Under the pieces are notes generated by a model. It saw only the letters and a list, made by a program, of their open reading frames with translations. It did no database searches and had not been told where the DNA came from. A stretch of DNA of 64,000 bases from Caldithrix abyssi. Its GTDB lineage: Bacteria > Calditrichota > Calditrichia > Calditrichales > Calditrichaceae. The first letter of the stretch is position 1, and each line of letters opens with the position of its first letter. The position numbers and the translations under genes were made by a program. Location of the stretch: assembly GCA_011369465.1 (NCBI GenBank), contig DRQG01000004.1:1-64000 (forward strand), read 5' to 3'. Below are positions 1-64,000 of the stretch, in pieces.

Positions 1-717
1 CCCCCCGCCGCTCCCGCTGCCCGCGCCGTTCCCGGGAGCGAAAAGAAGCAATCTATCCAGCGGCGGAAAGATTCATCACGGGAAGCCCCGACTTCGGAAG
101 AAGCCCTGGTTGAGAAAAGCACGTCCGCTGCAGAAAAATTCGATGCAATACAAAGCCGGGCAAAACGGCAAGTAATAAAACGCGAATCGGCCGCAGCCGG
201 AAGCGAGATGGCTGAAGATGATTTCGGAACGTTAAATGATATCGACAGAATGATCCTGTCCGATAAAGCAGCCGGATTAAGTAAAATGAGCCGGAAAAAC
301 GGCGTAAGGACAATGAGCTTGCAACAGGATAGCGTGAAAATCTATCGGCTCACAACATCCGCACCCGGACGGGTTAGAAAGAAAAGCGCTTACGCAGCAA
401 CTGCTGTTTCTAAAGAGAAAGTGTGGCGATTTACCTCGGGAGAATCGAAAATAGAGATTCTTTTGCCGAAAGCGCTGGCCGATTCCCTGAAAAAAAAGAA
501 TGCGCTGCCGGAAATTATCGAGTATCGCATTTTGCAAAAAAACGACCGACTCCTGCGCATGCGCTGGCAGGGCAGGGGGGCGTATAAAAAAACAGATGCA
601 GCTGAGCCCATAACGCTGCGTCGTTACGCCCGAATTCTGGAAGTCGTTTTGCAGGACTCGATTCGTTACCGTTTTCATTTAAAACGGGATGAGGGTAGGG
701 TAGCGCGAATCAGGTAA
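1..717 (+). CDS. C-terminal part of an unrecognised protein (5' end outside window)
   Basis: The reading frame is open from the first base to the TAA at 715-717, so the gene starts outside the window. The visible N-terminal part is rich in Ala, Pro, Lys, Glu and Ser and looks like a disordered linker. The last 100 or so residues look folded, with alternating charged and hydrophobic residues and a basic end. The first ATG in frame is at 208, but the frame continues upstream with the same composition, so I do not take it as the start. I do not recognise a family. A long low-complexity linker before a small basic domain occurs in many anti-sigma or envelope proteins, but nothing here proves that. 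The convergent cimA gene ends 34 bases downstream. Confidence 0.6.
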   Translation, partial: PPAAPAARAVPGSEKKQSIQRRKDSSREAPTSEEALVEKSTSAAEKFDAIQSRAKRQVIKRESAAAGSEMAEDDFGTLNDIDRMILSDKAAGLSKMSRKNGVRTMSLQQDSVKIYRLTTSAPGRVRKKSAYAATAVSKEKVWRFTSGESKIEILLPKALADSLKKKNALPEIIEYRILQKNDRLLRMRWQGRGAYKKTDAAEPITLRRYARILEVVLQDSIRYRFHLKRDEGRVARIR

Positions 718-751
718 GGTTCCGAAAAAAAATGATTACTAAAACGCTTAC

Positions 752-2350
752 TCAGCTCACTCCCCGGGCTGCGTAACTTTCTTTTTTTGTTTTCAGAATT
801 TTATAGTTCAGACTGTCGTTCAGGGCCTGCAAACTGGCACGGATGATATTTTCCGAAACGCCTACTGTGGACCAGCTATCCTCGCCGTCGCTGGTTTCTA
901 CCAAAACGCGCACCTTTGCGCCGGTGCCGTTACGCTCGCCCAGCACGCGCACTTTATAATCTACCAGATGAATCGAGGCGATTTCGGGATAAAAGCGGGT
1001 CAATGCCTTACGCAGAGCGTTATCCAGAGCGTTTACCGGGCCGTCGCCGTCCGAGGCGGTGTGCTCGATTTCATCGCCCACTTTTACTTTGAGCACCGCT
1101 TCGGCGTAGTCGATGCCGTTGTCATCTATTAACACATTTATTTTAGCGTAGGTCACACTAAAGTAGGGATGATAGGTATTCAGTTCCGAGCGCAGCAGCA
1201 ATTCAAATGATCCCTCGGCGCCGTCGAATTGAAAACCTTCGTATTCCAGTGATTTAATATGCTGCACAAAATTCCTGCTGAACTCCCGCTTGTTAGGGAT
1301 ATCGATGCCCAGTTCTTTGGCTTTATACCGGATATTGCTCTGGCCGGATAAATCCGATACCAAAACATGCTGTTTGTTTCCGACCAACTGTGGGGATATA
1401 TGTTCGTACATACGGCTGTCCTTGAGGACCGAGCTGACATGAATGCCGCCCTTATGGGTAAAGGCCGATTTGCCCACAAAAGCCGCCCGTGTATTGGGCG
1501 CCAAGTTGGCCACTTCATATACAAAGTGCGATACATGGGTTAGTTGTTCCAGTTTTACCGGCTGGCGGGTCCGGCATCGTAATTTGAGCAACAGATTGGG
1601 AATGACGCTGCACAAATTGGCGTTGCCGCAGCGTTCGCCCAGACCGTTAATGGTGCCCTGGACATGCACAGCCCCGGCCTGAACCGCGGCCAGGGTATTG
1701 GCCACGGCCATATCGCCGTCGTTGTGGGCGTGAATACCCAATGGCAGTTTTGTGTTTTTCCGGACATCGGTAAAAATATCGGCTACTTCGTGCGTTAAGG
1801 CGCCGCCGTTGGTATCGCATAAAACAAGGATATCGGCGCCGCCTTCTTCGGCGGCTTTGAGCATGGCTAAAGCGAAATCCCGGTCATCCTTATAGCCGTC
1901 AAAAAAATGCTCGGCGTCAAACACTACTCTTCGACCTTGTTCTTTCAGAAATTGAACGGATTTGAAGATGAGTTCGGCGTTTTGTTCATCGCTGAGTCCC
2001 AGGCTCTTCTGTGAATGAAAACGCCAGGTTTTACCGAACAGGGAAATAACCGGCGTTTCGGCTGCCAGCAGCATATTTAAATTTTTATCTTCTTTCACTT
2101 TGTCGGGAAAACGAGCCGTAGAACCGAAAGCGCAGATTCGGGCATTTTTTAAATGAAGGCGGCGCACCTGTTCAAAATAAGCCTCGTCTTTGGGATTGCT
2201 GCCCGGCCAGCCGCCTTCGATGATGTCGATGCCAAAATCATCTAATTTTTCTGTGATCAGTAGTTTGTCATGAATTGACAAATTCACAGCTTCCCCCTGC
2301 GTACCGTCGCGCAGGGTGGTGTCGAAAAGTTCGATGGGGTTGTGTGTCAT
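752..2350 (-). CDS. cimA: (R)-citramalate synthase CimA
   Basis: This protein condenses pyruvate with acetyl-CoA to (R)-citramalate, the first step of the threonine-independent route to 2-oxobutyrate and isoleucine. The 532 residues have the HMGL-like barrel of the isopropylmalate synthase family: DTTLRDGTQ at 10-18, the metal-binding HAHN at 207-210, and GLGERCGNANL at 237-247. A LeuA-type allosteric domain occupies roughly residues 395-525. The sequence after the first motif (GEAVNLS, then IEGGWPGSNPKD) is the CimA subtype rather than LeuA, which lies in the same cluster with GEQSPGA at that point. The gene is the last of the minus-strand ilv-leu cluster, 146 bases after leuD. LeuCD and LeuB would carry citramalate on to 2-oxobutyrate. 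No threonine deaminase gene is present in the window. Confidence 0.93.
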   Translation of the reverse strand: MTHNPIELFDTTLRDGTQGEAVNLSIHDKLLITEKLDDFGIDIIEGGWPGSNPKDEAYFEQVRRLHLKNARICAFGSTARFPDKVKEDKNLNMLLAAETPVISLFGKTWRFHSQKSLGLSDEQNAELIFKSVQFLKEQGRRVVFDAEHFFDGYKDDRDFALAMLKAAEEGGADILVLCDTNGGALTHEVADIFTDVRKNTKLPLGIHAHNDGDMAVANTLAAVQAGAVHVQGTINGLGERCGNANLCSVIPNLLLKLRCRTRQPVKLEQLTHVSHFVYEVANLAPNTRAAFVGKSAFTHKGGIHVSSVLKDSRMYEHISPQLVGNKQHVLVSDLSGQSNIRYKAKELGIDIPNKREFSRNFVQHIKSLEYEGFQFDGAEGSFELLLRSELNTYHPYFSVTYAKINVLIDDNGIDYAEAVLKVKVGDEIEHTASDGDGPVNALDNALRKALTRFYPEIASIHLVDYKVRVLGERNGTGAKVRVLVETSDGEDSWSTVGVSENIIRASLQALNDSLNYKILKTKKESYAARGVS

Positions 2351-2398
2351 TGTATTGATCCTGCATTCATTAAAGTATTTTATAACTTTTTTAAAACT

Positions 2399-2475
2399 GG
2401 AATGGTGGATTTATGGAGTAATGGAATGATGTTTGAACCACTACTCCAACACTCCGGTACTCCAGTATCACAAGG
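2399..2475. repeat. Short GGAGT/ACTCC intergenic repeat between leuD and cimA
   Basis: The left half has TGGAGTAATGGAATGATG-type units and the right half has their complement (CTACTCCAACACTCC, GTACTCCAG), so transcripts from either strand can fold into an imperfect hairpin. The same degenerate 9-base units recur at 8776-8938, 23771-23870 and 30885-31036. This copy is the shortest. It lies in the only gap between leuD and cimA and may affect how much of the transcript continues into cimA; that effect is inferred. Confidence 0.6.
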
Positions 2476-2496
2476 CTCCTGTTCTTCTCTCATTTC

Positions 2497-3060
2497 TCAC
2501 CCTTCTATCATTCCCGCCTTACGGGCGTATTGGAACAACCCTCCGGCTTCGATGATGGGCAGAACGTCGCCGGGATGTACCAACGTATAGGTCTGACCGT
2601 CGGATTGATTGGTCAGCTTAAGCGTATTCAAATTTATTTCAATAGCATCGCCGGTTTTTAAGGCGGTTTTCAAGATTTCGGTTGTTTCCAAGGGCACAAT
2701 AAACCCGCCGTCCACGGCATTGCGGTAGAAAATTCGGGCATAAGACTCGGCCACTACGACTTTGACGCCCGCTTTTTGCAAAGCGAAAGGGGCATGTTCA
2801 CGTGATGAGCCACAGCCGAAATTGGAACCGCCGATGATGATGCTGTATTCCGATTCGTAATTACCATCGGTAATGAACGGGACCCCGCCGTCCGGCAATC
2901 CGGCCCGTTCACGAGGCACGCCGGACAGGGCAAATTGCCCGTATTTTTTGGATTCTTGCGGATCGCTCAGGCTGTACACCAGATGTTCCGCCGGAATGAT
3001 CTGATCCGTATCGATATTATCGCCTAAAACATAGGCTTTACCGTTTATAATTTTTTGCAT
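2497..3060 (-). CDS. leuD: 3-isopropylmalate dehydratase, small subunit LeuD
   Basis: This is the swivel-domain partner of LeuC. Together they isomerise 2-isopropylmalate to 3-isopropylmalate, and in this context probably citramalate to methylmalate as well. The 187 residues begin with the family signature [15 protein letters not shown] (about residues 13-27). They contain the substrate-binding [18 protein letters not shown] (about 77-94). The length and the [12 protein letters not shown] motif fit the short LeuD type that pairs with LeuC of about 420 residues. LeuC is encoded immediately upstream on the same strand, separated only by a large inverted repeat. Homoaconitase or methylmalate isomerase subunits share this fold, but the leuA-leuB-leuC neighbourhood makes the leucine role most likely. 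Confidence 0.93.
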
Positions 3061-3119
3061 ACCTACTTTTTCCTTTATGATTCAATTCTATATTTTTCTG
3101 GTTTGCTTGATATTTTTAA

Positions 3120-3201
3120 CCGACCGCGGAGAGCACAGAGCCCACAGAGAAAAAATATTATTTTTTTTGGCCTCTGTGTTCTTTGTGCTCTCTGCGGTCG
3201 G
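3120..3201. repeat. 30-nt-arm inverted repeat between leuC and leuD
   Basis: The left arm 3120-3149 (begins CCGACCGCGGAGAGCACAGAG) pairs with the right arm 3172-3201 (ends GTGCTCTCTGCGGTCGG). By hand, 26 of 30 positions match around a 22-base AT-rich loop. The stem has no run of U after it, so it is not a classical terminator. It is more likely a palindromic intergenic element inserted between co-transcribed genes, where it could stabilise or partly separate the leuC and leuD messages. Confidence 0.75.
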
Positions 3202-3207
3202 ATTTCC

Positions 3208-4506
3208 TTATCCCATCGCATCTCTCGGGTCGGTAATCACGCCGTTTACGGCGGAGGCGGCTACTGTAAGCGGCGAAGCCAGATACACCTCGGCCTGTTT
3301 GCTGCCCATGCGGCCCGGGAAGTTGCGGTTAGTGGTTGATATGACAACGTCTTTATCCACCGAACGGCCGATGGTGTCTGCCGGACCGCCCAAACAGGCG
3401 GCGCAGGAAGACGGGGCAATCACGCAACCGGCGTCGCTCAATATCTGATGAATGGTTTTGCCGTTTACTTTATCTTCTTTCAATTGACGGGCCACGGCAG
3501 TACTGGCCGGTACTACAAAGGTGGGCACCTTCACCTCTCGGTCTTTTAGAATACGCGCAGCGGCTACAAAATCAGCCATTTTGCCGCCGGTACAGGAACC
3601 GATATAGGCTTTGGTGATTTTTCGGCCCTGCACCTTTCGCACTACGGCCCGATTATCCGGGCTATGGGGTTGAGCCACAACCGGTTCCAGTTCAGACGCC
3701 TTGTATTCGTAAACGCTATGATACCCGGCATCGGCGTCGCTTTTAAATACCGTATATGGTTGACTGCTTCGCTCGTTTATATAGGCCTCAGTACGGGCGT
3801 CCGCCGCTATAATGCCGTTCATCCCCCCCGCTTCCACGGCCATATTGGTCAGCGTCATGCGTTCGTCTATGTTCAGGTCGTAAACCGCCCGGCCGTCAAA
3901 TTCCATAGCGCGGTAGGTGGCTCCGTCCGTCGTAATATCGCCCAGTATCTGTAAAATAAAATCTTTAGCGGTCAGATATTCCGGCTTTTCGCCTTCGAAG
4001 ATAAATTTCATCGATTCCGGCACTTTTTCCCAGATTTTACCGGTGCCCAAAATGAAAGCCGCATCGGTGTTGCCCACACCGGTGGCAAAGAGACCGAAGG
4101 CGCCGGCCGTACAGGTATGCGAATCGGTGCCGATAAGAACGGTGCCGGGCCGGTTGAAACCTTCTTCCGCTAAGGCAATATGGCAGACGCCTTTGTAACG
4201 CTCTCCGCCCACGTCATAATAATTAGGCAGTTGATGCTCTTGCGCAAATTGCCGCAAAATACTCACGTTCCGGTTGGCGTGCGGATCATTTGTGAAGATA
4301 TAATGATCCGGAAAAATAACCAGTTTTTGCTTGTCCCATATTTTGGCCTGCCCGCCGAATTCGTCTTTCCATATTTGAATGGTGGGCGGGCCGCAGACGT
4401 CGTGTGTCATCAGCGTATCCACGTTCAGCCAGATATTTTCGCCGGGTTTCACGGCATCTCTTCCGGAAGCTTTGGCCAGAATCTTTTCCGTTATCGTCAT
4501 CGGCAT
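3208..4506 (-). CDS. leuC: 3-isopropylmalate dehydratase, large subunit LeuC
   Basis: This is the catalytic [4Fe-4S] subunit of isopropylmalate isomerase. The 432 residues contain GTDSHTCTAG at 126-135 and the cluster ligands Cys305 (GSCTGG), Cys368 and Cys371 (SSCAACLGG). The length matches the shorter bacterial/archaeal LeuC type (about 420) rather than the 466-residue enterobacterial form, in agreement with the short LeuD beside it. The ATG at 4506 follows AGAAAGGA at a good distance. LeuD lies downstream after an inverted repeat, and leuA lies upstream after a 383-base repeat-filled gap. Homoaconitase large subunits are similar, but the gene context argues for LeuC. Confidence 0.94.
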   Translation of the reverse strand: MPMTITEKILAKASGRDAVKPGENIWLNVDTLMTHDVCGPPTIQIWKDEFGGQAKIWDKQKLVIFPDHYIFTNDPHANRNVSILRQFAQEHQLPNYYDVGGERYKGVCHIALAEEGFNRPGTVLIGTDSHTCTAGAFGLFATGVGNTDAAFILGTGKIWEKVPESMKFIFEGEKPEYLTAKDFILQILGDITTDGATYRAMEFDGRAVYDLNIDERMTLTNMAVEAGGMNGIIAADARTEAYINERSSQPYTVFKSDADAGYHSVYEYKASELEPVVAQPHSPDNRAVVRKVQGRKITKAYIGSCTGGKMADFVAAARILKDREVKVPTFVVPASTAVARQLKEDKVNGKTIHQILSDAGCVIAPSSCAACLGGPADTIGRSVDKDVVISTTNRNFPGRMGSKQAEVYLASPLTVAASAVNGVITDPRDAMG

Positions 4507-4587
4507 AAAGGGTCCTTTCTATCTGCAAATAATTGTTGCTTAATTCTATCGTTTATTACGCTTTTTATCTCTTTCGTGGTACAAAAT

Positions 4588-4865
4588 AGTATCCGTCATG
4601 GTTCGACTTGTCCCCGCCTGCTGCGGACATGGCGCCTGTGGCGGGCGGGCTCACCATGACGCTGTGCTGTTATCATGTGCCCCAATGTCATCCTGAGCGT
4701 AGTCGAAGGATGAGCCTTGTCGAAGGATGATATGATGCTGATTGTGTATTGCAATACCGCCGCGTCCTGGTTCGACACGTCCCGCCGTTAGCGGGACTGC
4801 TCACCATGACGCTATTTTGTCATCCTGTGCCCTGATGAAGAATGAACCCTGTCGAAGTGAACCGG
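4588..4865. repeat. Dispersed palindromic repeats (family B) between leuA and leuC
   Basis: The 383-base leuA-leuC gap has no gene. It is mostly made of two recurring palindromic units. One begins CGTCATGGTTCGAC and ends GCTCACCATGACG (two copies, near 4597-4662 and 4766-4813). The other has the form GTCATCCTGAGC...GTCGAAGGATGA (near 4686-4732). Both recur, some in reverse orientation, at 24841-24980 and 29780-30372. The copy near 4760-4812 is nearly the reverse complement of the one near 24851-24903. Confidence 0.75.
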
Positions 4866-4889
4866 TCTTCTGCAAACACTTCATCACTT

Positions 4890-6470
4890 TTAAACAGCAT
4901 CCGAGAGCGCCACTTGTTCCTGTGTTTTGTCCTTTCCAACTGTATCATTTTGCAAGCGATTAATAGCCTGTAAATACGCTTTGGCGCTGGCTTCAATAAT
5001 ATCGGTGGAAACTCCCCGACCGTTGTACGATTTTTCTCCGTTGCGGATACGCAGCAAGGCTTCGCCCATAGCCTGTCTGCCGGAAGTAACCGAGCGTAAT
5101 TGATAGGACTCTATTTTGAACTTGCTGCCCAGCGCCCGGTCGATAGCGTTAAAAACCGCATCCACAGGACCATCACCGGTGGCCGATTCCTGGACGCTCT
5201 CTGCTTCGCGTTTAATTTTTACGGTAGCGGTGGGAATGGCGTGGGTTCCCAGATGCACCTGCAGGAATTCAAGCATTACATGATCATTTTGTTTATAGAC
5301 TTCATCGCCCATTAAGATGCGTAAATCCTCGTCAAATACTTCCTTCTTTTTGTCGGCCAGGTCGGTAAAAAGTTTGTAGGTGCGGTCCAGTTCGTTCTCG
5401 GAAAGACGATAGCCGAGTTCTTCCAGCCGGGCCTTAAGCCCATGCCGTCCGGAATGACGGCCTAATACGATTTTGGTTTTTTGTACGCCCACATCCTCCG
5501 GCGTCATGATTTCGTAGGTCTCTCTGTTTTTAAGCATACCGTCCTGATGGATACCCGATTCATGGGCAAAGGCATTATCCCCCACAATGGCCTTATTCGG
5601 CTGCACAATGATGCCGGTGAATCCGGAAACCATTTTGCTGGCATTGTATATTTCGCGCGTGTTGATGCGGGTGGAATAGGGCAGTAAATCCTTACGGACA
5701 TTAAGCGCCATTACAAACTCTTCGAGGGAAGCATTGCCGGCCCGTTCACCGATGCCGTTTACTGTGCATTCCACCTGCCGCGCGCCGGCCTGCACAGCGG
5801 AGAGGGAATTGGCCACGGCCAATCCCAAATCGTTGTGGCAATGTACGCTAATTACTGCCTGATCGATATTCTTAACACGTTTTTTCAACTCTTTTATCTT
5901 GGCGGAAAATTCAGCAGGAAGTGTGTAACCAGTGGTATCGGGAATATTTACCGTGGTGGCGCCGGCTTCGATGGCCGCTTCGATCACCTCGGCCAGATAA
6001 CCGATATCCGTGCGCCCGGCGTCTTCGGCGGAAAATTCCACGTCCCCGCAAAAGGTACGGGCATATTGCACGGCGTCAATGGACATTTGAATGACCGTCT
6101 GCCGCTTTTCGGCGATATTGCGCCCGTAGCGTTCGTGTCCGAATTTGCCGATGATGTGGTAGTCCGAAGTACTGGAAAAAGTGTGGATGCGTTTCTTAGG
6201 CGCTTCGCGAACCGCTTCCCAGGCCTTCTTTATATCCAGCTCCTTTGCCCGGGCTAATGCGGCAATGGTGGCGTTTACCTCACCGGCAATGCGTTTTACT
6301 GCTTCGAACTGCTGGGGTGAGGAAACGGGAAACCCGGCTTCAATCACATCCACTTTCAGGCGAGCCAGTTGATGAGCAATTTCCAGCTTTTCATAAACAT
6401 TTAACGCCGCGCCCGGCGACTGCTCTCCGTCCCGCAGCGTGGTATCGAAGATGATGATCGTTTGATTCAT
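4890..6470 (-). CDS. leuA: 2-isopropylmalate synthase LeuA
   Basis: This enzyme condenses 2-ketoisovalerate with acetyl-CoA, the committed step of leucine synthesis. The 526 residues contain the N-terminal [13 protein letters not shown] (from residue 9), the metal-binding HCHND in the middle of the barrel, and [17 protein letters not shown]. The C-terminal leucine-binding regulatory domain covers about residues 385-505. The length is normal for bacterial LeuA. The gene lies 13 bases after leuB on the same strand, so the two are probably co-transcribed. The presence of a separate CimA in the cluster supports assigning this copy to leucine synthesis. Feedback inhibition by leucine is expected from the regulatory domain. 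Confidence 0.95.
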
Positions 6471-6483
6471 TTTAATGCCCTTA

Positions 6484-7581
6484 TTATAAAGTAAACACTC
6501 CTAAGGCTTCTTCGTTATAAATTTCCTCGAAATTATCCAATATATGTTGGGTCATTTCCAGCGTGGAAACCAACGTTTGCCCCTCGCTGTAAATATCCGT
6601 CGTACGTTTGCCCTGAGCCAGAGTGCGTTCGATGGCCTTTTCGATCAGATCGGCCGCTTTGGTCATCTGAAAAGAAAGAGCAAACATCATGGCTACCGAG
6701 GCGATGGCGGCTATGGGATTGGCTTTGTTTTGACCGGCGATATCCGGCGCGCTGCCGTGTACGGGTTCATACAGCGCGTATTTTTCGCCCAGACTGGCCG
6801 AAGGCAGCATACCCAGGCTGCCGGTTATCATCCCGGCAATATCGCTTAAAATATCGCCGAACAAATTGGAGGTAACAATCACATCAAACTGGCGCGGGTC
6901 GCGGACGATTTGCATGGCGGCGTTGTCCACATACATATTGTTCAGCTCAATCTGCGGATAGTCTTTGTGCACTTCGGCCACCACGTTGCGCCAGAACTGC
7001 GATACCTCCAGCACATTGGCTTTATCCACGGAGGTAACCCTACCGCTGCGCTGTTTGGCAATTTCGAAAGCGCGCCGGGCGATACGCTCAATTTCGTGTT
7101 TTTGATACACCATAGTGTTCCAGCCCTTCTCAGCATCGTAACCGCGCGGCTGGCCAAAGTAGATACCGCCGGTCAGTTCGCGCAATACAATAAAATCGGT
7201 ACCCTGAAGCACTTCTTTTTTGAGAGAAGAATCTCCGGAAAACGATGAATATACCCGTGCCGGACGGATATTGGCGAACAGTTCCAACGACTTGCGCAAT
7301 TTAAGCAGAGCCGCTTCCGGCTTTAAATGATGCGGGAGTTCTTCCCACTGGTAACCTCCCACAGCGCCCAGAAGTACCGCGTCGGATTCGTAGCAGGCTT
7401 GCAGCGTGTCATCGGGAAGGGGAGTACCGAAAGCGTCGTAGGCGTTGCCGCCTATGGCTTTTTCAGTCAACTCCATGCTAAGGTCAAATTTTTCGGCGAC
7501 GTGTTTCATCACTTCCACCGCGGCATCGGTAATTTCCGGCCCGATGCCGTCGCCGGGTAAAAGAGTGATTTTGATGGTCAT
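6484..7581 (-). CDS. leuB: 3-isopropylmalate dehydrogenase LeuB
   Basis: This enzyme oxidatively decarboxylates 3-isopropylmalate with NAD+ to give 2-ketoisocaproate, and can process methylmalate in the citramalate route. The 365 residues show the decarboxylating-dehydrogenase fold: LLPGDGIGPEI near the N terminus, ELTGGIYFGQPRG, VTSNLFGDILSD and the C-terminal EPVHGSAPDIAG. The length and GIYFG motif match LeuB rather than isocitrate dehydrogenase. The gene precedes leuA with a 13-base gap. Upstream, 169 bases separate it from ilvC and include a different repeat element. Confidence 0.95.
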   Translation of the reverse strand: MTIKITLLPGDGIGPEITDAAVEVMKHVAEKFDLSMELTEKAIGGNAYDAFGTPLPDDTLQACYESDAVLLGAVGGYQWEELPHHLKPEAALLKLRKSLELFANIRPARVYSSFSGDSSLKKEVLQGTDFIVLRELTGGIYFGQPRGYDAEKGWNTMVYQKHEIERIARRAFEIAKQRSGRVTSVDKANVLEVSQFWRNVVAEVHKDYPQIELNNMYVDNAAMQIVRDPRQFDVIVTSNLFGDILSDIAGMITGSLGMLPSASLGEKYALYEPVHGSAPDIAGQNKANPIAAIASVAMMFALSFQMTKAADLIEKAIERTLAQGKRTTDIYSEGQTLVSTLEMTQHILDNFEEIYNEEALGVFTL

Positions 7582-7619
7582 GTGTTGTACCTCATATTTA
7601 TTTCAATTCTAAAAATTGG

Positions 7620-7725
7620 CTATCTTCGATCCGGGCTGCAATTTATCGCAGCGTAGAAATCCTCATACATTAAACAGTAGATTGCTTCATTTCGCTGCGC
7701 TGCATTCGCAATGACGCCTTTAACT
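7620..7725. repeat. Intergenic repeat-like element (family C) between ilvC and leuB
   Basis: The gap contains GATTGCTTCATTTCGCTGCG followed by CTGCATTCGCAATGACG. This word pattern resembles the dispersed palindromic elements seen in many bacterial genomes. Only one copy is visible here, so I rate it as a probable rather than proven repeat. No small gene or clear terminator is seen in the gap. Confidence 0.4.
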
Positions 7726-7750
7726 TGTGATTTTTTTATACCATGTATAT

Positions 7751-8746
7751 TTACTTTTGCCCGGGCAGCCAGGCCATCATTTTACGCAGAGTGGCGCCCA
7801 CTTTTTCGATCGGATGCTCGCGATTCTCTTTACGCAATTTTTCCAGATTAGGCTGTCCTTTTTCGTTTTCCTCGATCCATTCTTTTGCAAAAGAGCCATT
7901 TTGCACTTCTTTCAGAATGTCACGCATGGCGTTTTTACTTTCTTCGGTAATAACGCGCGGACCGCGGGTCATGCCGCCGTATTCGGCCGTATCGCTTACC
8001 GAATAATTCATCCGCGACAGCCCGCCTTCGTAATACAAATCCACGATCAGTTTCATTTCATGCATACACTCAAAATAGGCCAACTCGGGCGGATAACCGG
8101 CTTCGGTTAACACTTCAAAACCGGCTTTAATCAGCTCGGCCGAACCGCCGCAGAGAACGGCCTGCTCGCCAAACAGATCGGTTTCGGTTTCGTTTTTGAA
8201 AGTGGTTTCGATCACGCCGGCCCGTGTGCCGCCGATGCCTTTAGCCCAGGCCAGCGCCAGCTCTTTGGCGTCGCCCGTATAATCCTGTTCCACGGCGATC
8301 AGGCAGGGTGTCCCTTTGCCCTCCTGATAGGTTCGCCGTACCAGATGTCCCGGACTTTTGGGGGCGATCATAATGATGTTTACATTGGACGGCGGCACGA
8401 TTTCCTTGTAATGAATATTGAAACCGTGGGCAAAAGCCAACGTGTTACCTTCTGCCAGATTGGGAGCGATGGACTCTTCATACGCTTTTTTCTGGTATTG
8501 ATCAGGCAGCAGCACCATCACTACATCGGCCCATTGAACAGCTCCGGCGGTTTCTTTAACCGCCAAACCGGCGTCCTCGGCCTTCTTCCACGAAACGCTG
8601 TCTTTGCGCAGACCCACGCAAACATTCATGCCGCTCTCTTTTAGATTCAGGGCGTGGGCGTGTCCCTGGCTGCCAAAACCCAGTACGGCCAATTTCTTGT
8701 TTTTTAATAAATCCAGATTCGCGTCCTTATCGTAGTACACTTGCAT
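7751..8746 (-). CDS. ilvC: Ketol-acid reductoisomerase IlvC (class I)
   Basis: This enzyme converts acetolactate or acetohydroxybutyrate to the dihydroxy acids of valine and isoleucine synthesis. The 331 residues fit the short class I enzyme. The nucleotide-binding [13 protein letters not shown] lies near residue 23, followed by [10 protein letters not shown], whose Arg and Ser suggest NADPH preference. The C-terminal knotted domain contains [14 protein letters not shown] and the metal-binding [17 protein letters not shown]. The ATG at 8746 follows AAGGAGAGACC, a good ribosome binding site. It lies between ilvN and leuB in the cluster. Confidence 0.96.
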
Positions 8747-8775
8747 GGTCTCTCCTTACAGGTTATCGGTTTTGA

Positions 8776-8938
8776 AAAATTGAATTTTTGAATTATTGAA
8801 TTAATGAATTGTTGGATTGCTGGATAAGTGGAGTAATGAAGTATTGGATATAATTTATTTCCATCATTCCAGCACTCCACTACTCCATTACTCCATTGTT
8901 CTGCAAATCCCGACAATTCACTGATTCACCATTTCATC
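8776..8938. repeat. Degenerate 9-base tandem and inverted repeat (family A) between ilvN and ilvC
   Basis: The left half is a run of about nine-base units that drift from GAATTATTG-like to GGAGTAATG-like. The right half is the complement, with ATTCCAGCACTCC, ACTACTCCATTACTCC and later ACAATTCACTGATTC. The halves can pair into a long imperfect hairpin. The same element occurs at 23771-23870 and 30885-31036 and in short form at 2399-2475. It fills almost the whole ilvN-ilvC gap. Confidence 0.75.
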
Positions 8939-8947
8939 CTTCCTCTT

Positions 8948-9454
8948 TTATACCATTTCCTTTTTCGGATGCCGTACTTGCTCGCCGCGGCGCAGAGCCA
9001 CAGTGCCGGAACGGGCCATCTCTTTAATGCCGTACGGCATCAATACATTAACCACGGCGTTGATTTTAGCCGGAGGCCCGGTTATTTCCAACGTGATGCT
9101 CTTATTGTTGATGTCCACCACTTTACCACGGAAAATGTCGCTGATATTTTTAATTTCTTCCAGAGACCCCTTCTGATAATTAACCGAAATCAGTGCCAGC
9201 TCACGCTCTGTTCGGTCCTGTTCCGTTAAATCGACCACTTTAACGGTATCAATCAGCCGGTTGAGTTGTTTGACTACTTGCTCAATAATCTGGTCATCGC
9301 CCGAGGTAACAATAGTCATGCGCGAAATATCCTGAATTTCCGTTTCGCCAATGGAAATACTGTGAATGTTAAACCCTTTGGCGCTGAACATAGTGGCTAT
9401 GCGGTCAAAGGCGCCAAAAGTATTTTCGACCAACAAACTAATCGTATGTCTCAT
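8948..9454 (-). CDS. ilvN: Acetolactate synthase small (regulatory) subunit
   Basis: This is the regulatory subunit that binds to IlvB and confers valine sensitivity. The 168 residues begin with an ACT domain (HTISLLVENTFGAFDRIATMF, then GFNIHSISIG) and continue with the second ALS_ss_C domain. The usual NxPGVLxRV loop reads NTFGAFDRI here, a small departure in the effector-binding loop that might change feedback control. The gene begins 2 bases after the ilvB stop, so it is translationally coupled to its catalytic partner. The symbol ilvH is used for the same family in some genomes. Confidence 0.94.
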   Translation of the reverse strand: MRHTISLLVENTFGAFDRIATMFSAKGFNIHSISIGETEIQDISRMTIVTSGDDQIIEQVVKQLNRLIDTVKVVDLTEQDRTERELALISVNYQKGSLEEIKNISDIFRGKVVDINNKSITLEITGPPAKINAVVNVLMPYGIKEMARSGTVALRRGEQVRHPKKEMV

Positions 9455-9456
9455 AA

Positions 9457-11178
9457 TTATACCATCCTCTTTGGGTTCAAACGTTCCATTATCATACTCG
9501 AAATAGAAGCGCCGGCAGGCACCATGGGAAATACCATATCCTCTTTCAATACGCGAAATTCCACCAGCACCGGCCGGTCGTTGATTTGCAGGGCTTTATC
9601 CATCGCCTCATCCACTTCTTCAATGGTTTCGGCCGAGAAAGATGGAATACCCAAAGCGTCGCCTAATTTCACAAAATTCGGATTGTATTTACTCAAATCG
9701 GTAAAACTGTATTTTTCGGCATGAAACAATTCCTGCCACTGGCGTACCATACCGAGGAAACTGTTGTTGATGATGAAGAACTTGATGGGCAGGTTGTATG
9801 CTTTTGCAGTGATCAACTCCTGCAGATTCATCTGGAAACCGCCGTCACCGCTAATGGATATGATAGGGCGTTTTTTCACTCCAAAGGCGGCGCCGATAGC
9901 TGCCGGCACGGAAAAGCCCATTGTACCAAGGCCGCCGCTGGACAGATGCGAGCGCGGTTTGGTAAATTTGTAATACTGGGCAATCCACATTTGATGCTGG
10001 CCGACGTCGGATACAATCACCGCTTCGCCTTTGGTTTTTTCCGAAAGGCGGTCGATTACGTAACTGGTACGCAGATAGCCGTCAGCGGTTTCCAGAGGCA
10101 AAGGACATTCTTCCTGCCAGGCGCGTATTTGCTGTAACCAGCCCGCGGTATCCGGTTTGCCGGGCATCGCTTCGATCAAATCCGCCAGGACTTTTTTCAC
10201 ATCTCCTACAATCGGCAGATCGACCAGCACGTTTTTTTCGATGGCCGTCGGATCGATATCCACATGAATTTTATAGGCGTCAACGGCAAAGGTGTCTATC
10301 TTTCCGGTAACCCGGTCATCGAAGCGGGCCCCCAATGCCACCAGTACGTCGCAGTGATTTACAGCCTGATTGGCCCAGTACATACCGTGCATACCCAGCA
10401 TGCCCAGTGAAAGCGGATCGGTACCCGGAAAAGCGCCCAGTCCCTGCAGAGTCATGGTTACAGGCAGCGTATTCTGACGGGCAAAGCGGGTCAATTCCTT
10501 TGAAGCATCGGACATAATTACGCCGCCACCAACATAAAGCAAAGGACGTTTGGCCTGCTGAATCATTTTAGCCGCCTTACGAATCTGATTGGAGTGACCG
10601 CTATAGGTGGGCTTGTAACCACGTATTTGTATTTGTTCCGGGTAATTGAACGTCGTTTCGGAATTCAGCATGTCTTTGGGTAAGTCCACAACCACCGGGC
10701 CGGGGCGTCCCGTAGAGGCCAGATAAAATGCTTTGCGGATTACCGGCGCCAGGTCTTCTACTTTTCTTACTAAAAAGCTGTGTTTGGTAATCGGCCGGGT
10801 AATACCGATAATATCAGCTTCCTGAAAGGCGTCGTTGCCGATAAGCTGTGTAGGGACTTGTCCGGTAAACACGACAATAGGTGTGGAATCCATATAGGCG
10901 TCTGCAATACCGGTAACCGTATTCGTAGCGCCAGGTCCGGATGTAACCAGTACCACGCCCACTTTTCCGGTAGCGCGGGCGTAACCCTCGGCCATGTGCG
11001 TGGCGCCTTGTTCATGCTTGGCCAGAATATGGGTTAAAAAATCTATATCATACAATTCTTCATATATCTTAATGGTTGCGCCGCCGGGAATGCCGAAAAT
11101 ATATTCCACACCTTCCCGTCGTAAACATTCGAAAAATATCTTTGCGCCGGTAAGTTTGGGTTTGTTGTTATCACTCAT
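9457..11178 (-). CDS. ilvB: Acetolactate synthase large (catalytic) subunit IlvB
   Basis: This thiamine-diphosphate enzyme makes 2-acetolactate from two pyruvates, or acetohydroxybutyrate from pyruvate and 2-oxobutyrate. In the 573 residues I see [14 protein letters not shown], the cofactor-activating Glu in [16 protein letters not shown] (about residues 54-69), the central domain, and the cofactor and Mg site [12 protein letters not shown] with IINN after it. The order and length are those of anabolic acetohydroxyacid synthase. It overlaps the 3' end of ilvD by 8 bases and is followed by ilvN after 2 bases, so these three genes form one tightly packed unit. Confidence 0.95.
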
Positions 11179-12877
11179 TGTTATGTTCCTCCAAAGGATT
11201 TTTTAGTACTGCGCCTGTATTGGCTGATGTAACCATTGCCGCGTAACGGGCCAAATAACCTCTCTTTATTTTAGGTTGAAAGGAAGGCAGGTGAGTCAAG
11301 CGTTCTTGCAGTTCTTCCGGGCTTAGTTCCACATGTATGATTTTGTTAGGAATGTCAATGGATATGATATCTCCGTCCCGCAGAGCGGCAATTGGCCCGC
11401 CTTCCGCCGCTTCCGGTGAGATGTGGCCGATACAGGCGCCGCGCGTGCCTCCGGAAAAACGCCCGTCGGTAATTAAAGCCACCTGCGAACCCAACCCCAT
11501 ACCCATGATGGCGCTGGTGGGGGAGAGCATCTCCGGCATGCCCGGCCCGCCTTTTGGCCCTTCGTATCGAATAACCACCACATCGCCGGGCTGAATTTCA
11601 TTTTTGGAAATGCCTTCCAATGCTTCGTCTTGTGAGTTGTAGATGCGGGCGGGTCCTTTATGTTGCAACATCTCATCCACTACCGCACCGGTTTTAACTA
11701 CAGAGCCCTGCGGCGCCAGATTGCCAAACAAAATGGCCAAACCGCCGCTTTTTGAGTAGGGATCATTATGCGGACGTATGACCTGATTATTGGTGATTTG
11801 TGCGGAAGAAATATTTTCGCCCAAAGTTTTTCCCGTAACGGTGAGGGTGCTCGTATCCAGAATACCGTCTATTTTAGATATCTCTTTTAAAATGGCCGGA
11901 ATGCCTCCGGCGGCATCCACATCCTCCATGTGCACGGTGGGGGTTGCCGGACTCACTTTGCAGATATACGGTACTTTGGCTGCAATCTCATTAAGCTCCT
12001 GCAAATCGAAATGAAGGCCTGCTTCGTTGGCAACAGCCAGGGCGTGCAAAATGGTATTGGTGCTGCCGCCCATGGCCATATCCAGTGCAAAAGCGTTGCG
12101 AAAGGAAGCCGGAGTAAGGATGTCCGACGGTTTGATATCTTTTTCTACTAAGTACAAAAGTTGAGAGGCCGCTTGTCTGGCCAGCTCCAAACGACGATCA
12201 TCCACGGCAAGAATGGTGCCGTTGCCGGGCAGCGCCATCCCCAGCGCTTCCAAAAGACAGTTCATGGAATTGGCCGTGAACATGCCCGAGCACGATCCGC
12301 AAGTGGGACAACCGTGTACTTCCAGATCTTTTAAAGCGGTATCATCAATTTCACCGCGCTGATGCTGACCGACGCCTTCGAATACGGAAATTAAATCAAC
12401 CACTTTGCCCGAATCCAATTTGCCTGCCTTCATCGGACCGCCGGAGACAAATATAGCGGGTATGTTTAAGCGGACTGCGGCCATCAACATGCCGGGCACG
12501 ATTTTATCGCAATTGGTTATGCAAATCATTCCGTCCAGCCGGTGGGCTTCTACCATGGTTTCCACGCTGTCGGCAATCAATTCGCGGCTGGCCAAAGAAT
12601 AGCGCATACCGATATGCCCCATGGCTATGCCGTCATCCACGCCGATGGTGTTAAACTCAAAGGGCAACCCGCCGTTTTGCCGGATGACCTCTTTTACGGC
12701 TTTTCCAAATTCCTGCAGATGAACATGCCCGGGCACCAGATCGGTGTACGAATTGACCACACCTATGAACGGTTTGTCAAAATCTTCGTCTGCGGTAATA
12801 ACGCCTGTGGCGCGCAGCAGGCTGCGATGCGGGGCACGATCGATCCCTTTCTTGATTAAATCCGAACGCAAATCCAC
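11171..12877 (-). CDS. ilvD: Dihydroxy-acid dehydratase IlvD
   Basis: This Fe-S dehydratase gives the 2-keto acids of valine and isoleucine. The 568 residues include GRAPHRSLL-like [12 protein letters not shown] at the N terminus, [13 protein letters not shown], and [19 protein letters not shown] with the cluster cysteines. I take the GTG at 12877 as the start because an in-frame TGA lies at 12889-12887 and the [15 protein letters not shown] that follows aligns with the family's N terminus. GGAAGG lies just before it, at an unusually short distance. This is the first gene of the minus-strand ilv-leu unit. No T-box, leader peptide or attenuator is apparent upstream; an 11-bp perfect inverted repeat is present at 12926-12996. 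Confidence 0.95.
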
Positions 12878-12925
12878 TCCTTCCGGTCAAAGTGAATTTC
12901 CTCCAGATATACGAATCCCGCTCCG

Positions 12926-12996
12926 GGTCAATCCCGAAAACCTGTTTATTTTGTTAAAGTGCGTTTAAATAATGTGGTGTGTTCCCGGGATTGACC
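12926..12996. repeat. 11-bp perfect inverted repeat upstream of ilvD
   Basis: GGTCAATCCCG (12926-12936) and CGGGATTGACC (12986-12996) are exact complements separated by 49 AT-rich bases. The element lies between the small minus-strand reading frame at 13002-13169 and ilvD. It could be the end structure of the former, an operator for ilvD, or another mobile palindrome. No U-run follows the stem in the minus direction, which argues against an intrinsic terminator. Confidence 0.6.
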
Positions 12997-13001
12997 AGTC
13001 G

Positions 13002-13169
13002 TTAGCCTATCAGCAGAATGCTAATAAGCAGGCTAATTATAATTATCCCGAGCAGAAGTAATACATCTAAAGGAAGGTTTAAGAAAGTAACGGGCAAAAC
13101 ACGACCATCCAACCGTCGCAAGGCAATGATGGTATTTTTTGCGGATATATTTTTTGTTGTGTTTTGCAT
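13002..13169 (-). CDS. Possible 55-residue single-pass membrane protein
   Basis: An ATG at 13169 opens a 55-codon frame ending in TAA at 13002-13004. The translation has a polar, basic N-terminal half (MQNTTKNISAKN, then ALRRLDGR), a middle VLPVTFLNLPLDV, and a C-terminal run of Leu, Ile, Val and Gly (LLLLGIIIISLLISILLIG). That last run would make one membrane helix ending at the C terminus, as in a tail-anchored peptide. No strong Shine-Dalgarno is seen, so expression is uncertain. I do not recognise a family. It lies between the synthetase gene and ilvD on the same strand as both. Confidence 0.4.
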   Translation of the reverse strand: MQNTTKNISAKNTIIALRRLDGRVLPVTFLNLPLDVLLLLGIIIISLLISILLIG

Positions 13170-13338
13170 ATTTATACAATACCGTGTAAAAAAATTTTGG
13201 CAAATATACGGTGTGGACAGATCGGTGTCAAATTTTATTTTATAAAATCCGTTTTAAGCGAGCTTAAGATAAATTATAAATTTAATCTTTGTACTCGGAA
13301 GAGATCAATCTATTGTTCAGGAAAGTAAATAACATAAC

Positions 13339-16300
13339 TTACTTTTTCTTCCTTTTCTGATACGATTTGCGCTGGATGCGCGTCGCTTCCTTTTGCCTCT
13401 CAGCCCGATTTCTGGCCAATTTTAACTGATGCGATAAATAATTTTTTCCGGAAACCAAAAAGTCGGCTAAAGAACGCACAGTGGGATAGCGGAAAATATC
13501 CACGACATTAAGTTCAAAATTAAGCTTTTGTTTTATTTCGTTCTGAATTTGAAGAATGTGAATGGAATGACCGCCCAATTCAAATAAGTTTTGCAGGGGA
13601 TTGATGCTATCGGTGTGTAATACTTTTTTCCATATCTCGAGCAATTTTTCTTCCAGATCGTTCTTCGGCCTGACGGTAACGTTTGCCGTCCTACTCGGTT
13701 GCGGTAATGCTCTATAATTCACTTTGCCGTTGGATGTTAGCGGAATGGATTCAATGGATATTAAATGGGCCGGTACCATATAAGAAGGGATGTGGTGGTT
13801 TAAATAACTTCGTAATTCCGCTTCGCTTATTTTTTTGGGGTTATTTTCGTTTTCGGGAATGTAATATGCGATTAATGAATTGTTTTCTTGATCCGGAAAA
13901 ACGAGGGCATCGTTAATGCCGGGAAACTCTTTCATAGCGCATTCAACTTCGTCCGGTTCAATGCGGTAACCGCGTAATTTAACCTGTCTGTCCACACGGT
14001 GTAAAAATACGAGATTGCCGTCGGGCAGATATTTGACCAGATCGCCGCTGCGATACAATCGTTCTCCCGGCCCCCCAAAAGGATTGGGAATAAACATTGC
14101 GGCTGTAAGATCAGGTCTGTTTATATACCCGCGGGCCAACCCTTTACCCCCTATATATAATTCGCCCGGTACACCGGCAGGTAATAAATTCAAATGTTCA
14201 TCCAATACATACACTTCTACTCCGTCAATGGGTTTGCCAATTGGAACAATATTACAATTCAGGTCCTTGCTCATTTCATAGGTCGTTGTACAAATGGTAG
14301 CTTCGGTGGGGCCGTAAGCATTGATAAAATGTGGGATATCCCGCCAGCGTCCGGCTAATTCACTACTACATTTTTCTCCCGCCGAAACAAGAGACCGCAG
14401 CGAAGGCAGTGATACGTCTCCCATAACAGATAACATGGAGGGGGAAAGGGTAAGGTTGGTGATTTCATACGTATTAATAAGATGATGAAGTTCAAAAAGA
14501 GAATGCACGGTTTTTTCGGATGGCAAAACCAGTGTAGCTCCGTTGCAAAGAGCGGTGAAAATTTCCTCAACGGAAGCGTCGAAACTAAAAGATGCAAAAT
14601 TTAAAATACGACTGTCCGGCTCAATATGAAATTTTTTTGTCATACTCTGAATATTATTCGAAAGACCGCCATGACTGAGCATGGTCCCTTTGGGTTTACC
14701 GGTTGTTCCGGAGGTATAAATAATATAAGCCAATTGTTCCGCATAGACGGGGATATTAAGATTTTCGGAGGGCAATTGTTTATATATATCCTGAGTGGAT
14801 TCCAGGTTAAGTAAGCTAAGGTCCGATTTTTCAAGACGCTTATACAATTTTGCTGATGTAAGTATAAGTTTTGTACCTGAATCGTGGCAAATATACCTGA
14901 TACGTTCGTCCGGTAATGCCGGATCAAGAGGAATGTAAGCAGCGCCTGTTTTGAGAACGGCCAATATGGATACAATCATGAGCGGGCGCCGTTCCATACA
15001 AATACCTACAGTGGATTCTCTGCCAATCCCCAAATCGGACAAATATCGGGCTAATTGGTTGGCTTCGGCGTTCAATTCATTGTAATTCCGTTGATCTTTT
15101 TCAAAAATAAGAGCTGTTTTAAGGGGACGGGATTGGGCTTGTTCTTCAATTAGACGGTGTACGGGATGGAATTGGATATTCTTTTGTTTATTAAAATGCA
15201 TTAATTTACAGATACGCCGAGCTTCGACAGAACTTAATAAAGGAATTCTGTTTACAGATATGAGAGTATTTTTAGAAATACATCGCAATATTTGACGGTA
15301 ATGATGAAGGAAACGTTCAATGGTAGTTCTTTCAAATATATCCGCATTACCCGTTACGGTTATATGAATATCTTCTCCGGACTCAGCAACCATAAAGGTT
15401 AAATCATACAGAGCGGTTTGGATGTTCAGTTTAAGAGACTCTAATGTAACGCCATGCAGAGAAATCCGGCTGCCTTCTCTACCCAAAGCCAGGTCGGTTA
15501 TGCTGTTATCCCGATGAAGCGGGGTTTTTTGAAATACGAATATGTTCTGAAATAACGGTGTATGTTCAGAATCGCGAAAGGACATCAGTTTTTCAACCAT
15601 CAACCCCATGGGATAGTCCATATAGTCGAAGGCCAAACTAACTTGCTCTTCCAGATTGTGCAGAAAGTTATAAAACGGTACTGATGTATCGGTATGAATC
15701 CTGAGCGGCAATACGTTCACAAAATAGCCGAAAATACGGGAAAATTCCGCTTGAGTGCGTGCTGCCGTGGGGATACCGATCACCGCTTCCGACTGACCTG
15801 TATAGCGATTGAGCAAAACAGCGTATGCGGAAAGCATGGTGATAAAAAGCGTTACTCCGTGAATTTCGGAGAGTGTGCGCAGGCGTCGGGACAGGTTAAT
15901 GCCTAACGCCGTATGAACGGTTACCCCGGTATAGGTCGGTACAGATGGCCTGGTCCGGTCGGTCGGGAGATTCAATAAGGGCAGTTCGCCGGATAATCGG
16001 GACTTCCAGAAGGCCAGTAATTCGTTTTCCCTTTCCTGCAGAAAGTGGCGTTGCCATTGAACAAAGTAGGAATAGTCATATTTTATCGGCGGCAGTGGAT
16101 TTGTTTGATCCCCATTCCTGAGCAATGTGGCCAGCTCATCTATCAGAATGGAAAGCGACCACATATCACAAATGATGTGATGCATTTTAAACAGAAGGAT
16201 CGAATGGCCGTTCGCCGGTTGGAACAAAATGAAATTAAACAAAGGGCCGTTGGCTAAATCAAACGGTTTTTTTGCTTCTTTTTCGATTTCAGCCAGAATT

Positions 16301-18777
16301 TCGCTTTCATGGGAAAAATTCATCTTACGAATTTCAAAAGGCGCTGGCATTTCTTTGTGAATGCGTTGCACCGGCTGACCTTGCTCCATGTGAAAGGTTG
16401 CCCGTAACTGGGCGTGACGTTTTATCAGTACCGCCAGCGCATCACGAAATTGTGTTTCATCAACCGGTGATAACAGACGAAAGGCATAGACAGGATTGAA
16501 AATACTTTTCGGATTGAGTTGGTGTTGAAAAAATAAATCACGTTGACCGTAGGAAAGCGGAAAGGACTCCGGTATTTCGGCTTCTTCTCTCCTTATCTGA
16601 ACCAACCTGAGATCTTCATCTATAGCACCTTTAGTTCCATACTGCTCGACAAATTGGGTGATGGAAGCTACGGTCGCTTTTTTTAGCAAAGAACTAATGG
16701 TAATTTCTACATGATATGTTTCTTCGATGGCGTTTTTAAGCTCCAAGGCAGCCAGAGAGTCGATACCAAACCCTTGTAACGGTTTATTGTCTTTCAAATC
16801 CTTTTCGGGAACTTGCAGAGTAAAGGCCACGATTTTGCGAATTTCATTAATAAGCTTCGGAGTATTCGATTGGTCTGTTGAAGGTGATGTTGCGGATGAG
16901 GTACTTTCAAGAATTCTGTCCCCGGTATGATCTTTCCACCAGTCCAATACGATGGGCAGGCGCTTTTCCAGCAGCATCGATTTGCACTCCCGGCGCTGAA
17001 TTTTTCCGCTGGAAGTTTTGGGAATAGTCCGGGGCGGAATAAGGCTTATCCGATCGGGGATAACTTCATGTTCATGTACAACAGCCTGGCGGATTTTTTC
17101 AACCAGTCCCCTTAAGTTCGGTTTTGAGGTAGAACGTACTTCAGCGACAATAAACAACCGTTCGGCTTTAGTCTCGTCGGGATTGAAAGCCGCACTGCAA
17201 CCGGGCCGGATGGCCTGGTCGCATTTTTCTACGGTATATTCAATATCCTGCGGATAATAATTTCTACCGCGAAGAATAATTAAATCTTTTATTCTGCCTA
17301 CGATGTATAAGTGGTTTTCAAGCAGAACACCCAAATCCCCCGTTCTCAGGAACGGGCCTTCTTCGGTGTCCGAGGTATAAGCCTCAAATATGATTTCATT
17401 TTCATGTTGTCGATTCCAGTACCCACGGGATATGTTGTCTCCTTTTACCCAAATTTCACCGACGGTGCTATCCGGGCAGAGGCATTTGTTTTCGGGATTT
17501 ACGATACGCACGTCAATATTTTCCACCGGTTTTCCGCAGCTTACAAATTCGGTAGCCTGTGGATGATCCGCATCTACCGGAACGGCGTGCTTTTTACCTA
17601 ACAGTTCGGAATGGAAATGAACCGTGTGGGGCGGCTTGCCCCGCAGAGATGTGCTGACAATAAGCGTGGCTTCGGCCAAACCATAGCCCGGGAAGAATGC
17701 TTTAGGATCAAAGTTGGCTGCTTCAAATGTCCGGCAAAACCGGCGCAACGTTTCCGCACGCACCGGTTCGGCGCCGCTGACCGCTACGCGCCATTTGGAC
17801 AGATCGAGTTTTGCGATATCTTCCAAAGTGGCCTTGCGGGCACACAAATCGTATCCAAAATTGGGGCCACCGCTAAATATGCTCTCTTCATCTGCCTTGT
17901 GTATTTCCTCCAGCCAGCGGATGGGATGCTGCAGGAAATCAATAGGCGACATAAAACGCAGATGAACCCCGGAATACAGGCTTTGCAGTACGCCGCCGAT
18001 CAACCCCATATCGTGGTAAAGCGGTAACCACATTACAGCGCCGAAAGAAGAGTTCAAACCCAGTGCTCGTCGTTTCTGCTCCAAATTGCTTATTAGGTTG
18101 CCATGGCTAATCATAACCCCTTTCGGATTTCCCGTGGAACCGGATGTGTATTGAAGAAAGGCAATGTCATGTTTCGTAATGGAAGGAAGTTGCCAGTAGT
18201 CGGCAAAAGAAAAGTCAATTTTGTCTATATCAAACCATTTCAGTTTTAATAAAGGCTTTATCGTCGTCAATATGTTGTCTTGTGAAGGATAACCCGGAAT
18301 ATATCGATTAATTCTCTTTAAGTTAAATATGGACTGTATTTTTTCTTTTACGGCCAATAAACGGAATAATTTTTTTATGGATTGGTTGGTTATAACTGCT
18401 ACCGCTTCAGCGTCCTCAGCCATTGCATATAAACGCGGCAGCGACCGATTCAAACGATATGGATCGGGGGGATAAGATGGAACGGCCACCGTGCCGGCTA
18501 ACAGACAGCCGTAGAAGGCAATCAGATATTCCAATCCCGGAGGTAAAAGAAGAATGATGCGTTCTCCTGTAAAGCCTTCGGTTTGGAGTCGGGCAGCTAA
18601 CGCTTTGGCTCTTGCAAACAATTCCTCAAACCGAATTGTACCGGCGTTATTTCGATCTTCATTTAGAAAGGTATATACCGGTTTTTGGCCTTCTTTGTCT
18701 GCTCTTTGAATGAGGACATCTGTAATTGTATCATACGTGGAGTAGGTGGTACGTTTGGTAACGATGGATACGGACAT
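13339..18777 (-). CDS. Single-module lipopeptide synthetase (FAAL-ACP-C-A-PCP)
   Basis: This 1812-residue multidomain enzyme probably activates a fatty acid, loads it on a carrier and joins it to one amino acid. Order of domains: fatty-acyl-AMP ligase (about 15-610, with QYTSGSTGNPKG at 209-220, GGPNFGYDLC at 303-312, GYGLAEATL at 364-372); acyl carrier (640-715, GIDS with Ser674); condensation (735-1180, HHIICDMWS at 866-874, catalytic His intact); adenylation (1205-1690, YTSGTTGKPKG at 1354-1364, NAYGPTE at 1486-1492, Lys1685); peptidyl carrier (1705-1775, GGHS with Ser1738). A very basic tail ends the protein. There is no thioesterase or reductase domain, so release must be in trans or by nucleophile transfer. 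By hand alignment to GrsA the specificity residues read D-A-E-T-V-A-A-I-C, like a Phe code except for Glu at the third position. AAGGGAGACTCGAA precedes the ATG. Confidence 0.93.
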   Translation of the reverse strand: MSVSIVTKRTTYSTYDTITDVLIQRADKEGQKPVYTFLNEDRNNAGTIRFEELFARAKALAARLQTEGFTGERIILLLPPGLEYLIAFYGCLLAGTVAVPSYPPDPYRLNRSLPRLYAMAEDAEAVAVITNQSIKKLFRLLAVKEKIQSIFNLKRINRYIPGYPSQDNILTTIKPLLKLKWFDIDKIDFSFADYWQLPSITKHDIAFLQYTSGSTGNPKGVMISHGNLISNLEQKRRALGLNSSFGAVMWLPLYHDMGLIGGVLQSLYSGVHLRFMSPIDFLQHPIRWLEEIHKADEESIFSGGPNFGYDLCARKATLEDIAKLDLSKWRVAVSGAEPVRAETLRRFCRTFEAANFDPKAFFPGYGLAEATLIVSTSLRGKPPHTVHFHSELLGKKHAVPVDADHPQATEFVSCGKPVENIDVRIVNPENKCLCPDSTVGEIWVKGDNISRGYWNRQHENEIIFEAYTSDTEEGPFLRTGDLGVLLENHLYIVGRIKDLIILRGRNYYPQDIEYTVEKCDQAIRPGCSAAFNPDETKAERLFIVAEVRSTSKPNLRGLVEKIRQAVVHEHEVIPDRISLIPPRTIPKTSSGKIQRRECKSMLLEKRLPIVLDWWKDHTGDRILESTSSATSPSTDQSNTPKLINEIRKIVAFTLQVPEKDLKDNKPLQGFGIDSLAALELKNAIEETYHVEITISSLLKKATVASITQFVEQYGTKGAIDEDLRLVQIRREEAEIPESFPLSYGQRDLFFQHQLNPKSIFNPVYAFRLLSPVDETQFRDALAVLIKRHAQLRATFHMEQGQPVQRIHKEMPAPFEIRKMNFSHESEILAEIEKEAKKPFDLANGPLFNFILFQPANGHSILLFKMHHIICDMWSLSILIDELATLLRNGDQTNPLPPIKYDYSYFVQWQRHFLQERENELLAFWKSRLSGELPLLNLPTDRTRPSVPTYTGVTVHTALGINLSRRLRTLSEIHGVTLFITMLSAYAVLLNRYTGQSEAVIGIPTAARTQAEFSRIFGYFVNVLPLRIHTDTSVPFYNFLHNLEEQVSLAFDYMDYPMGLMVEKLMSFRDSEHTPLFQNIFVFQKTPLHRDNSITDLALGREGSRISLHGVTLESLKLNIQTALYDLTFMVAESGEDIHITVTGNADIFERTTIERFLHHYRQILRCISKNTLISVNRIPLLSSVEARRICKLMHFNKQKNIQFHPVHRLIEEQAQSRPLKTALIFEKDQRNYNELNAEANQLARYLSDLGIGRESTVGICMERRPLMIVSILAVLKTGAAYIPLDPALPDERIRYICHDSGTKLILTSAKLYKRLEKSDLSLLNLESTQDIYKQLPSENLNIPVYAEQLAYIIYTSGTTGKPKGTMLSHGGLSNNIQSMTKKFHIEPDSRILNFASFSFDASVEEIFTALCNGATLVLPSEKTVHSLFELHHLINTYEITNLTLSPSMLSVMGDVSLPSLRSLVSAGEKCSSELAGRWRDIPHFINAYGPTEATICTTTYEMSKDLNCNIVPIGKPIDGVEVYVLDEHLNLLPAGVPGELYIGGKGLARGYINRPDLTAAMFIPNPFGGPGERLYRSGDLVKYLPDGNLVFLHRVDRQVKLRGYRIEPDEVECAMKEFPGINDALVFPDQENNSLIAYYIPENENNPKKISEAELRSYLNHHIPSYMVPAHLISIESIPLTSNGKVNYRALPQPSRTANVTVRPKNDLEEKLLEIWKKVLHTDSINPLQNLFELGGHSIHILQIQNEIKQKLNFELNVVDIFRYPTVRSLADFLVSGKNYLSHQLKLARNRAERQKEATRIQRKSYQKRKKK

Positions 18778-19196
18778 TTCGAGTCTCCCTTACCAAATTA
18801 ACGAATCCCATCTTTAAACGACGGTAAAACTATTCTTAATATTAAGTCAATTATGCACGTACAATAATAATCAAATTGTTAACGACAATGATAGATAGGA
18901 CGAAATAATTGTAATGAAACGGAAAGAGTTTTCTTTTCTAGATAATTATTTTAAAAACAACCAGAGTATCTTGAAAAAAAATATCATTATAGCTGTAAAA
19001 ATGCTGTAATAACTACATGTTCCGCCGCTCGACAGCTCAACTATAAGTTTTTATATAAATATAATAAAAAAAATACCAAAATCACTAAATTTTTTAAATT
19101 TTTCAATATAAACACATCGGTTTAAAATAGATAACAGAATCTGTTAAAAAACATAAACTTACGCAATTTGAGCTATGCTTGGTATGCATTGCTATT
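18778..19196. other. AT-rich intergenic region, 419 bases, no gene seen
   Basis: This stretch separates the synthetase gene from the nnrE stop codon. It is markedly AT-rich, has many stops in all frames and no RNA gene that I recognise. A short palindrome, TAACAG-ATT-CTGTTA in the minus direction (near 19131-19146), lies about 50 bases after nnrE and could end that transcript weakly. The promoter of the synthetase gene must lie here unless it is read through from nnrE. Confidence 0.5.
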
Positions 19197-19955
19197 TTAA
19201 AAAGTGCAACGAATAATATAACTGTCATTAAAAATAAAAGAGGAAGGTAAGTTTAGAGATGGCCGGGTGTACAAAGAAGGAGGCACGGAAATATCGGCCA
19301 GATACAGTTCGCCAAAGTATTCTTTTGCCGAAGGATTCAGGAAAGCTGTTTTTGGCAAGGCCAATGTCATTGTCGCATCCGCTTTGATGGCAGGAGAATG
19401 TATTTCGCCTGTATTGCAATTCATCCCCGAGGGTATGTCCAATGAAAGAACGGGGATACCGGTTTTATTTGCCCATTTAATCAACAGAGCAGCCCCTCCT
19501 GTCGGGGCGTCCCGCAAACTGTAACCGATAATGCCATCGACGATTAAATGATAGCTTGCCGATTCCGACGACGGCGCCTGATCAAGTATGTTTATGCCCA
19601 TTCTTTTTACAATATTGAGCTGTTCTGCCGGTACTCCCCGATATTGACCGGGATCTTTTGTCAGAAAAATATCCACATAAACTCCCCTGTTGTGCAAATG
19701 TCGGGCGCATACCAGCGCGCCGCCGCCGTTACCGCCGCTTCCGGCCAGAACGGCAACCCGTTTGCTTTCTCTGTACGGTTTTAAAAACCGCACCGATGCC
19801 AGTATAGCGAGATTCCTTCCGGCATTCTCCATCATTCGTTCAAGGCTGATGCCGTACTCTTCAATCATCAAACGATCGACTTCGACCATTTGTGCTTTAT
19901 TAACTACGGGGATGGCCTTTAAAGAATAACGTGGAAAAAGGTTTGCAGCCAGCAT
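19197..19955 (-). CDS. nnrE: NAD(P)H-hydrate epimerase-like protein (YjeF N-terminal domain only)
   Basis: This family epimerises damaged (R)-NAD(P)HX so the dehydratase NnrD can repair it. The 252 residues cover only the N-terminal YjeF fold: QMVEVDRLMIEEYGI near the start, the loop AGSGGNGGGALVCARHL, VDGIIGYSL and SLDIPSGMNCNTGE. The common loop is GxGNNGGDG; here the first Asn and the Asp are both Gly, so potassium or substrate binding may differ. The C-terminal NnrD kinase-like domain found in many bacterial fusions is absent. I place the start at 19955, one base after the cyclase stop, because AAGGAT precedes it at a good distance; a longer frame reaching 19997 overlaps the cyclase gene. 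The two genes are probably translationally coupled. Confidence 0.8.
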   Translation of the reverse strand: MLAANLFPRYSLKAIPVVNKAQMVEVDRLMIEEYGISLERMMENAGRNLAILASVRFLKPYRESKRVAVLAGSGGNGGGALVCARHLHNRGVYVDIFLTKDPGQYRGVPAEQLNIVKRMGINILDQAPSSESASYHLIVDGIIGYSLRDAPTGGAALLIKWANKTGIPVLSLDIPSGMNCNTGEIHSPAIKADATMTLALPKTAFLNPSAKEYFGELYLADISVPPSLYTRPSLNLPSSFIFNDSYIIRCTF

Positions 19956-19956
19956 A

Positions 19957-21057
19957 CTATCCTTGCTCTTTCTCCCGGATAAGCAGATGAATATCACTGA
20001 TACCGGGAATGCCTTTGAGTTTTTCTTTTAAAGTTTTAACGATTAAATTTTCTTTGGCCAGAAATTTTTGTACTTCAAGGTCTTCCAGAATGGCCGGAGT
20101 AACCGCGATCGAATCCCTGTCGGCCAGGTTTACGATACGAGCAGCCAGGTTTACCGTTGAACCAAATAAATCCAGATTATCGTTCATGTTAACGATAAGA
20201 GCGGTTCCGGAGCTTATTCCCATTTTAATTCCGCCGTCATCTATACCAAAACGATTATTTAGCAGTTTCATAAAAATGTCTTTTATCTGAAAGGATACCC
20301 GGATCGGCGATTTGGCATCCTGAAATACCGCCATCACCGCATCACCGATGGTCTTTATTATACCGCCCTGGTGGCGGACAATCTCCCCAAACAAGAGATC
20401 GAAATGATCTTTCACAAAAGCATAGGCATTTAAGTCGCCCATTTGTGAATAAAGTGCGGTAGAATGAATTAAATCGGTAAATAGCACGCTTACGGAACGT
20501 ATTTTTATAGATTGATCCAGAGCCGGTATCTGATTGCTGAAATGTTTACGAAAAGCCGGGATACCTATCAGGTCCAATGCTGTAACCGGACGAAGGCGAT
20601 CGTCGCTATTTCCGGCATCGCTCACATATTCACCAGGCGGTTCATCAAACAATTCCGGTTGAAGCGAAACGGTTACCGTAATATTTTGATCGGCAAAATT
20701 ACTGAAATTAACCTGACAGGATTGGCAGTAATTGTCCGATTTAATCCCGCTCAAATGATGTGTATGATCGGCCAGACCGCCGCAATGAGGGCAAACAATA
20801 TCCCAATGCATCTCGAATAATCCCTGTATAACACCTTCAATAACCAATTGCAGCATCGTTTCTCTGTTAAAACGGCAATGCACCGCCATATAGTTGGGAT
20901 TGATGTGCAAGAGATTTTTCGTGTCTTCGCTGATAAGAAACCGGTACAGGGTGCGTACGGCTTCCTTATCGCTGCCTGTTTTATGCATGCGGCTGAGAAT
21001 AGATTTTAGGGCGGTTTGTTTAATCATAAGACTCTTTGTTCCACCGCCCGCCTTCAT
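19957..21057 (-). CDS. Class III adenylate/guanylate cyclase with zinc-ribbon N-terminal region
   Basis: This soluble cyclase probably makes cAMP or cGMP. Of 366 residues, the last 180 form the class III catalytic domain: VLFTDLIHSTALY with the first metal Asp, IIKTIGDAVMAVF with the second, and FGSTVNLAARIVNLA with the transition-state Asn and Arg. The N-terminal part has CPHCG and CQSC about 20 residues apart, a probable zinc ribbon, within a region like those of DUF5939-type cyclases. No membrane helix is seen. The start is uncertain: ATG at 21057 has only GGGG nearby, and an ATG 30 bases inside (21027) is possible. The neighbouring nnrE starts one base after this stop. Confidence 0.87.
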   Translation of the reverse strand: MKAGGGTKSLMIKQTALKSILSRMHKTGSDKEAVRTLYRFLISEDTKNLLHINPNYMAVHCRFNRETMLQLVIEGVIQGLFEMHWDIVCPHCGGLADHTHHLSGIKSDNYCQSCQVNFSNFADQNITVTVSLQPELFDEPPGEYVSDAGNSDDRLRPVTALDLIGIPAFRKHFSNQIPALDQSIKIRSVSVLFTDLIHSTALYSQMGDLNAYAFVKDHFDLLFGEIVRHQGGIIKTIGDAVMAVFQDAKSPIRVSFQIKDIFMKLLNNRFGIDDGGIKMGISSGTALIVNMNDNLDLFGSTVNLAARIVNLADRDSIAVTPAILEDLEVQKFLAKENLIVKTLKEKLKGIPGISDIHLLIREKEQG

Positions 21058-21259
21058 TACCCCATGCCACAGCGCCTAAGCTTAGCAAGAGGGGAAGCAA
21101 AAGGGGGTTGTGGGGTTAGTTACCGGATGATGTCGATCGGTCAGTCCTGTAAAGCCCGTTTCGGACAAGTGTAAGTCAGAATCAAAAAAATGAGACGCCT
21201 TGTCGGAATCTTCCTGATCTAAGGCAATGGGAAGGCATCTCATAAAAACAGATTGCTTT

Positions 21260-21700
21260 TTACCGATCGCTGTATTTTTTCTCAATTATGGCATCCAGAC
21301 TGATTCTTCCCGGGCCTGTGATGATTAAACTGATCAACATCAGCATATAATAGAGCGGAATTTCGTAACCGTTGTTACCCGCTGAAAATCCGTTGGGCAG
21401 ATGGACGGTTACGATGGCTACAATCATCACAACAATAAGGGGTATGGAAATAATCCGTGTGCCCAGCCCTAAAAAGAGCAGTATAAAACCGCTGGTTTCC
21501 GTGGCGGTGGCCATAAAGGCATTCACGGTGGGAAAAGGCATCCCGAGGCTTCCAAACCATTGCGCAATAGCTTCGAAATTATTGAGTTTTTTCATGGCCG
21601 GTTCATAAAAACCGTAACTCAAAATCAATCGAAAAAACAGAGGCGGCAGGTCGGATAAATTGCTCACTGCCTGGCGGAATTTTAAATACAAAGATATCAT
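21260..21700 (-). CDS. DoxX family membrane protein
   Basis: This is a small four-helix membrane protein of 146 residues. The N-terminal RLILSYGFYEPAMKKLNNFEAIAQWFGSLGMP pattern and the later ATATETSGFILLFLGLGTR, followed by a conserved PLYYMLMLISLIITGPGRISLD end, match the DoxX/DoxD family. Members are linked to respiratory or redox-stress roles, but no specific reaction can be stated here. AAAGGAGCAAAAA before the ATG is an excellent ribosome binding site. It follows the sigma factor and its zinc-finger partner on the same strand with a 239-base gap, so it may be a target of that sigma factor; this is inferred from position only. Confidence 0.85.
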   Translation of the reverse strand: MISLYLKFRQAVSNLSDLPPLFFRLILSYGFYEPAMKKLNNFEAIAQWFGSLGMPFPTVNAFMATATETSGFILLFLGLGTRIISIPLIVVMIVAIVTVHLPNGFSAGNNGYEIPLYYMLMLISLIITGPGRISLDAIIEKKYSDR

Positions 21701-21939
21701 TTTTTGCTCCTTTAAATTTAGTTCGAATTTTGTCGATTTGAATCCGGCTATCCGTCAGTTAACAGCCGGGGTTGTCATTTTTTCCGGATCAGGCTGAATA
21801 GACGTAAGCGGTAAAGGAACCTTACACCGCAGAAAAAAGATGCAAATATATGATCTACTGAAAACTGCTTTCGGATAGCGTAAAATAGGGATAACCGGTT
21901 CAGGGGTGCAATAATAAATTAAACCGGAGTCTTACGGTT

Positions 21940-22233
21940 TTAGTGTTTCATAGACTCTTTAATCCGTTCTTTTTTTTCTGCGGACAGATGCACATCGCTC
22001 AAATCTTCTTCACTGATCTTTTGAAGAAAATCATTGATCATAATTAACTGCCGGCGGTATCGTTCGCAGAATACGCAACTCCAAACATGCAGACGAATTC
22101 GGACGCGATCCCATAAAGAAAGTTGACGATCGAACGATTCGGATATTTTATGTGTAATTACGTCGCAGGACGGGGTTGCCATGGCGATTAGTTTCATAAC
22201 TATTTTTTTGACGGAGGTTACGATAGATTGCAC
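21940..22233 (-). CDS. Zinc-finger (zf-HC2-type) probable anti-sigma factor
   Basis: This small soluble protein probably binds the ECF sigma factor encoded just upstream. I choose GTG at 22233, 2 bases after the sigma stop codon, because AAAAGGATT precedes it by a normal distance; a longer frame from 22269 would overlap the sigma gene. The resulting 97 residues contain CDVITHKISESFDRQLSL (Cys23), then RVRIRLHVWSCVFC with His49, Cys53 and Cys56, the H-x3-C-x2-C zinc-binding pattern of anti-sigma domains. There is no membrane helix, so it may sense a cytoplasmic signal such as thiol oxidation. The C-terminal tail is charged. Confidence 0.78.
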   Translation of the reverse strand: MQSIVTSVKKIVMKLIAMATPSCDVITHKISESFDRQLSLWDRVRIRLHVWSCVFCERYRRQLIMINDFLQKISEEDLSDVHLSAEKKERIKESMKH

Positions 22234-22235
22234 TA

Positions 22236-22829
22236 TTATAAATCCTTTTGTTGTTTTTTCCCAAACCAATCACGTTCCAGACAACGCCGCAACTGGGTGC
22301 GCGCCCGGTGTAAAATAACCCAGAGATTAGACGGCGAAATATCCAGTTCCTTACATATTTCTTCGCTGTTTTGCCCGTCGATTTCGCGCAGAATAAAAAC
22401 GGAAGAAATGCGTTCGGGTAATATTTCCAGGCACTGGCGCAGAATGCGCATAAATTCGTTTTGCCGAAGCGCCTCTCCGGGATGCAGATCCCAATCACCC
22501 GGCGTCCGGTCTTCCCTCCAGCGTCCCGCCATAGGCCCTTCCTCGTAAAAATCATGGTCAGGATCGGTTTCCACCTCTATGTCTTTGCGGCGTACGGTTT
22601 TACGGTAATGGTCGATGATTTTATTACGAAGAATACTTACCAGCCAGGTGCGAATCGAACTGCGCTGCCCGAAGGAATCATACGATTTTAGCGCGGAAAG
22701 AAAAGTATCCTGAACCAGATCCTCGGCCAGATTTTTGCTATTCACCCGCAGATAGGCGTAGCGGTATAAAAAATCCCCATGTTCATCAACCCACAGGGCA
22801 GAGTTTTCCGGTAACTTTTTTGATTCCAC
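22236..22829 (-). CDS. ECF RNA polymerase sigma factor (RpoE-like)
   Basis: This alternative sigma factor has 197 residues. Region 2 is visible as DLVQDTFLSALKSYDSF followed by RTWLVSILRNKIIDHYRK. Region 4 is visible as ILPERISSVFILREIDG, then SEEICKELDISPSNLWVILHRAR, the helix-turn-helix that reads the -35 element. The linker is rather long and acidic. The start codon is GTG at 22829 after AAGAGACTTTA. The following gene encodes a zinc-finger protein of the anti-sigma type, which is the usual arrangement. The regulon cannot be deduced from the window, although the DoxX gene downstream is a candidate. Confidence 0.92.
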   Translation of the reverse strand: MESKKLPENSALWVDEHGDFLYRYAYLRVNSKNLAEDLVQDTFLSALKSYDSFGQRSSIRTWLVSILRNKIIDHYRKTVRRKDIEVETDPDHDFYEEGPMAGRWREDRTPGDWDLHPGEALRQNEFMRILRQCLEILPERISSVFILREIDGQNSEEICKELDISPSNLWVILHRARTQLRRCLERDWFGKKQQKDL

Positions 22830-22934
22830 TAAAGTCTCTTATTCAGTTAAGGCATTTGCGGTTGACCGGCAGAATTAGATGCGTTGGATAAAATATACTG
22901 AAACAAAATAGAAGATACAAAACGCCAATTATTT

Positions 22935-23768
22935 TTATAGAAGATTGCGCAGGCGATTTTGGTAAAGGACTTTTTTTTGTTTCCATTCTTTAACCTGCTT
23001 GCCGCGTTTTTCTGCGCCGGAAATTAAAACCGTATATTTCTTTATAATTTCTTCCAGGACCCAACGCTGTTCCGCTTCGGATAGAGCCGGATCGGCCAGA
23101 TGCTTTTCCATTGCCGCTATCCGGTATAAATCCATCCCCCAGTATTTACGGGAAAGCTGGTCGGCATGTCCGCCGTATTTTCGTATAAGCGGCGTACTAT
23201 CCAAACCGATGGGGTAGCGCCGGCCAATGCGCAGCCACAGATCGTAATCCTCGCAAACCGGCAGTTCCTCGTCAAAATAGCCGACTTCCTCAAACAGTTT
23301 TTTATGAATCACTACAGCCGAAGGCGAAACGATGCACAACGGAAGGGATTGCCTGAAAATCCAGCCGCCATATTTTTGATGCTTTTTCTTTGGATTAACC
23401 CGCCGGCCGTTGCGTATCCAGATTTCTTCGCTCTGGAAAATGAGCAGGTCGGGATTTTGTTCGTGAAAGCGCCGGGCGGCCGCCAGTTTTTCCGGAAGCC
23501 ATTCGTCGTCGCTGTCCAGAAAAGCCAGCCAGTCGGCCTGGGCCCGTTTGATACCGGCATTGCGTGCTGCCGACACACCGCGGTGGCTTTGGCGGACCAT
23601 TTTTATTTTTGAGCCGTATTGCGCCAGCACCTGCGGAGTTTCCTCCGTAGAACCGTCATCCACCACAATGATTTCCAGCGGCGGTTCTGTTTGCTGCAGC
23701 ACGGAATTGACCGCTCTTTGCACCGCCTGCGGGCGGTTATACACTGGGATGATGACCGAAATTTGCAT
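22935..23768 (-). CDS. Family 2 glycosyltransferase
   Basis: This is a GT-A fold enzyme that transfers a sugar from a nucleotide donor. In 277 residues I see SVIIPVYNRPQAVQRAVNSV at the N terminus, IIVVDDGSTEETPQVL, and the metal-binding acidic motif LAFLDSDDEWLPEKL. A later PVCEDYDLWLRIGRRYP carries the probable catalytic-base region. No membrane helix is present, so it is cytoplasmic or peripheral. The substrate is unknown. It stands alone, 105 bases after the sigma gene start and flanked by repeats on the other side, with no polysaccharide cluster nearby. Confidence 0.88.
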   Translation of the reverse strand: MQISVIIPVYNRPQAVQRAVNSVLQQTEPPLEIIVVDDGSTEETPQVLAQYGSKIKMVRQSHRGVSAARNAGIKRAQADWLAFLDSDDEWLPEKLAAARRFHEQNPDLLIFQSEEIWIRNGRRVNPKKKHQKYGGWIFRQSLPLCIVSPSAVVIHKKLFEEVGYFDEELPVCEDYDLWLRIGRRYPIGLDSTPLIRKYGGHADQLSRKYWGMDLYRIAAMEKHLADPALSEAEQRWVLEEIIKKYTVLISGAEKRGKQVKEWKQKKVLYQNRLRNLL

Positions 23769-23770
23769 AA

Positions 23771-23870
23771 AGAGTAGAATGAATTGTTGAATTATTGAAT
23801 TAATGAATTATTGGATTGATGAATTAGTGGATTAATGGAGTATTGGAGTGATGGAGTAATGGAATAATGA
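23771..23870. repeat. Degenerate 9-base tandem repeat (family A), upstream of the glycosyltransferase gene
   Basis: Units drift from GAATTGTTG, GAATTATTG and GAATTAATG to GGAGTATTG, GGAGTGATG and GGAGTAATG, about nine bases each, in the same order as in the left halves at 8776 and 30885. The complementary half is much weaker here and is interrupted by another palindrome (23878-23982). A remnant with CCAATGACC and CATCAATCCATCAATTCACC words lies near 24012-24095. Confidence 0.7.
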
Positions 23871-23877
23871 GTGCGAT

Positions 23878-23982
23878 GTCATTCCGAATCCCCAATTTAT
23901 TGGGGTGAGGAATCCCCTCCGTTGTATTATTTCAAAGCCTTTGCACACAAGGGATTCCTCGTCGTAAACTCCTCGGAATGAC
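23878..23982. repeat. Nested palindromic element (family D)
   Basis: The outer arms are GTCATTCCGA (23878-23887) and TCGGAATGAC (23973-23982), exact complements. The inner arms are GAGGAATCCC (23907-23916) and GGGATTCCTC (23951-23960), also exact. A further CCCCAATTTATTGGGG hairpin lies between the left arms. The whole element can fold into a cruciform-like structure of about 105 bases. It sits inside the two halves of a family A repeat, so it probably inserted there. Confidence 0.8.
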
Positions 23983-24085
23983 GAACAAACCGTACATTCT
24001 GCTAAATTGCAAATGCCCCAATGACCTAATGACCTAATGACTTTTTAATTAAAAACACACGCCATCTTTTCATCAATCCATCAAT

Positions 24086-24685
24086 TCACCAATCCCCCCA
24101 CGATTTAATAACAAACCGGGCTAATGTATCGCATAAAATTTTGTATTGCTTTCGCACTGTTTCCACCGCTTCCTCATCGGCAAAATCACTGACGATTTTC
24201 AGACTGTAAAATTCAACCCGGTAATTCCGGGCGGTTCGCGCCAACCCATAAGCTTCCATATCCACCAGGGCGGTTTTATACTGATTATACAAAGCGTCAC
24301 GGCGTTCCTTTCCCGTAACCGCTTCTTCTACCGAAAGCAGGGCGGCCGCCGGCAGGGAAGAGAAGGCCCGGTGTACGGACAATTCAACAGGGTCGTCGTC
24401 ATACTCCGAGCGGACCTGTTCTACGTGATAAATCTTTCCGATTTGCGCCTGTGGACTCAGCGCGCCGGCCAATCCGAGGTTGAGTACAAAATCCGGTTGA
24501 TGCGATTCCAAATAGAGGGCCAGCGTTTGCTGACTGCGCTGCCGACCCAATCCGGCCCGCAGCAAATGCAGGTTCCCGGAACGGTACAGGCTGCCCTCGC
24601 CAATGGCCTCCTTGGTAAAATCCTTTTTATATATTTTTAAAAAAGGCAGTAATTCTTCTTTTAGAGCGGTAACGATACAAATCAT
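24086..24685 (-). CDS. MTA/SAH nucleosidase-like phosphorylase superfamily protein
   Basis: This 199-residue protein belongs to the purine nucleoside phosphorylase (PNP_UDP_1) fold. I see the N-terminal IVTALKEELLPFL, GLGRQRSQQTL, NLGLAGALSPQAQIG and the ribose-binding ALVDMEAYGLARTAR (compare VEMEGAA of nucleosidases), then SLKIVSDFADEEA with the catalytic Asp. Likely substrates are methylthioadenosine or S-adenosylhomocysteine; futalosine hydrolase is an alternative, and the length is at the short end for either. It is flanked by repeats and no methionine or menaquinone gene is adjacent, so the exact substrate remains open. Confidence 0.75.
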   Translation of the reverse strand: MICIVTALKEELLPFLKIYKKDFTKEAIGEGSLYRSGNLHLLRAGLGRQRSQQTLALYLESHQPDFVLNLGLAGALSPQAQIGKIYHVEQVRSEYDDDPVELSVHRAFSSLPAAALLSVEEAVTGKERRDALYNQYKTALVDMEAYGLARTARNYRVEFYSLKIVSDFADEEAVETVRKQYKILCDTLARFVIKSWGDW

Positions 24686-24732
24686 GCTTTCAAGATAGAA
24701 AGCCAGGCAATTCTACGCAAGAGCATACTGAT

Positions 24733-25095
24733 GCAGGATGTTGAAATTCCAAAATACAATGGTCAAATTCCAAATAAATATCAGTAAACAAATGTCAAAC
24801 AGTCTGGCTTACATTGGCCGGTATTCTTTTGGGCTCAGTAAGACAATGTAGCGTCATGGTGAGCAGTCCCGCTACTGGCGGGACGTGTAGAACCAGGACG
24901 CGGACTTTAGTCGATGCTTGCCAGACAATTATATCATCCTTCGACCCCGACAAGTCGGGGCTCAGGATGACATTGGGGCTCAGTATAACAGTTGACAGGA
25001 CTCCGATAAAAACCAGTACAAATGTTCAGATTTGATATCCTTTTGTATTTGTAATATGAAATATGTTTGTTATTTGTCTTTTGGGATTTTATCCG
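24733..25095. repeat. Nested dispersed repeats between the nucleosidase gene and tRNA-Thr
   Basis: The 440-base gap holds no gene. The outer layer is an imperfect inverted pair: the left side (24745-24800) has AAATTCCAAAATACAATGG-like words, and the right side (25035-25092) has the complement TTTGTTATTTGTCTTTTGGG. Inside lies a family B block (24851-24980) with CGTCATGGTGAGCAGTCCCG and TCATCCTTCGACCCCGACAA, followed by a GTCGGGGCTCAGGATGA arm. The family B block is an inverted copy of parts of 4588-4865. The arrangement suggests one element inserted inside another. Confidence 0.65.
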
Positions 25096-25125
25096 AGCGT
25101 CGTAAGGCAGGATCAAGAAAAACAG

Positions 25126-25199
<74 letters not shown>

Positions 25200-25330
25200 C
25201 TGATGAAAGAGTGCAAATGTAATCATAAAATTATTTGGATGCAATAACGCCCGCTTACTATATTCGTTTTATTTCTATCAGATGTACCATCCTGATTTCA
25301 ATACGAAAATTAAAAACCGGAAAACAACCC

Positions 25331-26008
25331 ATGCGTACAACAAGTTTTATTATCTTATTTCTGTGGTTTATAGCAGAAGCCTCTTTTGCTCAGGCCAATT
25401 TTAAACTTGAAATAGGACGAAATACCGCCAAACTGGATCATTCCCAAAGCGATTTGGGCTTCCGTATCGGCGGTTCATACAGCGCCTACCTGACCGATGC
25501 GCTATTTCTGAGAGTCGGGGGGCATTACGAAACGGTACATTTTTATGCGGCTGACCTTAAGCTGAAAATGATCAACTGCTATCCCGATAACTCAACCTAT
25601 CTTTACGCAGAGGATCTGTATGAATCCAACAGCTTTTTAAATTTGAGCATCGGCGCGGGGTATCGGCTGGTTCTGCAGAAAAACCTGTTTTTCAATGTTT
25701 CAGCCGGCTTGTACACAGCGCTGCCGCTTTCCCGGTCGGCAAGTAGTGCTAAAGGCCGTTTTTTACCGTCGGATTCCACGGATTTTGATCGGATAAAATA
25801 CTATAGCGACTGTAACGATGAAGGCGCATTGGATACATCGGCAGGGTTGTTTGGCCTGCAAGCGCAGGCGGAACTTCAATGGCGCAAAGCGGTGATCGGT
25901 TTTATTTATGCTTATTCGATAAATACCCGTTCCTCCTTGGGACCAGTGAAGGGATTTAACGATCACCTGCATACCTTTACGGTTTCGCTCGGATACTATC
26001 TTTTCTAA
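25331..26008 (+). CDS. Outer-membrane beta-barrel protein (paralogue 1)
   Basis: The 225-residue product starts with a signal peptide (MRTTSFIILFLWFIAEASFA, cleavage before QA). The rest alternates polar and aromatic residues in strand-like segments (FRIGGSYSAYLTDALFLRVGGHYE, LNLSIGAGYRL, LFFNVSAGLYTAL). It ends in HTFTVSLGYYLF, whose terminal Phe fits outer-membrane barrels recognised by BamA. I chose ATG 25331 because it gives a clean signal peptide; the frame extends back to 25235 without one. The next gene encodes a paralogue with the same closing pattern (NTR...GxVxGFxxHLxxFxxSLGxYxx). The function is unknown; OprF-like or OmpW-like small barrels are possible. Confidence 0.75.
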   Translation: MRTTSFIILFLWFIAEASFAQANFKLEIGRNTAKLDHSQSDLGFRIGGSYSAYLTDALFLRVGGHYETVHFYAADLKLKMINCYPDNSTYLYAEDLYESNSFLNLSIGAGYRLVLQKNLFFNVSAGLYTALPLSRSASSAKGRFLPSDSTDFDRIKYYSDCNDEGALDTSAGLFGLQAQAELQWRKAVIGFIYAYSINTRSSLGPVKGFNDHLHTFTVSLGYYLF

Positions 26009-26069
26009 AATTTTATGAAACCGACTGGAAGAAGTCGAACGACCATAAAGTTAACTCAGGGGCCAAATC

Positions 26070-26744
26070 ATGAATCATAAAATTTTGACCGTGTTTTTTC
26101 TGCTGTTTTTGTTCTGCGGCCTGTCTGCCCGGGAAAGCGCAGAATTTAGTCTGGGCATTAATGCGTCCCATCTGCAATCCACCCAAAAGGACAACGGTTT
26201 CCAAATCGGCTTTGATTATTTCTATTTTATGGACAAATCGTATTTTGTAACCGCCGGATTGCGCTACGAAGAAAACCGTTTTTTTGTGGAAAATTTGCCG
26301 GTGCAAGAGATTTACCTCGATGATCCGGCGTACTCGGGCAAGATACGCGTTCAGAATGTCAAAGAAACGAATCGGTTTGTTACCGTCTCGATCTTAGCGG
26401 GTTTTGCTCTGCCCGTAAAGGATAAATTTACGCTTCAATTATCCGCCGGTTTGTACTATGCCGCTTTAATCGACAGAAGGTCAAAGGAAGAAACCATCGA
26501 AAGAATAGAGGATGAACCCCTGCCGACCCCCCCCTATTACCAATTCATGCATTCTGAACCTATTTTAACCAACAATAAAGATATGTACGGTCTGGAAATA
26601 AGAGGGGAACTGGTAATTAGCAAGATTTCTTTGGTGGCGCGGTACGCCTATTCATTCAACACACGGGACGTAGTAGGCAAAGTGCACGGATTTAAAGGGC
26701 ACTTACAGGTGTTCGCTCTCTCTCTGGGATTTTATTTTCTTTGA
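26070..26744 (+). CDS. Outer-membrane beta-barrel protein (paralogue 2)
   Basis: This 224-residue protein has a signal peptide (MNHKILTVFFLLFLFCGLSA) followed by a barrel-like sequence: FQIGFDYFYFMDKSYFVTAGLRYEENRFF, VTVSILAGFALPV, FTLQLSAGLYYAAL. It ends LQVFALSLGFYFL. Its length, strand order and ending match the preceding gene, so the pair probably arose by tandem duplication and then diverged, since few residues outside the strands are shared. The two are 61 bases apart and probably co-transcribed. No ligand or partner can be proposed from the sequence. Confidence 0.75.
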   Translation: MNHKILTVFFLLFLFCGLSARESAEFSLGINASHLQSTQKDNGFQIGFDYFYFMDKSYFVTAGLRYEENRFFVENLPVQEIYLDDPAYSGKIRVQNVKETNRFVTVSILAGFALPVKDKFTLQLSAGLYYAALIDRRSKEETIERIEDEPLPTPPYYQFMHSEPILTNNKDMYGLEIRGELVISKISLVARYAYSFNTRDVVGKVHGFKGHLQVFALSLGFYFL

Positions 26745-26785
26745 AAGTCAGAATGTGCGGAAAGGGAGATGGGGCTACATGTACG

Positions 26786-26842
26786 AACTACCCCTTCACC
26801 CATCCTCCCGTAAAGAGCCGAAAGGATGGGTATGGGTAGCTT
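26786..26842. terminator. Terminator-like inverted repeat between convergent genes
   Basis: CTACCCC-TTC-ACCCATCCT pairs with AGGATGGGT-A-TGGGTAG around a 16-base loop; the core CCCATCCT (26799-26806) and AGGATGGG (26823-26830) are exact complements. It lies between the ends of the plus-strand barrel gene and the minus-strand peptidase gene, where a bidirectional terminator is expected. There is no U-run, so it may be a dispersed palindrome that serves this role. Confidence 0.45.
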
Positions 26843-26881
26843 GGAACAAATAACTATATCTGTTACCTATTCAAATAAAAT

Positions 26882-29626
26882 TTACTGAACAATTTTCCCG
26901 TCGGCGTCAAGCATTTTTACTTCGCCGATGCCTGTTTTGGCGACGCCGTCTTTAATCTTTTCCACATCGCCAACCACAATCCAGATCATATTATTGGGAT
27001 GAATGACCTTTTTGGCTACGCTGCGAATCTGATCGATATTGAGACCGCGCACTTTTTCCGGGTAGGTGTACCAGAAGTCTTCGGGAAGATTGTATTGCAC
27101 CATCTGGGAGAGCGATCCGCTCACACTGCGCATGGTTTCCCAGCGGCCTGGCAGACTAAGAATCTGGTTATTTTTAATTTTTACCAGCTCATCTTCCGTA
27201 GCCGGTTTTGCGCTAACATACTGGCTTAATTCTTTCATGATTTCCTGCATCGATTCGCTGGTTTTATCCCACTGAACAGGCGCGTAAGCGATATAAGGCC
27301 GCTGTCCGCGGGCGCCTACAATCAAGCTGCGCGCGCCATAAGACCAGTGTTTGTCTTCGCGCAGATTCATGTTGATGCGCGAAGTAAACGTACCACCGAG
27401 AATTTTATTCATGGCGTCGATGGCAATCTCATCCGGGTTGGCTTTGGGCGGTGCCAGAAAAGAAGCCAGAATAACCGACTGCTGAGCGCCCGGGCGGTTC
27501 ATCAGGTAGACGATCGGTTTTGCCGGCTGTTCTACCGGAGCAATATTTTTCTTCGGCACATCGCCGGGCTGCCAGTCGTCAAATATATCTTCCAGTTCGG
27601 ATTTGATTTCATCCATGGTAATATCGCCCACAACGATGATCGTGGCGTTATTGGGTTTAAACCAGGTTTGATGAAATTTCTTCAGATCGGCTATGGTCAT
27701 TTTATTCAGCGCCTCGATGGTGCCGGTGCCGGTAAAAGGATTGCCGTAAGCATGATTGGGGCCGTACAGCAAGCCGGGGAAAACGCGCAAGGCCATTTGA
27801 ATGGGCGTTTGCTTTTCGCGGTTAATCTGGGCGATCTGCTGTTTTTTTAAACGTTCAAATTCTTTTTCCGGAAAAATCGGGTTTAGGATCACATCGGCAT
27901 ACAAATCCAGTGATTCTTTCAAATTCTCTTTCAAAGCGGAAAGGCTTACGGTGGAAACATCCAAATTGGAACCGGCCTGTAGGTCGGCGCCCAACAACGC
28001 CAGTTCTTCGCTGATCTGCAACGATGTACGGTTCTTTGTGCCCTCGTCCAGCATAGACATGGTCATATTGGCTGTGCCGGGCAGGGCGAACTGATCGGCG
28101 GCATAACCGGCGTCCAGGATCAGGTTAAAATTCACTACCGGTATTGTGTGGCGTTCGGCCAGCATAACGGTTAAACCGTTATCCAACTTGGCTTTCTGGA
28201 TAGCAGGAAATTTGGCTTTAGGCGGCGGGCCGTTCTCCGGCAGTTTGGAACGATCCACATCGCTTTCTATAGTTGAATATTTGGGAAAGGGGTGCACTTC
28301 CAGGATGAATACACCGTCGCTGAGCCATTTACGGGCTGTTTGCAGCAAATCTTTGGCCGTGGCTTTTTGTATGGTTTGTAAGGTCTTCTTATAATAATCC
28401 GGACTTCCGGCATACACCTCGTTTTGAGCCAGAATATCGGATTTACCGCCAAAACCGCCGATGCGTTCAATGCCACGTACAAAGCGGGCAAAATACTGTG
28501 TTTTGATGCGTTTCATCTCTTCTTCTGTGGGGCCTTCTTTCAGAAAACGGGCCAGTTCTTCGTCCACCGTTTTTTCGATGGTGGCCAAATCAACGCCCGG
28601 CTTGGCCATCACGTCGATGTAAAACTGACCGGCAATTTCTTTCAGATCCACATAAGCGTATGCGCTGGTGGCGATTTGATCTTCATAAACCAACCGTTTG
28701 TACAGGCGGGAATTTTTTCCGGAAGCCAGCACATCGCTGACCAAATCCAAATAATCGGCTTCCGTTGAACCCCATTGGGGGATATTCCAGATTTTATACA
28801 GGCGCGCCTGTGGTACCCTGTCCTGAGCGATTAAACGGTGGCTGCCTTCCATCTTGGCAATCCACACGTCGTGATGGCTTACCGGCGGACCGGAAGGAAT
28901 ATCGCCGAAATATTTTTCCACTTTGGCTTTTACTTCATCGGTGTTTACATCTCCGGCAACCACCAGCACGGCATTGGCTGCGCCATAATACGTTTTAAAC
29001 CACTCATGCACGTCTTCCAAAGAAGCCGCGTTGAGGTCCTCCATAGAGCCGATGACCGTCCAGGAATAGGGATGGCCTTCGGGATAGGTGTTGGGCGGAA
29101 TGAGCTGGCGTACGATACCGTACGGCCGGTTTTCACCCTGACGTTTCTCATTTTGTACCACACCGCGCTGCTCGTCCAGTTTGTCCTGCGTGATGGCGCC
29201 GAGCAGGTGCCCCATGCGGTCGGATTCCATCCAAAAGGCCATATCCATGGCATTGATGGGCACGTTTTCGAAATAATTGGTGCGGTCGTTGTTGGTGGTT
29301 CCGTTCATATCCGTGGCGCCGGATTGTTCGAACGGTTTAAAAAATTCGTCGTCAAAATTTTCGCTGCCGTTAAACATCAGATGTTCGAACAGGTGAGCAA
29401 AACCGGTTTTTCCGGGTTTTTCGTTTTTAGAACCTACGTGATACCATACGTTTACCGCTACAATAGGGGCTTTGTGATCTTCGTGAACGATAAGCGTCAA
29501 TCCGTTATCTAAAACGAATTTTTTGTAAGGGATGTCGATGTTCGCCGCATCATCGGCGGCAAATATCGGCAGGCTGATAGAGAACACCATCAGCAGGGCA
29601 ATACTCAGGCGGGTGAACTTAAACAT
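26882..29626 (-). CDS. Secreted two-domain M16 zinc metallopeptidase
   Basis: This 914-residue exported peptidase resembles the pitrilysin/PqqL/YmxG group. A signal peptide (to about residue 23, SISLPIFA) is followed by an M16 domain with the inverted zinc motif HLFEH at 78-82 and the downstream Glu region VVQNEKRQGENRPYG. A second, inactive-type M16 half begins near residue 460 (KLDNGLTVMLAERHTIPVVNFNLILDAG). It includes NPFTGTGTIEALNKM, VVGDI and the closing RxWxT-type segment. I start at ATG 29626 because GGAGGTTTTT precedes it exactly; the frame extends 12 bases further to 29638. The protein probably acts in the periplasm on peptides. It stands alone between repeats. Confidence 0.92.
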   Translation of the reverse strand: MFKFTRLSIALLMVFSISLPIFAADDAANIDIPYKKFVLDNGLTLIVHEDHKAPIVAVNVWYHVGSKNEKPGKTGFAHLFEHLMFNGSENFDDEFFKPFEQSGATDMNGTTNNDRTNYFENVPINAMDMAFWMESDRMGHLLGAITQDKLDEQRGVVQNEKRQGENRPYGIVRQLIPPNTYPEGHPYSWTVIGSMEDLNAASLEDVHEWFKTYYGAANAVLVVAGDVNTDEVKAKVEKYFGDIPSGPPVSHHDVWIAKMEGSHRLIAQDRVPQARLYKIWNIPQWGSTEADYLDLVSDVLASGKNSRLYKRLVYEDQIATSAYAYVDLKEIAGQFYIDVMAKPGVDLATIEKTVDEELARFLKEGPTEEEMKRIKTQYFARFVRGIERIGGFGGKSDILAQNEVYAGSPDYYKKTLQTIQKATAKDLLQTARKWLSDGVFILEVHPFPKYSTIESDVDRSKLPENGPPPKAKFPAIQKAKLDNGLTVMLAERHTIPVVNFNLILDAGYAADQFALPGTANMTMSMLDEGTKNRTSLQISEELALLGADLQAGSNLDVSTVSLSALKENLKESLDLYADVILNPIFPEKEFERLKKQQIAQINREKQTPIQMALRVFPGLLYGPNHAYGNPFTGTGTIEALNKMTIADLKKFHQTWFKPNNATIIVVGDITMDEIKSELEDIFDDWQPGDVPKKNIAPVEQPAKPIVYLMNRPGAQQSVILASFLAPPKANPDEIAIDAMNKILGGTFTSRINMNLREDKHWSYGARSLIVGARGQRPYIAYAPVQWDKTSESMQEIMKELSQYVSAKPATEDELVKIKNNQILSLPGRWETMRSVSGSLSQMVQYNLPEDFWYTYPEKVRGLNIDQIRSVAKKVIHPNNMIWIVVGDVEKIKDGVAKTGIGEVKMLDADGKIVQ

Positions 29627-29769
29627 AAAAACCTCCATAGATTGGTGAAAAATGATTTGGAATAATTATAATCATAGAGATGACTCATAACACTACGCGA
29701 AAAAGGTTTATTGGTTTCAGGAAAATTTTTAATGATTGTGTTTAAAACAGAAGTTACGAATAAACTATT

Positions 29770-30372
29770 GGTTTTAGTGACAGCCGCGTTATGGTTCGAC
29801 GGATGGTCCCTGAGCGTTCGACTGAGCTCACGCCGAAGTCCTGTCGAAGGGATCACCATGACGTTACATTGTCCTCCAGAGTCTCGCCATTCTGTCATCC
29901 TGAGCCCCGACTTGTCGGGATCGAAGCCGGGAAGTACAACTTATCTTGATATCCCTTCGTCATGGTTCGACGTTGCCCGCCAGAGGCGGACAAGCTCACC
30001 ATGACGCTAGGTTGTCGTCCTAAGCCTCGCCATTCTGTCATCCTGAGCCCCGTCGAAGGATGACAAAAGGCTGATCTGATGCCGTCACTTGCCGCGTAAT
30101 GGTTCGACGGGGCTCACCATGACGCTGTTCTGTCATCCTGAGCCTCGTCGAAGGATGGGCGAAGCCTGCCCCGACTTGTCGGGATCGAAGCCGAAACCCG
30201 TTCCCTTCGACAGGCTCAGGGAACGGAGGCTGAGCCTCGCTTGTCCCGACTTGTCGGGGTCGAAGCCGGGTGGTGTACCTTATTTTGTGTTCCATTCGTC
30301 ATGGTTCGATGGGGCTCACTATGACGCTACATTGTCCTTCTGAGCCCCGACTTATCGGAGTCGAAGGGTGAC
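29770..30372. repeat. Block of tandemly arranged family B palindromes (767-base non-coding gap)
   Basis: The gap between the M16 peptidase and rpiB holds no gene. From about 29789 it is almost entirely repeats: at least four units of the ATGGTTCGACG...CTCACCATGACG type, and at least five units containing TCATCCTGAGCCCCGACTTG or GTCGGGATCGAAGCCG. The copies differ in length, and in places arms are repeated within arms. Both unit types also occur at 4588-4865 and 24851-24980. The density here suggests an accumulation site. The first 140 bases (29627-29770) are AT-rich without a recognisable feature. Confidence 0.75.
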
Positions 30373-30393
30373 ATTTACCGCTTCTACAATCCG

Positions 30394-30849
30394 TTACATT
30401 TCCTTCTGTTCCAACTCCGTTATTTTACCAACCCTGCGGCTATGACGTCCCCCTTCGAATTCGGTTTCCAGCCAGATGCGCACCATATCCATAGCGGTTT
30501 CTTTACCGGTTGTGCGTCCACCCATAGCCAGGATGTTGGCGTCGTTGTGGGCGCGGCTCATACGGGCAGTATAGGCGTCGTGGCAAAGTGCGGCGCGAAT
30601 CCCTTTAAACTTATTAGCGGTAATCGATATTCCAATACCGGTACCGCAAAGCAGAATGCCGCGCTCCGCCCGGCCGTTTTGAATCGCTTTGGCCACCTTT
30701 GCCGCATAGTCCGGGTAATCTACCGACTGTTTGTCCGTATCCGTGCCTAAATCCGTTACTTCAACATCCCGGCGGGAACGCAAATAATTGACAATGTATT
30801 CTTTCAATTCATATCCGCCGTGGTCGGCGGCAATGGCCAGCTTTAGCAT
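30394..30849 (-). CDS. rpiB: Ribose-5-phosphate isomerase B
   Basis: This enzyme interconverts ribose 5-phosphate and ribulose 5-phosphate in the pentose phosphate pathway. I start at ATG 30849 (151 residues) since AAAGGACACTGG precedes it and IAADHGGYELKEY follows directly; the frame reaches back to 30873. The family residues are present: Asp and His in ADHGG (residues 8-12), CGTGIGISITANKFKGIRAALCHD with the catalytic Cys, and RAHNDANILAMGGRTTG. Transketolase lies upstream on the same strand, so the non-oxidative pentose phosphate steps are probably co-expressed. A family A repeat fills the gap between the two genes. Confidence 0.93.
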   Translation of the reverse strand: MLKLAIAADHGGYELKEYIVNYLRSRRDVEVTDLGTDTDKQSVDYPDYAAKVAKAIQNGRAERGILLCGTGIGISITANKFKGIRAALCHDAYTARMSRAHNDANILAMGGRTTGKETAMDMVRIWLETEFEGGRHSRRVGKITELEQKEM

Positions 30850-30884
30850 TCCAGTGTCCTTTATATTTTGCAAAACGGGTTAAT

Positions 30885-31036
30885 GGAGTAGTGGAGTGAT
30901 GGAGTAATGGGGTGATGAATTGCTGGATTACTGAATTGTTGAATTATGGGGAATATTAACCGTGCATATTACAATACTCCAACACTCCAACACTCCAATA
31001 CTCCATCACTCCCATATTCCATCCATTCACCAATTC
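30885..31036. repeat. Degenerate 9-base tandem and inverted repeat (family A) between tkt and rpiB
   Basis: Left half: GGAGTAGTG, GGAGTGATG, GGAGTAATG, then GAATTGCTG and GAATTGTTG units. Right half: ACTCCAACACTCCAACACTCC, then ATACTCC, ATCACTCC and CATTCACCAATTCATTT. The halves are roughly complementary, so the transcript of the tkt-rpiB gap can fold into a long imperfect hairpin. It is the clearest of the four copies in the window and fills nearly the whole gap. Confidence 0.75.
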
Positions 31037-31040
31037 ATTT

Positions 31041-33023
31041 TTACTCTTTAAATGTATTATATTTTTCTTCGATCACCGGCGCCAGTTGTTCCGGCGTAAA
31101 ACCGTAGGCTTTTTCCAGGGCCTGATAAGGGGCGGAGTCGCCGTAATGATTCAGACCGAATACCCAGCCGTCCAAACCGGTGTAGCGTTCCCAACCGAAG
31201 GTAACGCCGGCTTCAATGGCAACACGGAAGCGAACTTCATCCGGTAGCAGCAATTTTTTATACGATTCGTCCTGTTCATCAAAAAGTTCTGTGCAGGGCA
31301 TACTTATGACCCGTATTTTTAAATGGGATAATTTTTTGGCGATATCCAAAGCTAAATGGACTTCCGATCCGCTGGCTATCAAAATCATATCTGCTGTTTC
31401 TTGCGGGTTACCATGTACAATATAGGCGCCTCGGCCTACATTTTCCGGCGAGGCCAGTCCGACATCCAACAGGGGCAGTTTTTGCCGGGTGAGCGCAAGG
31501 GCAGAGGGGCGTTCCGTTTGCTTCATGATTACTTGCATGGCTGCTGCTGTTTCGTTGGCGTCTGCGGGCCGGAAAACCAGTAAATCAGGAATGGCCCGCA
31601 ATGCGGCCAGATGTTCCACCGGCTGGTGGGTCGGTCCGTCTTCACCCACGTAGAATGAGTCGTGCGTAAACACATGCAGCACCGGCAGTTTTTGCATGGC
31701 CGAGAGCCGTATGGCCGGACGTTCGTAATCGGAAAAAACAAGAAACGTAGCGCCGAAAGGACGTAACCCGCCGTGCAGGGCCATACCGTTTAGTATAGCG
31801 CCCATAGGAAACTCACGTACGCCAAAAGATATATTCCGGCCTGTCGGACTGTCCGCTGTGAACTCGCCGGTTTTTTCCATAAAAGCACGGGTTTGATTGG
31901 ACGGTTCCAAATCAGCCGAACCGCCGATGAGCTGGGGCAGTTGATCGGCAAAGGCGGCCAGGGTTTTTCCGAAGGCGGCCCGTGTGGCAACAGGGGCATC
32001 GAACGAAGGGATTGAAAGTTGTTGGCCGGTTACTTCGTTAAAAATATTCTGCCATAAATTGGCAAACTCGGGATTGTTTTTTTTATTCTGCAGAGTATGT
32101 TGCCACTCTTCTTCCGTCTTGCGCAGGTCGGCAAATCGCGAACGAAAATGCTGCAATACGTCTTCGGGCAGATAAAACTTCTGGTCGGCTGGCAGTCCCA
32201 TTTTTTCTTTTGTTGCGGCAATTTCCTCTTCCGGCAGGGGCGCGCCGTGGGTTTCGTGGTCGCCTTCCCGCGTCGCAGCACCTTTGGCCATAACGGTATC
32301 GCCAATGATGAGCGTCGGTCGGTCGGTTACCTTCCGCGCTTCTTCCAAAGCCTGAAGGATAGTCTGACGATTGTGCCCGTCAATTTCCACCACACGCCAT
32401 TGGAAGCCTTCAAAAACTTTACGCATGTCCGTACTGTCTGCCCGGGAAGTAGGGCCGGAAATCTGTATGCGGTTGCGGTCGTAAAAAACAATCAGTTTGT
32501 TCAGTTTTAAATGCCCGGCCAGAGAAGCGGATCCAAGGGCAACCGGTTCCTGCAGGTCGCCGTCCCCGGCCAGTACGTAGGTATAATGACTTACAATATC
32601 CTCACCCAATCGGGCGCGCAGAGATACTTCGGCTGCGGCCATGCCCACGGCCATACTGAAGCCCTGTCCCAACGGGCCGGTGGTGGCTTCCACGCCCGGA
32701 GTTAAGTGAGATTCCGGATGGCCGGGCGTACGGCTTTTAAATTGACGAAAATTCTTCAGATCTTCTATATCAAGATAGCCAACCAGTGTTAGCAATGAGT
32801 ACAATAGCATGGACTCATGGCCGGCGGAAAGCACAAAACGGTCGCGGTTAAACCATTGGGGATTATCGGGACTGTAGCGCAGAAAATATTTGAATAAAAC
32901 ATAAGCAAAGTCCGTAGAAGACATGGCACCGCCGGGATGACCGGAATTGGCTTTACGGGTGCCGTCCATGATGAGTGCGCGGATAACACTTACCGATTTT
33001 TGATCCAGGTCGGTTACGGGCAT
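31041..33023 (-). CDS. tkt: Transketolase
   Basis: This thiamine-diphosphate enzyme moves two-carbon units between sugar phosphates. The 660 residues are of normal length. Motifs in order: SGHPGGAMSSTDFAYVLF near the N terminus, GPLGQGFSMAVGMA, the cofactor-binding GDGDLQEPVALGSASLAG followed by YDRN, then GVREFPMGAILNGMALHGGLRPFGATF with the activating Glu, and THDSFYVGEDGPTHQPVEHLAALR. The ATG at 33023 has AGGAGTAACCT before it. rpiB follows on the same strand after a family A repeat. Confidence 0.96.
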   Translation of the reverse strand: MPVTDLDQKSVSVIRALIMDGTRKANSGHPGGAMSSTDFAYVLFKYFLRYSPDNPQWFNRDRFVLSAGHESMLLYSLLTLVGYLDIEDLKNFRQFKSRTPGHPESHLTPGVEATTGPLGQGFSMAVGMAAAEVSLRARLGEDIVSHYTYVLAGDGDLQEPVALGSASLAGHLKLNKLIVFYDRNRIQISGPTSRADSTDMRKVFEGFQWRVVEIDGHNRQTILQALEEARKVTDRPTLIIGDTVMAKGAATREGDHETHGAPLPEEEIAATKEKMGLPADQKFYLPEDVLQHFRSRFADLRKTEEEWQHTLQNKKNNPEFANLWQNIFNEVTGQQLSIPSFDAPVATRAAFGKTLAAFADQLPQLIGGSADLEPSNQTRAFMEKTGEFTADSPTGRNISFGVREFPMGAILNGMALHGGLRPFGATFLVFSDYERPAIRLSAMQKLPVLHVFTHDSFYVGEDGPTHQPVEHLAALRAIPDLLVFRPADANETAAAMQVIMKQTERPSALALTRQKLPLLDVGLASPENVGRGAYIVHGNPQETADMILIASGSEVHLALDIAKKLSHLKIRVISMPCTELFDEQDESYKKLLLPDEVRFRVAIEAGVTFGWERYTGLDGWVFGLNHYGDSAPYQALEKAYGFTPEQLAPVIEEKYNTFKE

Positions 33024-33173
33024 AGGTTACTCCTGTGTAAGGTTTCAAATTATATAAAAAAAGAATCTATCATTTTACATTTATCGAATCAACTCTGACC
33101 GGGAAAAATCCGGATATTAAATGATATTTTGGACTTTTTTTTAAAGTGTTAAAAATATACATATAAAAAAATC

Positions 33174-33202
33174 TTGAAAAAGGAAGATGAATATTATATT
33201 TT
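33174..33202 (+). promoter_or_regulatory. Candidate promoter upstream of the CBS-domain gene
   Basis: TTGAAA (33174-33179) and TATTTT (33197-33202) are separated by 17 bases, a fair housekeeping-type promoter. The implied 5' leader is about 145 bases. The whole gap 33024-33353 between the divergent tkt and CBS genes is AT-rich and holds no gene, so promoters in both directions are expected. Confidence 0.3.
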
Positions 33203-33353
33203 ACATTCAGCCTGAGCAGCAAAGCCCAATGATGATCAATCCTGAAGTTTAATCCGAATAATAAATATCCATAGAACTGTAAGTTTTTAAATTTTCTGTT
33301 TGCAGAAAGGTGTGTAAATAATCAACAAAAATTTAATAAATCGGAGGACTATT

Positions 33354-33794
33354 ATGGAAGAGCTTCCAAAAGTAAATGAATTCATGGACAAAACTTTTAT
33401 TACATTGCGTCCGGATATGGATGTTTATAAAGCGATTGACATCTTATTGGATAAAGGCGTAACCAGTGCTGTCGTAACCGATGATAATAATAAAATTGTA
33501 GGGATTCTGTCGGAAAAGGATGTATTAATATTGCTTACCAAAGATCATTACCATCAATTGCCCAGCGGCCGGGTATCCGATTTTATGACTAAAGAGGTTG
33601 TTACTATTCCGGCCAATACCGATATTTTTACTGTGGCCCACATGTGTTTTAGCCACTTTTTTCGGCGCTTAGTGGTGGCGGATGAGGAAGGGCGCATGGT
33701 GGGGCAAATTACCCGACGCGATTTATTGCGCGTTATCAAGCAATTTAAAAAAGAGGAAAAGCGAGCCCCGAAAAAGGTAGCCCCCATTCTTTAA
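33354..33794 (+). CDS. Two-CBS-domain protein
   Basis: The 146 residues consist of a pair of CBS motifs and little else. The first has KTFITLRPDMDVYKAIDILLDKGVTSAVVTDDNNKIVGILSEKDVL; the second has FMTKEVVTIPANTDIFTVAHMCFSHFFRRLVVADEEGRMVGQITRRDLLR. Such proteins form a disc that binds adenine nucleotides, so it is probably a cytoplasmic sensor of energy state or an IMP dehydrogenase-like regulator without the enzyme. CGGAGGACTATT precedes the ATG. A lipoprotein gene follows 29 bases after the stop, but no target enzyme is adjacent. The C-terminal tail is lysine-rich. Confidence 0.87.
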   Translation: MEELPKVNEFMDKTFITLRPDMDVYKAIDILLDKGVTSAVVTDDNNKIVGILSEKDVLILLTKDHYHQLPSGRVSDFMTKEVVTIPANTDIFTVAHMCFSHFFRRLVVADEEGRMVGQITRRDLLRVIKQFKKEEKRAPKKVAPIL

Positions 33795-33823
33795 CTAAAC
33801 TCAAGAATCAGGCATAGAATGTG

Positions 33824-34495
33824 ATGCTTTATTTATTTGCAGCCTTTCTTCTGTTCATTTTCTCTTCGTGCCAGAAAGATGATTTAACGGTTGATTCCCC
33901 TCCTTCCGATGGAGAGGATAGCACTCAGTACATTTACTCCGGTGACGGTTCCACTATCATTCCGGCAGCAAAAGGAAATTACTGGGTTTATGTGGATTCC
34001 GCCTTTGATGATTCCACCGTAAGCGTACAATTTGATACGCTCCTGATTACCGGCTGTGATACCCTGAATAATACAAAAGTATGGCTGCCAACGTACGATA
34101 GTTATGTGAGTTTTTACCTGCAGCCCAATTTTTATTTGCGTAACGACAGCGTTTTTATAATGGGCGCGACCAACCTTCCCAATTCGTATATGGAACAGCT
34201 GCGTTTTATCCCGCCGCCCCCGGATACAGTGTGGTACAATGTCTGGTTTGGCGATGTGGGTACAAATGCCTGGTGCATTAAAAAGGATGAAATATTCGCC
34301 ACGCCGGCCAGTAATTTTAACGGTTATGGATACTATTCTATTCGGGCTGACTTGCGGAAATGGGATATCGTAATCATTGTTCCGGAAGTCGGGATAGTCG
34401 GCTTTTTTTCTGTGCAGGAAGACTCGAATGGGCAGGAAGTTTATCTTAGAAAAATCAGGTTGGTTTCTTACCACATAGAAAGGCGGACGAACTAA
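33824..34495 (+). CDS. Predicted lipoprotein, unknown function
   Basis: A 223-residue product starts with a short signal peptide ending in the lipobox FSSC (Cys about residue 16), then an acidic linker (QKDDLTVDSPPSDGED). The rest has aromatic, Tyr- and Asp-rich segments, including PAAKGNYWVYVDSAF and PNFYLRNDSVFIMGATN, and looks like a beta-rich extracytoplasmic domain. I do not recognise a family. Two ATG codons are adjacent; the second (33824) leaves a compact signal peptide. The stop overlaps the stop of the convergent arcA gene by a few bases. Confidence 0.7.
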   Translation: MLYLFAAFLLFIFSSCQKDDLTVDSPPSDGEDSTQYIYSGDGSTIIPAAKGNYWVYVDSAFDDSTVSVQFDTLLITGCDTLNNTKVWLPTYDSYVSFYLQPNFYLRNDSVFIMGATNLPNSYMEQLRFIPPPPDTVWYNVWFGDVGTNAWCIKKDEIFATPASNFNGYGYYSIRADLRKWDIVIIVPEVGIVGFFSVQEDSNGQEVYLRKIRLVSYHIERRTN

Positions 34496-35730
34496 ACTTC
34501 CCGCAATATGGGCATGGTCATACAGCGGCAGCCGCCGCCGCCGCGGGTTAACTCGTTACCGGATATGGCCACGGCGTATTTATTCATCGCATTTAAATCC
34601 ACTTTGCCGTCAATAACATCTTTGGCTTCCACTCTCGGCAGGCCCGCTTTGGCCAATTCTTCGAAGGTGTAAACATTCATTCCGTAGCCAATGATCTTGC
34701 CCGGTCCTATGGTAAAAAAATTGGCGCCGGATTGCCACTGTTCGCGTTTTTGATGTAGCTCCTTGGTTCCGCCGCAAAAAACAGGTTCCAGATTAATATC
34801 TACGGTTTTTAAGGCCTTTAACAGGTAAGGGAAGCGTTTAAACCGAACTAAATTTGGATCGGATAAGTTGATATGGATAATATCCACACTGTCTTTTCCC
34901 AGAATGAGCGGTGGATACACAACGGCTTTATCGTGATCGATCATAGTAAAAATCATGTCCAGATGAATGGTGGCGCGGATTTTGGGCAGCATCACAACAA
35001 AAACATGCTTGATCTTACGGCCTTTTTTGAACTGTTCGATCATATAATCGATACCGGGTGCGCTGGTGCGTTCACTCATTCCGATCAACACCGTGTCTTC
35101 GCGCAATATGAGTATGTCTCCGCCTTCAAAAGTAGCATGAGGCAGATTCTCTTTGGTGGCATCAACCAAAAAATCTTCGCAGCATAAATCGCTGTGTGCG
35201 CGGAAGATATGGCTCATAATAATTGCTTCGGCAATACGAATACTGTTGGCCATATTGCCGATAAATACCTGATTATTGATCACCATACTGGAATCGCGTG
35301 TGAAAAACAGATTGGGCAGAGGGGGCAGGGCATACTGCCGCGGCGAGAGATACTTTTCCAGGGTATTGCGTTCCAACCGCGTACCCGTGATCAGACGTTC
35401 GGCCAGTTCTGCAGCACCAAGTTCCAATAGTGAGCCGGCAGTAGTGGCGGCGTCTAATTGAATGCACAGATCATTCACCAGAGATTTACGATGGAATTCA
35501 TTTTCGAGCACGTCTTTCAGCAGGTCTTTTACTTCCAGCGGTTGGGCTACCGTGGCCAGTACACCGCTCATTTGATGATGTTGTTCTTGTGCCGCTTCTA
35601 AATTCAAAATATCGTCGTATAATAACTCTTCGGCGGTATCCGGGGTCATCAATTCCAATTCGGAACCGGGTGTATGAATGATTACTTTTTTTAAAGTGTT
35701 AATCTCGGACGAAACTCTGATGTTGGTCAA
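34492..35730 (-). CDS. arcA: Arginine deiminase
   Basis: This enzyme hydrolyses arginine to citrulline and ammonia. The 412 residues show the guanidino-modifying fold: PDTAEELLYDDIL, the FTRDSSMVINNQVF motif, FEGGDILIL with substrate-binding acids, and the C-terminal RGGGGCRCMTMPI, where Cys403 aligns with the nucleophile of the family. The start is TTG at 35730, preceded by GGGGAG at nine bases. The remaining arginine deiminase pathway genes (ornithine carbamoyltransferase, carbamate kinase, antiporter) are not next to it. The enzyme may therefore serve nitrogen release, pH defence or citrulline supply rather than fermentation; that is an inference. Confidence 0.93.
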   Translation of the reverse strand: MTNIRVSSEINTLKKVIIHTPGSELELMTPDTAEELLYDDILNLEAAQEQHHQMSGVLATVAQPLEVKDLLKDVLENEFHRKSLVNDLCIQLDAATTAGSLLELGAAELAERLITGTRLERNTLEKYLSPRQYALPPLPNLFFTRDSSMVINNQVFIGNMANSIRIAEAIIMSHIFRAHSDLCCEDFLVDATKENLPHATFEGGDILILREDTVLIGMSERTSAPGIDYMIEQFKKGRKIKHVFVVMLPKIRATIHLDMIFTMIDHDKAVVYPPLILGKDSVDIIHINLSDPNLVRFKRFPYLLKALKTVDINLEPVFCGGTKELHQKREQWQSGANFFTIGPGKIIGYGMNVYTFEELAKAGLPRVEAKDVIDGKVDLNAMNKYAVAISGNELTRGGGGCRCMTMPILREV

Positions 35731-35811
35731 GTACAGATACTCCCCAAATTTTTCTATTCCCGGTGTAATTGATAGCGGCGTGACATGGTCATCTGTCGGT
35801 TAGTTACCAAA

Positions 35812-35827
35812 GTTCAACCGCTTGAAC
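35812..35827. promoter_or_regulatory. Palindrome upstream of arcA, possible operator
   Basis: GTTCAA-CCGC-TTGAAC is a perfect 6-bp palindrome with a 4-base centre, about 80 bases upstream of the arcA TTG. Its position suits an operator, but the same bases could form a small RNA hairpin. Apart from this, the 250-base gap 35731-35980 contains only the terminator-like hairpin at 35908-35934. Confidence 0.25.
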
Positions 35828-35907
35828 GGCTAAAAACTGTTTCTTTAGGCCAACTATGCAACAAACCTACAATTTAATACGAACAACTTAATTAGAAACA
35901 AATTACA

Positions 35908-35934
35908 AAAGAGAAAAATAAAGGGCAAATGCCC
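35908..35934 (-). terminator. Intrinsic terminator after the 58-residue protein gene
   Basis: In the minus direction GGGCATTTGCCC (35934-35923) is followed directly by TTTATTTTTCTCTTTT. The stem is short, four to five base pairs, but the T-rich tail and the location 46 bases after the stop codon of the small gene fit an intrinsic terminator. Confidence 0.45.
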
Positions 35935-35980
35935 GTAAAAGCAGATCAGGGGTTTTGGGAAATAAGAGTATTAGCAGAGT

Positions 35981-36157
35981 TTAATTCGAATTGGCGATAC
36001 CTTCTGGAAATCGTATTTCCATGGTCAGGCGGTATGGTGAGAAATGAAAACGTACGTTTTCTTCAGTATGGCTAATAATTTCTCCGTCTTTTAGCTCTAC
36101 GTCACGAAGCTGCTGGCGGATTTTCTGGATAAGATTTTCGATATCTTTTTCTATCAT
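35981..36157 (-). CDS. Small conserved-looking hypothetical protein (58 residues)
   Basis: The ATG at 36157 follows GGGAGGCCTTTGT, a strong ribosome binding site, so the gene is likely real although short; the frame extends to 36190 without such a site. The product begins MIEKDIENLIQKIRQQLRD, an amphipathic helix with a heptad-like pattern, then an acidic loop and a beta-like end (VRFHFSPYRLTMEIRFPEG). I do not recognise a family. It could be a small dimeric regulator or accessory subunit. An intrinsic terminator follows it. Confidence 0.6.
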   Translation of the reverse strand: MIEKDIENLIQKIRQQLRDVELKDGEIISHTEENVRFHFSPYRLTMEIRFPEGIANSN

Positions 36158-36311
36158 ACAAAGGCCTCCCTGTTGTTTAAGTTTTAACATTTGTTTTTAA
36201 TATACAACTGATTTGTTAGAGTTGGATTAGGACGGTGCAACGGTTTATTAATTAAACCATTTTTTATTACGAGAAAAAAGAAATAAAGTTCCCCTATAAG
36301 GCAGAATATCA

Positions 36312-36429
36312 AATCTTTTGCATTTCATTTGGACGAAAGTTAAATTTCCGTTGTTTTTGGAGGGGTGCCGGAGTGGTTGAACGGGGCAGTCTCGAAAATT
36401 GTTGTTCCGGTTCTCGGAACCGTGGGTTC
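36312..36429 (+). repeat. 118-bp direct repeat, copy 1 (tRNA-Ser leader plus 5' 71 nt of the tRNA)
   Basis: Bases 36312-36429 match 36796-36913 at 116 of 118 positions by hand count; the two differences are in the leader (CCGTTG versus CCATCG). The repeat contains 47 bases of upstream leader and the first 71 bases of tRNA-Ser. It flanks the GIY-YIG gene on the left. The near identity indicates a recent duplication or ongoing gene conversion. Confidence 0.92.
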
Positions 36430-36471
36430 TTCGCCTCCGGCGAACTCGCCCGTGGCGAGGAATCCCACCCC
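36359..36471 (+). pseudogene. Disrupted tRNA-Ser(CGA) copy with a 30-nt T-loop insert
   Basis: The first 71 bases are identical to the intact tRNA-Ser at 36843. After GTGGGTTC, within the T-loop, 30 extra bases (36430-36459) intervene. The sequence then resumes with GAATCCCACCCC (36460-36471), the rest of the T arm and the start of the 3' acceptor strand. The last acceptor bases are lost (CAGAG where the intact copy has CCTCCG). The T stem can still pair around the insert, but the acceptor stem cannot close fully, so a functional tRNA is unlikely. Confidence 0.85.
36430..36459. repeat. Two back-to-back 15-nt hairpins inserted in the tRNA T-loop
   Basis: The insert is exactly 30 bases. The first half is TTCGCC-TCC-GGCGAA and the second is CTCGCC-CGT-GGCGAG. 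Each is a perfect 6-bp stem with a 3-base loop, and the two stems share the core TCGCC/GGCGA. They lie precisely between TTC and GAA of the T-loop. I know of no tRNA intron or standard repeat that has this form, so I describe it only as a paired-hairpin insert. Confidence 0.9.
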
Positions 36472-36497
36472 AGAGTTTTATTTCTTACAAATTTACC

Positions 36498-36788
36498 ATG
36501 CACATACCAGAAGCTAATGCTTACATGTATGTACTCATTTCGTTAAAAGACGGTAGCACCTACGTAGGTTCGACTCATAATCTTACCAGGCGACTAAAAG
36601 AGCACAATGCCGGTAAAATGAGATACACAAAAGGGCATCTGCCGTATAAGCTTGTTTATTTTGAAACGTATGATACCTATTCCGAGGCTTTTCGGCGAGA
36701 GAAATATTTAAAAAGCGGTGCAGGACGGGAATGGCTGAAAGAAAATGTTTTAAAAGAAATAGATAAGTCCGGTTTGTCATCCGGATGA
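36498..36788 (+). CDS. GIY-YIG endonuclease-domain protein
   Basis: The 96-residue product is a single GIY-YIG nuclease domain. The two-part signature is MYVL (residues 10-13) and TYVG (21-24), followed by NLTRRLKEHN with the catalytic Arg, and EAFRREKYLKS with the metal-binding Glu. It belongs to the short UPF0213/UvrC-N-like group. Its start is uncertain: ATG 36498 has no clear Shine-Dalgarno, and the frame is open back to 36399, inside the disrupted tRNA, so a fusion with translated tRNA sequence is formally possible. It sits between a broken and an intact tRNA-Ser in a 118-bp direct repeat. This suggests a homing-type or otherwise mobile nuclease whose target is the tRNA gene. No DNA-binding domain is attached. 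Confidence 0.88.
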   Translation: MHIPEANAYMYVLISLKDGSTYVGSTHNLTRRLKEHNAGKMRYTKGHLPYKLVYFETYDTYSEAFRREKYLKSGAGREWLKENVLKEIDKSGLSSG

Positions 36789-36795
36789 AGGAATT

Positions 36796-36913
36796 AATCT
36801 TTTGCATTTCATTTGGACGAAAGTTAAATTTCCATCGTTTTTGGAGGGGTGCCGGAGTGGTTGAACGGGGCAGTCTCGAAAATTGTTGTTCCGGTTCTCG
36901 GAACCGTGGGTTC
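36796..36913 (+). repeat. 118-bp direct repeat, copy 2
   Basis: This is the right-hand copy of 36312-36429. It starts 7 bases after the GIY-YIG stop codon and runs into the intact tRNA-Ser, so the tRNA keeps its own leader. The duplication therefore restored a working tRNA gene next to the inserted nuclease gene. Confidence 0.92.
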
Positions 36914-36930
36914 GAATCCCACCCCCTCCG
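36843..36930 (+). tRNA. tRNA-Ser (anticodon CGA), intact
   Basis: This is an 88-nt type II tRNA. The acceptor stem is GGAGGGG/CCCCTCC and the anticodon stem GCAGT/ATTGT (with G-U pairs) closes loop CTCGAAA. A long variable arm (TTCCGGTTCTCGGAA) is followed by the T arm GTGGG-TTCGAAT-CCCAC, and the discriminator base is G. The anticodon CGA reads UCG (serine). No CCA is encoded. A partial, disrupted copy lies 484 bases upstream. Confidence 0.93.
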
Positions 36931-36958
36931 CTGTTTATATCTTTGAAGAAGTGAAAAA

Positions 36959-37708
36959 CTATAAACTTTGTCCCGCCAGTTTAACGGCCATAAAGAGAAG
37001 CATCAGCGCCAAAACAAAGCGGACTATTTTATCGCCTTTTTTAACCGACAATCGTGCTGCTATCCAGCCGCCGGTACCGTTGCCCGCAGCCAGGGCGAAA
37101 CCCAAAATCCAATCGATCTGACCGGAAAGAATAAAAACGAATAAAGCCGGGATGGTGTATAAAAAAACAATAAACACCTTATGTACATTTACTTTTACTA
37201 AAGATCGGTCAATAAAATGGTACAATACCACCATTAATAAAAAGCCAATGCCCACCTGTATAAATCCCCCGTAAAAACCAAGCAAAAATAAAAACAAATA
37301 ACCTTGCCATTTGTTTTCTTTGTCTAAGTTTTTCTGGTTTCTGCCTCCTGGTTTGGGTACGAAAAGACTGGCGGCCACAAGAATAATGATAACTGTGAGA
37401 ATGCGTTGAAACCAGAGATCGCTGATGTTAATTGCCAACAACGCACCGCAAACGGCGCCGGGCAATGTGAATAAAGCCAAACGGAAACTAAGTTTAAACT
37501 GATTTTGTTTTTCCTGCTCAAATCCTGTAATCGCCAGAATATTTTGGACTAATATGGCCAAACGATTGGTTCCGTTAGCCGTGGCGCTATCGAGCCCCAG
37601 TAGAATAAGGGCGGGCAGCGTTAGTGAAGAGCCTCCTCCGGCCAAAACATTAATGAAGCCGGCCAGAGTACCCACAAAAAACAAAGTAACTAGCGCAATT
37701 AATTCCAT
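36959..37708 (-). CDS. TSUP family permease (TauE/SafE type)
   Basis: This integral membrane protein of 249 residues has about eight hydrophobic helices arranged as two similar halves. The N-terminal half has FFVGTLAGFINVLAGGGSSLTLPALILLGLDSATANGTNRLAI, the typical TSUP motif. The second half repeats it as LFLLGFYGGFIQVGIGFLLM and, later, GWIAARLSVKKGDKIVRFVLALMLL. Family members export or import sulfite, sulfoacetate or other small anions; the substrate here cannot be read from the sequence. It ends 28 bases from the tRNA-Ser on the opposite strand. No Shine-Dalgarno is evident before ATG 37708. Confidence 0.88.
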   Translation of the reverse strand: MELIALVTLFFVGTLAGFINVLAGGGSSLTLPALILLGLDSATANGTNRLAILVQNILAITGFEQEKQNQFKLSFRLALFTLPGAVCGALLAINISDLWFQRILTVIIILVAASLFVPKPGGRNQKNLDKENKWQGYLFLFLLGFYGGFIQVGIGFLLMVVLYHFIDRSLVKVNVHKVFIVFLYTIPALFVFILSGQIDWILGFALAAGNGTGGWIAARLSVKKGDKIVRFVLALMLLFMAVKLAGQSL

Positions 37709-38047
37709 AATTATTAAAATACAAATTTACGCATATAATTATCCACAAAAAGAAGAATATCCTGACTTTGTATTTTATTCAATCTCTTTTTAATAAATAA
37801 CTTGAAATATGCTTTTAATCTTTATATTCTTATGTAGATACAGAACTCTGCAAAGTAAGCTATTTGAGAATGTGATAATTGTCGATTAAATCACAAATGA
37901 GTTTTGACCGTACATGTAACTTCCGTACAGTTCAGGTTATTTAAAAAACCTTTTAATCATTTTAATAAATTATAAAATCCGATTAGTTCCTGTTGTTTCA
38001 ATCGTTTCCATAAATATAAACGAATGTGCAGGATTTGAGAAACCGGT
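37709..38047. other. Divergent intergenic region (339 bases)
   Basis: This AT-rich stretch lies between the TSUP permease (minus) and the histidine-kinase-like gene (plus), so promoters in both directions are expected. On the plus strand TTGAAA (37802-37807) and TATTCT (37825-37830) are 17 bases apart, a weak promoter candidate. CCGTACATGTAACTTCCGTAC near 37907-37927 contains a direct repeat of CCGTAC. No gene or RNA is recognised. Confidence 0.35.
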
Positions 38048-38713
38048 ATGTCTGCTATGAAGGCTTTCTCGGAAGAAAACACCGATCTTTTAAAAAAGTT
38101 AATTCATGATATGAAAACGCCGTTGTCCACCTTGCGGATGGCTGTAAGTAATGTGGAATTTATGTTGGCTGACCACATAACAGAAGCACGAAAACGACAG
38201 GAGTTTGAAGATATTCTGGTTGATGCTCAAAATTCAATCCGGGATATCACCCAAACCATCCAATTGTTTCATGAAATATTGATCCGGAATGAAGATAAGG
38301 GCAAATTATTACACCTTTCGGATGTCGTAAACGAGTTCCGGCAGAGGGTATCCGACGATAACGGGGTAATCCGCGTCAACGTCGGTTCGGATGCTTCACA
38401 TTCGATCTTCTGGAAAGGTTATCCGCTTGTCTCGGTACTGATCGGACTGATGCGAACACTGGCGTCATTTCAGGCACATTCACCTGTGTTGCAGGTTTGG
38501 CCGAAAAACAACGAAGAGGAAAACGGAATAGTCCGTTTTTGTTTTTCGGCAACAATGGATACACCGGATCCGAAAATTACTTCCTTTATCGAAGGAAAGA
38601 AAGAATTTTTAATCGCCAAATGGGCATTATTGTGCAACGCCATTCCGGTAAACCTAAATCAAACCGGTAAAACCATTAATATTTGCTTTGATGTCCCGAC
38701 AGGAAAGGAGTAA
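38048..38713 (+). CDS. Histidine-kinase-like protein with degenerate ATPase region
   Basis: The 221 residues open with a dimerisation/phosphoacceptor helix: DLLKKLIHDMKTPLSTLRMAV, His20 being the likely phosphorylated residue. After a second helix (ILVDAQNSIRDITQTIQLFHEIL) the C-terminal 110 residues occupy the place of the kinase ATPase domain. They lack the N box, the DxGxG motif and the GTGLGL lid; the N-box position reads VSVLIGLMRTLASF. The protein may be a phosphotransferase like ChpT or Spo0B, which keep the fold without binding ATP, or an inactive partner of another kinase. No sensor domain or membrane helix is present. The response regulator gene follows 11 bases later, so the two probably work together. 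Confidence 0.75.
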   Translation: MSAMKAFSEENTDLLKKLIHDMKTPLSTLRMAVSNVEFMLADHITEARKRQEFEDILVDAQNSIRDITQTIQLFHEILIRNEDKGKLLHLSDVVNEFRQRVSDDNGVIRVNVGSDASHSIFWKGYPLVSVLIGLMRTLASFQAHSPVLQVWPKNNEEENGIVRFCFSATMDTPDPKITSFIEGKKEFLIAKWALLCNAIPVNLNQTGKTINICFDVPTGKE

Positions 38714-38724
38714 TCGGAAAAAAT

Positions 38725-40101
38725 ATGAATGGACGGATTCTGCTAATCGATGATAATGAGGACTATTGCCGTCAGGTACAAAAAACGCTGGCACTCCGTG
38801 AGATGAATGTGGTTTATTTTACCAATGGTGCCGAAGGTCTGGAACATGCGTTGAATAACGATTGGGGCGTGATATTGCTGGATGTGTATCTGAACCAGCA
38901 AATTGACGGATTGGAAATTTTAAAAAGGATCGTTGAAAAAAAATCTCAAATACCGGTTATCATGATATCCGGCGCCTCTACACTGCAAATCGCTGTGGAA
39001 GCCACCAAAAAAGGCGCGTATGATTTTCTTGAAAAACCGCTCGATGTAGATCGCCTGGTGATTACCATAAATCGTGCTCTGGAAAAATATTCTCTTACTC
39101 AACTTAGCCAGAACCTGCTGGATGAGTTAGGCAAAGGGCTGCGCATGGTAGGCCGAAGTTCTTCTCTTAGCAGGATCCTTGATGATGTTGAACGTATTGC
39201 CCGGACCGATTCCAAAGTGCTTATTTGCGGAGAAAGCGGTGTAGGGAAAGATATTGTTGCCAGATTGATTCATTATAAAAGCCAACGGGAAAACAGACCG
39301 TTCGTATCGGTTAACTGTGCAGCCATTCCCGAAACACTTATCGAAACCGAACTATTCGGATATGTTGAAGGCGCTTTTACCGGCGCTAACCAGAATAATA
39401 GTGGATATATAGCTGAGGCCGAAAATGGAACCCTGTTTTTGGATGAAATCGGCGAACTTCCTACAAGCGCACAGGCAAAGCTGCTTATCTTCCTGAATGA
39501 TGGCACCTATACCCCGGTTGGAAGCACGGAAAGCAGACAATCTAATGTAAGAATTATCGCAGCAACCAATAAGAATCTGGAAAACGAAGTTAAACTGGGT
39601 AATTTCAGGGAAGACCTGTATTATCGCCTGAACGTTTTTAAAGTACATATTCCGGCTTTGCGCGAACGCCCGGAAGATATTGAACCGTTAGCGCTTTATT
39701 TTTTACAGCGGGCTTGCAATAAATTTGGCAAACGAATAACACATTTCAGCGAAGAAGCCATGGATATCATTCTAAAACAGCGTTGGCAGGGGAATGTAAG
39801 ACAGTTAAAATCCGCAGTATATCGCATGGTCTTGTTTTGTAACGATAGTATGATCAATTACGGAACGGCGGCCATGGCTATCCAAATGGATCGTACCAAC
39901 GAACTCGTATCTGTACCGGGACCATATCAAACCGCACTGGAGGAGTTCGAAAAACTGTATTTTCTAAATCAACTGAATTTATTTGGCTGGGATTTATCAA
40001 AGGTGGCTGAAGCTGTTAGATTACCCAAGAAAGATTTGGCGAAAAAGTTGGAACAGTTAGGACTTGTACACGATAAAGACAGAGAATTAATTGCTTACTA
40101 A
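38725..40101 (+). CDS. Sigma-54-dependent response regulator (NtrC family)
   Basis: This regulator of 458 residues has three parts. The receiver domain (1-120) has the acidic pair DDNEDY, phosphoacceptor Asp53 in LLDVYLN and FLEKP with Lys. The AAA+ domain (140-370) has Walker A GESGVGKD at 169-176, the sigma-54-contacting GAFTGA at 216-221 and Walker B FLDEIGEL at 238-245. The C-terminal Fis-type helix-turn-helix is LNLFGWDLSKVAEAVRLPKKDLAKKLEQL. It would drive promoters recognised by RpoN. The preceding gene encodes a likely phosphodonor. The stop codon overlaps that of the convergent next gene by 4 bases. Target genes cannot be inferred; no clear -24/-12 promoter was found nearby. Confidence 0.94.
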   Translation: MNGRILLIDDNEDYCRQVQKTLALREMNVVYFTNGAEGLEHALNNDWGVILLDVYLNQQIDGLEILKRIVEKKSQIPVIMISGASTLQIAVEATKKGAYDFLEKPLDVDRLVITINRALEKYSLTQLSQNLLDELGKGLRMVGRSSSLSRILDDVERIARTDSKVLICGESGVGKDIVARLIHYKSQRENRPFVSVNCAAIPETLIETELFGYVEGAFTGANQNNSGYIAEAENGTLFLDEIGELPTSAQAKLLIFLNDGTYTPVGSTESRQSNVRIIAATNKNLENEVKLGNFREDLYYRLNVFKVHIPALRERPEDIEPLALYFLQRACNKFGKRITHFSEEAMDIILKQRWQGNVRQLKSAVYRMVLFCNDSMINYGTAAMAIQMDRTNELVSVPGPYQTALEEFEKLYFLNQLNLFGWDLSKVAEAVRLPKKDLAKKLEQLGLVHDKDRELIAY

Positions 40102-41792
40102 CCACTATAACTGGTACGCATTTTTAATTCGGAAAATTCATCGGATCCTTCCGCTGAAAGTTGGACATCGTATTTATCCAGCAAAGAAACAAATCCTTCC
40201 TTAATCATTTCATATATCGATTTCAAACGGTCAATTTCCGCATACCCTTTTGATTCTTTAAGATATTTCAAATCTTCCAGATTTTTATTATGATGAAGGA
40301 ACTCATCCAAATACGTTTCCAGATCGTCGCGTTCTATATCTACAAAGGAAGCATATTTACGTATAAGCTCCGGCAATTTATCCTTGTACATTTTATTGCT
40401 TAAAATATGCTCGAGTTTTTCAGCAGATTGTATCAACCGCATCATTTCGTTTTTGACAGATTTATATTTCTTAAATCTTTCGATATGGATTTCACTAAAC
40501 TCAATATCTTCCACCAAAGGTGCGTTCTCAGCAATGGCTTTACGTTGTTCTTCCAATTCTTTAATATTCTTTTGCGTAATTTGATAATCTGCGTCTTCCT
40601 GGTAATACTGCGCTTTAAGAGTATATATTTTGTGCCCAAAATAAAAAATAATGATTAGAAAAGACAAAATGGTTTCGGGAATTATAAACAACCAATTAGG
40701 GCCTAAAACAAAATAAGAGAGCAGAAATACCAGAGGAGTAACCACTATTGTCACAACATTGCGTCTTCTTCTTAGCGTACTGGTTAAAATTTTATTTTCG
40801 TGTAGGCGGCTGCGTAAATTGTAAAAATTTTCTTTCTCCTGTTCGAGTTTTGTTGTTAACAACGCATATTCTTTAATATCCTGTTCAAAACTATCCGGTA
40901 ATTTTTTATAAATAAACAGCTCGTTCCGGATCAGATTTTGCAGGTAGCGTCGGCGGTCTCGGATGAGTTTAAGTTTTTGATCACAATCGATTTTGTTTTT
41001 TCTTAGTTTCTTCCACAATAACACTTCATCTTTAAAATCTTGGGCGTTGTCCATGGGCAATAAACCGACCCTTGGTTCTATTTTTCTTTTTATTTTATCA
41101 CCGATTTCTTCGAAAACACGTATCTCCGCATTCAGTTTTTCTATGGTTTGTTTTAAATGATTGCTTTGCTCACGCGCTCCACGCGTAATTAAAGCCGAAT
41201 GCTCCCGGTTGTTCGTATCCTCGTTTTCGAATAAAGATTCATAAATAGAATTTGCCGAGTGACTCAGGCGTTTATAATACGTTATCTTCAGTTTCTGGCC
41301 TAAAAGAAGCTCCAGTATTTCCACTAACGAAGAAAGGGTTAAAGCATCTTTTTCAAAAATAGAGGTACAAATATCATAAATCACCTGCTTATCGGTGATA
41401 TGAAAAATTGAGCGAATCATGTGGATATAGGCTCGGTTATCATCCTGATCTACAAAATCTTTTCCCTGAAAGACCGGTTTCGATTTTTTATCGCTCATCA
41501 AGATGGAGGCAACAATATCTGTTTCAAAATCTCTCTCGATGAGCAGAGTTCGGTTGTCCAAATCGATGGTAATTAAACCGGTAAAGACCTTGCTTTTACC
41601 TCCGTGATCACGAAAGCTGTCTTTCTCTTCGGAAGTGAATCCGAATAAAACACCTAAAATACTTTGGAAAATTTTGAGCTGTTTTTCGCTCTCACCGTAC
41701 AGTACAAAATCATTATATGTTTGATCCAACTGAAAAACCGTTTCATCGGCGAAGGAATTAAAACCACAAAGTTTTAAAGATAATATTTTCAT
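40098..41792 (-). CDS. YhaN/SMC-like coiled-coil membrane protein with degenerate P-loop
   Basis: The 564 residues start like the YhaN family of ATPases (KILSLKLCGFNSFADE, then LLFGF-like VLFGF at 48-52). Between these, where GPNEAGKST is expected, the sequence reads GESEKQLK (33-40), so the Walker A Lys and Ser/Thr are not in place. A long helical, charged region (190-345) is predicted coiled coil. Two membrane helices follow (about 346-363 and 367-386) as a hairpin, then a second coiled-coil segment to the end. No ABC signature or Walker B is visible in the C-terminal part. This suggests an inactive ATPase-like scaffold anchored in the inner membrane. It converges on the sigma-54 regulator with overlapping stop codons. 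The function is unknown. Confidence 0.7.
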   Translation of the reverse strand: MKILSLKLCGFNSFADETVFQLDQTYNDFVLYGESEKQLKIFQSILGVLFGFTSEEKDSFRDHGGKSKVFTGLITIDLDNRTLLIERDFETDIVASILMSDKKSKPVFQGKDFVDQDDNRAYIHMIRSIFHITDKQVIYDICTSIFEKDALTLSSLVEILELLLGQKLKITYYKRLSHSANSIYESLFENEDTNNREHSALITRGAREQSNHLKQTIEKLNAEIRVFEEIGDKIKRKIEPRVGLLPMDNAQDFKDEVLLWKKLRKNKIDCDQKLKLIRDRRRYLQNLIRNELFIYKKLPDSFEQDIKEYALLTTKLEQEKENFYNLRSRLHENKILTSTLRRRRNVVTIVVTPLVFLLSYFVLGPNWLFIIPETILSFLIIIFYFGHKIYTLKAQYYQEDADYQITQKNIKELEEQRKAIAENAPLVEDIEFSEIHIERFKKYKSVKNEMMRLIQSAEKLEHILSNKMYKDKLPELIRKYASFVDIERDDLETYLDEFLHHNKNLEDLKYLKESKGYAEIDRLKSIYEMIKEGFVSLLDKYDVQLSAEGSDEFSELKMRTSYSG

Positions 41793-41935
41793 CTTTAATG
41801 ACCCCGGTCCATGGTTAAATGTGATTTTGATTGGCTCTTTGAGTTTAGATGGTATGTCGTCGGCTACTCAAGGTAAAGTAATATACAAAAATAAATAGAC
41901 AAAGTTGGGCCGTAGTAAAAATAGGCACCTTTTAT

Positions 41936-41964
41936 TTGATATAAATCACACGAAAGCGTATAAT
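41936..41964 (+). promoter_or_regulatory. Strong sigma-70-type promoter candidate for pfk
   Basis: TTGATA (41936-41941), a 17-base spacer and TATAAT (41959-41964) match the housekeeping consensus at 11 of 12 positions. It lies about 100 bases before the phosphofructokinase start and points towards it. The surrounding 275-base gap is otherwise AT-rich without other features. Confidence 0.55.
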
Positions 41965-42067
41965 AGAAAAAACAGTTTGTTAAGGTTGTTGCATAAATTA
42001 TCAGTATATTGTAATTTTTTGCTCTTTAAAATGTGCCAGTAATTCAGAAAAAATAAAGGAACGGATT

Positions 42068-43387
42068 ATGAGTTTATTTGCAAAAAAAATAGCTATTTTG
42101 GTGGGCGGGGGACCCGCGCCGGGTATAAACAGTGTGATCGGAGCGGCCACTATCCGCGCCATATTATCCGGTGCAGAAGTGATTGGCATTCAGGATGGGT
42201 TTAAGTGGATTATGAGAGGCGATATTTCTCATGTGGTGCCCTTGACAATTGATTCGGTTAGCCGGATCCATTTTAGAGGCGGTTCACATATCGGTATTTC
42301 GCGGGATAATCCTACCAAGGATAAAAAACATCTTGAAAACACAGTATCTTCTCTTTTACGTCTTAATGTGGACAAGCTGATCACCATTGGTGGGGATGAT
42401 ACGGCTTTTTCGGCTTATCGTGTAGAGCAGATAGCCAATGGTCGGGTGCGGGTAGCTCATGTGCCGAAAACCATAGATAATGATCTCGACCTGCCCAATA
42501 ACACCAATACGTTTGGTTTCCAAACCGCACGCCACCTCGGAGTGGATATCGTTAAAAATATTATGACGGACGCCAAAACCACATCCCGATGGTATTTTGT
42601 GGTTACGATGGGACGGAAAGCCGGACATCTGGCTCTGGGTATAGGCAAGGCGGCCGGCGCCACGTTGACCATTATTCCCGAAGAATTTGGCGATAGAAAA
42701 ATTAAATTCAAGCAATTGGTTGATATTATGGTGGGCGCCATTATTAAGCGGTTAAGCTACGGCCGTCCGGATGGTGTAGCCATTTTGGCCGAAGGCCTGG
42801 TGGAAAAACTGGACCCGGAGGACTTTGACAGCATCTTAAAAGTGGAACGCGACGCTCACGATAATATCCGCCTGGCTGAAATCAGTTTTGGTGAGATTCT
42901 TAAATCCCGTGTGCAGGCCCGGCTGAAAGAATTTCAAATTAAAACGACCATCGTGGCTAAGAACATCGGTTATGAACTGCGCTGTGCCGACCCGATCCCG
43001 TATGATATGGAATATTGTCGCGATCTCGGTTTTATGGCCTCAAAATTCTTATTTGACGGCGGCAGCGGCGCGCTCGTATCCATACAAAACGGCAAGTTTG
43101 TACCGCTCTACTTTAAAAAAATACTGGATCCAAAAACCAAAAAAATGCGGGTACGGATGGTGGATACCACATCCGAATCGTATCATGTAGCTTATCGCTA
43201 TATGATTCGTCTGAAACCGGAAGATTTTGAAGACCCGCATGAATTGGCCAAATATGCGGCAACTTCCAATGTTTCCCTGGATGAATTTCGTAAACAGTTT
43301 AGTTACATCGTAGAAGATCAGACTGTTCACAGTATTGGCGACGATGGGGTGGCTGTACAGGAGCGGCCGAATCATAATAAAAAATAA
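42068..43387 (+). CDS. 6-phosphofructokinase, pyrophosphate-type active site
   Basis: This enzyme phosphorylates fructose 6-phosphate. The 439 residues carry the family motifs GGGPAPGINSVI (13-24), GGDD at 108-111 and PKTIDND at 133-139. In ATP-dependent enzymes these positions are GGDG and PGTIDND; Asp and Lys are the known signature of pyrophosphate-dependent phosphofructokinase, so diphosphate is the likely donor and the reaction reversible. The protein is longer than the 320-residue E. coli PfkA. AAAGGAACGGATT precedes the ATG and a near-consensus promoter lies upstream. It stands alone before the respiratory genes. Confidence 0.88.
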   Translation: MSLFAKKIAILVGGGPAPGINSVIGAATIRAILSGAEVIGIQDGFKWIMRGDISHVVPLTIDSVSRIHFRGGSHIGISRDNPTKDKKHLENTVSSLLRLNVDKLITIGGDDTAFSAYRVEQIANGRVRVAHVPKTIDNDLDLPNNTNTFGFQTARHLGVDIVKNIMTDAKTTSRWYFVVTMGRKAGHLALGIGKAAGATLTIIPEEFGDRKIKFKQLVDIMVGAIIKRLSYGRPDGVAILAEGLVEKLDPEDFDSILKVERDAHDNIRLAEISFGEILKSRVQARLKEFQIKTTIVAKNIGYELRCADPIPYDMEYCRDLGFMASKFLFDGGSGALVSIQNGKFVPLYFKKILDPKTKKMRVRMVDTTSESYHVAYRYMIRLKPEDFEDPHELAKYAATSNVSLDEFRKQFSYIVEDQTVHSIGDDGVAVQERPNHNKK

Positions 43388-43557
43388 GCGGATAGATAGC
43401 TGAAAAAAAATGATGAGTCATTTTGGAAAATAATTTCATTGGCGGGAATAAATCTTTTTTTTTTATTGTTCCTTTAGGCATCTAATTTTTTACCCTTAAA
43501 TATGATCGTATAGGTCATATTTTGTAACTTGTATTTTCATATTGGAAAGATAAGTCA

Positions 43558-44421
43558 ATGATCCGGACTATCGCCTATTATTTTCAATTAATGAAGCCGC
43601 GTATTATGTTGCTGGTTGTGTTTTCCGGTGCAACAGCACTGGCGCTGGAGGGTAGCCTGCTTCATAAACCGCTACATTTTATACTGGCTTTGATAGCGGT
43701 GTTTTTAACCGGTGGGTCGGCCAATGCACTTAATCAATATTTTGAACGGGATATTGACGCCCGCATGGAACGCACTGCAAAAAAGAGACCTTTGCCCATG
43801 CAGCGTATGGGTAGCTTGCCGGCGTTGTTCTTTTCCATTGCCGTGGGTTTATTGGGCGTTTTAATTTTCGGTTTTTTCTTTAACTGGTACAGCGCTATGC
43901 TTTCGCTGGCAACCATTCTTTTTTATAGTTTATTTTATACTTTGATACTCAAGCCAACTACACCTTATAATATTGTAATCGGTGGAGCGGCAGGTGCAAT
44001 GGCGCCGGTAGGTTGCTGGGTGGCAGCCAGCGGTTCTATGTCCTTAGATGCCTGGTTGTTGTTTTTGATTATTCTATTGTGGACGCCACCCCATTTTTGG
44101 GCGTTGGCCATGTATTTTAGAACAGATTATGAAGCGGTGAAATTACCCATGATGCCTGTAGTTAAAGGGAATGAAAAAACATTGAATCAAATTGTCATTT
44201 ATTCCTGGCTGTTGGTAGCGGTTACGCTCACTATGTTAATAATCCCAAAGCTGGGGATGGTGTATGGAATAGCATCGCTCGTTCTGGGTGCGCTATTTCT
44301 TAATAAGTCGTATAAGGCGCGTCGGTACGGTAAAAATACACAGCTTAAAAGCTTATTTAAATATTCCATTGTTTATTTGTTTGTTCTGTTATCGGTAATT
44401 GTTATTGATGGTATAGTTTAA
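43558..44421 (+). CDS. ctaB: Protohaem IX farnesyltransferase (haem O synthase)
   Basis: This membrane enzyme adds a farnesyl chain to haem b, giving haem O for the caa3 oxidase encoded downstream. The 287 residues form about nine hydrophobic helices. The prenyl-diphosphate site NALNQYFERDIDARMERTAKKRP lies near residues 58-80, and the LWTPPHFWALAMYF motif near 180-193. The ATG follows GGAAAGATAAGTCA. Haem A synthase (CtaA) is not in the window, so whether the oxidase carries haem O or A is open. A 257-base gap separates this gene from actA. Confidence 0.94.
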   Translation: MIRTIAYYFQLMKPRIMLLVVFSGATALALEGSLLHKPLHFILALIAVFLTGGSANALNQYFERDIDARMERTAKKRPLPMQRMGSLPALFFSIAVGLLGVLIFGFFFNWYSAMLSLATILFYSLFYTLILKPTTPYNIVIGGAAGAMAPVGCWVAASGSMSLDAWLLFLIILLWTPPHFWALAMYFRTDYEAVKLPMMPVVKGNEKTLNQIVIYSWLLVAVTLTMLIIPKLGMVYGIASLVLGALFLNKSYKARRYGKNTQLKSLFKYSIVYLFVLLSVIVIDGIV

Positions 44422-44539
44422 TAAATCGAAGTGAGGTTAAGATAGATTCAAACTGAAAAAAAGAATATCACTTTCGATGTAAAATCAATTTGCATCGATA
44501 TAAGTTTTTTCAGTATTTTAAAATATATATTTTCTTCCT

Positions 44540-44564
44540 ATCCCCGGAGAACCCTCAGGGGGAT
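44540..44564 (+). promoter_or_regulatory. Hairpin in the leader of the act operon
   Basis: ATCCCC (44540-44545) pairs with GGGGAT (44559-44564), with GAG/CTC possibly pairing inside the loop. It lies about 115 bases before actA, in an AT-rich gap of 257 bases that must hold the operon promoter. It could be a leader structure or the end of the ctaB transcript; there is no U-run directly after it. Confidence 0.3.
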
Positions 44565-44678
44565 GATCATAGAATAAAAATTTGCAACAGCAAGGGTCAA
44601 TGTGATCCGATAGAATTAGTCTGGTTTTTTTGTAAAAGAGCTAATTAAATACATATAAAAATCTAAGGGGAAAGAATT

Positions 44679-45326
44679 TTGGCGCAAATTTTTCCAAAAT
44701 GGACAAATCACCTCTGGTTATACTTCCTGTTGGCCGTTTTCTTTCTTGGTGGTTTTGTTACGTTTTTCTTCTGGTACTTCGGTTCACCCTGGTACACCGA
44801 TGTAGGTTACCGTCCTAAACAACCCGTCCCGTACAGTCATAAACTTCATGCCGGTGATTTAGGAATGGATTGCCGTTACTGCCATACATCTGTAGAAATA
44901 TCTCCTGTAGCCGGCGTGCCGCCTACACAAACCTGTATGAACTGCCACACGCTGGTGGGGGGCGACAAAAAAACGCTGGAACCGATACGGGTGAGTTGGA
45001 GCGAAAACAAACCGATGGAGTGGGTGCGTATCCACGATCTGCCCGATTATGCTTATTTCGATCACAGTGCTCACCTGAATGCCGGCGTAGGATGTGAATC
45101 CTGTCATGGCAATGTTGCCAGTATGGAAGTGGTCGAACTGAAGAAACCGTTGAGTATGGGCTGGTGCCTGGATTGCCACCGCGATCCCGCACCGTATTTA
45201 CGTCCCCATTCCGAATTGACCACGATGGGTTACCAGCCTCCCGATAACCAGCTTGAGCTGGCTGCTAAAATAATTGAAAAGAAAAAAATATCACCACCAA
45301 CCGATTGTTCAGGATGTCACCGATGA
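44679..45326 (+). CDS. actA: Alternative complex III subunit ActA (pentahaem cytochrome c)
   Basis: This is the multihaem cytochrome of the quinol:cytochrome c/oxidase oxidoreductase. The 215 residues have an N-terminal membrane anchor (LWLYFLLAVFFLGGFVTFFFWYF) and five CxxCH sites: CRYCH, CMNCH, CESCH, CLDCH and CSGCH, the last directly at the C terminus. The start is TTG at 44679 after AAGGGGAAAGAA. The stop TGA overlaps the actB start (ATGA). It heads a seven-gene unit that feeds electrons from quinol to the downstream caa3 oxidase. Confidence 0.93.
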   Translation: MAQIFPKWTNHLWLYFLLAVFFLGGFVTFFFWYFGSPWYTDVGYRPKQPVPYSHKLHAGDLGMDCRYCHTSVEISPVAGVPPTQTCMNCHTLVGGDKKTLEPIRVSWSENKPMEWVRIHDLPDYAYFDHSAHLNAGVGCESCHGNVASMEVVELKKPLSMGWCLDCHRDPAPYLRPHSELTTMGYQPPDNQLELAAKIIEKKKISPPTDCSGCHR

Positions 45327-48295
45327 AATTAGATTCCAATAATTTACAGGGCAAAGCGTACTGGCGCAGCCTGGATCAGTTAGCCGATACCCCTGAATTT
45401 CAGGAATTTTTACACAGAGAGTTTCCTGAAAACGCCTCCGAGATGACCAACCCGGTCACACGCAGGAAATTTTTAACGCTTATGGGCGCCTCCATTGCCT
45501 TCGCCGGTTTGGCCGGATGCCGGAAACCGGTGGAAAAAATAGTGCCCTATGTTAAAGCACCGGAAAACATTGTCCTTGGCAATCCGCTGAACTATGCCAC
45601 AGCTATGCCGTTTGGATTGAACAGTTACGGCTTATTGGTAGAAAGTCACGAAGGCCGTCCGACTAAAATAGAAGGCAACGAGAAGCATCCCGTGTCACAG
45701 GGCAAGGGAAATCGTTTCACGCAGGCGGAAATCCTCAATTTGTACGATCCCGACCGTTCCAATGCCGTTTACAAACAGGGGAAAAGAGCCTCGTGGGAAG
45801 ATTTTAAGGCTGCCTGGGAAGTGTTGTACAAAGAATTTGCCTCGAGCGGCGGAGAGGGTTTGGCGGTATTGAGCCAATCGTTTAATTCGCCAACGTTGTA
45901 TCGATTATACAAAGAATTTAAAAAAGTTTTCCCGAAAAGTACCTGGACGGCCTATGAACCGGTAAGCGATGAAAATGTTTATGAAGGTTTACGGTCATTG
46001 AGCGGAAAGGTGCTGCAACCTTTATATTCTTTCGATAAAGCCAAAGTAATTCTGGCGCTCGATTCCGATTTTATGATGAGCGAAACGAATGATATCCCGG
46101 CTGCCCGCGGTTTTGCCAAAGGTCGTGCCGTCAAAGACATTAAAGATGATATGAACCGTCTTTATATAGTGGAGCATAATTATACGGTTACCGGCTCCAT
46201 GGCCGATCATCGTTTGCGGCTGCAGTGGCGTCAGATACCGGCCTTTGTTAAAGCATTGGCCGGTGAATTGGTTAAGCAGGGGCTGGATGTTCCCGGTGTT
46301 ACGGACGGTGGTTCTTCTTCCTTCGATGCAAAATGGCTGAGTGCCGTGGCCCGCGATCTTCGTAAAAACAAAACCAGAAGCCTTGTTGTAGCCGGGCATC
46401 GTCAACCGGCCGAAGTACACGCACTTTGCGCTTTGATCAACCGTGCACTGGGTAACGAGGGCTCTACGGTTGCTTATACTTCGGTGGATGAAGCTGTATT
46501 GCCTTCCACCGGCGGACTGATGCAGCTTGCCGGGCAAATGCAGAGCGGGAAAGTGAAAGCCCTGATAATGTTAGGCGGAAATCCCGTGTATGACGCCCCG
46601 GCAGATGCGGATTTTTCCGCGGCGATGCAAAAAGTAGAGACAACCGTTCATCTCTCTTCACGGGTGGATGAGACTTCGGCGCAGGCGCTCTGGCACATTC
46701 CTGCAGCCCATTTTCTGGAAAGCTGGGGCGATGTTCGTGCTTTGGACGGCACGCCTTCGATTGTTCAGCCGCTCATCCAACCTTTGTTTAACGGGGTGGA
46801 AGAGGTACGGATGTTTCACTTGTTGGCCACAAACACAGATAAAAAAACCTATGATGTGGTACGTGAGACCTGGCAAAAACAACTATCCGGTAAAGATTTT
46901 GAAAAAGCCTGGCGCAAGGCGCTGGTGGATGGCGTCATCCCGACACGGGTCAGACGTTCCGCAAAGGTTTCATTTAAAAACGGTCAAATTAATCTGTCTG
47001 CCGCACCCTTTAATGCTCAGCCGGCCACGGCAGGTAATCCCGAAGTGGTGTTTCAGGCTTCGGCCGGGATGTTTGACGGGCGCTATGCCAATAACGGCTG
47101 GCTGCAGGAATTGCCCGATCCCATTACCAAACTGGCCTGGGATAACCCTGTTCTGGTGAGCCCGCGTACGGCTAAGGAATTGGGCGTATCCAATGAGGAC
47201 GTTGTTTCGCTTCGTCTGAACGGGCGTGAGCAGGAACTTCCGGTTTGGATCGTTCCCGGGCATGCGGATAATTCGTTAACGCTTACCTTAGGCTATGGAC
47301 GTACCCGCGCCGGCCGGGTAGGGAATAAGGTTGGTTTCAACGTGTATTCTCTGCGCAGCAGTAAAACCTTTTACGGCGCTGAGGGCGCTTCTTTGACACG
47401 TACGGGAAAAACCTACACACTGGCCAATACGCAGGATCACGGCAGTATGGAAGGTCGTCCCATCGTACGCGAAGCCGATCTGGCCGAATATGTTCAAAAC
47501 CCGGATTTTGCCAAAGAGATGGTGGTACATCCGCCGTTGGAATCATTGTGGGATGAATATCCGTATGATAAAGGCTATCAGTGGGGTATGACCATCGATT
47601 TGAATACCTGTATCGGCTGTAACGCCTGTATGATTGCCTGTCAGAGCGAGAACAATATTCCGGTTGTCGGCAAAGAACTCGTCCATCAGGGACGGGAAAT
47701 GTCTTGGATTCGTTTGGACCGCTATTTTAGTGGTAATCTGGAAGACCCGGAAGTGGTCTATCAGCCGGTGGCCTGCCAGCAATGCGAAAATGCGCCGTGC
47801 GAGCAGGTCTGTCCCGTAGCAGCGACGAATCACGACGAAGAAGGATTGAACGTGATGGTGTACAACCGCTGTATCGGTACGCGGTACTGTTCCAACAATT
47901 GCCCCTACAAAGTCCGCCGGTTCAATTATTTCAATTTTACCAAAGATTATCCGGAAACCATCAAGATGGCGCAGAATCCCGATGTTACGGTGCGTTCCCG
48001 AGGTGTGATGGAAAAATGTACCTACTGCACCCAGCGTATTGAGCGGGCTAAAATTTCGTCCAAAAACGAAGGCCGCGAACTACGCGACGGAGAAGTGGTT
48101 ACGGCTTGCCAGCAAACCTGTCCTACGGACGCCATCGTATTCGGAAATATTCTCGATCCGGAAAGTCAGGTTTCCAAAATAAAAGCACAAAACCGGAACT
48201 ACGAACTATTGGCCGAACTGAATGTCAAACCGCGTACATCGTACTTGGCCAAGTTGCGTAACCCGAATCCGGAATTGGAAAATTATAACGCATAA
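45323..48295 (+). CDS. actB: Alternative complex III subunit ActB (molybdopterin-like domain fused to iron-sulfur domain)
   Basis: The 990-residue subunit begins with a short conserved segment and a twin-arginine leader (TRRKFLTLMG at 46-55, then LAGC). Residues 70-730 resemble the catalytic subunit of molybdopterin oxidoreductases. The C-terminal quarter holds four Fe-S cysteine groups: CIGCNACMIAC, CQQCENAPCEQVCP, CIGTRYCSNNCP, and CTYC with a later CQQTCP. In this family the large domain no longer carries a molybdenum cofactor, so the Fe-S domain does the electron transfer. I use ATG 45323, which overlaps the actA stop; longer in-frame starts lie inside actA. Confidence 0.94.
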   Translation: MKLDSNNLQGKAYWRSLDQLADTPEFQEFLHREFPENASEMTNPVTRRKFLTLMGASIAFAGLAGCRKPVEKIVPYVKAPENIVLGNPLNYATAMPFGLNSYGLLVESHEGRPTKIEGNEKHPVSQGKGNRFTQAEILNLYDPDRSNAVYKQGKRASWEDFKAAWEVLYKEFASSGGEGLAVLSQSFNSPTLYRLYKEFKKVFPKSTWTAYEPVSDENVYEGLRSLSGKVLQPLYSFDKAKVILALDSDFMMSETNDIPAARGFAKGRAVKDIKDDMNRLYIVEHNYTVTGSMADHRLRLQWRQIPAFVKALAGELVKQGLDVPGVTDGGSSSFDAKWLSAVARDLRKNKTRSLVVAGHRQPAEVHALCALINRALGNEGSTVAYTSVDEAVLPSTGGLMQLAGQMQSGKVKALIMLGGNPVYDAPADADFSAAMQKVETTVHLSSRVDETSAQALWHIPAAHFLESWGDVRALDGTPSIVQPLIQPLFNGVEEVRMFHLLATNTDKKTYDVVRETWQKQLSGKDFEKAWRKALVDGVIPTRVRRSAKVSFKNGQINLSAAPFNAQPATAGNPEVVFQASAGMFDGRYANNGWLQELPDPITKLAWDNPVLVSPRTAKELGVSNEDVVSLRLNGREQELPVWIVPGHADNSLTLTLGYGRTRAGRVGNKVGFNVYSLRSSKTFYGAEGASLTRTGKTYTLANTQDHGSMEGRPIVREADLAEYVQNPDFAKEMVVHPPLESLWDEYPYDKGYQWGMTIDLNTCIGCNACMIACQSENNIPVVGKELVHQGREMSWIRLDRYFSGNLEDPEVVYQPVACQQCENAPCEQVCPVAATNHDEEGLNVMVYNRCIGTRYCSNNCPYKVRRFNYFNFTKDYPETIKMAQNPDVTVRSRGVMEKCTYCTQRIERAKISSKNEGRELRDGEVVTACQQTCPTDAIVFGNILDPESQVSKIKAQNRNYELLAELNVKPRTSYLAKLRNPNPELENYNA

Positions 48296-48338
48296 TTAAG
48301 CAAAAAACAAAACTGTTAACTAACCAGAAGAGAGAATT

Positions 48339-49733
48339 GTGAGCGTAACAGTTAAAAATAACTCGATAACGCCGGTTCTGGAAGAACCGCCATTGATTAC
48401 CGGTAACCAGACATTTGCATCCATTACCGAAAAGATTAGTTCCATAACCGAAACCAAACCGGGTAAAGGCTGGGCGCTTGGTTTTTCTATTGCCGCCTTT
48501 CTCGCACTGATACTATTCGGTTCCATCGGTTTTCTGTTTTGGGAAGGCGTCGGTATCTGGGGACTCAACAACCCGGTAAGTTGGGGATGGGCCATCGTAA
48601 ACTTCGTGTTTTGGGTAGGTATCGGCCACGCCGGCACGCTGATTTCGGCCATTTTGTTTATTTTTCGTCAAAGATGGCGTACCTCCATCAACCGTTTTGC
48701 CGAGGCGATGACTATTTTTGCCGTAATTTGCGCCCTGATTTTTCCTGGCATCCATGTGGGACGTGTTTGGGTAGCTTATTTTATGTTTCCGATTCCCAAT
48801 CAAATGGAAATGTGGCCTAATTTCCGCAGCCCCCTCTTGTGGGACGTTTTTGCCGTGGGTACTTATTTTTCCGTCTCACTGATGTTCTGGTACACCGGGC
48901 TGATACCCGATTTGGCCACGCTGCGCGACCGGGCAAAATCGATGCTGCGCAAACGGGTCTTCGGTATTTTGTCTCTGGGATGGCGCGGCGGAAATAAACA
49001 ATGGAAACATTATGAGCTGGCCTATCTGCTGCTGGCCGGTTTATCCACTCCGCTGGTACTATCTGTACACAGTGTGGTAAGTACCGACTTTGCCACCAGC
49101 GTGATACCGGGCTGGCATACCACCATATTCCCGCCTTATTTTGTAGCCGGGGCTATTTTTTCCGGTTTTGCCATGGTGCTTACGCTGGCGATTATTGCCC
49201 GCAAGATATTTGGATTAGAACATATTATTACCATCAATCACTTTGAGAAGATGAACAAGATAATGCTGCTTACCGGTATGATGGTAGGGTATGCGTACGG
49301 AATGGAATTCTTTATCGCCTGGTATAGCGGGAATGATTACGAGACATTTACTTTTCTCAACCGTGCTTTTGGGCCGTACGCCTGGGCTTACTGGACAATG
49401 ATAACCTGTAACGTATTTATTCCTCAACTGTTCTGGTTCAAAAAAATACGTCGAAGTATCCCGGCAATGTTTGTAATTACAATCTTTATCAATATCGGTA
49501 TGTGGTTCGAGCGTTTTGTAATCGTAGTTTCTTCTCTCTCTCGTGATTTTCTGCCGTCCAGCTGGGATTACTATGCGCCGACCATTTTTGACATCAGTCT
49601 GCTCGTTGGCTCATTCGGATTATTCTTCACTCTGTTCCTGCTCTTTATCCGCTATCTGCCGATGATTGCCATGTCCGAAGTAAAAGGCGTTATGCCTCAG
49701 GCCGATCCCCATTATTACGAAAAGCATGATTAG
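48339..49733 (+). CDS. actC: Alternative complex III subunit ActC (NrfD/PsrC-like)
   Basis: This integral membrane subunit has 464 residues and about ten helices and probably forms one quinol site. The typical NrfD-like segments are [35 protein letters not shown]-like (from residue 80), [25 protein letters not shown] and [32 protein letters not shown]. The start is GTG at 48339 after AGAAGAGAGAATT. It lies 43 bases after actB and is followed by actD within 12 bases. ActF, encoded later, is its structural relative in the complex. Confidence 0.93.
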
Positions 49734-49745
49734 TGAGGGGTGTTT

Positions 49746-50288
49746 ATGAGTAACGAAAGAATAGAAGGAATTTTAGCTGAGTTTAAAAATCCGGCCGAAT
49801 TGTTGAAGGCCGCGGAAAAAATGCGCGACGCCGGCTACAAGGATTATGACTGCCATTCGCCGTTTCCCATCCATGGGATGGACAAGGCAATGGGTGAGAA
49901 AAGATCCATATTAGGCTGGATGGTAGGTCCCGTAGCATTTGTAATGGTCATTTTCGGGTTCCTTTTTGAAGGATGGACCAGCACGATAGCCTATCCTCTG
50001 GTGATTTCCGGTAAACCGCTTTTCAGTTATCAGGCTTATGGTGCTGTGGCCTTTGCTATAATGGTGCTTACCTCGGCTTTAACCGCCCTGGTGGGTATGC
50101 TGGCTCTGAATAAACTGCCGCGTTTTCACCACCCGGTTTTTTATTCCGATCGTTTTGCCAAAGTAAGCGATGATGGCTTTTTTGTTAGTGTGGAAGCGGG
50201 CGATAAACAATTTGACCGCGAAAAAACAAAAGCCTTTCTGGAATCGATCGGCGGTACCCATATAGAAGAACTTATTGCTAACGATTGA
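49746..50288 (+). CDS. actD: Alternative complex III subunit ActD
   Basis: This subunit of 180 residues has two transmembrane helices (MVGPVAFVMVIFGFLFEGWTS, then VAFAIMVLTSALTALVGMLAL). Before them is a soluble N-terminal segment ILAEFKNPAELLKAAEKMRDAGYKDYDCHSPFPIHGMDKAMG, which is typical of ActD. The C-terminal FDREKTKAFLESIGGTHIEEL is also a family feature. I start at ATG 49746 because GAGGGG precedes it; a GTG six bases earlier is less well placed. It lies between actC and actE as in other operons of this type. Confidence 0.92.
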   Translation: MSNERIEGILAEFKNPAELLKAAEKMRDAGYKDYDCHSPFPIHGMDKAMGEKRSILGWMVGPVAFVMVIFGFLFEGWTSTIAYPLVISGKPLFSYQAYGAVAFAIMVLTSALTALVGMLALNKLPRFHHPVFYSDRFAKVSDDGFFVSVEAGDKQFDREKTKAFLESIGGTHIEELIAND

Positions 50289-50299
50289 GAGAAGATAAA

Positions 50300-50923
50300 A
50301 TGAAGAAAATGGCATTTTTTCGATTAACCGGTTTACTTATCGGTATATTCATATTCGCGATTCTGCAAAGCTGTATGCAGGGCCGACCCTCGGAGAAACC
50401 GCCTATCCATATTAATCCCAACATGGATAAGCAGGAAAAGTACAAGGCGCAGGAGGCCAGTGCTTACTTTGCCAACGGCTCTGTGAACCGTATGCCCGTT
50501 GAAGGAACCGTTGCCGTAAACGAGCTGCATGAAGATACCCGGTATTATTACGGCAAGGACGAATCGGGCAAGTTTGTAGCCAAGTCGCCGCTGGGTTATG
50601 GTATGAGCGCATTGACGCGCGGGCAGGAACGGTATAATATTTACTGTTCTCCCTGCCACGGTAAAGCCGGCGACGGCAAGGGTATTGTTGTGCAGCGGGG
50701 TTTTATGCCTCCGCCTACGTTCCATCAGGATCGCTTACGCCAAATGCCGGATGGGCAGATTTTTGATATTATCAGCAACGGTTTTAGGAATATGCCGTCT
50801 TACAAGCATCAGATTCCGGTGGAAGACCGCTGGAAGATCGTTGCCTATGTGCGCGCTTTGCAGAAGTCGCAAAACGCCTCTAAAGAAGATATCCCACAAG
50901 AAAAGCGTAATCAGATAAATTAG
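50300..50923 (+). CDS. actE: Alternative complex III subunit ActE (monohaem cytochrome c lipoprotein)
   Basis: The 207-residue product has a signal peptide ending in the lipobox LQSC, so it is anchored by a lipidated Cys. The cytochrome c domain has one CSPCH haem site (about residue 117) and an axial Met in FRNMPSYKHQIPVEDRW. It probably passes electrons from the complex to the cytochrome domain of CoxB. I use ATG 50300, preceded by GAGAGAAGA; the frame extends to a TTG at 50285 that overlaps actD. It is followed by actF after 12 bases. Confidence 0.92.
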   Translation: MKKMAFFRLTGLLIGIFIFAILQSCMQGRPSEKPPIHINPNMDKQEKYKAQEASAYFANGSVNRMPVEGTVAVNELHEDTRYYYGKDESGKFVAKSPLGYGMSALTRGQERYNIYCSPCHGKAGDGKGIVVQRGFMPPPTFHQDRLRQMPDGQIFDIISNGFRNMPSYKHQIPVEDRWKIVAYVRALQKSQNASKEDIPQEKRNQIN

Positions 50924-50935
50924 AGAACAATCATT

Positions 50936-52120
50936 ATGAAATTGGACCAAGCAACTTATCGTCTTTCGGATACAAACAAACTTCAAACCCGTGCCCTGGC
51001 TGCCGGCGTTATTGCTCTGCTTATTTCCGTAGTCGGGTTTTTTGTGGATACGCAGCAATTTTTTATTTCGTACCTGGTGGCTTACTTGTTCTGGGTTTCG
51101 GTTACCCTGGGCGCATTTTTCTTTGTTATGCTGTTTCATTTAACCGGTACGGCCTGGGGGGTTGTGCTGAGGCGCATTATTGAAGCCATAATGATGACCA
51201 TCCCGCTCATGGCTATTTTATTTATTCCGGTGATCCTCGGAATACACGATTTGTACCACTGGAGTCATGCCGATGTTGTAGCCAACGATCCGATCCTGGA
51301 AAAGAAGGCCGGTTATCTGAATGTAACATTTTTTGTAATACGCAGCGCTGTGTATTTCGGGCTCTGGTATCTGATTGCCCGTAAACTTTACAAGACTTCA
51401 TTGGCTATGGATGAAAATCCTACGGCCGAACAGGTGAAGACCCTGCGTAAAGTGAGTGCGCCGGGTATGATTGTTTTTGCCTTAACAATCTCCTTTGCCG
51501 CCTTCGACTGGCTGATGTCTTTGGACCCCCACTGGTATTCAACTATTTTCGGTTTGTACTATTTTTCCGGGGCTCTGCTGGGCGCTTTGGGTATCATCCT
51601 GCTGGTCGCAATGCATTTGCGCAGCAATAACATACTGGTTGAAGAAATTAAAGTGGACCATTATCACGATCTGGCCAAGTTTTTATTCGGATTTACGATA
51701 TTTTGGGGTTATATGGCTTTTTCGCAATATCTTTTGATTTGGTACGCCAATATTCCCGAGGAAACTATTTTTTACCACGAACGTTGGGTTGGAACCTGGA
51801 AAATTCTGGCCTTAATGCAGGTGTTCGGTAATTTTTTAATTCCATTTGTCGGTTTAATGACCCGCAATATGAAACGCAATCTGCCTTATCTGAAAAAAAT
51901 GACCATCTGGATATTGCTCATGCACTATCTGGATTTGTTTTGGGTAGCCGTACCCAATTTTCATCATAAGGGGATCGTTTTTTCGTGGATGGATTTAACC
52001 CTGTTTGTGGGTATAGGTGGACTGTTTATGTGGCTGATATGGCGCACTCTTGCAGCTCATCCGGTTTTATCGTTGAACGATCCCAAGCTGGAAGAATCGT
52101 TGCACCACGAAATCCCATAA
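50936..52120 (+). CDS. actF: Alternative complex III subunit ActF (NrfD-like membrane subunit)
   Basis: The second NrfD-type membrane subunit has 394 residues and about ten helices. Family-like segments are FLVAYLFWVSVTLGAFFFVMLFHLTGTAWGVVLRRI-like (from about 40), SFAAFDWLMSLDPHWYSTIFGLYYF and MAFSQYLLIWYANIPEETIFYHER. The C-terminal LDLFWVAVPNFHHKGI is also typical. It closes the actABCDEF set. A small membrane protein gene follows after 76 bases and then the Sco gene, the usual order in FCB-type clusters. Confidence 0.92.
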   Translation: MKLDQATYRLSDTNKLQTRALAAGVIALLISVVGFFVDTQQFFISYLVAYLFWVSVTLGAFFFVMLFHLTGTAWGVVLRRIIEAIMMTIPLMAILFIPVILGIHDLYHWSHADVVANDPILEKKAGYLNVTFFVIRSAVYFGLWYLIARKLYKTSLAMDENPTAEQVKTLRKVSAPGMIVFALTISFAAFDWLMSLDPHWYSTIFGLYYFSGALLGALGIILLVAMHLRSNNILVEEIKVDHYHDLAKFLFGFTIFWGYMAFSQYLLIWYANIPEETIFYHERWVGTWKILALMQVFGNFLIPFVGLMTRNMKRNLPYLKKMTIWILLMHYLDLFWVAVPNFHHKGIVFSWMDLTLFVGIGGLFMWLIWRTLAAHPVLSLNDPKLEESLHHEIP

Positions 52121-52196
52121 TTAATAAGCGCGCATTGGATCGGTCAGGTAGATATTTTAAAATCGGAAATAAATAAATTAAAATAGAGGTTACACT

Positions 52197-52529
52197 ATGT
52201 CTTCTTCGGCAGCTAACGGTTACGAAAAGAAAGACGTGAAAGTATCCAAAATAATCGCCTACACGGTGGTACTGGTTATTCTTTTTGTAGCCATTCTCAT
52301 TTTTCTGAATGAGTATTTTTTGTACAGCAGTGAAGAAGTGTATTACGAAAACGTGCTGGCTCCTCAATCTGCCCAGTTGCAGGAAGTAAGAGCCAGAGAA
52401 CATGAATTACTCACTCAATATAAGGTAATCGACGCCCAAAAGGGAATTTACCAGATTCCGATCGAAAGGGCTATGCAGCTCATTGCCGATGATAATCAAA
52501 AGGATACAAATAAGGGGAAGAACAAATAA
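52197..52529 (+). CDS. Small single-pass membrane protein in the act-cox cluster
   Basis: The 110 residues have a polar N terminus, one membrane helix (IIAYTVVLVILFVAILIFLNEYFL) and an extracytoplasmic tail that is probably helical (LAPQSAQLQEVRAREHELLTQYKVID), ending in IPIERAMQLIADD. The IPIxxAM pattern near the C terminus recurs in small proteins of this kind beside alternative complex III and Sco. It is probably an accessory or assembly subunit; the function is not established. AGAGGTTACACT precedes the ATG. The next gene starts inside its 3' end. Confidence 0.75.
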   Translation: MSSSAANGYEKKDVKVSKIIAYTVVLVILFVAILIFLNEYFLYSSEEVYYENVLAPQSAQLQEVRAREHELLTQYKVIDAQKGIYQIPIERAMQLIADDNQKDTNKGKNK

Positions 52530-53361
52530 GGCCGAAAGTCCTTTCCGGCTGCTGTCCGCCATTCTTCTTGTTTGTATCTTTTTCTCGCTTCCTTCCACTT
52601 CGTATCCCCAACTTAACAGATCAGCTCACCCCCAATTAAAAAAAATTGATATTAAAGACCGTCTTGGGGAATATATTCCCCTGCAAAAAGAGTTTATAAA
52701 TTCTTCCGGCGATACAGTCGCCCTGGCGCGATTTTTTAATAGGGGGAAACCGGTTATTCTTGTGCTGGCCTATTATAAATGTCCGATGTTATGCGGATAT
52801 GTCCTAAACGGACTGGCGCAGACAGCTCCCCTCATAAACCTGAAGCCCGGAAAAGATTATTATATCCTTACTCTGAGTATCAGTCCTAACGAAAAGGCGT
52901 CTCTGGCCGCCCAAAAGCAGGCCACCTATCTGAACTTAATTGACGCCTCGCCGGCCGATTCCGCCTGGCGCTTCTTTGTGGGCAAAGAGGATAATATCCG
53001 CGCGATCGCCTCGGCAATAGGATTTGAATACTATTACGTACCGGAACGTGACGACTATGCCCACCCGGCCGTTTTAACGGTTTTGAGCGATAAGGGTAAA
53101 ATATCCCGCTATTTGTATGGAATCAGTTTTAAACCCAATGATTTAAAACTGTCCCTGCTGGAAGCCTCGCAGGGTAAGGTGGGCAATACCATCGATAAAC
53201 TGCTCTTGTATTGTTATCATTTTGATCCGCAGGAAGGCAGTTATGTCGTATTTGCCACCAACGTGATGAAGTTGGGCGGCGCTGTAACCTTGCTGATACT
53301 TTTTATTTTATTGGGAACACTATGGCTGCGTGAAATACGTAGAAAAAAGGCTTTAACGTAG
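52489..53361 (+). CDS. Sco1/SenC-type copper chaperone
   Basis: This membrane-tethered thioredoxin-fold protein delivers copper to the CuA site of CoxB. After an N-terminal hydrophobic signal (LLSAILLVCIFFSLPST) the 290-residue product has the copper-binding CPMLC in YYKCPMLCGYVLNGL, and a His in the YAHPAVLTVL segment. A C-terminal membrane helix (AVTLLILFILLGTLWL) is unusual for Sco but common for versions in such clusters. The start is uncertain: ATG 52489 overlaps the previous gene by 41 bases, and a non-AUG start near 52535 would also leave the signal intact. coxB follows after 21 bases. Confidence 0.88.
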   Translation: MIIKRIQIRGRTNKAESPFRLLSAILLVCIFFSLPSTSYPQLNRSAHPQLKKIDIKDRLGEYIPLQKEFINSSGDTVALARFFNRGKPVILVLAYYKCPMLCGYVLNGLAQTAPLINLKPGKDYYILTLSISPNEKASLAAQKQATYLNLIDASPADSAWRFFVGKEDNIRAIASAIGFEYYYVPERDDYAHPAVLTVLSDKGKISRYLYGISFKPNDLKLSLLEASQGKVGNTIDKLLLYCYHFDPQEGSYVVFATNVMKLGGAVTLLILFILLGTLWLREIRRKKALT

Positions 53362-53382
53362 CGATCAATTAAGGAAGGAACA

Positions 53383-54327
53383 ATGAACACGAACGATATT
53401 TTCTTACCGGCCGCAAAGTCGACCATTGCCTCGGAAGTGGATGCGCTGTTTAGTTTTGTTTTCATCGCCTCTATCCTCTTTTTTGTACTGGTAATCGGCG
53501 GCGCACTTTACTTTATTATCCGCTATCGGCGGCGTAAGGGAGACGGGTACACCCCGGATTACTCCCACAATACAAAACTGGAAGTGGTCTGGACGGTTAT
53601 TCCTACCATTCTCGTTTTTGTTATCTTCTTCTGGAGTTTTAAAACCTATTTAAAAATGCAGGTGGCGCCCAAGGATGCCATCCAGATAAAAGCCACCGGC
53701 CAAAAATGGTTTTGGCAATTCGATTATCCCGAAGGCGCCAGCAGCACCGGCGAATTGATTGTACCCCGCGGTAAACCCGTTCAGGTGTTGTTGAGTTCGC
53801 GCGATGTGATACACAGTTTCTACGTCCCGAATTTCCGTGTTAAAATGGACGCTTTGCCCAACCGCTATACGATGGCCTGGTTTGAAGCGACGGAAACGGG
53901 GGAATACGATTTATTTTGTGCCGAATATTGCGGTACCGGTCATTCCAAAATGCTGGCTAAAGTACGGGTGGTTGAACCGGAAGAATACCAGCGGTGGTTG
54001 CAAAGTAATAACAGCCTTCCCGAAGACATGGCAATGGATCAATACGGCGCTCAGCTATATAAAACCAAAGCCTGTGTAACCTGCCATACCAATGACGGCG
54101 CTCCCGGAACAGGCCCCTCTTTCCTCGGTCTCTTTGGTCGTACGGAAAACCTGCAAGACGGCAGTACGGTTACCGTTGATGAAAATTATCTACGGGAATC
54201 AATCCTGAATCCACAAGCAAAAGTGGTGCATGGTTTTCAGCCGGTTATGCCTACCTATACAGGGATTTTAAAGGATAAAGAGATCGACGCTTTGGTTATG
54301 TACATAAAATCATTAAAAAAGGAATAA
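53383..54327 (+). CDS. coxB: Cytochrome c oxidase subunit II with fused cytochrome c domain (caa3 type)
   Basis: The 314 residues start with two membrane helices ([22 protein letters not shown], then [17 protein letters not shown]). The cupredoxin domain has the CuA ligands in [12 protein letters not shown] (C-x3-C-x3-H-x2-M) and the upstream [17 protein letters not shown]-terminal cytochrome c domain has CVTCH and the axial Met region [13 protein letters not shown]. The fusion defines a caa3-type oxidase that takes electrons directly from ActE-like cytochromes. AAGGAAGGAACA precedes the ATG; coxA follows after 7 bases. Confidence 0.95.
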
Positions 54328-54334
54328 ACAGGTT

Positions 54335-56017
54335 ATGACGCAAGCGATTTCAGATTCCGTTAGCTATCTGGATGAACCGAAAGGGATTAAGTCCTGGTTG
54401 TTCACTCTCGATCATAAACGTATCGGCATATTATATATGTGGAGCATCATGGTTTTCTTCTTTATCGGCGGTATGATGGCTCTGATAGTCCGTACGGAGC
54501 TTTTAGCGCCGGAGCAGATACTTGTTAGTGCCGATGCTTACAATCAGCTGTTTACGCTGCACGGCGCCATAATGATCTTTCTGTTCATCATTCCGGGAAT
54601 TCCGGCTATTTTGGGTAATTATGTACTACCGCTTATGATCGGCGCCAAAGATGTGGCTTTTCCGCGATTGAATCTGGCCAGTTGGTATGTGTATATCATA
54701 GGCAGTTTATTTGCCATATATTCTCTTTTTAGCGGGGCAGTGGATACCGGCTGGACGTTTTACACGCCGTACAGTACACAAACAAGTACATCGGTTACCG
54801 CGATGACGCTGGGCGCTTTTATCCTCGGTTTTTCATCCATTTTTACCGGTATTAATTTTATCGTTACCATTCATAAGCTGCGGGCGCCGGGGATGACCTG
54901 GTTTAAAATGCCTTTATTTGTTTGGGCCTCATACGCCACGGCTGTCATTCAGGTCCTGGCTACGCCGGTTTTAGGGATTACTCTTCTTCTGCTTATTTTT
55001 GAACGGGTATTCGGCATCGGTATTTTTGATCCGGCCCTGGGCGGCGACCCGGTTTTGTATCAGCATTTTTTCTGGTTTTATTCCCATCCGGCCGTCTATA
55101 TTATGATTCTGCCGGGTATGGGTATCATCAGCGAAGTGATCACGGTATTCTCACGTAAAAAGATTTTTGGCTATACGGCTATAGCATATTCCAGCCTGGG
55201 AATTGCGCTGGTCAGCTTTCTCGTTTGGGGCCACCACATGTTTACCAGCGGTCAATCGGAACTGGCGGCGATGATTTTTTCGTTCCTGACATTTTTAGTC
55301 GGCATTCCATCCGGCATCAAGATGTTTAACTGGGTGGCCACGATGTACAAAGGTTCCATCTCTTTCGAGTCGCCCATGCTGTACACTTTGTCTTTTCTCT
55401 TTTTGTTTGCCATCGGCGGTTTCACCGGTATTATGCTGGGCGCGCTATCGCTGGATGTCCATTTGCATGACACCTATTTTGTGGTAGCCCATTTTCATTA
55501 TGTTATGATGGGTGGCACGGTGATGGCCTTTTTGGCCGGCGTCCATTACTGGTGGCCCAAAATATGGGGACGCATGTATAACGAAAAGCTGGCCCGAATT
55601 TCTGCGGCTTTGTTGTTTATAGGTTTCAATATGACCTTTTTCACTCAGTTCATTCTGGGAACCAAAGGCATGCCGCGACGCTATTACAGCTATCTGGATC
55701 AGTATCAGCCTCTGCACGCTTTTTCCTCGTATGGTTCCTTTATTATCGGCATTGCCTTTTTCATTATGGGGTATTATTTGATACACGCTATTTTCAAAGG
55801 CCAGCGCGTCGGTAAGAATCCCTGGGGTGCGCTCACCCTTGAATGGACAACAACCTCTCCGCCGCCTCCTCATAATTTTGAACAAACCCCGGTTGTTACC
55901 GACGGGCCTTATGATTACGACCGTATTATGATCGTCGGCGACGAAAGGGTTTATAAAGACGGCCCGGAAGAGGGTAAAGAGATAGCGAAAGAAGTGGACA
56001 GTGAAAGTAAGAAATAA
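54335..56017 (+). CDS. coxA: Cytochrome c oxidase subunit I (A2-type haem-copper oxidase)
   Basis: This catalytic subunit reduces oxygen and pumps protons. The 560 residues have 12 membrane helices. The haem a ligand is in [14 protein letters not shown], the CuB/Tyr helix reads [17 protein letters not shown], the two CuB histidines are in WGHHMF, and the haem ligands are in [17 protein letters not shown]. The usual Glu of HPEVYI is replaced by Ala, with Tyr-Ser just before (YSHP), which is the A2 subfamily form of the D channel. The C-terminal tail is acidic. AAGGAATAAACAGGTT precedes the ATG. Confidence 0.96.
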
Positions 56018-56054
56018 GAAATCGAGCGAGATAAAAAGATAAGAGAGAATAATT

Positions 56055-56702
56055 ATGGAACATGTATTGAAACAGGATACCCATGTGGCGCATCACTTCA
56101 GCGATGCGGAACAGCAGCGCGACTCTGCCAAACTGGGTATGTGGATATTTTTGATTACCGAGGTTCTGTTATTCAGCGGCTTGTTTACGGCTTATGCCGT
56201 TTACCGCGCCTGGCATCCGGAAACGTTTATCAATGCTCATAAATTTTTAAATGTGGGTTTGGGAACGTTAAATACGGTTGTGCTCATCACCAGTTCGGTA
56301 ACCATTGCCCTGGGAATACGCAGCATACAGGTAAACCGGCGCAAGCAGGCCATTGGTTTGTTTATTGCCACTCTGGTATTAGCTGCAGCTTTTCTGGTGG
56401 TTAAGTATTTTGAATACTCGCATAAAACTCATCTTGGTCAATTGCCGGGTAAGTATTATACCTTTACGGGTATCGAAGGCACCGACCCACAAGTGTTTTT
56501 CAGTGTGTACTTCCTACTCACCGGCCTGCACGGATTACATATCGTTTTCGGTATGGCAGCCATTACCTGGATTTTGATCCGAACAATAAACAACGAATTT
56601 TCACCGGAATATTTTACCCCGGCGGAGAACGTAGGCCTGTACTGGCATTTGGTGGATTTAATCTGGATATTTCTCTTCCCGTTACTTTATTTGATAGGAT
56701 AG
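56055..56702 (+). CDS. coxC: Cytochrome c oxidase subunit III
   Basis: The 215 residues form five membrane helices as in the short bacterial subunit III. The family segments are AKLGMWIFLITEVLLFSGLFTAYAVYR (residues 26-52) and FFSVYFLLTGLHGLHIVFGM. The C-terminal AENVGLYWHLVDLIWIFLFPLLYLIG is also typical. It lies 38 bases after coxA and is followed by coxD after 4 bases, giving the order coxBACD. AAGAGAGAATAATT precedes the ATG. Confidence 0.94.
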   Translation: MEHVLKQDTHVAHHFSDAEQQRDSAKLGMWIFLITEVLLFSGLFTAYAVYRAWHPETFINAHKFLNVGLGTLNTVVLITSSVTIALGIRSIQVNRRKQAIGLFIATLVLAAAFLVVKYFEYSHKTHLGQLPGKYYTFTGIEGTDPQVFFSVYFLLTGLHGLHIVFGMAAITWILIRTINNEFSPEYFTPAENVGLYWHLVDLIWIFLFPLLYLIG

Positions 56703-56706
56703 CTTT

Positions 56707-57054
56707 ATGGACAAACACAAAAATCATATTACCCCTGTTTCGACGTATCTTAAAGTTGGCGGAGCTCTGTTGGTGCTCACAGGAGTTACGGTTGCCGTCT
56801 CCTTTGTTCACTTAGGGCCGTTTAACCTGGTGGTAGCATTGCTCATTGCCGGGGCTAAGGCAAGTCTGGTGGGGCTGTTTTTTATGCATCTTTTATACGA
56901 TAATAAATTATTTGCCACTATTTTTTCGATATCTCTTCTGTTTGTCAGTGTATTTATTATCCTTATTTTATTTGATACACTGACAAGGGACGCCATTTAC
57001 GAACAAAAGGCCCAACCCATAAAGGCCACTCAGCTTATCGAAAAGCCGAATTAG
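56707..57054 (+). CDS. coxD: Cytochrome c oxidase subunit IV (prokaryotic type)
   Basis: The 115 residues have three membrane helices (GGALLVLTGVTVAVSFV, NLVVALLIAGAKASLVGLFFMHLL and ATIFSISLLFVSVFIILILF). The AKASLVGLFFMHLLYD segment is the usual signature of this small stabilising subunit. It ends the cox unit; a SafE-like gene follows after 93 bases. GGATAGCTTT precedes the ATG. Confidence 0.9.
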   Translation: MDKHKNHITPVSTYLKVGGALLVLTGVTVAVSFVHLGPFNLVVALLIAGAKASLVGLFFMHLLYDNKLFATIFSISLLFVSVFIILILFDTLTRDAIYEQKAQPIKATQLIEKPN

Positions 57055-57147
57055 TTACTGCAAATACTTCCAAAATTGTTTTTGTTTGTTTGTGGATGTT
57101 TGTTAATTTCAAACTAATCATGGGCATCATTACAAGCAGACGAAAGC

Positions 57148-57858
57148 ATGGAAATTGATTTTGTAACACTGTTTATCATTGGTTTGCTGGGCGGCTTTAG
57201 CCATTGTTTGGGAATGTGCGGCGGGTTTGTTGTTTCTTATACGGTCAAACTCAACGAAAATGAAATTATTGCCCGGCCCGGCTTTTTTCAGCGTCTGATT
57301 CCCCATTTAATGTACAGCAGTGGCCGTATTTTAGCCTACATGCTCCTGGGAGAAATATTCGGTTTTTTAGGCGGTTCATTGCAGGTTATTTTCGCCATCC
57401 GGGATTTCCAGGGATTCCTTCAGCTTTTTGCCGGTATGGTTATGATTTTTATGGGACTCGATCTGGCCGGTTTAATCCCCAATCTGGCGCCGGACAGTTT
57501 CCCCGGTATAAATGCGTTTAAGCGGCTTATACATAATCTGTTTAACAAAGTGAACCGGCGCAATGTATTTGGGCTTGGGTTTGTGCTGGGATTTATCCCC
57601 TGTGGTTTGGTTTATGCCGTAGGCGCCAAAGCCGCGGCAACGGGCAGCATTTTCGGCGGTATGTTAACCATGCTCGTTTTCGGTTTGGGAACGGTACCGG
57701 CCATGGTTTTAGCCGGGCTGGCTGCACATCTTATCTCCGCAAAACTACGTTCCCGCCTTTACAAACTGGCCGCTTTCCTGATCATACTGCTGGGTGCGCT
57801 AACCATACTGAGAGGCATAGACGCCCTGGGCTGGGTACAGATATACTGGCTGTCCTAA
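57148..57858 (+). CDS. SafE/DsbD-like membrane protein, probable oxidase-linked copper or redox protein
   Basis: This 236-residue integral membrane protein has six or more helices. The N-terminal helix has GLLGGFSHCLGMCGGFVVSY, with a Cys-x3-Cys pair, and the fourth region has GLGFVLGFIPCGLVYAVGAKAAATGS with another Cys. These features place it in the sulfite-exporter/DsbD_2 group (PF13386 type) that lies beside cbb3 oxidase genes in many bacteria. A role in copper handling or cysteine reduction during oxidase assembly is likely but not proven. It stands between the cox and cco clusters on the same strand. Confidence 0.82.
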   Translation: MEIDFVTLFIIGLLGGFSHCLGMCGGFVVSYTVKLNENEIIARPGFFQRLIPHLMYSSGRILAYMLLGEIFGFLGGSLQVIFAIRDFQGFLQLFAGMVMIFMGLDLAGLIPNLAPDSFPGINAFKRLIHNLFNKVNRRNVFGLGFVLGFIPCGLVYAVGAKAAATGSIFGGMLTMLVFGLGTVPAMVLAGLAAHLISAKLRSRLYKLAAFLIILLGALTILRGIDALGWVQIYWLS

Positions 57859-58083
57859 AAGCGAAGCAAAATATTTTACACTTAATACGATACATTAACC
57901 TGACTGACATTCGGTCATAGGTGCCACCCCACGTTTTGGCAAAGCGGAATCAACTCTAAAAACGAAAGATTTGGTAAAAAAGTTAATTTTTTTAACCCGC
58001 CTTTTTATTTATTCTGTTTATTTAAAACAAAACTTCGGTTTTTTCGCAAAAAAACAATAAAATATTTGTTTTATTCATTTTCT

Positions 58084-58142
58084 TGTGATAATTTTGTGAT
58101 ACTTTATAAGATGTGATTATAAAGGTGATAAATTTAATCACA
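58084..58142. promoter_or_regulatory. Array of TGTGAT half-sites upstream of the Rrf2 gene
   Basis: TGTGATA occurs at 58084-58090 and 58095-58101, 11 bases apart, which is one helical turn. TGTGATT at 58112-58118 and AATCACA at 58136-58142 form a perfect 7-bp inverted repeat with a 17-base centre, and another GTGATA lies at 58125-58130. The array ends 40 bases before the Rrf2 start. It may be an operator for Rrf2 itself or for a Crp/Fnr-type regulator, whose half-site is TGTGA. The rest of the 323-base gap is AT-rich without a gene. Confidence 0.4.
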
Positions 58143-58181
58143 TTTTGATCCTGTTTTAATTCACGAAAGAGATAAAGCGCC

Positions 58182-58628
58182 TTGCAGCTTTCCATGTTGG
58201 GTGAATACGCTATTCGGGCTATGATATTTTTAGCCAATGAAGCTCCCGGATCGATCGTACGTATTCCGGAAATTGCCCGGGAATGGGACATTCCGGAAAA
58301 ATTCCTCAGAAAAATAATTCCCATGCTGAGCAAAGCCGGCTTAATCGAAACCTTGCGCGGTAAAAACGGTGGCGTTCGTATGGCGGTAAGTGCCGACTCA
58401 GTTACGCCTTTGCAGATTATTGAAGCGGTGGAAGGTAAGCTGATTATGCACCGCTGCTTTCTGGAAAATGGAATTTGCCAGCGGAGCTCCTGGTGCGCCA
58501 TGCATACGCTGTGGCTGGAAGCTCAGCAAAAATTCGGCGAAGTTCTGAGTAGTAAAACATTACGACAATTGGTCAATGAAATCCGGGAATCAAAACTGCA
58601 CCAAAAGATAAATGCTCGGGCTGTTTAA
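58182..58628 (+). CDS. Rrf2 family transcriptional regulator with conserved-type cysteines
   Basis: This winged-helix regulator has 148 residues. The TTG at 58182 gives MQLSMLGEYAIRAMIFLA, which aligns with the family's N terminus (M-LS--GEYA-RA), so I prefer it to the ATG at 58194. The recognition helix region is REWDIPEKFLRKIIPMLSKAGLIETLRGKNGG. Three Cys follow as RCFLENGICQRSSWC (spacing C-x6-C-x5-C), the place where NsrR, IscR and RsrR bind an Fe-S cluster. It could therefore sense nitric oxide, iron or redox state and control the adjacent cbb3 genes. A half-site array lies just upstream. Confidence 0.9.
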   Translation: MQLSMLGEYAIRAMIFLANEAPGSIVRIPEIAREWDIPEKFLRKIIPMLSKAGLIETLRGKNGGVRMAVSADSVTPLQIIEAVEGKLIMHRCFLENGICQRSSWCAMHTLWLEAQQKFGEVLSSKTLRQLVNEIRESKLHQKINARAV

Positions 58629-58665
58629 GCTGAGAACAAATACGCCTTAACAAAAAATAAAATCA

Positions 58666-61122
58666 ATGGAAGCAGTAAAAACACTACGTCTAAAACAGTC
58701 TAAAAAACAAGAAACCTGTTATCACTGCGGCGATCCCTGTGCGAATTCCGGGATTAGTGTGGGTAACAAGTGTTTTTGCTGCAACGGCTGCAAGCTGGTG
58801 TATGAGTTGCTGGAAGAAAACAATCTGTGCCAGTATTATGACTTGCAGACCAACCCGGGTATTTCCCCTAAAGAAGCCGGTGTTTCCACAAAGTATAAAT
58901 ATCTGGAAGACGAGTCTGTTCGCAGTAAATTAATTAATTTTACCGATGGAAACACCAGTACCGTTACTTTTTATATTCCCTCTATGCATTGCGCTTCCTG
59001 TGTATGGCTGTTGGAAAGCCTCTATAAACTCAATCCGCTCATTGTGCAATCCAAAGTAGATTTCTTAAAGAAAGAACTGACTGTAACTTACGAGGAAACA
59101 GCAAATTCGTTAAGGCAGATTGTGGAACTGTTGTCTTCCATCGGCTATGAACCGGAAATCAATCTGGATAGTCTGCAGAAGAAAGTCGATAAGGATTCGA
59201 ACCGGCAATTATATATAAAGATAGGTGTTGCCGGTTTTGCTTTTGCCAATATAATGATGTTCAGCTTTCCGGATTATCTGTCTCAACAGGATCAGGTGGA
59301 ATCTTTCCTGAAAAACTTTTTCAGTTATCTGAGCTTTTTGTTGGCTTTGCCGGTATTATTTTACTCGGCCAGCGATTATTTTAAATCGGCTCTGCATGGT
59401 TGGAAACAGCGCAGTATCAATATGGATGTGCCTATTTCACTTGGCATTCTTGCACTTTTCATACGCAGCAGTTTTGAAATCTTTTTGGGCCACGGTACGG
59501 GATATATGGATTCGTTTACCGGTTTGGTTTTTTTGCTGCTGGTAGGTAAACTTTTTGAGAAAAAAACCTACGATACGCTCTCTTTTGAGCGTGATTACAA
59601 ATCGTATTTTCCTGTAGCTGTAACGCGAAAACATGTTGATGGAGAGACTTCCATCCCTCTGGAAAAACTGGAAGTCGGCAACCGGATCATTATACGCAAT
59701 CAGGAGCTGATCCCCGCCGATTCTATCCTGATACGCGGTCAGGCTTATATCGATTACAGTTTTGTAACGGGAGAATCCGCACCGGTTGAGAAAGTTTCCG
59801 GCGATTTGGTTTACGCCGGCGGTCGTCAGATAGGCGGTACCATTGAATTGGATGTAATTAAAGATGTCAATCAAAGCTACTTAACCGAATTGTGGAACGA
59901 TGAATCGTTCACTAAAGATCAAAGTAGCCGCGTCACTACGCTGGCCAACCGTATAAGCAAGTACTTTACGATTATCGTGCTCAGCATAGCCGGGTTATCC
60001 GGGGCCTTTTGGATTACTACGGATGTGAGTCTGGCCTTAAATGCTTTTACGGCGGTTCTCATCGTCGCCTGTCCCTGTGCATTGGCTCTATCCACTCCGT
60101 TTACTTTGGGTAATACAATGCGTATATTCGGGTGGAATAAATTTTATCTGAAGAGCACATCTGTTATAGAATCCCTGGCAAAAATTACAACGATTGTTTT
60201 TGATAAAACAGGAACAATTACCCATTCGAAAGAGTCCAGAGTGGAATTTATTCCGGCGCACCGGGGGATGAAATTACTTGAGAATGAAGAGAAACAATTG
60301 ACCTATTCTCTGGCCTATCAATCCATGCATCCGGTTAGCCGGCAAATTGCCGCATCTCTGCGGGAGCAGCCACTGCTCGAAGTTGAGCAGTTCAGAGAAA
60401 TTCCGGGTATGGGAATCGAAGCTTCCATTAAGGGAAAGCAGGTTAGGTTGGGTAGCTATCTTTTTACGACGGGGAAAAAAGAAAAGACGGAGTTTAGCGG
60501 CGCCACATTTGCCCATTTGGCTATCGACGGAAATTATAGAGGGTATTTTCGCCTGGCTAACGTATATAGGAGCGGCTTGAAAAATACATTGGATCGGTTA
60601 AATACAAACTACCGTATCAGTCTGTTGACCGGTGATAACGAAAGTGAAAGAGAAAATCTGAAACATTTTTTTGGCAACGATGCCAGGCTTTTATTTAATC
60701 AGTCACCGCATGATAAGCTGGCCTATGTAAAAGCGCTGCAAAAAGAAGGTGAACGTGTGCTGATGATTGGCGATGGTCTGAACGATGCGGGAGCCTTAAA
60801 TCAAAGCGATGTGGGTATTTCTGTGGCGGAAGATATTAATACATTTTCGCCCGCCAGCGATGCGATAATTGATTCCTCGAAATTGGACAGGCTATCTGAT
60901 TTTTTGAGATTCTCCGGTAAAAGTGTTCGCATTATTATAATCAGCTTTGTGATATCATTTATCTATAATCTGCTTGGCCTGTCTTTTGCGGTACAGGGGA
61001 CGCTATCGCCGTTAATCGCCGCCGTACTTATGCCGGTCAGCTCAATTTCGGTTATTTTATTTACCACCGGCAGTACGACTCTGCTGGCAAAGAAAATGAG
61101 ATTACAATTGAATTTCGGTTAA
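58666..61122 (+). CDS. ccoI: Copper-translocating P1B ATPase for cbb3 oxidase assembly
   Basis: The 818 residues start with a cysteine-rich region (CYHCGDPC, then CFCCNGC) and an HMA domain with MHCASC. The CcoI/FixI-type pump follows: metal-binding VACPCALALSTP in the membrane, phosphorylation motif DKTGTIT, HP loop (SMHPVSRQIA) and GDGLNDAGAL. Six or more membrane helices are visible. It loads copper for the CuB site of the cbb3 oxidase. Its place immediately before ccoS and ccoNO is the conserved arrangement; the start ATG lies 37 bases after the Rrf2 stop. Confidence 0.95.
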   Translation: MEAVKTLRLKQSKKQETCYHCGDPCANSGISVGNKCFCCNGCKLVYELLEENNLCQYYDLQTNPGISPKEAGVSTKYKYLEDESVRSKLINFTDGNTSTVTFYIPSMHCASCVWLLESLYKLNPLIVQSKVDFLKKELTVTYEETANSLRQIVELLSSIGYEPEINLDSLQKKVDKDSNRQLYIKIGVAGFAFANIMMFSFPDYLSQQDQVESFLKNFFSYLSFLLALPVLFYSASDYFKSALHGWKQRSINMDVPISLGILALFIRSSFEIFLGHGTGYMDSFTGLVFLLLVGKLFEKKTYDTLSFERDYKSYFPVAVTRKHVDGETSIPLEKLEVGNRIIIRNQELIPADSILIRGQAYIDYSFVTGESAPVEKVSGDLVYAGGRQIGGTIELDVIKDVNQSYLTELWNDESFTKDQSSRVTTLANRISKYFTIIVLSIAGLSGAFWITTDVSLALNAFTAVLIVACPCALALSTPFTLGNTMRIFGWNKFYLKSTSVIESLAKITTIVFDKTGTITHSKESRVEFIPAHRGMKLLENEEKQLTYSLAYQSMHPVSRQIAASLREQPLLEVEQFREIPGMGIEASIKGKQVRLGSYLFTTGKKEKTEFSGATFAHLAIDGNYRGYFRLANVYRSGLKNTLDRLNTNYRISLLTGDNESERENLKHFFGNDARLLFNQSPHDKLAYVKALQKEGERVLMIGDGLNDAGALNQSDVGISVAEDINTFSPASDAIIDSSKLDRLSDFLRFSGKSVRIIIISFVISFIYNLLGLSFAVQGTLSPLIAAVLMPVSSISVILFTTGSTTLLAKKMRLQLNFG

Positions 61123-61194
61123 TGGAATTATTCTTTTTATTTAGACCGGATAATATTTCGTTATCGATTTTCAATTGAAGATAAGGACAAAACC

Positions 61195-61392
61195 TTGAGT
61201 GTTATTGTTATTTTAATTTCGGCCAGTTTATTTGTGGCCATCGGATTTTTGGTCGCCTTTATATGGGCGATTAAAAGCGGTCAGTTCGATGATAAATATA
61301 CGCCGTCCATTCGTATGCTGTTGGATGAAAAAAAAGATAAAGAAGAGGGTGCTTCAAATAACAAAAGTTACAAATCAACAAAAGGGAGTTAA
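61195..61392 (+). CDS. ccoS: Cbb3 oxidase assembly protein CcoS
   Basis: This 65-residue protein has one N-terminal helix (VIVILISASLFVAIGFLVAFIWAIKSGQFDD) whose final GQFDD is the family hallmark, then a polar lysine-rich tail. It is needed for cofactor insertion into cbb3 oxidase. The start is TTG at 61195 after AAGGACAAAACC. It lies between ccoI and the fused ccoNO gene, 3 bases before the latter. Confidence 0.92.
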   Translation: MSVIVILISASLFVAIGFLVAFIWAIKSGQFDDKYTPSIRMLLDEKKDKEEGASNNKSYKSTKGS

Positions 61393-61395
61393 TGT

Positions 61396-63528
61396 ATGGG
61401 AAGAGTTGAGACTTTCTACTACGACAACAAAATCGTTCGTGATTTTGCACTGGCTACGGTTTTGTGGGGTGTGGTGGCTTTCCTTGTTGGTCTGACCATT
61501 GCCATCCAGTTGTACTGGCCGGCCTTAAACCTTGGTATTCCGTATATGACGTTTAGTCGTTTGCGTCCCTTACACACCAATGCGGCCATTTTTGCGTTTG
61601 TAGGAAACGGTATTTTTATGGGTGTGTATTATTCTTTACAACGGCTGTTAAAAACGCGGATGTATAGCGATCTGCTTTCCAAACTTCATTTTTGGGGTTG
61701 GCAGTTGATTATTCTTTTAGCAGCGGTCACTTTGGTACTTGGTATAACGGTAAGCAAAGAATACGCCGAACTGGAATGGCCGATTGATATTTTAATTGCT
61801 ATTGTCTGGGTTATCTTCGGCATCAATATGATCGGAACGATTATTAAGCGGCGTGAACGCTACATGTATGTGGCTATCTGGTTTTATATAGCCACCTTTT
61901 TTACAGTAGCTGTTTTGCACATTGTAAATTCTATTGAGATACCGGTCAGTTTGCTCAAAAGTTATCCGGTTTATGCCGGTGTGCAGGATGCCCTGGTGCA
62001 ATGGTGGTATGGTCATAATGCGGTAGCTTTCTTTCTTACAACACCGTATCTGGGACTGATGTATTACTTCCTGCCCAAAGCGGCGAATCGTCCGGTGTAT
62101 TCCTACCGGTTGTCGATCGTTCACTTTTGGGCGCTTATTTTCATTTACATCTGGGCCGGCCCGCATCATTTGTTGTATTCTTCCTTGCCGGATTGGGCGC
62201 AGTCTTTGGGTACAACCTTTTCGATCATGTTGATCGCACCCTCATGGGGCGGTATGCTCAACGGTTTGCTTACCTTACGTGGTGCCTGGGACCGGGTTCG
62301 CGAAGACCCGATTCTAAAATTTATGGTTGTAGCCGTAACCGCCTACGGTATGGCTACATTCGAAGGCCCTATGTTATCGATCAAAAGTATCAATGCGCTG
62401 TCTCATTTTACCGATTGGACCATCGCGCATGTGCATATAGGAGCTTTAGGGTGGAACGGTTTGTTAACCTTTGGTATTTTATACTGGCTTATGCCCCGAA
62501 TTTACAATACAAAATTGTATTCGGTTAAGTTAGCGAACTGGCATTTTTGGCTGGCTACTCTGGGAATGATCTTTTATGCGATTCCCATGTATTGGACCGG
62601 TATTACCCAGGGTTTGATGTGGAAAGAATTCACTCCGGACGGCTTTCTGAAATACCCGATTTTTCTGGAAACGGTATTGCAGCTTATTCCGATGTACATT
62701 ATACGATCGATTGGCGGTTTGATGTATTTTACCGGTGCTATCATAATGGTTTACAATCTGCGTAAAACCATAACGGTAGGTGCTTTGGAACCCGAAGAAA
62801 AAGCAGAGGCACCGGCCCTTGAACCATTACCCGCCGATTACAAAGAAGAACCGGGAAACTATGGCCATCGCTGGCTGGAAAGACGCCCGGTACAATTCTT
62901 CGTTTGGACGACCATTGCCATCCTTATTGGCGGTATGGTGGAAATTATTCCCATGTATCTGGTTAAATCCAATGTACCGACAATTGCCAGCGTAAAACCA
63001 TATACCCCCCTGGAACTGGAAGGACGGGATATTTACGTTCGTGAAGGGTGTTATGTGTGTCATTCACAGCAGGTAAGACCGTTCCGCTCGGAAACCGAAC
63101 GGTATGGAGAATACTCCAAGGCGGGTGAATATGTTTATGATCATCCTTTCCAATGGGGGTCAAAACGAACCGGGCCGGATTTACATCGTGTTGGCGGAAA
63201 ATATCCGGATGCCTGGCATTACAACCATATGCAGGCGCCCGAATCGATGTCGCCGGGTTCCATTATGCCGCCATATCCCTGGTTGATAAGCGATGATTTG
63301 GACCTTTCGACAACGGCTAAAAAGATACGTGTAATGCAGACGCTTGGTGTGCCATACCCGGAGGGTTATGACGAAATTGCCATCGATGATTTGCGCGAAC
63401 AGGCAGAAAAGATTGTTGCCAGCCTGAAAGAATCCGGGATTGAAACGGAATGGAATAAGGAAATTGTTGCCTTAATCGCGTATCTCCAGCGTTTGGGGAC
63501 AGACATTAAGGGAGAAAAAAATAATTAA
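61396..63528 (+). CDS. ccoNO: Fused cbb3 oxidase subunits I and II (CcoN-CcoO)
   Basis: The 710 residues join two subunits that are separate in most bacteria. Residues 1-470 are CcoN with about 12 helices: LRPLHTNAAIFAFVGNGIF with haem ligand His, QWWYGHNAVAFFLTTPYLGLMYYFLPK, HHLLYSSLPDWAQSLG with CuB ligands, and HVHIGALGWNG. A linker with acidic residues leads to CcoO (from about 505): one membrane helix (VWTTIAILIGGMVEIIPMYLV), then CYVCHSQQVRPFRSETERYG and GPDLHRVGGKYPDAWHYNHM with the Met-rich axial loop. GGGAGTTAATGT precedes the ATG. Confidence 0.94.
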   Translation: MGRVETFYYDNKIVRDFALATVLWGVVAFLVGLTIAIQLYWPALNLGIPYMTFSRLRPLHTNAAIFAFVGNGIFMGVYYSLQRLLKTRMYSDLLSKLHFWGWQLIILLAAVTLVLGITVSKEYAELEWPIDILIAIVWVIFGINMIGTIIKRRERYMYVAIWFYIATFFTVAVLHIVNSIEIPVSLLKSYPVYAGVQDALVQWWYGHNAVAFFLTTPYLGLMYYFLPKAANRPVYSYRLSIVHFWALIFIYIWAGPHHLLYSSLPDWAQSLGTTFSIMLIAPSWGGMLNGLLTLRGAWDRVREDPILKFMVVAVTAYGMATFEGPMLSIKSINALSHFTDWTIAHVHIGALGWNGLLTFGILYWLMPRIYNTKLYSVKLANWHFWLATLGMIFYAIPMYWTGITQGLMWKEFTPDGFLKYPIFLETVLQLIPMYIIRSIGGLMYFTGAIIMVYNLRKTITVGALEPEEKAEAPALEPLPADYKEEPGNYGHRWLERRPVQFFVWTTIAILIGGMVEIIPMYLVKSNVPTIASVKPYTPLELEGRDIYVREGCYVCHSQQVRPFRSETERYGEYSKAGEYVYDHPFQWGSKRTGPDLHRVGGKYPDAWHYNHMQAPESMSPGSIMPPYPWLISDDLDLSTTAKKIRVMQTLGVPYPEGYDEIAIDDLREQAEKIVASLKESGIETEWNKEIVALIAYLQRLGTDIKGEKNN

Positions 63529-63577
63529 CAAGTGGTAAAGCCAGTGCTATACTGCTTGTAACCTGAGGTAATTTATT

Positions 63578-63775
63578 ATGATAAGTGAATTATTCGAAAC
63601 CATACCGGGAGTTGGACATTACCAGACTTTTGCTCTGGTATTCTTCTTTGTATTTTTTATGGGTATTGTAGTTTGGACAATTCGAGCCAAAAAAACATAT
63701 ATCCATAAAATGGAACAACTCCCATTAGATTCTTCAGAATCATATTCAACAAATGGAGAGAATAACAATGGCTAA
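63578..63775 (+). CDS. ccoQ: Cbb3 oxidase small subunit CcoQ
   Basis: The 65 residues form one membrane helix (TFALVFFFVFFMGIVVWTI) followed by a polar tail, as in CcoQ/FixQ, which helps keep CcoP in the complex. The gene lies 49 bases after ccoNO. Its last codons overlap the start of ccoP by 8 bases. Confidence 0.85.
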   Translation: MISELFETIPGVGHYQTFALVFFFVFFMGIVVWTIRAKKTYIHKMEQLPLDSSESYSTNGENNNG

Positions 63776-64000
63776 AAAGAAAAAAGATGTATTGTTGGAT
63801 CATAATTATGACGGTATTCAGGAATTGGATAATGATCTTCCGCCATGGTGGTTATGGTTGTTTTATATCACCATCGCCTTCGCAGTCGTTTATATGTTCT
63901 ATTACCATTTTCTTGGAATTGGTCCTTCCTCCGCCGAGGAATACATGATGGAAATGAATCCTAACTATGTGGCCGAGGGCTCTGCCGCAGGCGGAGGTAT
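63768..64000 (+). CDS. ccoP: Cbb3 oxidase subunit III CcoP (3' end outside window)
   Basis: An ATG at 63768, overlapping the ccoQ stop, opens a frame that runs to the window edge. The visible residues are a Lys-rich start, then ILEW-like DHNYDGIQELDNDLPPWWLW and a membrane helix (LFYITIAFAVVYMFYYHFLG), the typical CcoP N terminus. The haem c domains lie beyond the window. GGAGAGAATAACA precedes the ATG. Confidence 0.92.
   Translation, partial: MAKKKKDVLLDHNYDGIQELDNDLPPWWLWLFYITIAFAVVYMFYYHFLGIGPSSAEEYMMEMNPNYVAEGSAAGGG

Follow-up and report, generated by a model that had tools for sequence, protein, structure and literature searches.

A gene encoding a bare GIY-YIG nuclease domain lies between a degenerate and an intact copy of tRNA-Ser(CGA) on contig DRQG01000004.1 of Caldithrix abyssi (assembly GCA_011369465.1), within the 64,000-nucleotide stretch that was analysed as a whole and is called the window here. 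With a probability of roughly 0.6, we consider this locus to belong to a widespread family of chromosomal, homing-type GIY-YIG genes that encode only the bare domain, are specialised on tRNA genes and are, lineage by lineage, largely tied to one tRNA. tRNA genes are indispensable, and almost all bacteria have dozens of them. If the reading is true, a minimal nuclease whose spread depends on breaking tRNA genes and rebuilding them would explain the recurring architecture, would extend to bacterial chromosomes the story of SegB, which is a larger phage protein, and would offer a simple setting in which to ask how a tail-less nuclease finds its target DNA. The literature searched, which took in few subscription papers or preprints, held no description of a chromosomal tRNA-linked GIY-YIG family, and the bacterial architecture is apparently both recurring and undescribed.

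Anatomy of the tRNA-Ser(CGA) locus

The locus spans positions 36312-36931 of the window, with all of its features on the forward strand. It opens with a 47-bp tRNA-Ser leader (36312-36358), which is followed by a degenerate tRNA-Ser(CGA) whose positions 1-71 (36359-36429) are 100% identical to the intact gene. A 30-bp double hairpin (36430-36459) is then inserted in the T-loop, between GTTC and GAATCC; both of its hairpins, TTCGCC-TCC-GGCGAA (36430-36444) and CTCGCC-CGT-GGCGAG (36445-36459), are perfect. tRNA positions 72-83 follow at 36460-36471, after which the sequence is unrelated, and positions 84-89, the final 6 nt at the end of the acceptor stem, are missing. The upstream copy is therefore disrupted, as the initial annotation had it, but not by a simple interruption, as it has both gained a double hairpin and lost the end of its acceptor stem. 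The GIY-YIG open reading frame comes next (36498-36788, with 96 codons to 36785 and the stop to 36788), and then the second leader (36796-36842) and the intact tRNA-Ser(CGA) at 36843-36931, the only intact copy at the locus, which is recognised by ARAGORN and by Rfam (RF00005, 53.9 bits). Leader and most of the tRNA form a direct repeat of 118 bp (36312-36429 and 36796-36913, 98% identity), which grows to about 130 bp once the 30-bp insert is taken out. Both the placement of the nuclease gene between two tRNA-Ser(CGA) copies, one disrupted and one intact, and the 118-bp repeat with its 47-base leader, as first annotated, were confirmed.

The encoded protein of 96 residues matches PF01541 (E 1.8e-15; 57.4 bits against a curated cut-off of 22.6), and this is its sole domain match; a DNA-binding region beyond the GIY-YIG domain, like that of SegB, was not found in it. 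Y11, Y22, G24, R32, H36 and E68 are invariant in an alignment of 14 sequences and all are present in the window protein. Two alternative starts exist, a TTG at 36399 that would read through the degenerate tRNA and an ATG at 36525. Throughout the family the proteins are bare GIY-YIG domains of about 80-100 residues, and profile matches to 1zg2 (5e-15) and 1ywl (1e-13) place the window protein with UPF0213/COG2827, the stand-alone GIY-YIG proteins of about 80-110 residues. These are its closest relatives of solved structure by sequence and share its size class, but the literature found does not describe them as linked to tRNA genes. The structure-specific endonuclease SLX1 has a related nuclease domain, whereas here there is neither a partner domain nor a RING domain and the genomic context is different.

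Islands that carry tyrosine integrases likewise use tRNA genes as insertion sites and leave the tRNA functional, and the gene could be the relic of such an island with its attachment site in the tRNA: tRNA direct repeats flank it, and several loci show repeats of 18-21 bp from the tRNA 3' end. We regard this as extremely improbable, as no integrase-like frame was seen by eye among the window ORFs listed for 33000-41000, the window repeat comprises the leader and the 5' part of the tRNA and not just its 3' end, repeat extents vary and the unit is only a few hundred bp long. Rfam returned neither a group I intron nor any other non-tRNA RNA family at gathering score for 35900-37300, and an intron or RNA family was set aside as the source of the arrangement on this result. 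The original statement that neither an integrase nor an intron is present is borne out over these two intervals.

Association with tRNA genes across genomes

Two surveys were carried out. In the first, loci were fetched and scored from 60 genomes, the genome of the window and its relatives, giving 108 GIY genes; the second was a scan of named GTDB genomes that gave 80 loci with 92 GIY genes, mostly from Bacteroidota, Ignavibacteriota, Balneolota, Patescibacteria lineages and Calditrichota, and its query, a narrow alignment of Ser-linked genes, biases this set towards the Ser-linked clade. A tRNA gene lies within 300 bp on the same strand for 45 of the 108 genes and on the opposite strand for one; the corresponding figures of the GTDB scan are 51 of 92 and one. 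Against a chance expectation of about 1% for either strand, same-strand linkage is about 40-50 times chance. The search for short GIY-YIG genes within 300 bases of tRNAs in related genomes, which the initial annotation had proposed, thus found a strong and directional association. The arrangement is carried by the cultured isolates Pararhodonellum marinum SW124 (L184) and Algoriphagus locisalis DSM 23445 (L235), and a binning artefact is excluded for this reason. About half of all GIY genes were found without a tRNA link, many of them in a separate clade that is nearly unlinked. A nuclease gene lacking tRNA association had been named beforehand as a sign of chance duplication; it occurs in part, and weakens the reading as an element without overturning it.

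Intact and degenerate copies of one tRNA flank the GIY gene at loci for Ser, Glu, Cys, Val, Asp, Thr, Pro, Leu, Gly, Ala, Asn, Arg and Tyr. Two mirrored forms are seen, in which the GIY gene either follows the intact tRNA and precedes the degenerate copy or, as in the window, stands between an upstream degenerate copy and a downstream intact tRNA. Tandem series of tRNA-GIY units also occur, usually with one intact tRNA. There are typically one or more degenerate copies per GIY gene, truncated at varied points; some GIY genes have none at all, and some begin 4-7 nt after an intact tRNA. Across three genomes, degenerate copies accompany 6 of 11 tRNAs with a GIY gene within 400 bp and 7 of 89 other tRNAs (p=5e-4), a count that includes neighbours within tRNA clusters and is approximate only. 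Recurrence at many independent loci rules out a chance tandem duplication confined to one genome.

The genome of the window itself has eight PF01541 genes, one of them within an open frame of 611 residues. Besides the window gene, one lies between an intact and a degenerate tRNA-Val, with three further degenerate copies upstream (L004), and another has a degenerate tRNA-Cys and stands ahead of tRNA-Leu (L008). A third, at a contig end, has nearby only a weak, 19-nt match to tRNA-Asn (L006), and the remaining three short GIY genes are without a tRNA and are placed in the separate clade.

The interval between tRNA-Cys and tRNA-Leu shows both occupied and empty sites. It measures 12-17 bp and holds no GIY gene in five genomes (G015, G016, G019, G006, G007), and it is occupied in five others (G017, G018, G008, G009, G022). 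In G017 it reaches 594 nt and contains two GIY genes, and G017 belongs to the same genus as the empty G015; in a further genome, G005, degenerate Cys copies are present and the GIY gene is absent. For tRNA-Ser(CGA) in the window's family, compared by tRNA gene and not by full synteny, four genomes carry a GIY gene and five have neither a GIY gene nor degenerate copies. At those loci of relatives that were read, the genes flanking the window locus did not turn up, with the exception of one at a tRNA-Ser(GGA) locus. Occupied and empty alleles of one site, as expected of a free-standing homing endonuclease, are thus found at the Cys-Leu and Ser(CGA) loci, and the comparison proposed at the outset finds both states among relatives. 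Support is good for the association, for its generality and for the comparison of occupied with empty loci.

Phylogeny and selection

A tree of 177 GIY sequences, built on only 70 columns and with many forks that lack resolution or are weakly supported, requires 30 changes of the tRNA amino-acid label against 53.9 after shuffling (shuffle minimum 49), and 25 changes between tRNA-linked and unlinked against 59 after shuffling. Among Ser-linked genes, by contrast, the phylum label is nearly unstructured, with 5 changes against 7.3 after shuffling, on the same 70 columns and with weak support. On this sequence evidence, GIY lineages tend to be structured by tRNA identity more strongly than by host phylum. 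The window gene stands outside the main Ser clade and groups weakly with Arg-, Leu- and Asp-linked genes, a position that may reflect a change of tRNA. One clade of 40 rows holds a single tRNA-linked gene. This nearly unlinked clade (L001-L003 and about 37 other rows) consists of genes of similar size, of which L001 and L003, from the window's own genome, lie amid short dispersed repeats.

Synonymous and nonsynonymous rates in tandem copies (dN/dS values of 0.02/0.32, 0.11/0.58 and 0.19/0.95, and one pair at 0.13/0.17) point to purifying selection on the GIY proteins, dN being well below dS in most copies. Such selection would also be seen if the gene were a domesticated UPF0213-type nuclease, expressed with its tRNA and serving the host in tRNA dosage, quality control or defence, for example by raising the number of tRNA genes to counter toxins that cut tRNAs, which is what SegB does for phage T6. 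The sequence relatives, UPF0213 proteins and SLX1, fit this alternative, as does the finding that tRNA amplification by SegB overcomes Septu (PMC13096335). The extra tRNA copies are degenerate, however, and hence add no working tRNA, the gene is patchily present even inside a genus and a family, and many different tRNAs are used; a host function seems to us distinctly unlikely.

Degenerate arrays and double hairpins

Degenerate tRNA arrays also exist without a GIY gene, for Glu, Cys and Ser in G005 and for Ser(GGA) and Asp in the genome of the window. The Glu array of G005 (G005:C1:4552824-4554934, L129) has at least 12 copies, and no convincing GIY remnant was found inside any of the GIY-less arrays. 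Such arrays suggest that these genomes may readily make tandem tRNA duplications, through slippage or driven by palindromes, and that the nuclease is a bystander merely carried in some of the repeats. Their presence at 7 of the 89 tRNAs checked, the length of the Glu array and the missing remnants all favour this explanation, whereas it would not account for a same-strand linkage so far above chance and almost never found on the opposite strand, for GIY lineages that track tRNA identity across phyla, for the five Ser(CGA) loci that have no GIY gene and show no duplication, or for GIY genes placed directly after intact tRNAs (4-7 nt). We consider it unlikely. Tandem tRNAs without the nuclease, the other finding that the initial annotation had set against its proposal, do therefore occur in part, and they weaken the reading as an element without overturning it. 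In G005, each tRNA-Glu copy read is followed by a copy of the terminator, and no nuclease gene lies near the long Glu and Cys arrays (L129, L120).

Degenerate tRNAs are rich in palindromic inserts: of the 86 non-redundant inserts measuring 12-50 nt, 68 are palindromic, against a shuffled expectation of 27. The T loop holds 28 of these 68, the anticodon loop 16 and the D loop 13, together 57, compared with 24 for an even distribution. They lie within the loops and leave the tRNA fold intact. Covariation in their stems is seen in 29 double-change cells, compared with 7.9 after shuffling, and the hairpins are for this reason taken to be conserved as hairpins. One could therefore suppose that the hairpin-bearing degenerate tRNA has a function as an RNA, as a partner or a guide of the GIY protein, which would agree with the covariation, with the placement in loops and with the fold that is kept. 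The same double hairpins are nevertheless found far from any GIY gene and outside tRNAs, the degenerate copies are truncated at many points and some GIY genes have none, and we hold such a partnership to be very unlikely.

The double hairpins look like a separate miniature mobile palindrome that tolerates or prefers hairpin loops, and for which degenerate tRNAs are treated as free targets. In G005, two tRNA arrays account for all 20 matches to one double-hairpin pattern. Similar double hairpins in other relatives are remote from tRNAs and from any GIY gene, and several of them occupy the loops of terminator-like hairpins. The idea that the insert is part of the nuclease element or the footprint of its cut is weakened by these occurrences outside tRNAs, although in G005 the pattern is confined to tRNA arrays. 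Because the inserts are also seen in D and anticodon loops and in the loops of ordinary, non-tRNA hairpins, they are not marks of a nuclease cut. The initial annotation had deduced a cut in the T-loop from the break in the upstream tRNA-Ser; that break is a double-hairpin insert, and with the hairpins read as a separate element the direct evidence for the cut is gone.

Short tandem double-hairpin or repetitive hairpin elements that are mobile within genomes are described from sponge mitochondria (PMC2800124). The present elements resemble them in being short tandem hairpins; they differ from what is described there in being bacterial, in having triloops and in lying within the loops of pre-existing hairpins, and the likeness concerns the insert only and not the nuclease gene. 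Short double hairpins with loops of 3-4 nt, such as TCCC-GAA-GGGA CTCC-TTC-GGAG, occur in the loops of existing hairpins at L256, L262, L274, L283, L260, L272 and L280 (relatives G010, G028, G034, G004 and G026). In some relatives they are dispersed, with 33 double-hairpin matches in G004. The tRNA-Ser(GGA) locus of the window's own genome (C146, L147) and the tRNA-Ser(CGA) of the window have identical hairpin stems, with both triloops different.

Proposed mechanism and relation to SegB

Homing would be the most economical mechanism for the tRNA-linked GIY genes; DNA cleavage, the cut site, homing and mobility are what we infer. In this model the bare GIY-YIG enzyme would break DNA in or near an unoccupied tRNA gene, and the nuclease gene would be imported either when an occupied copy serves as the template for repair or when tRNA repeats recombine. 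The imported piece would carry enough tRNA sequence to yield one intact tRNA beside the nuclease gene, and the spare copy would then be free to decay and to gather hairpin inserts. The GIY gene is probably transcribed with its tRNA and, given the strand bias and the spacing, may use the tRNA promoter. In its fullest form, to which we give about even odds, the model describes a large class of chromosomal selfish genes in Calditrichota, Bacteroidota, Ignavibacteriota, Balneolota and several Patescibacteria lineages that home into tRNA genes by means of a single bare GIY-YIG domain, one kind of tRNA per lineage, and carry a replacement tRNA piece so that the essential target survives. Several observations count against homing, namely the GIY-less degenerate arrays, the many unlinked GIY genes, the lack of a SegB-like DNA-binding tail and the place of the window gene outside the main Ser clade. 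The resident intact tRNA, moreover, would stay a target unless recognition needs unoccupied flank, and it could escape if the recognition site reaches into that flank. No single cut site or T-loop breakpoint was seen for the duplications, the breakpoints of the degenerate copies being variable.

The closest parallel is SegB of phages T4 and T6, a free-standing GIY-YIG homing endonuclease that adjoins tRNA genes, cuts in tRNA genes and drives tandem amplification of tRNA and segB through homologous recombination (PMC13096335). Its cleavage motif is RAWTSGAAC (PMC13096335), and by our own reading the reverse complement of that motif, GTTCSAWTY, matches the T-loop consensus GTTCGAATC; cutting in the T-loop by a tRNA-linked GIY-YIG enzyme thereby has independent published support in SegB. 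The two systems are alike in the GIY-YIG domain, in a gene that lies beside tRNAs and is enriched near them and in tandem tRNA-nuclease repeats (PMC13096335); they differ in that the gene described here encodes a bare domain of 96 residues, resides in bacterial chromosomes, forms tRNA-specific lineages and is flanked by degenerate tRNA copies. The bacterial genes resemble a reduced version of SegB that resides on chromosomes. The family would work like SegB and is a candidate for the homing endonucleases, with cleavage only inferred and the extra DNA-binding region absent. Relatives of the window-type family were not found in IMG/VR at the sensitivity used, the phage matches to the family are only about 33% identical, and a phage origin was set aside on these distant matches.

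The GIY-tRNA arrangement is likely to cause contig breaks at tRNA loci, and invasion of tRNAs would explain why the 5' end of such GIY frames can run through tRNA sequence. In the window, the frame is open from 36399 to 36788 across the degenerate tRNA, and automatic annotation could there yield a longer protein with a tRNA-derived N-terminus.
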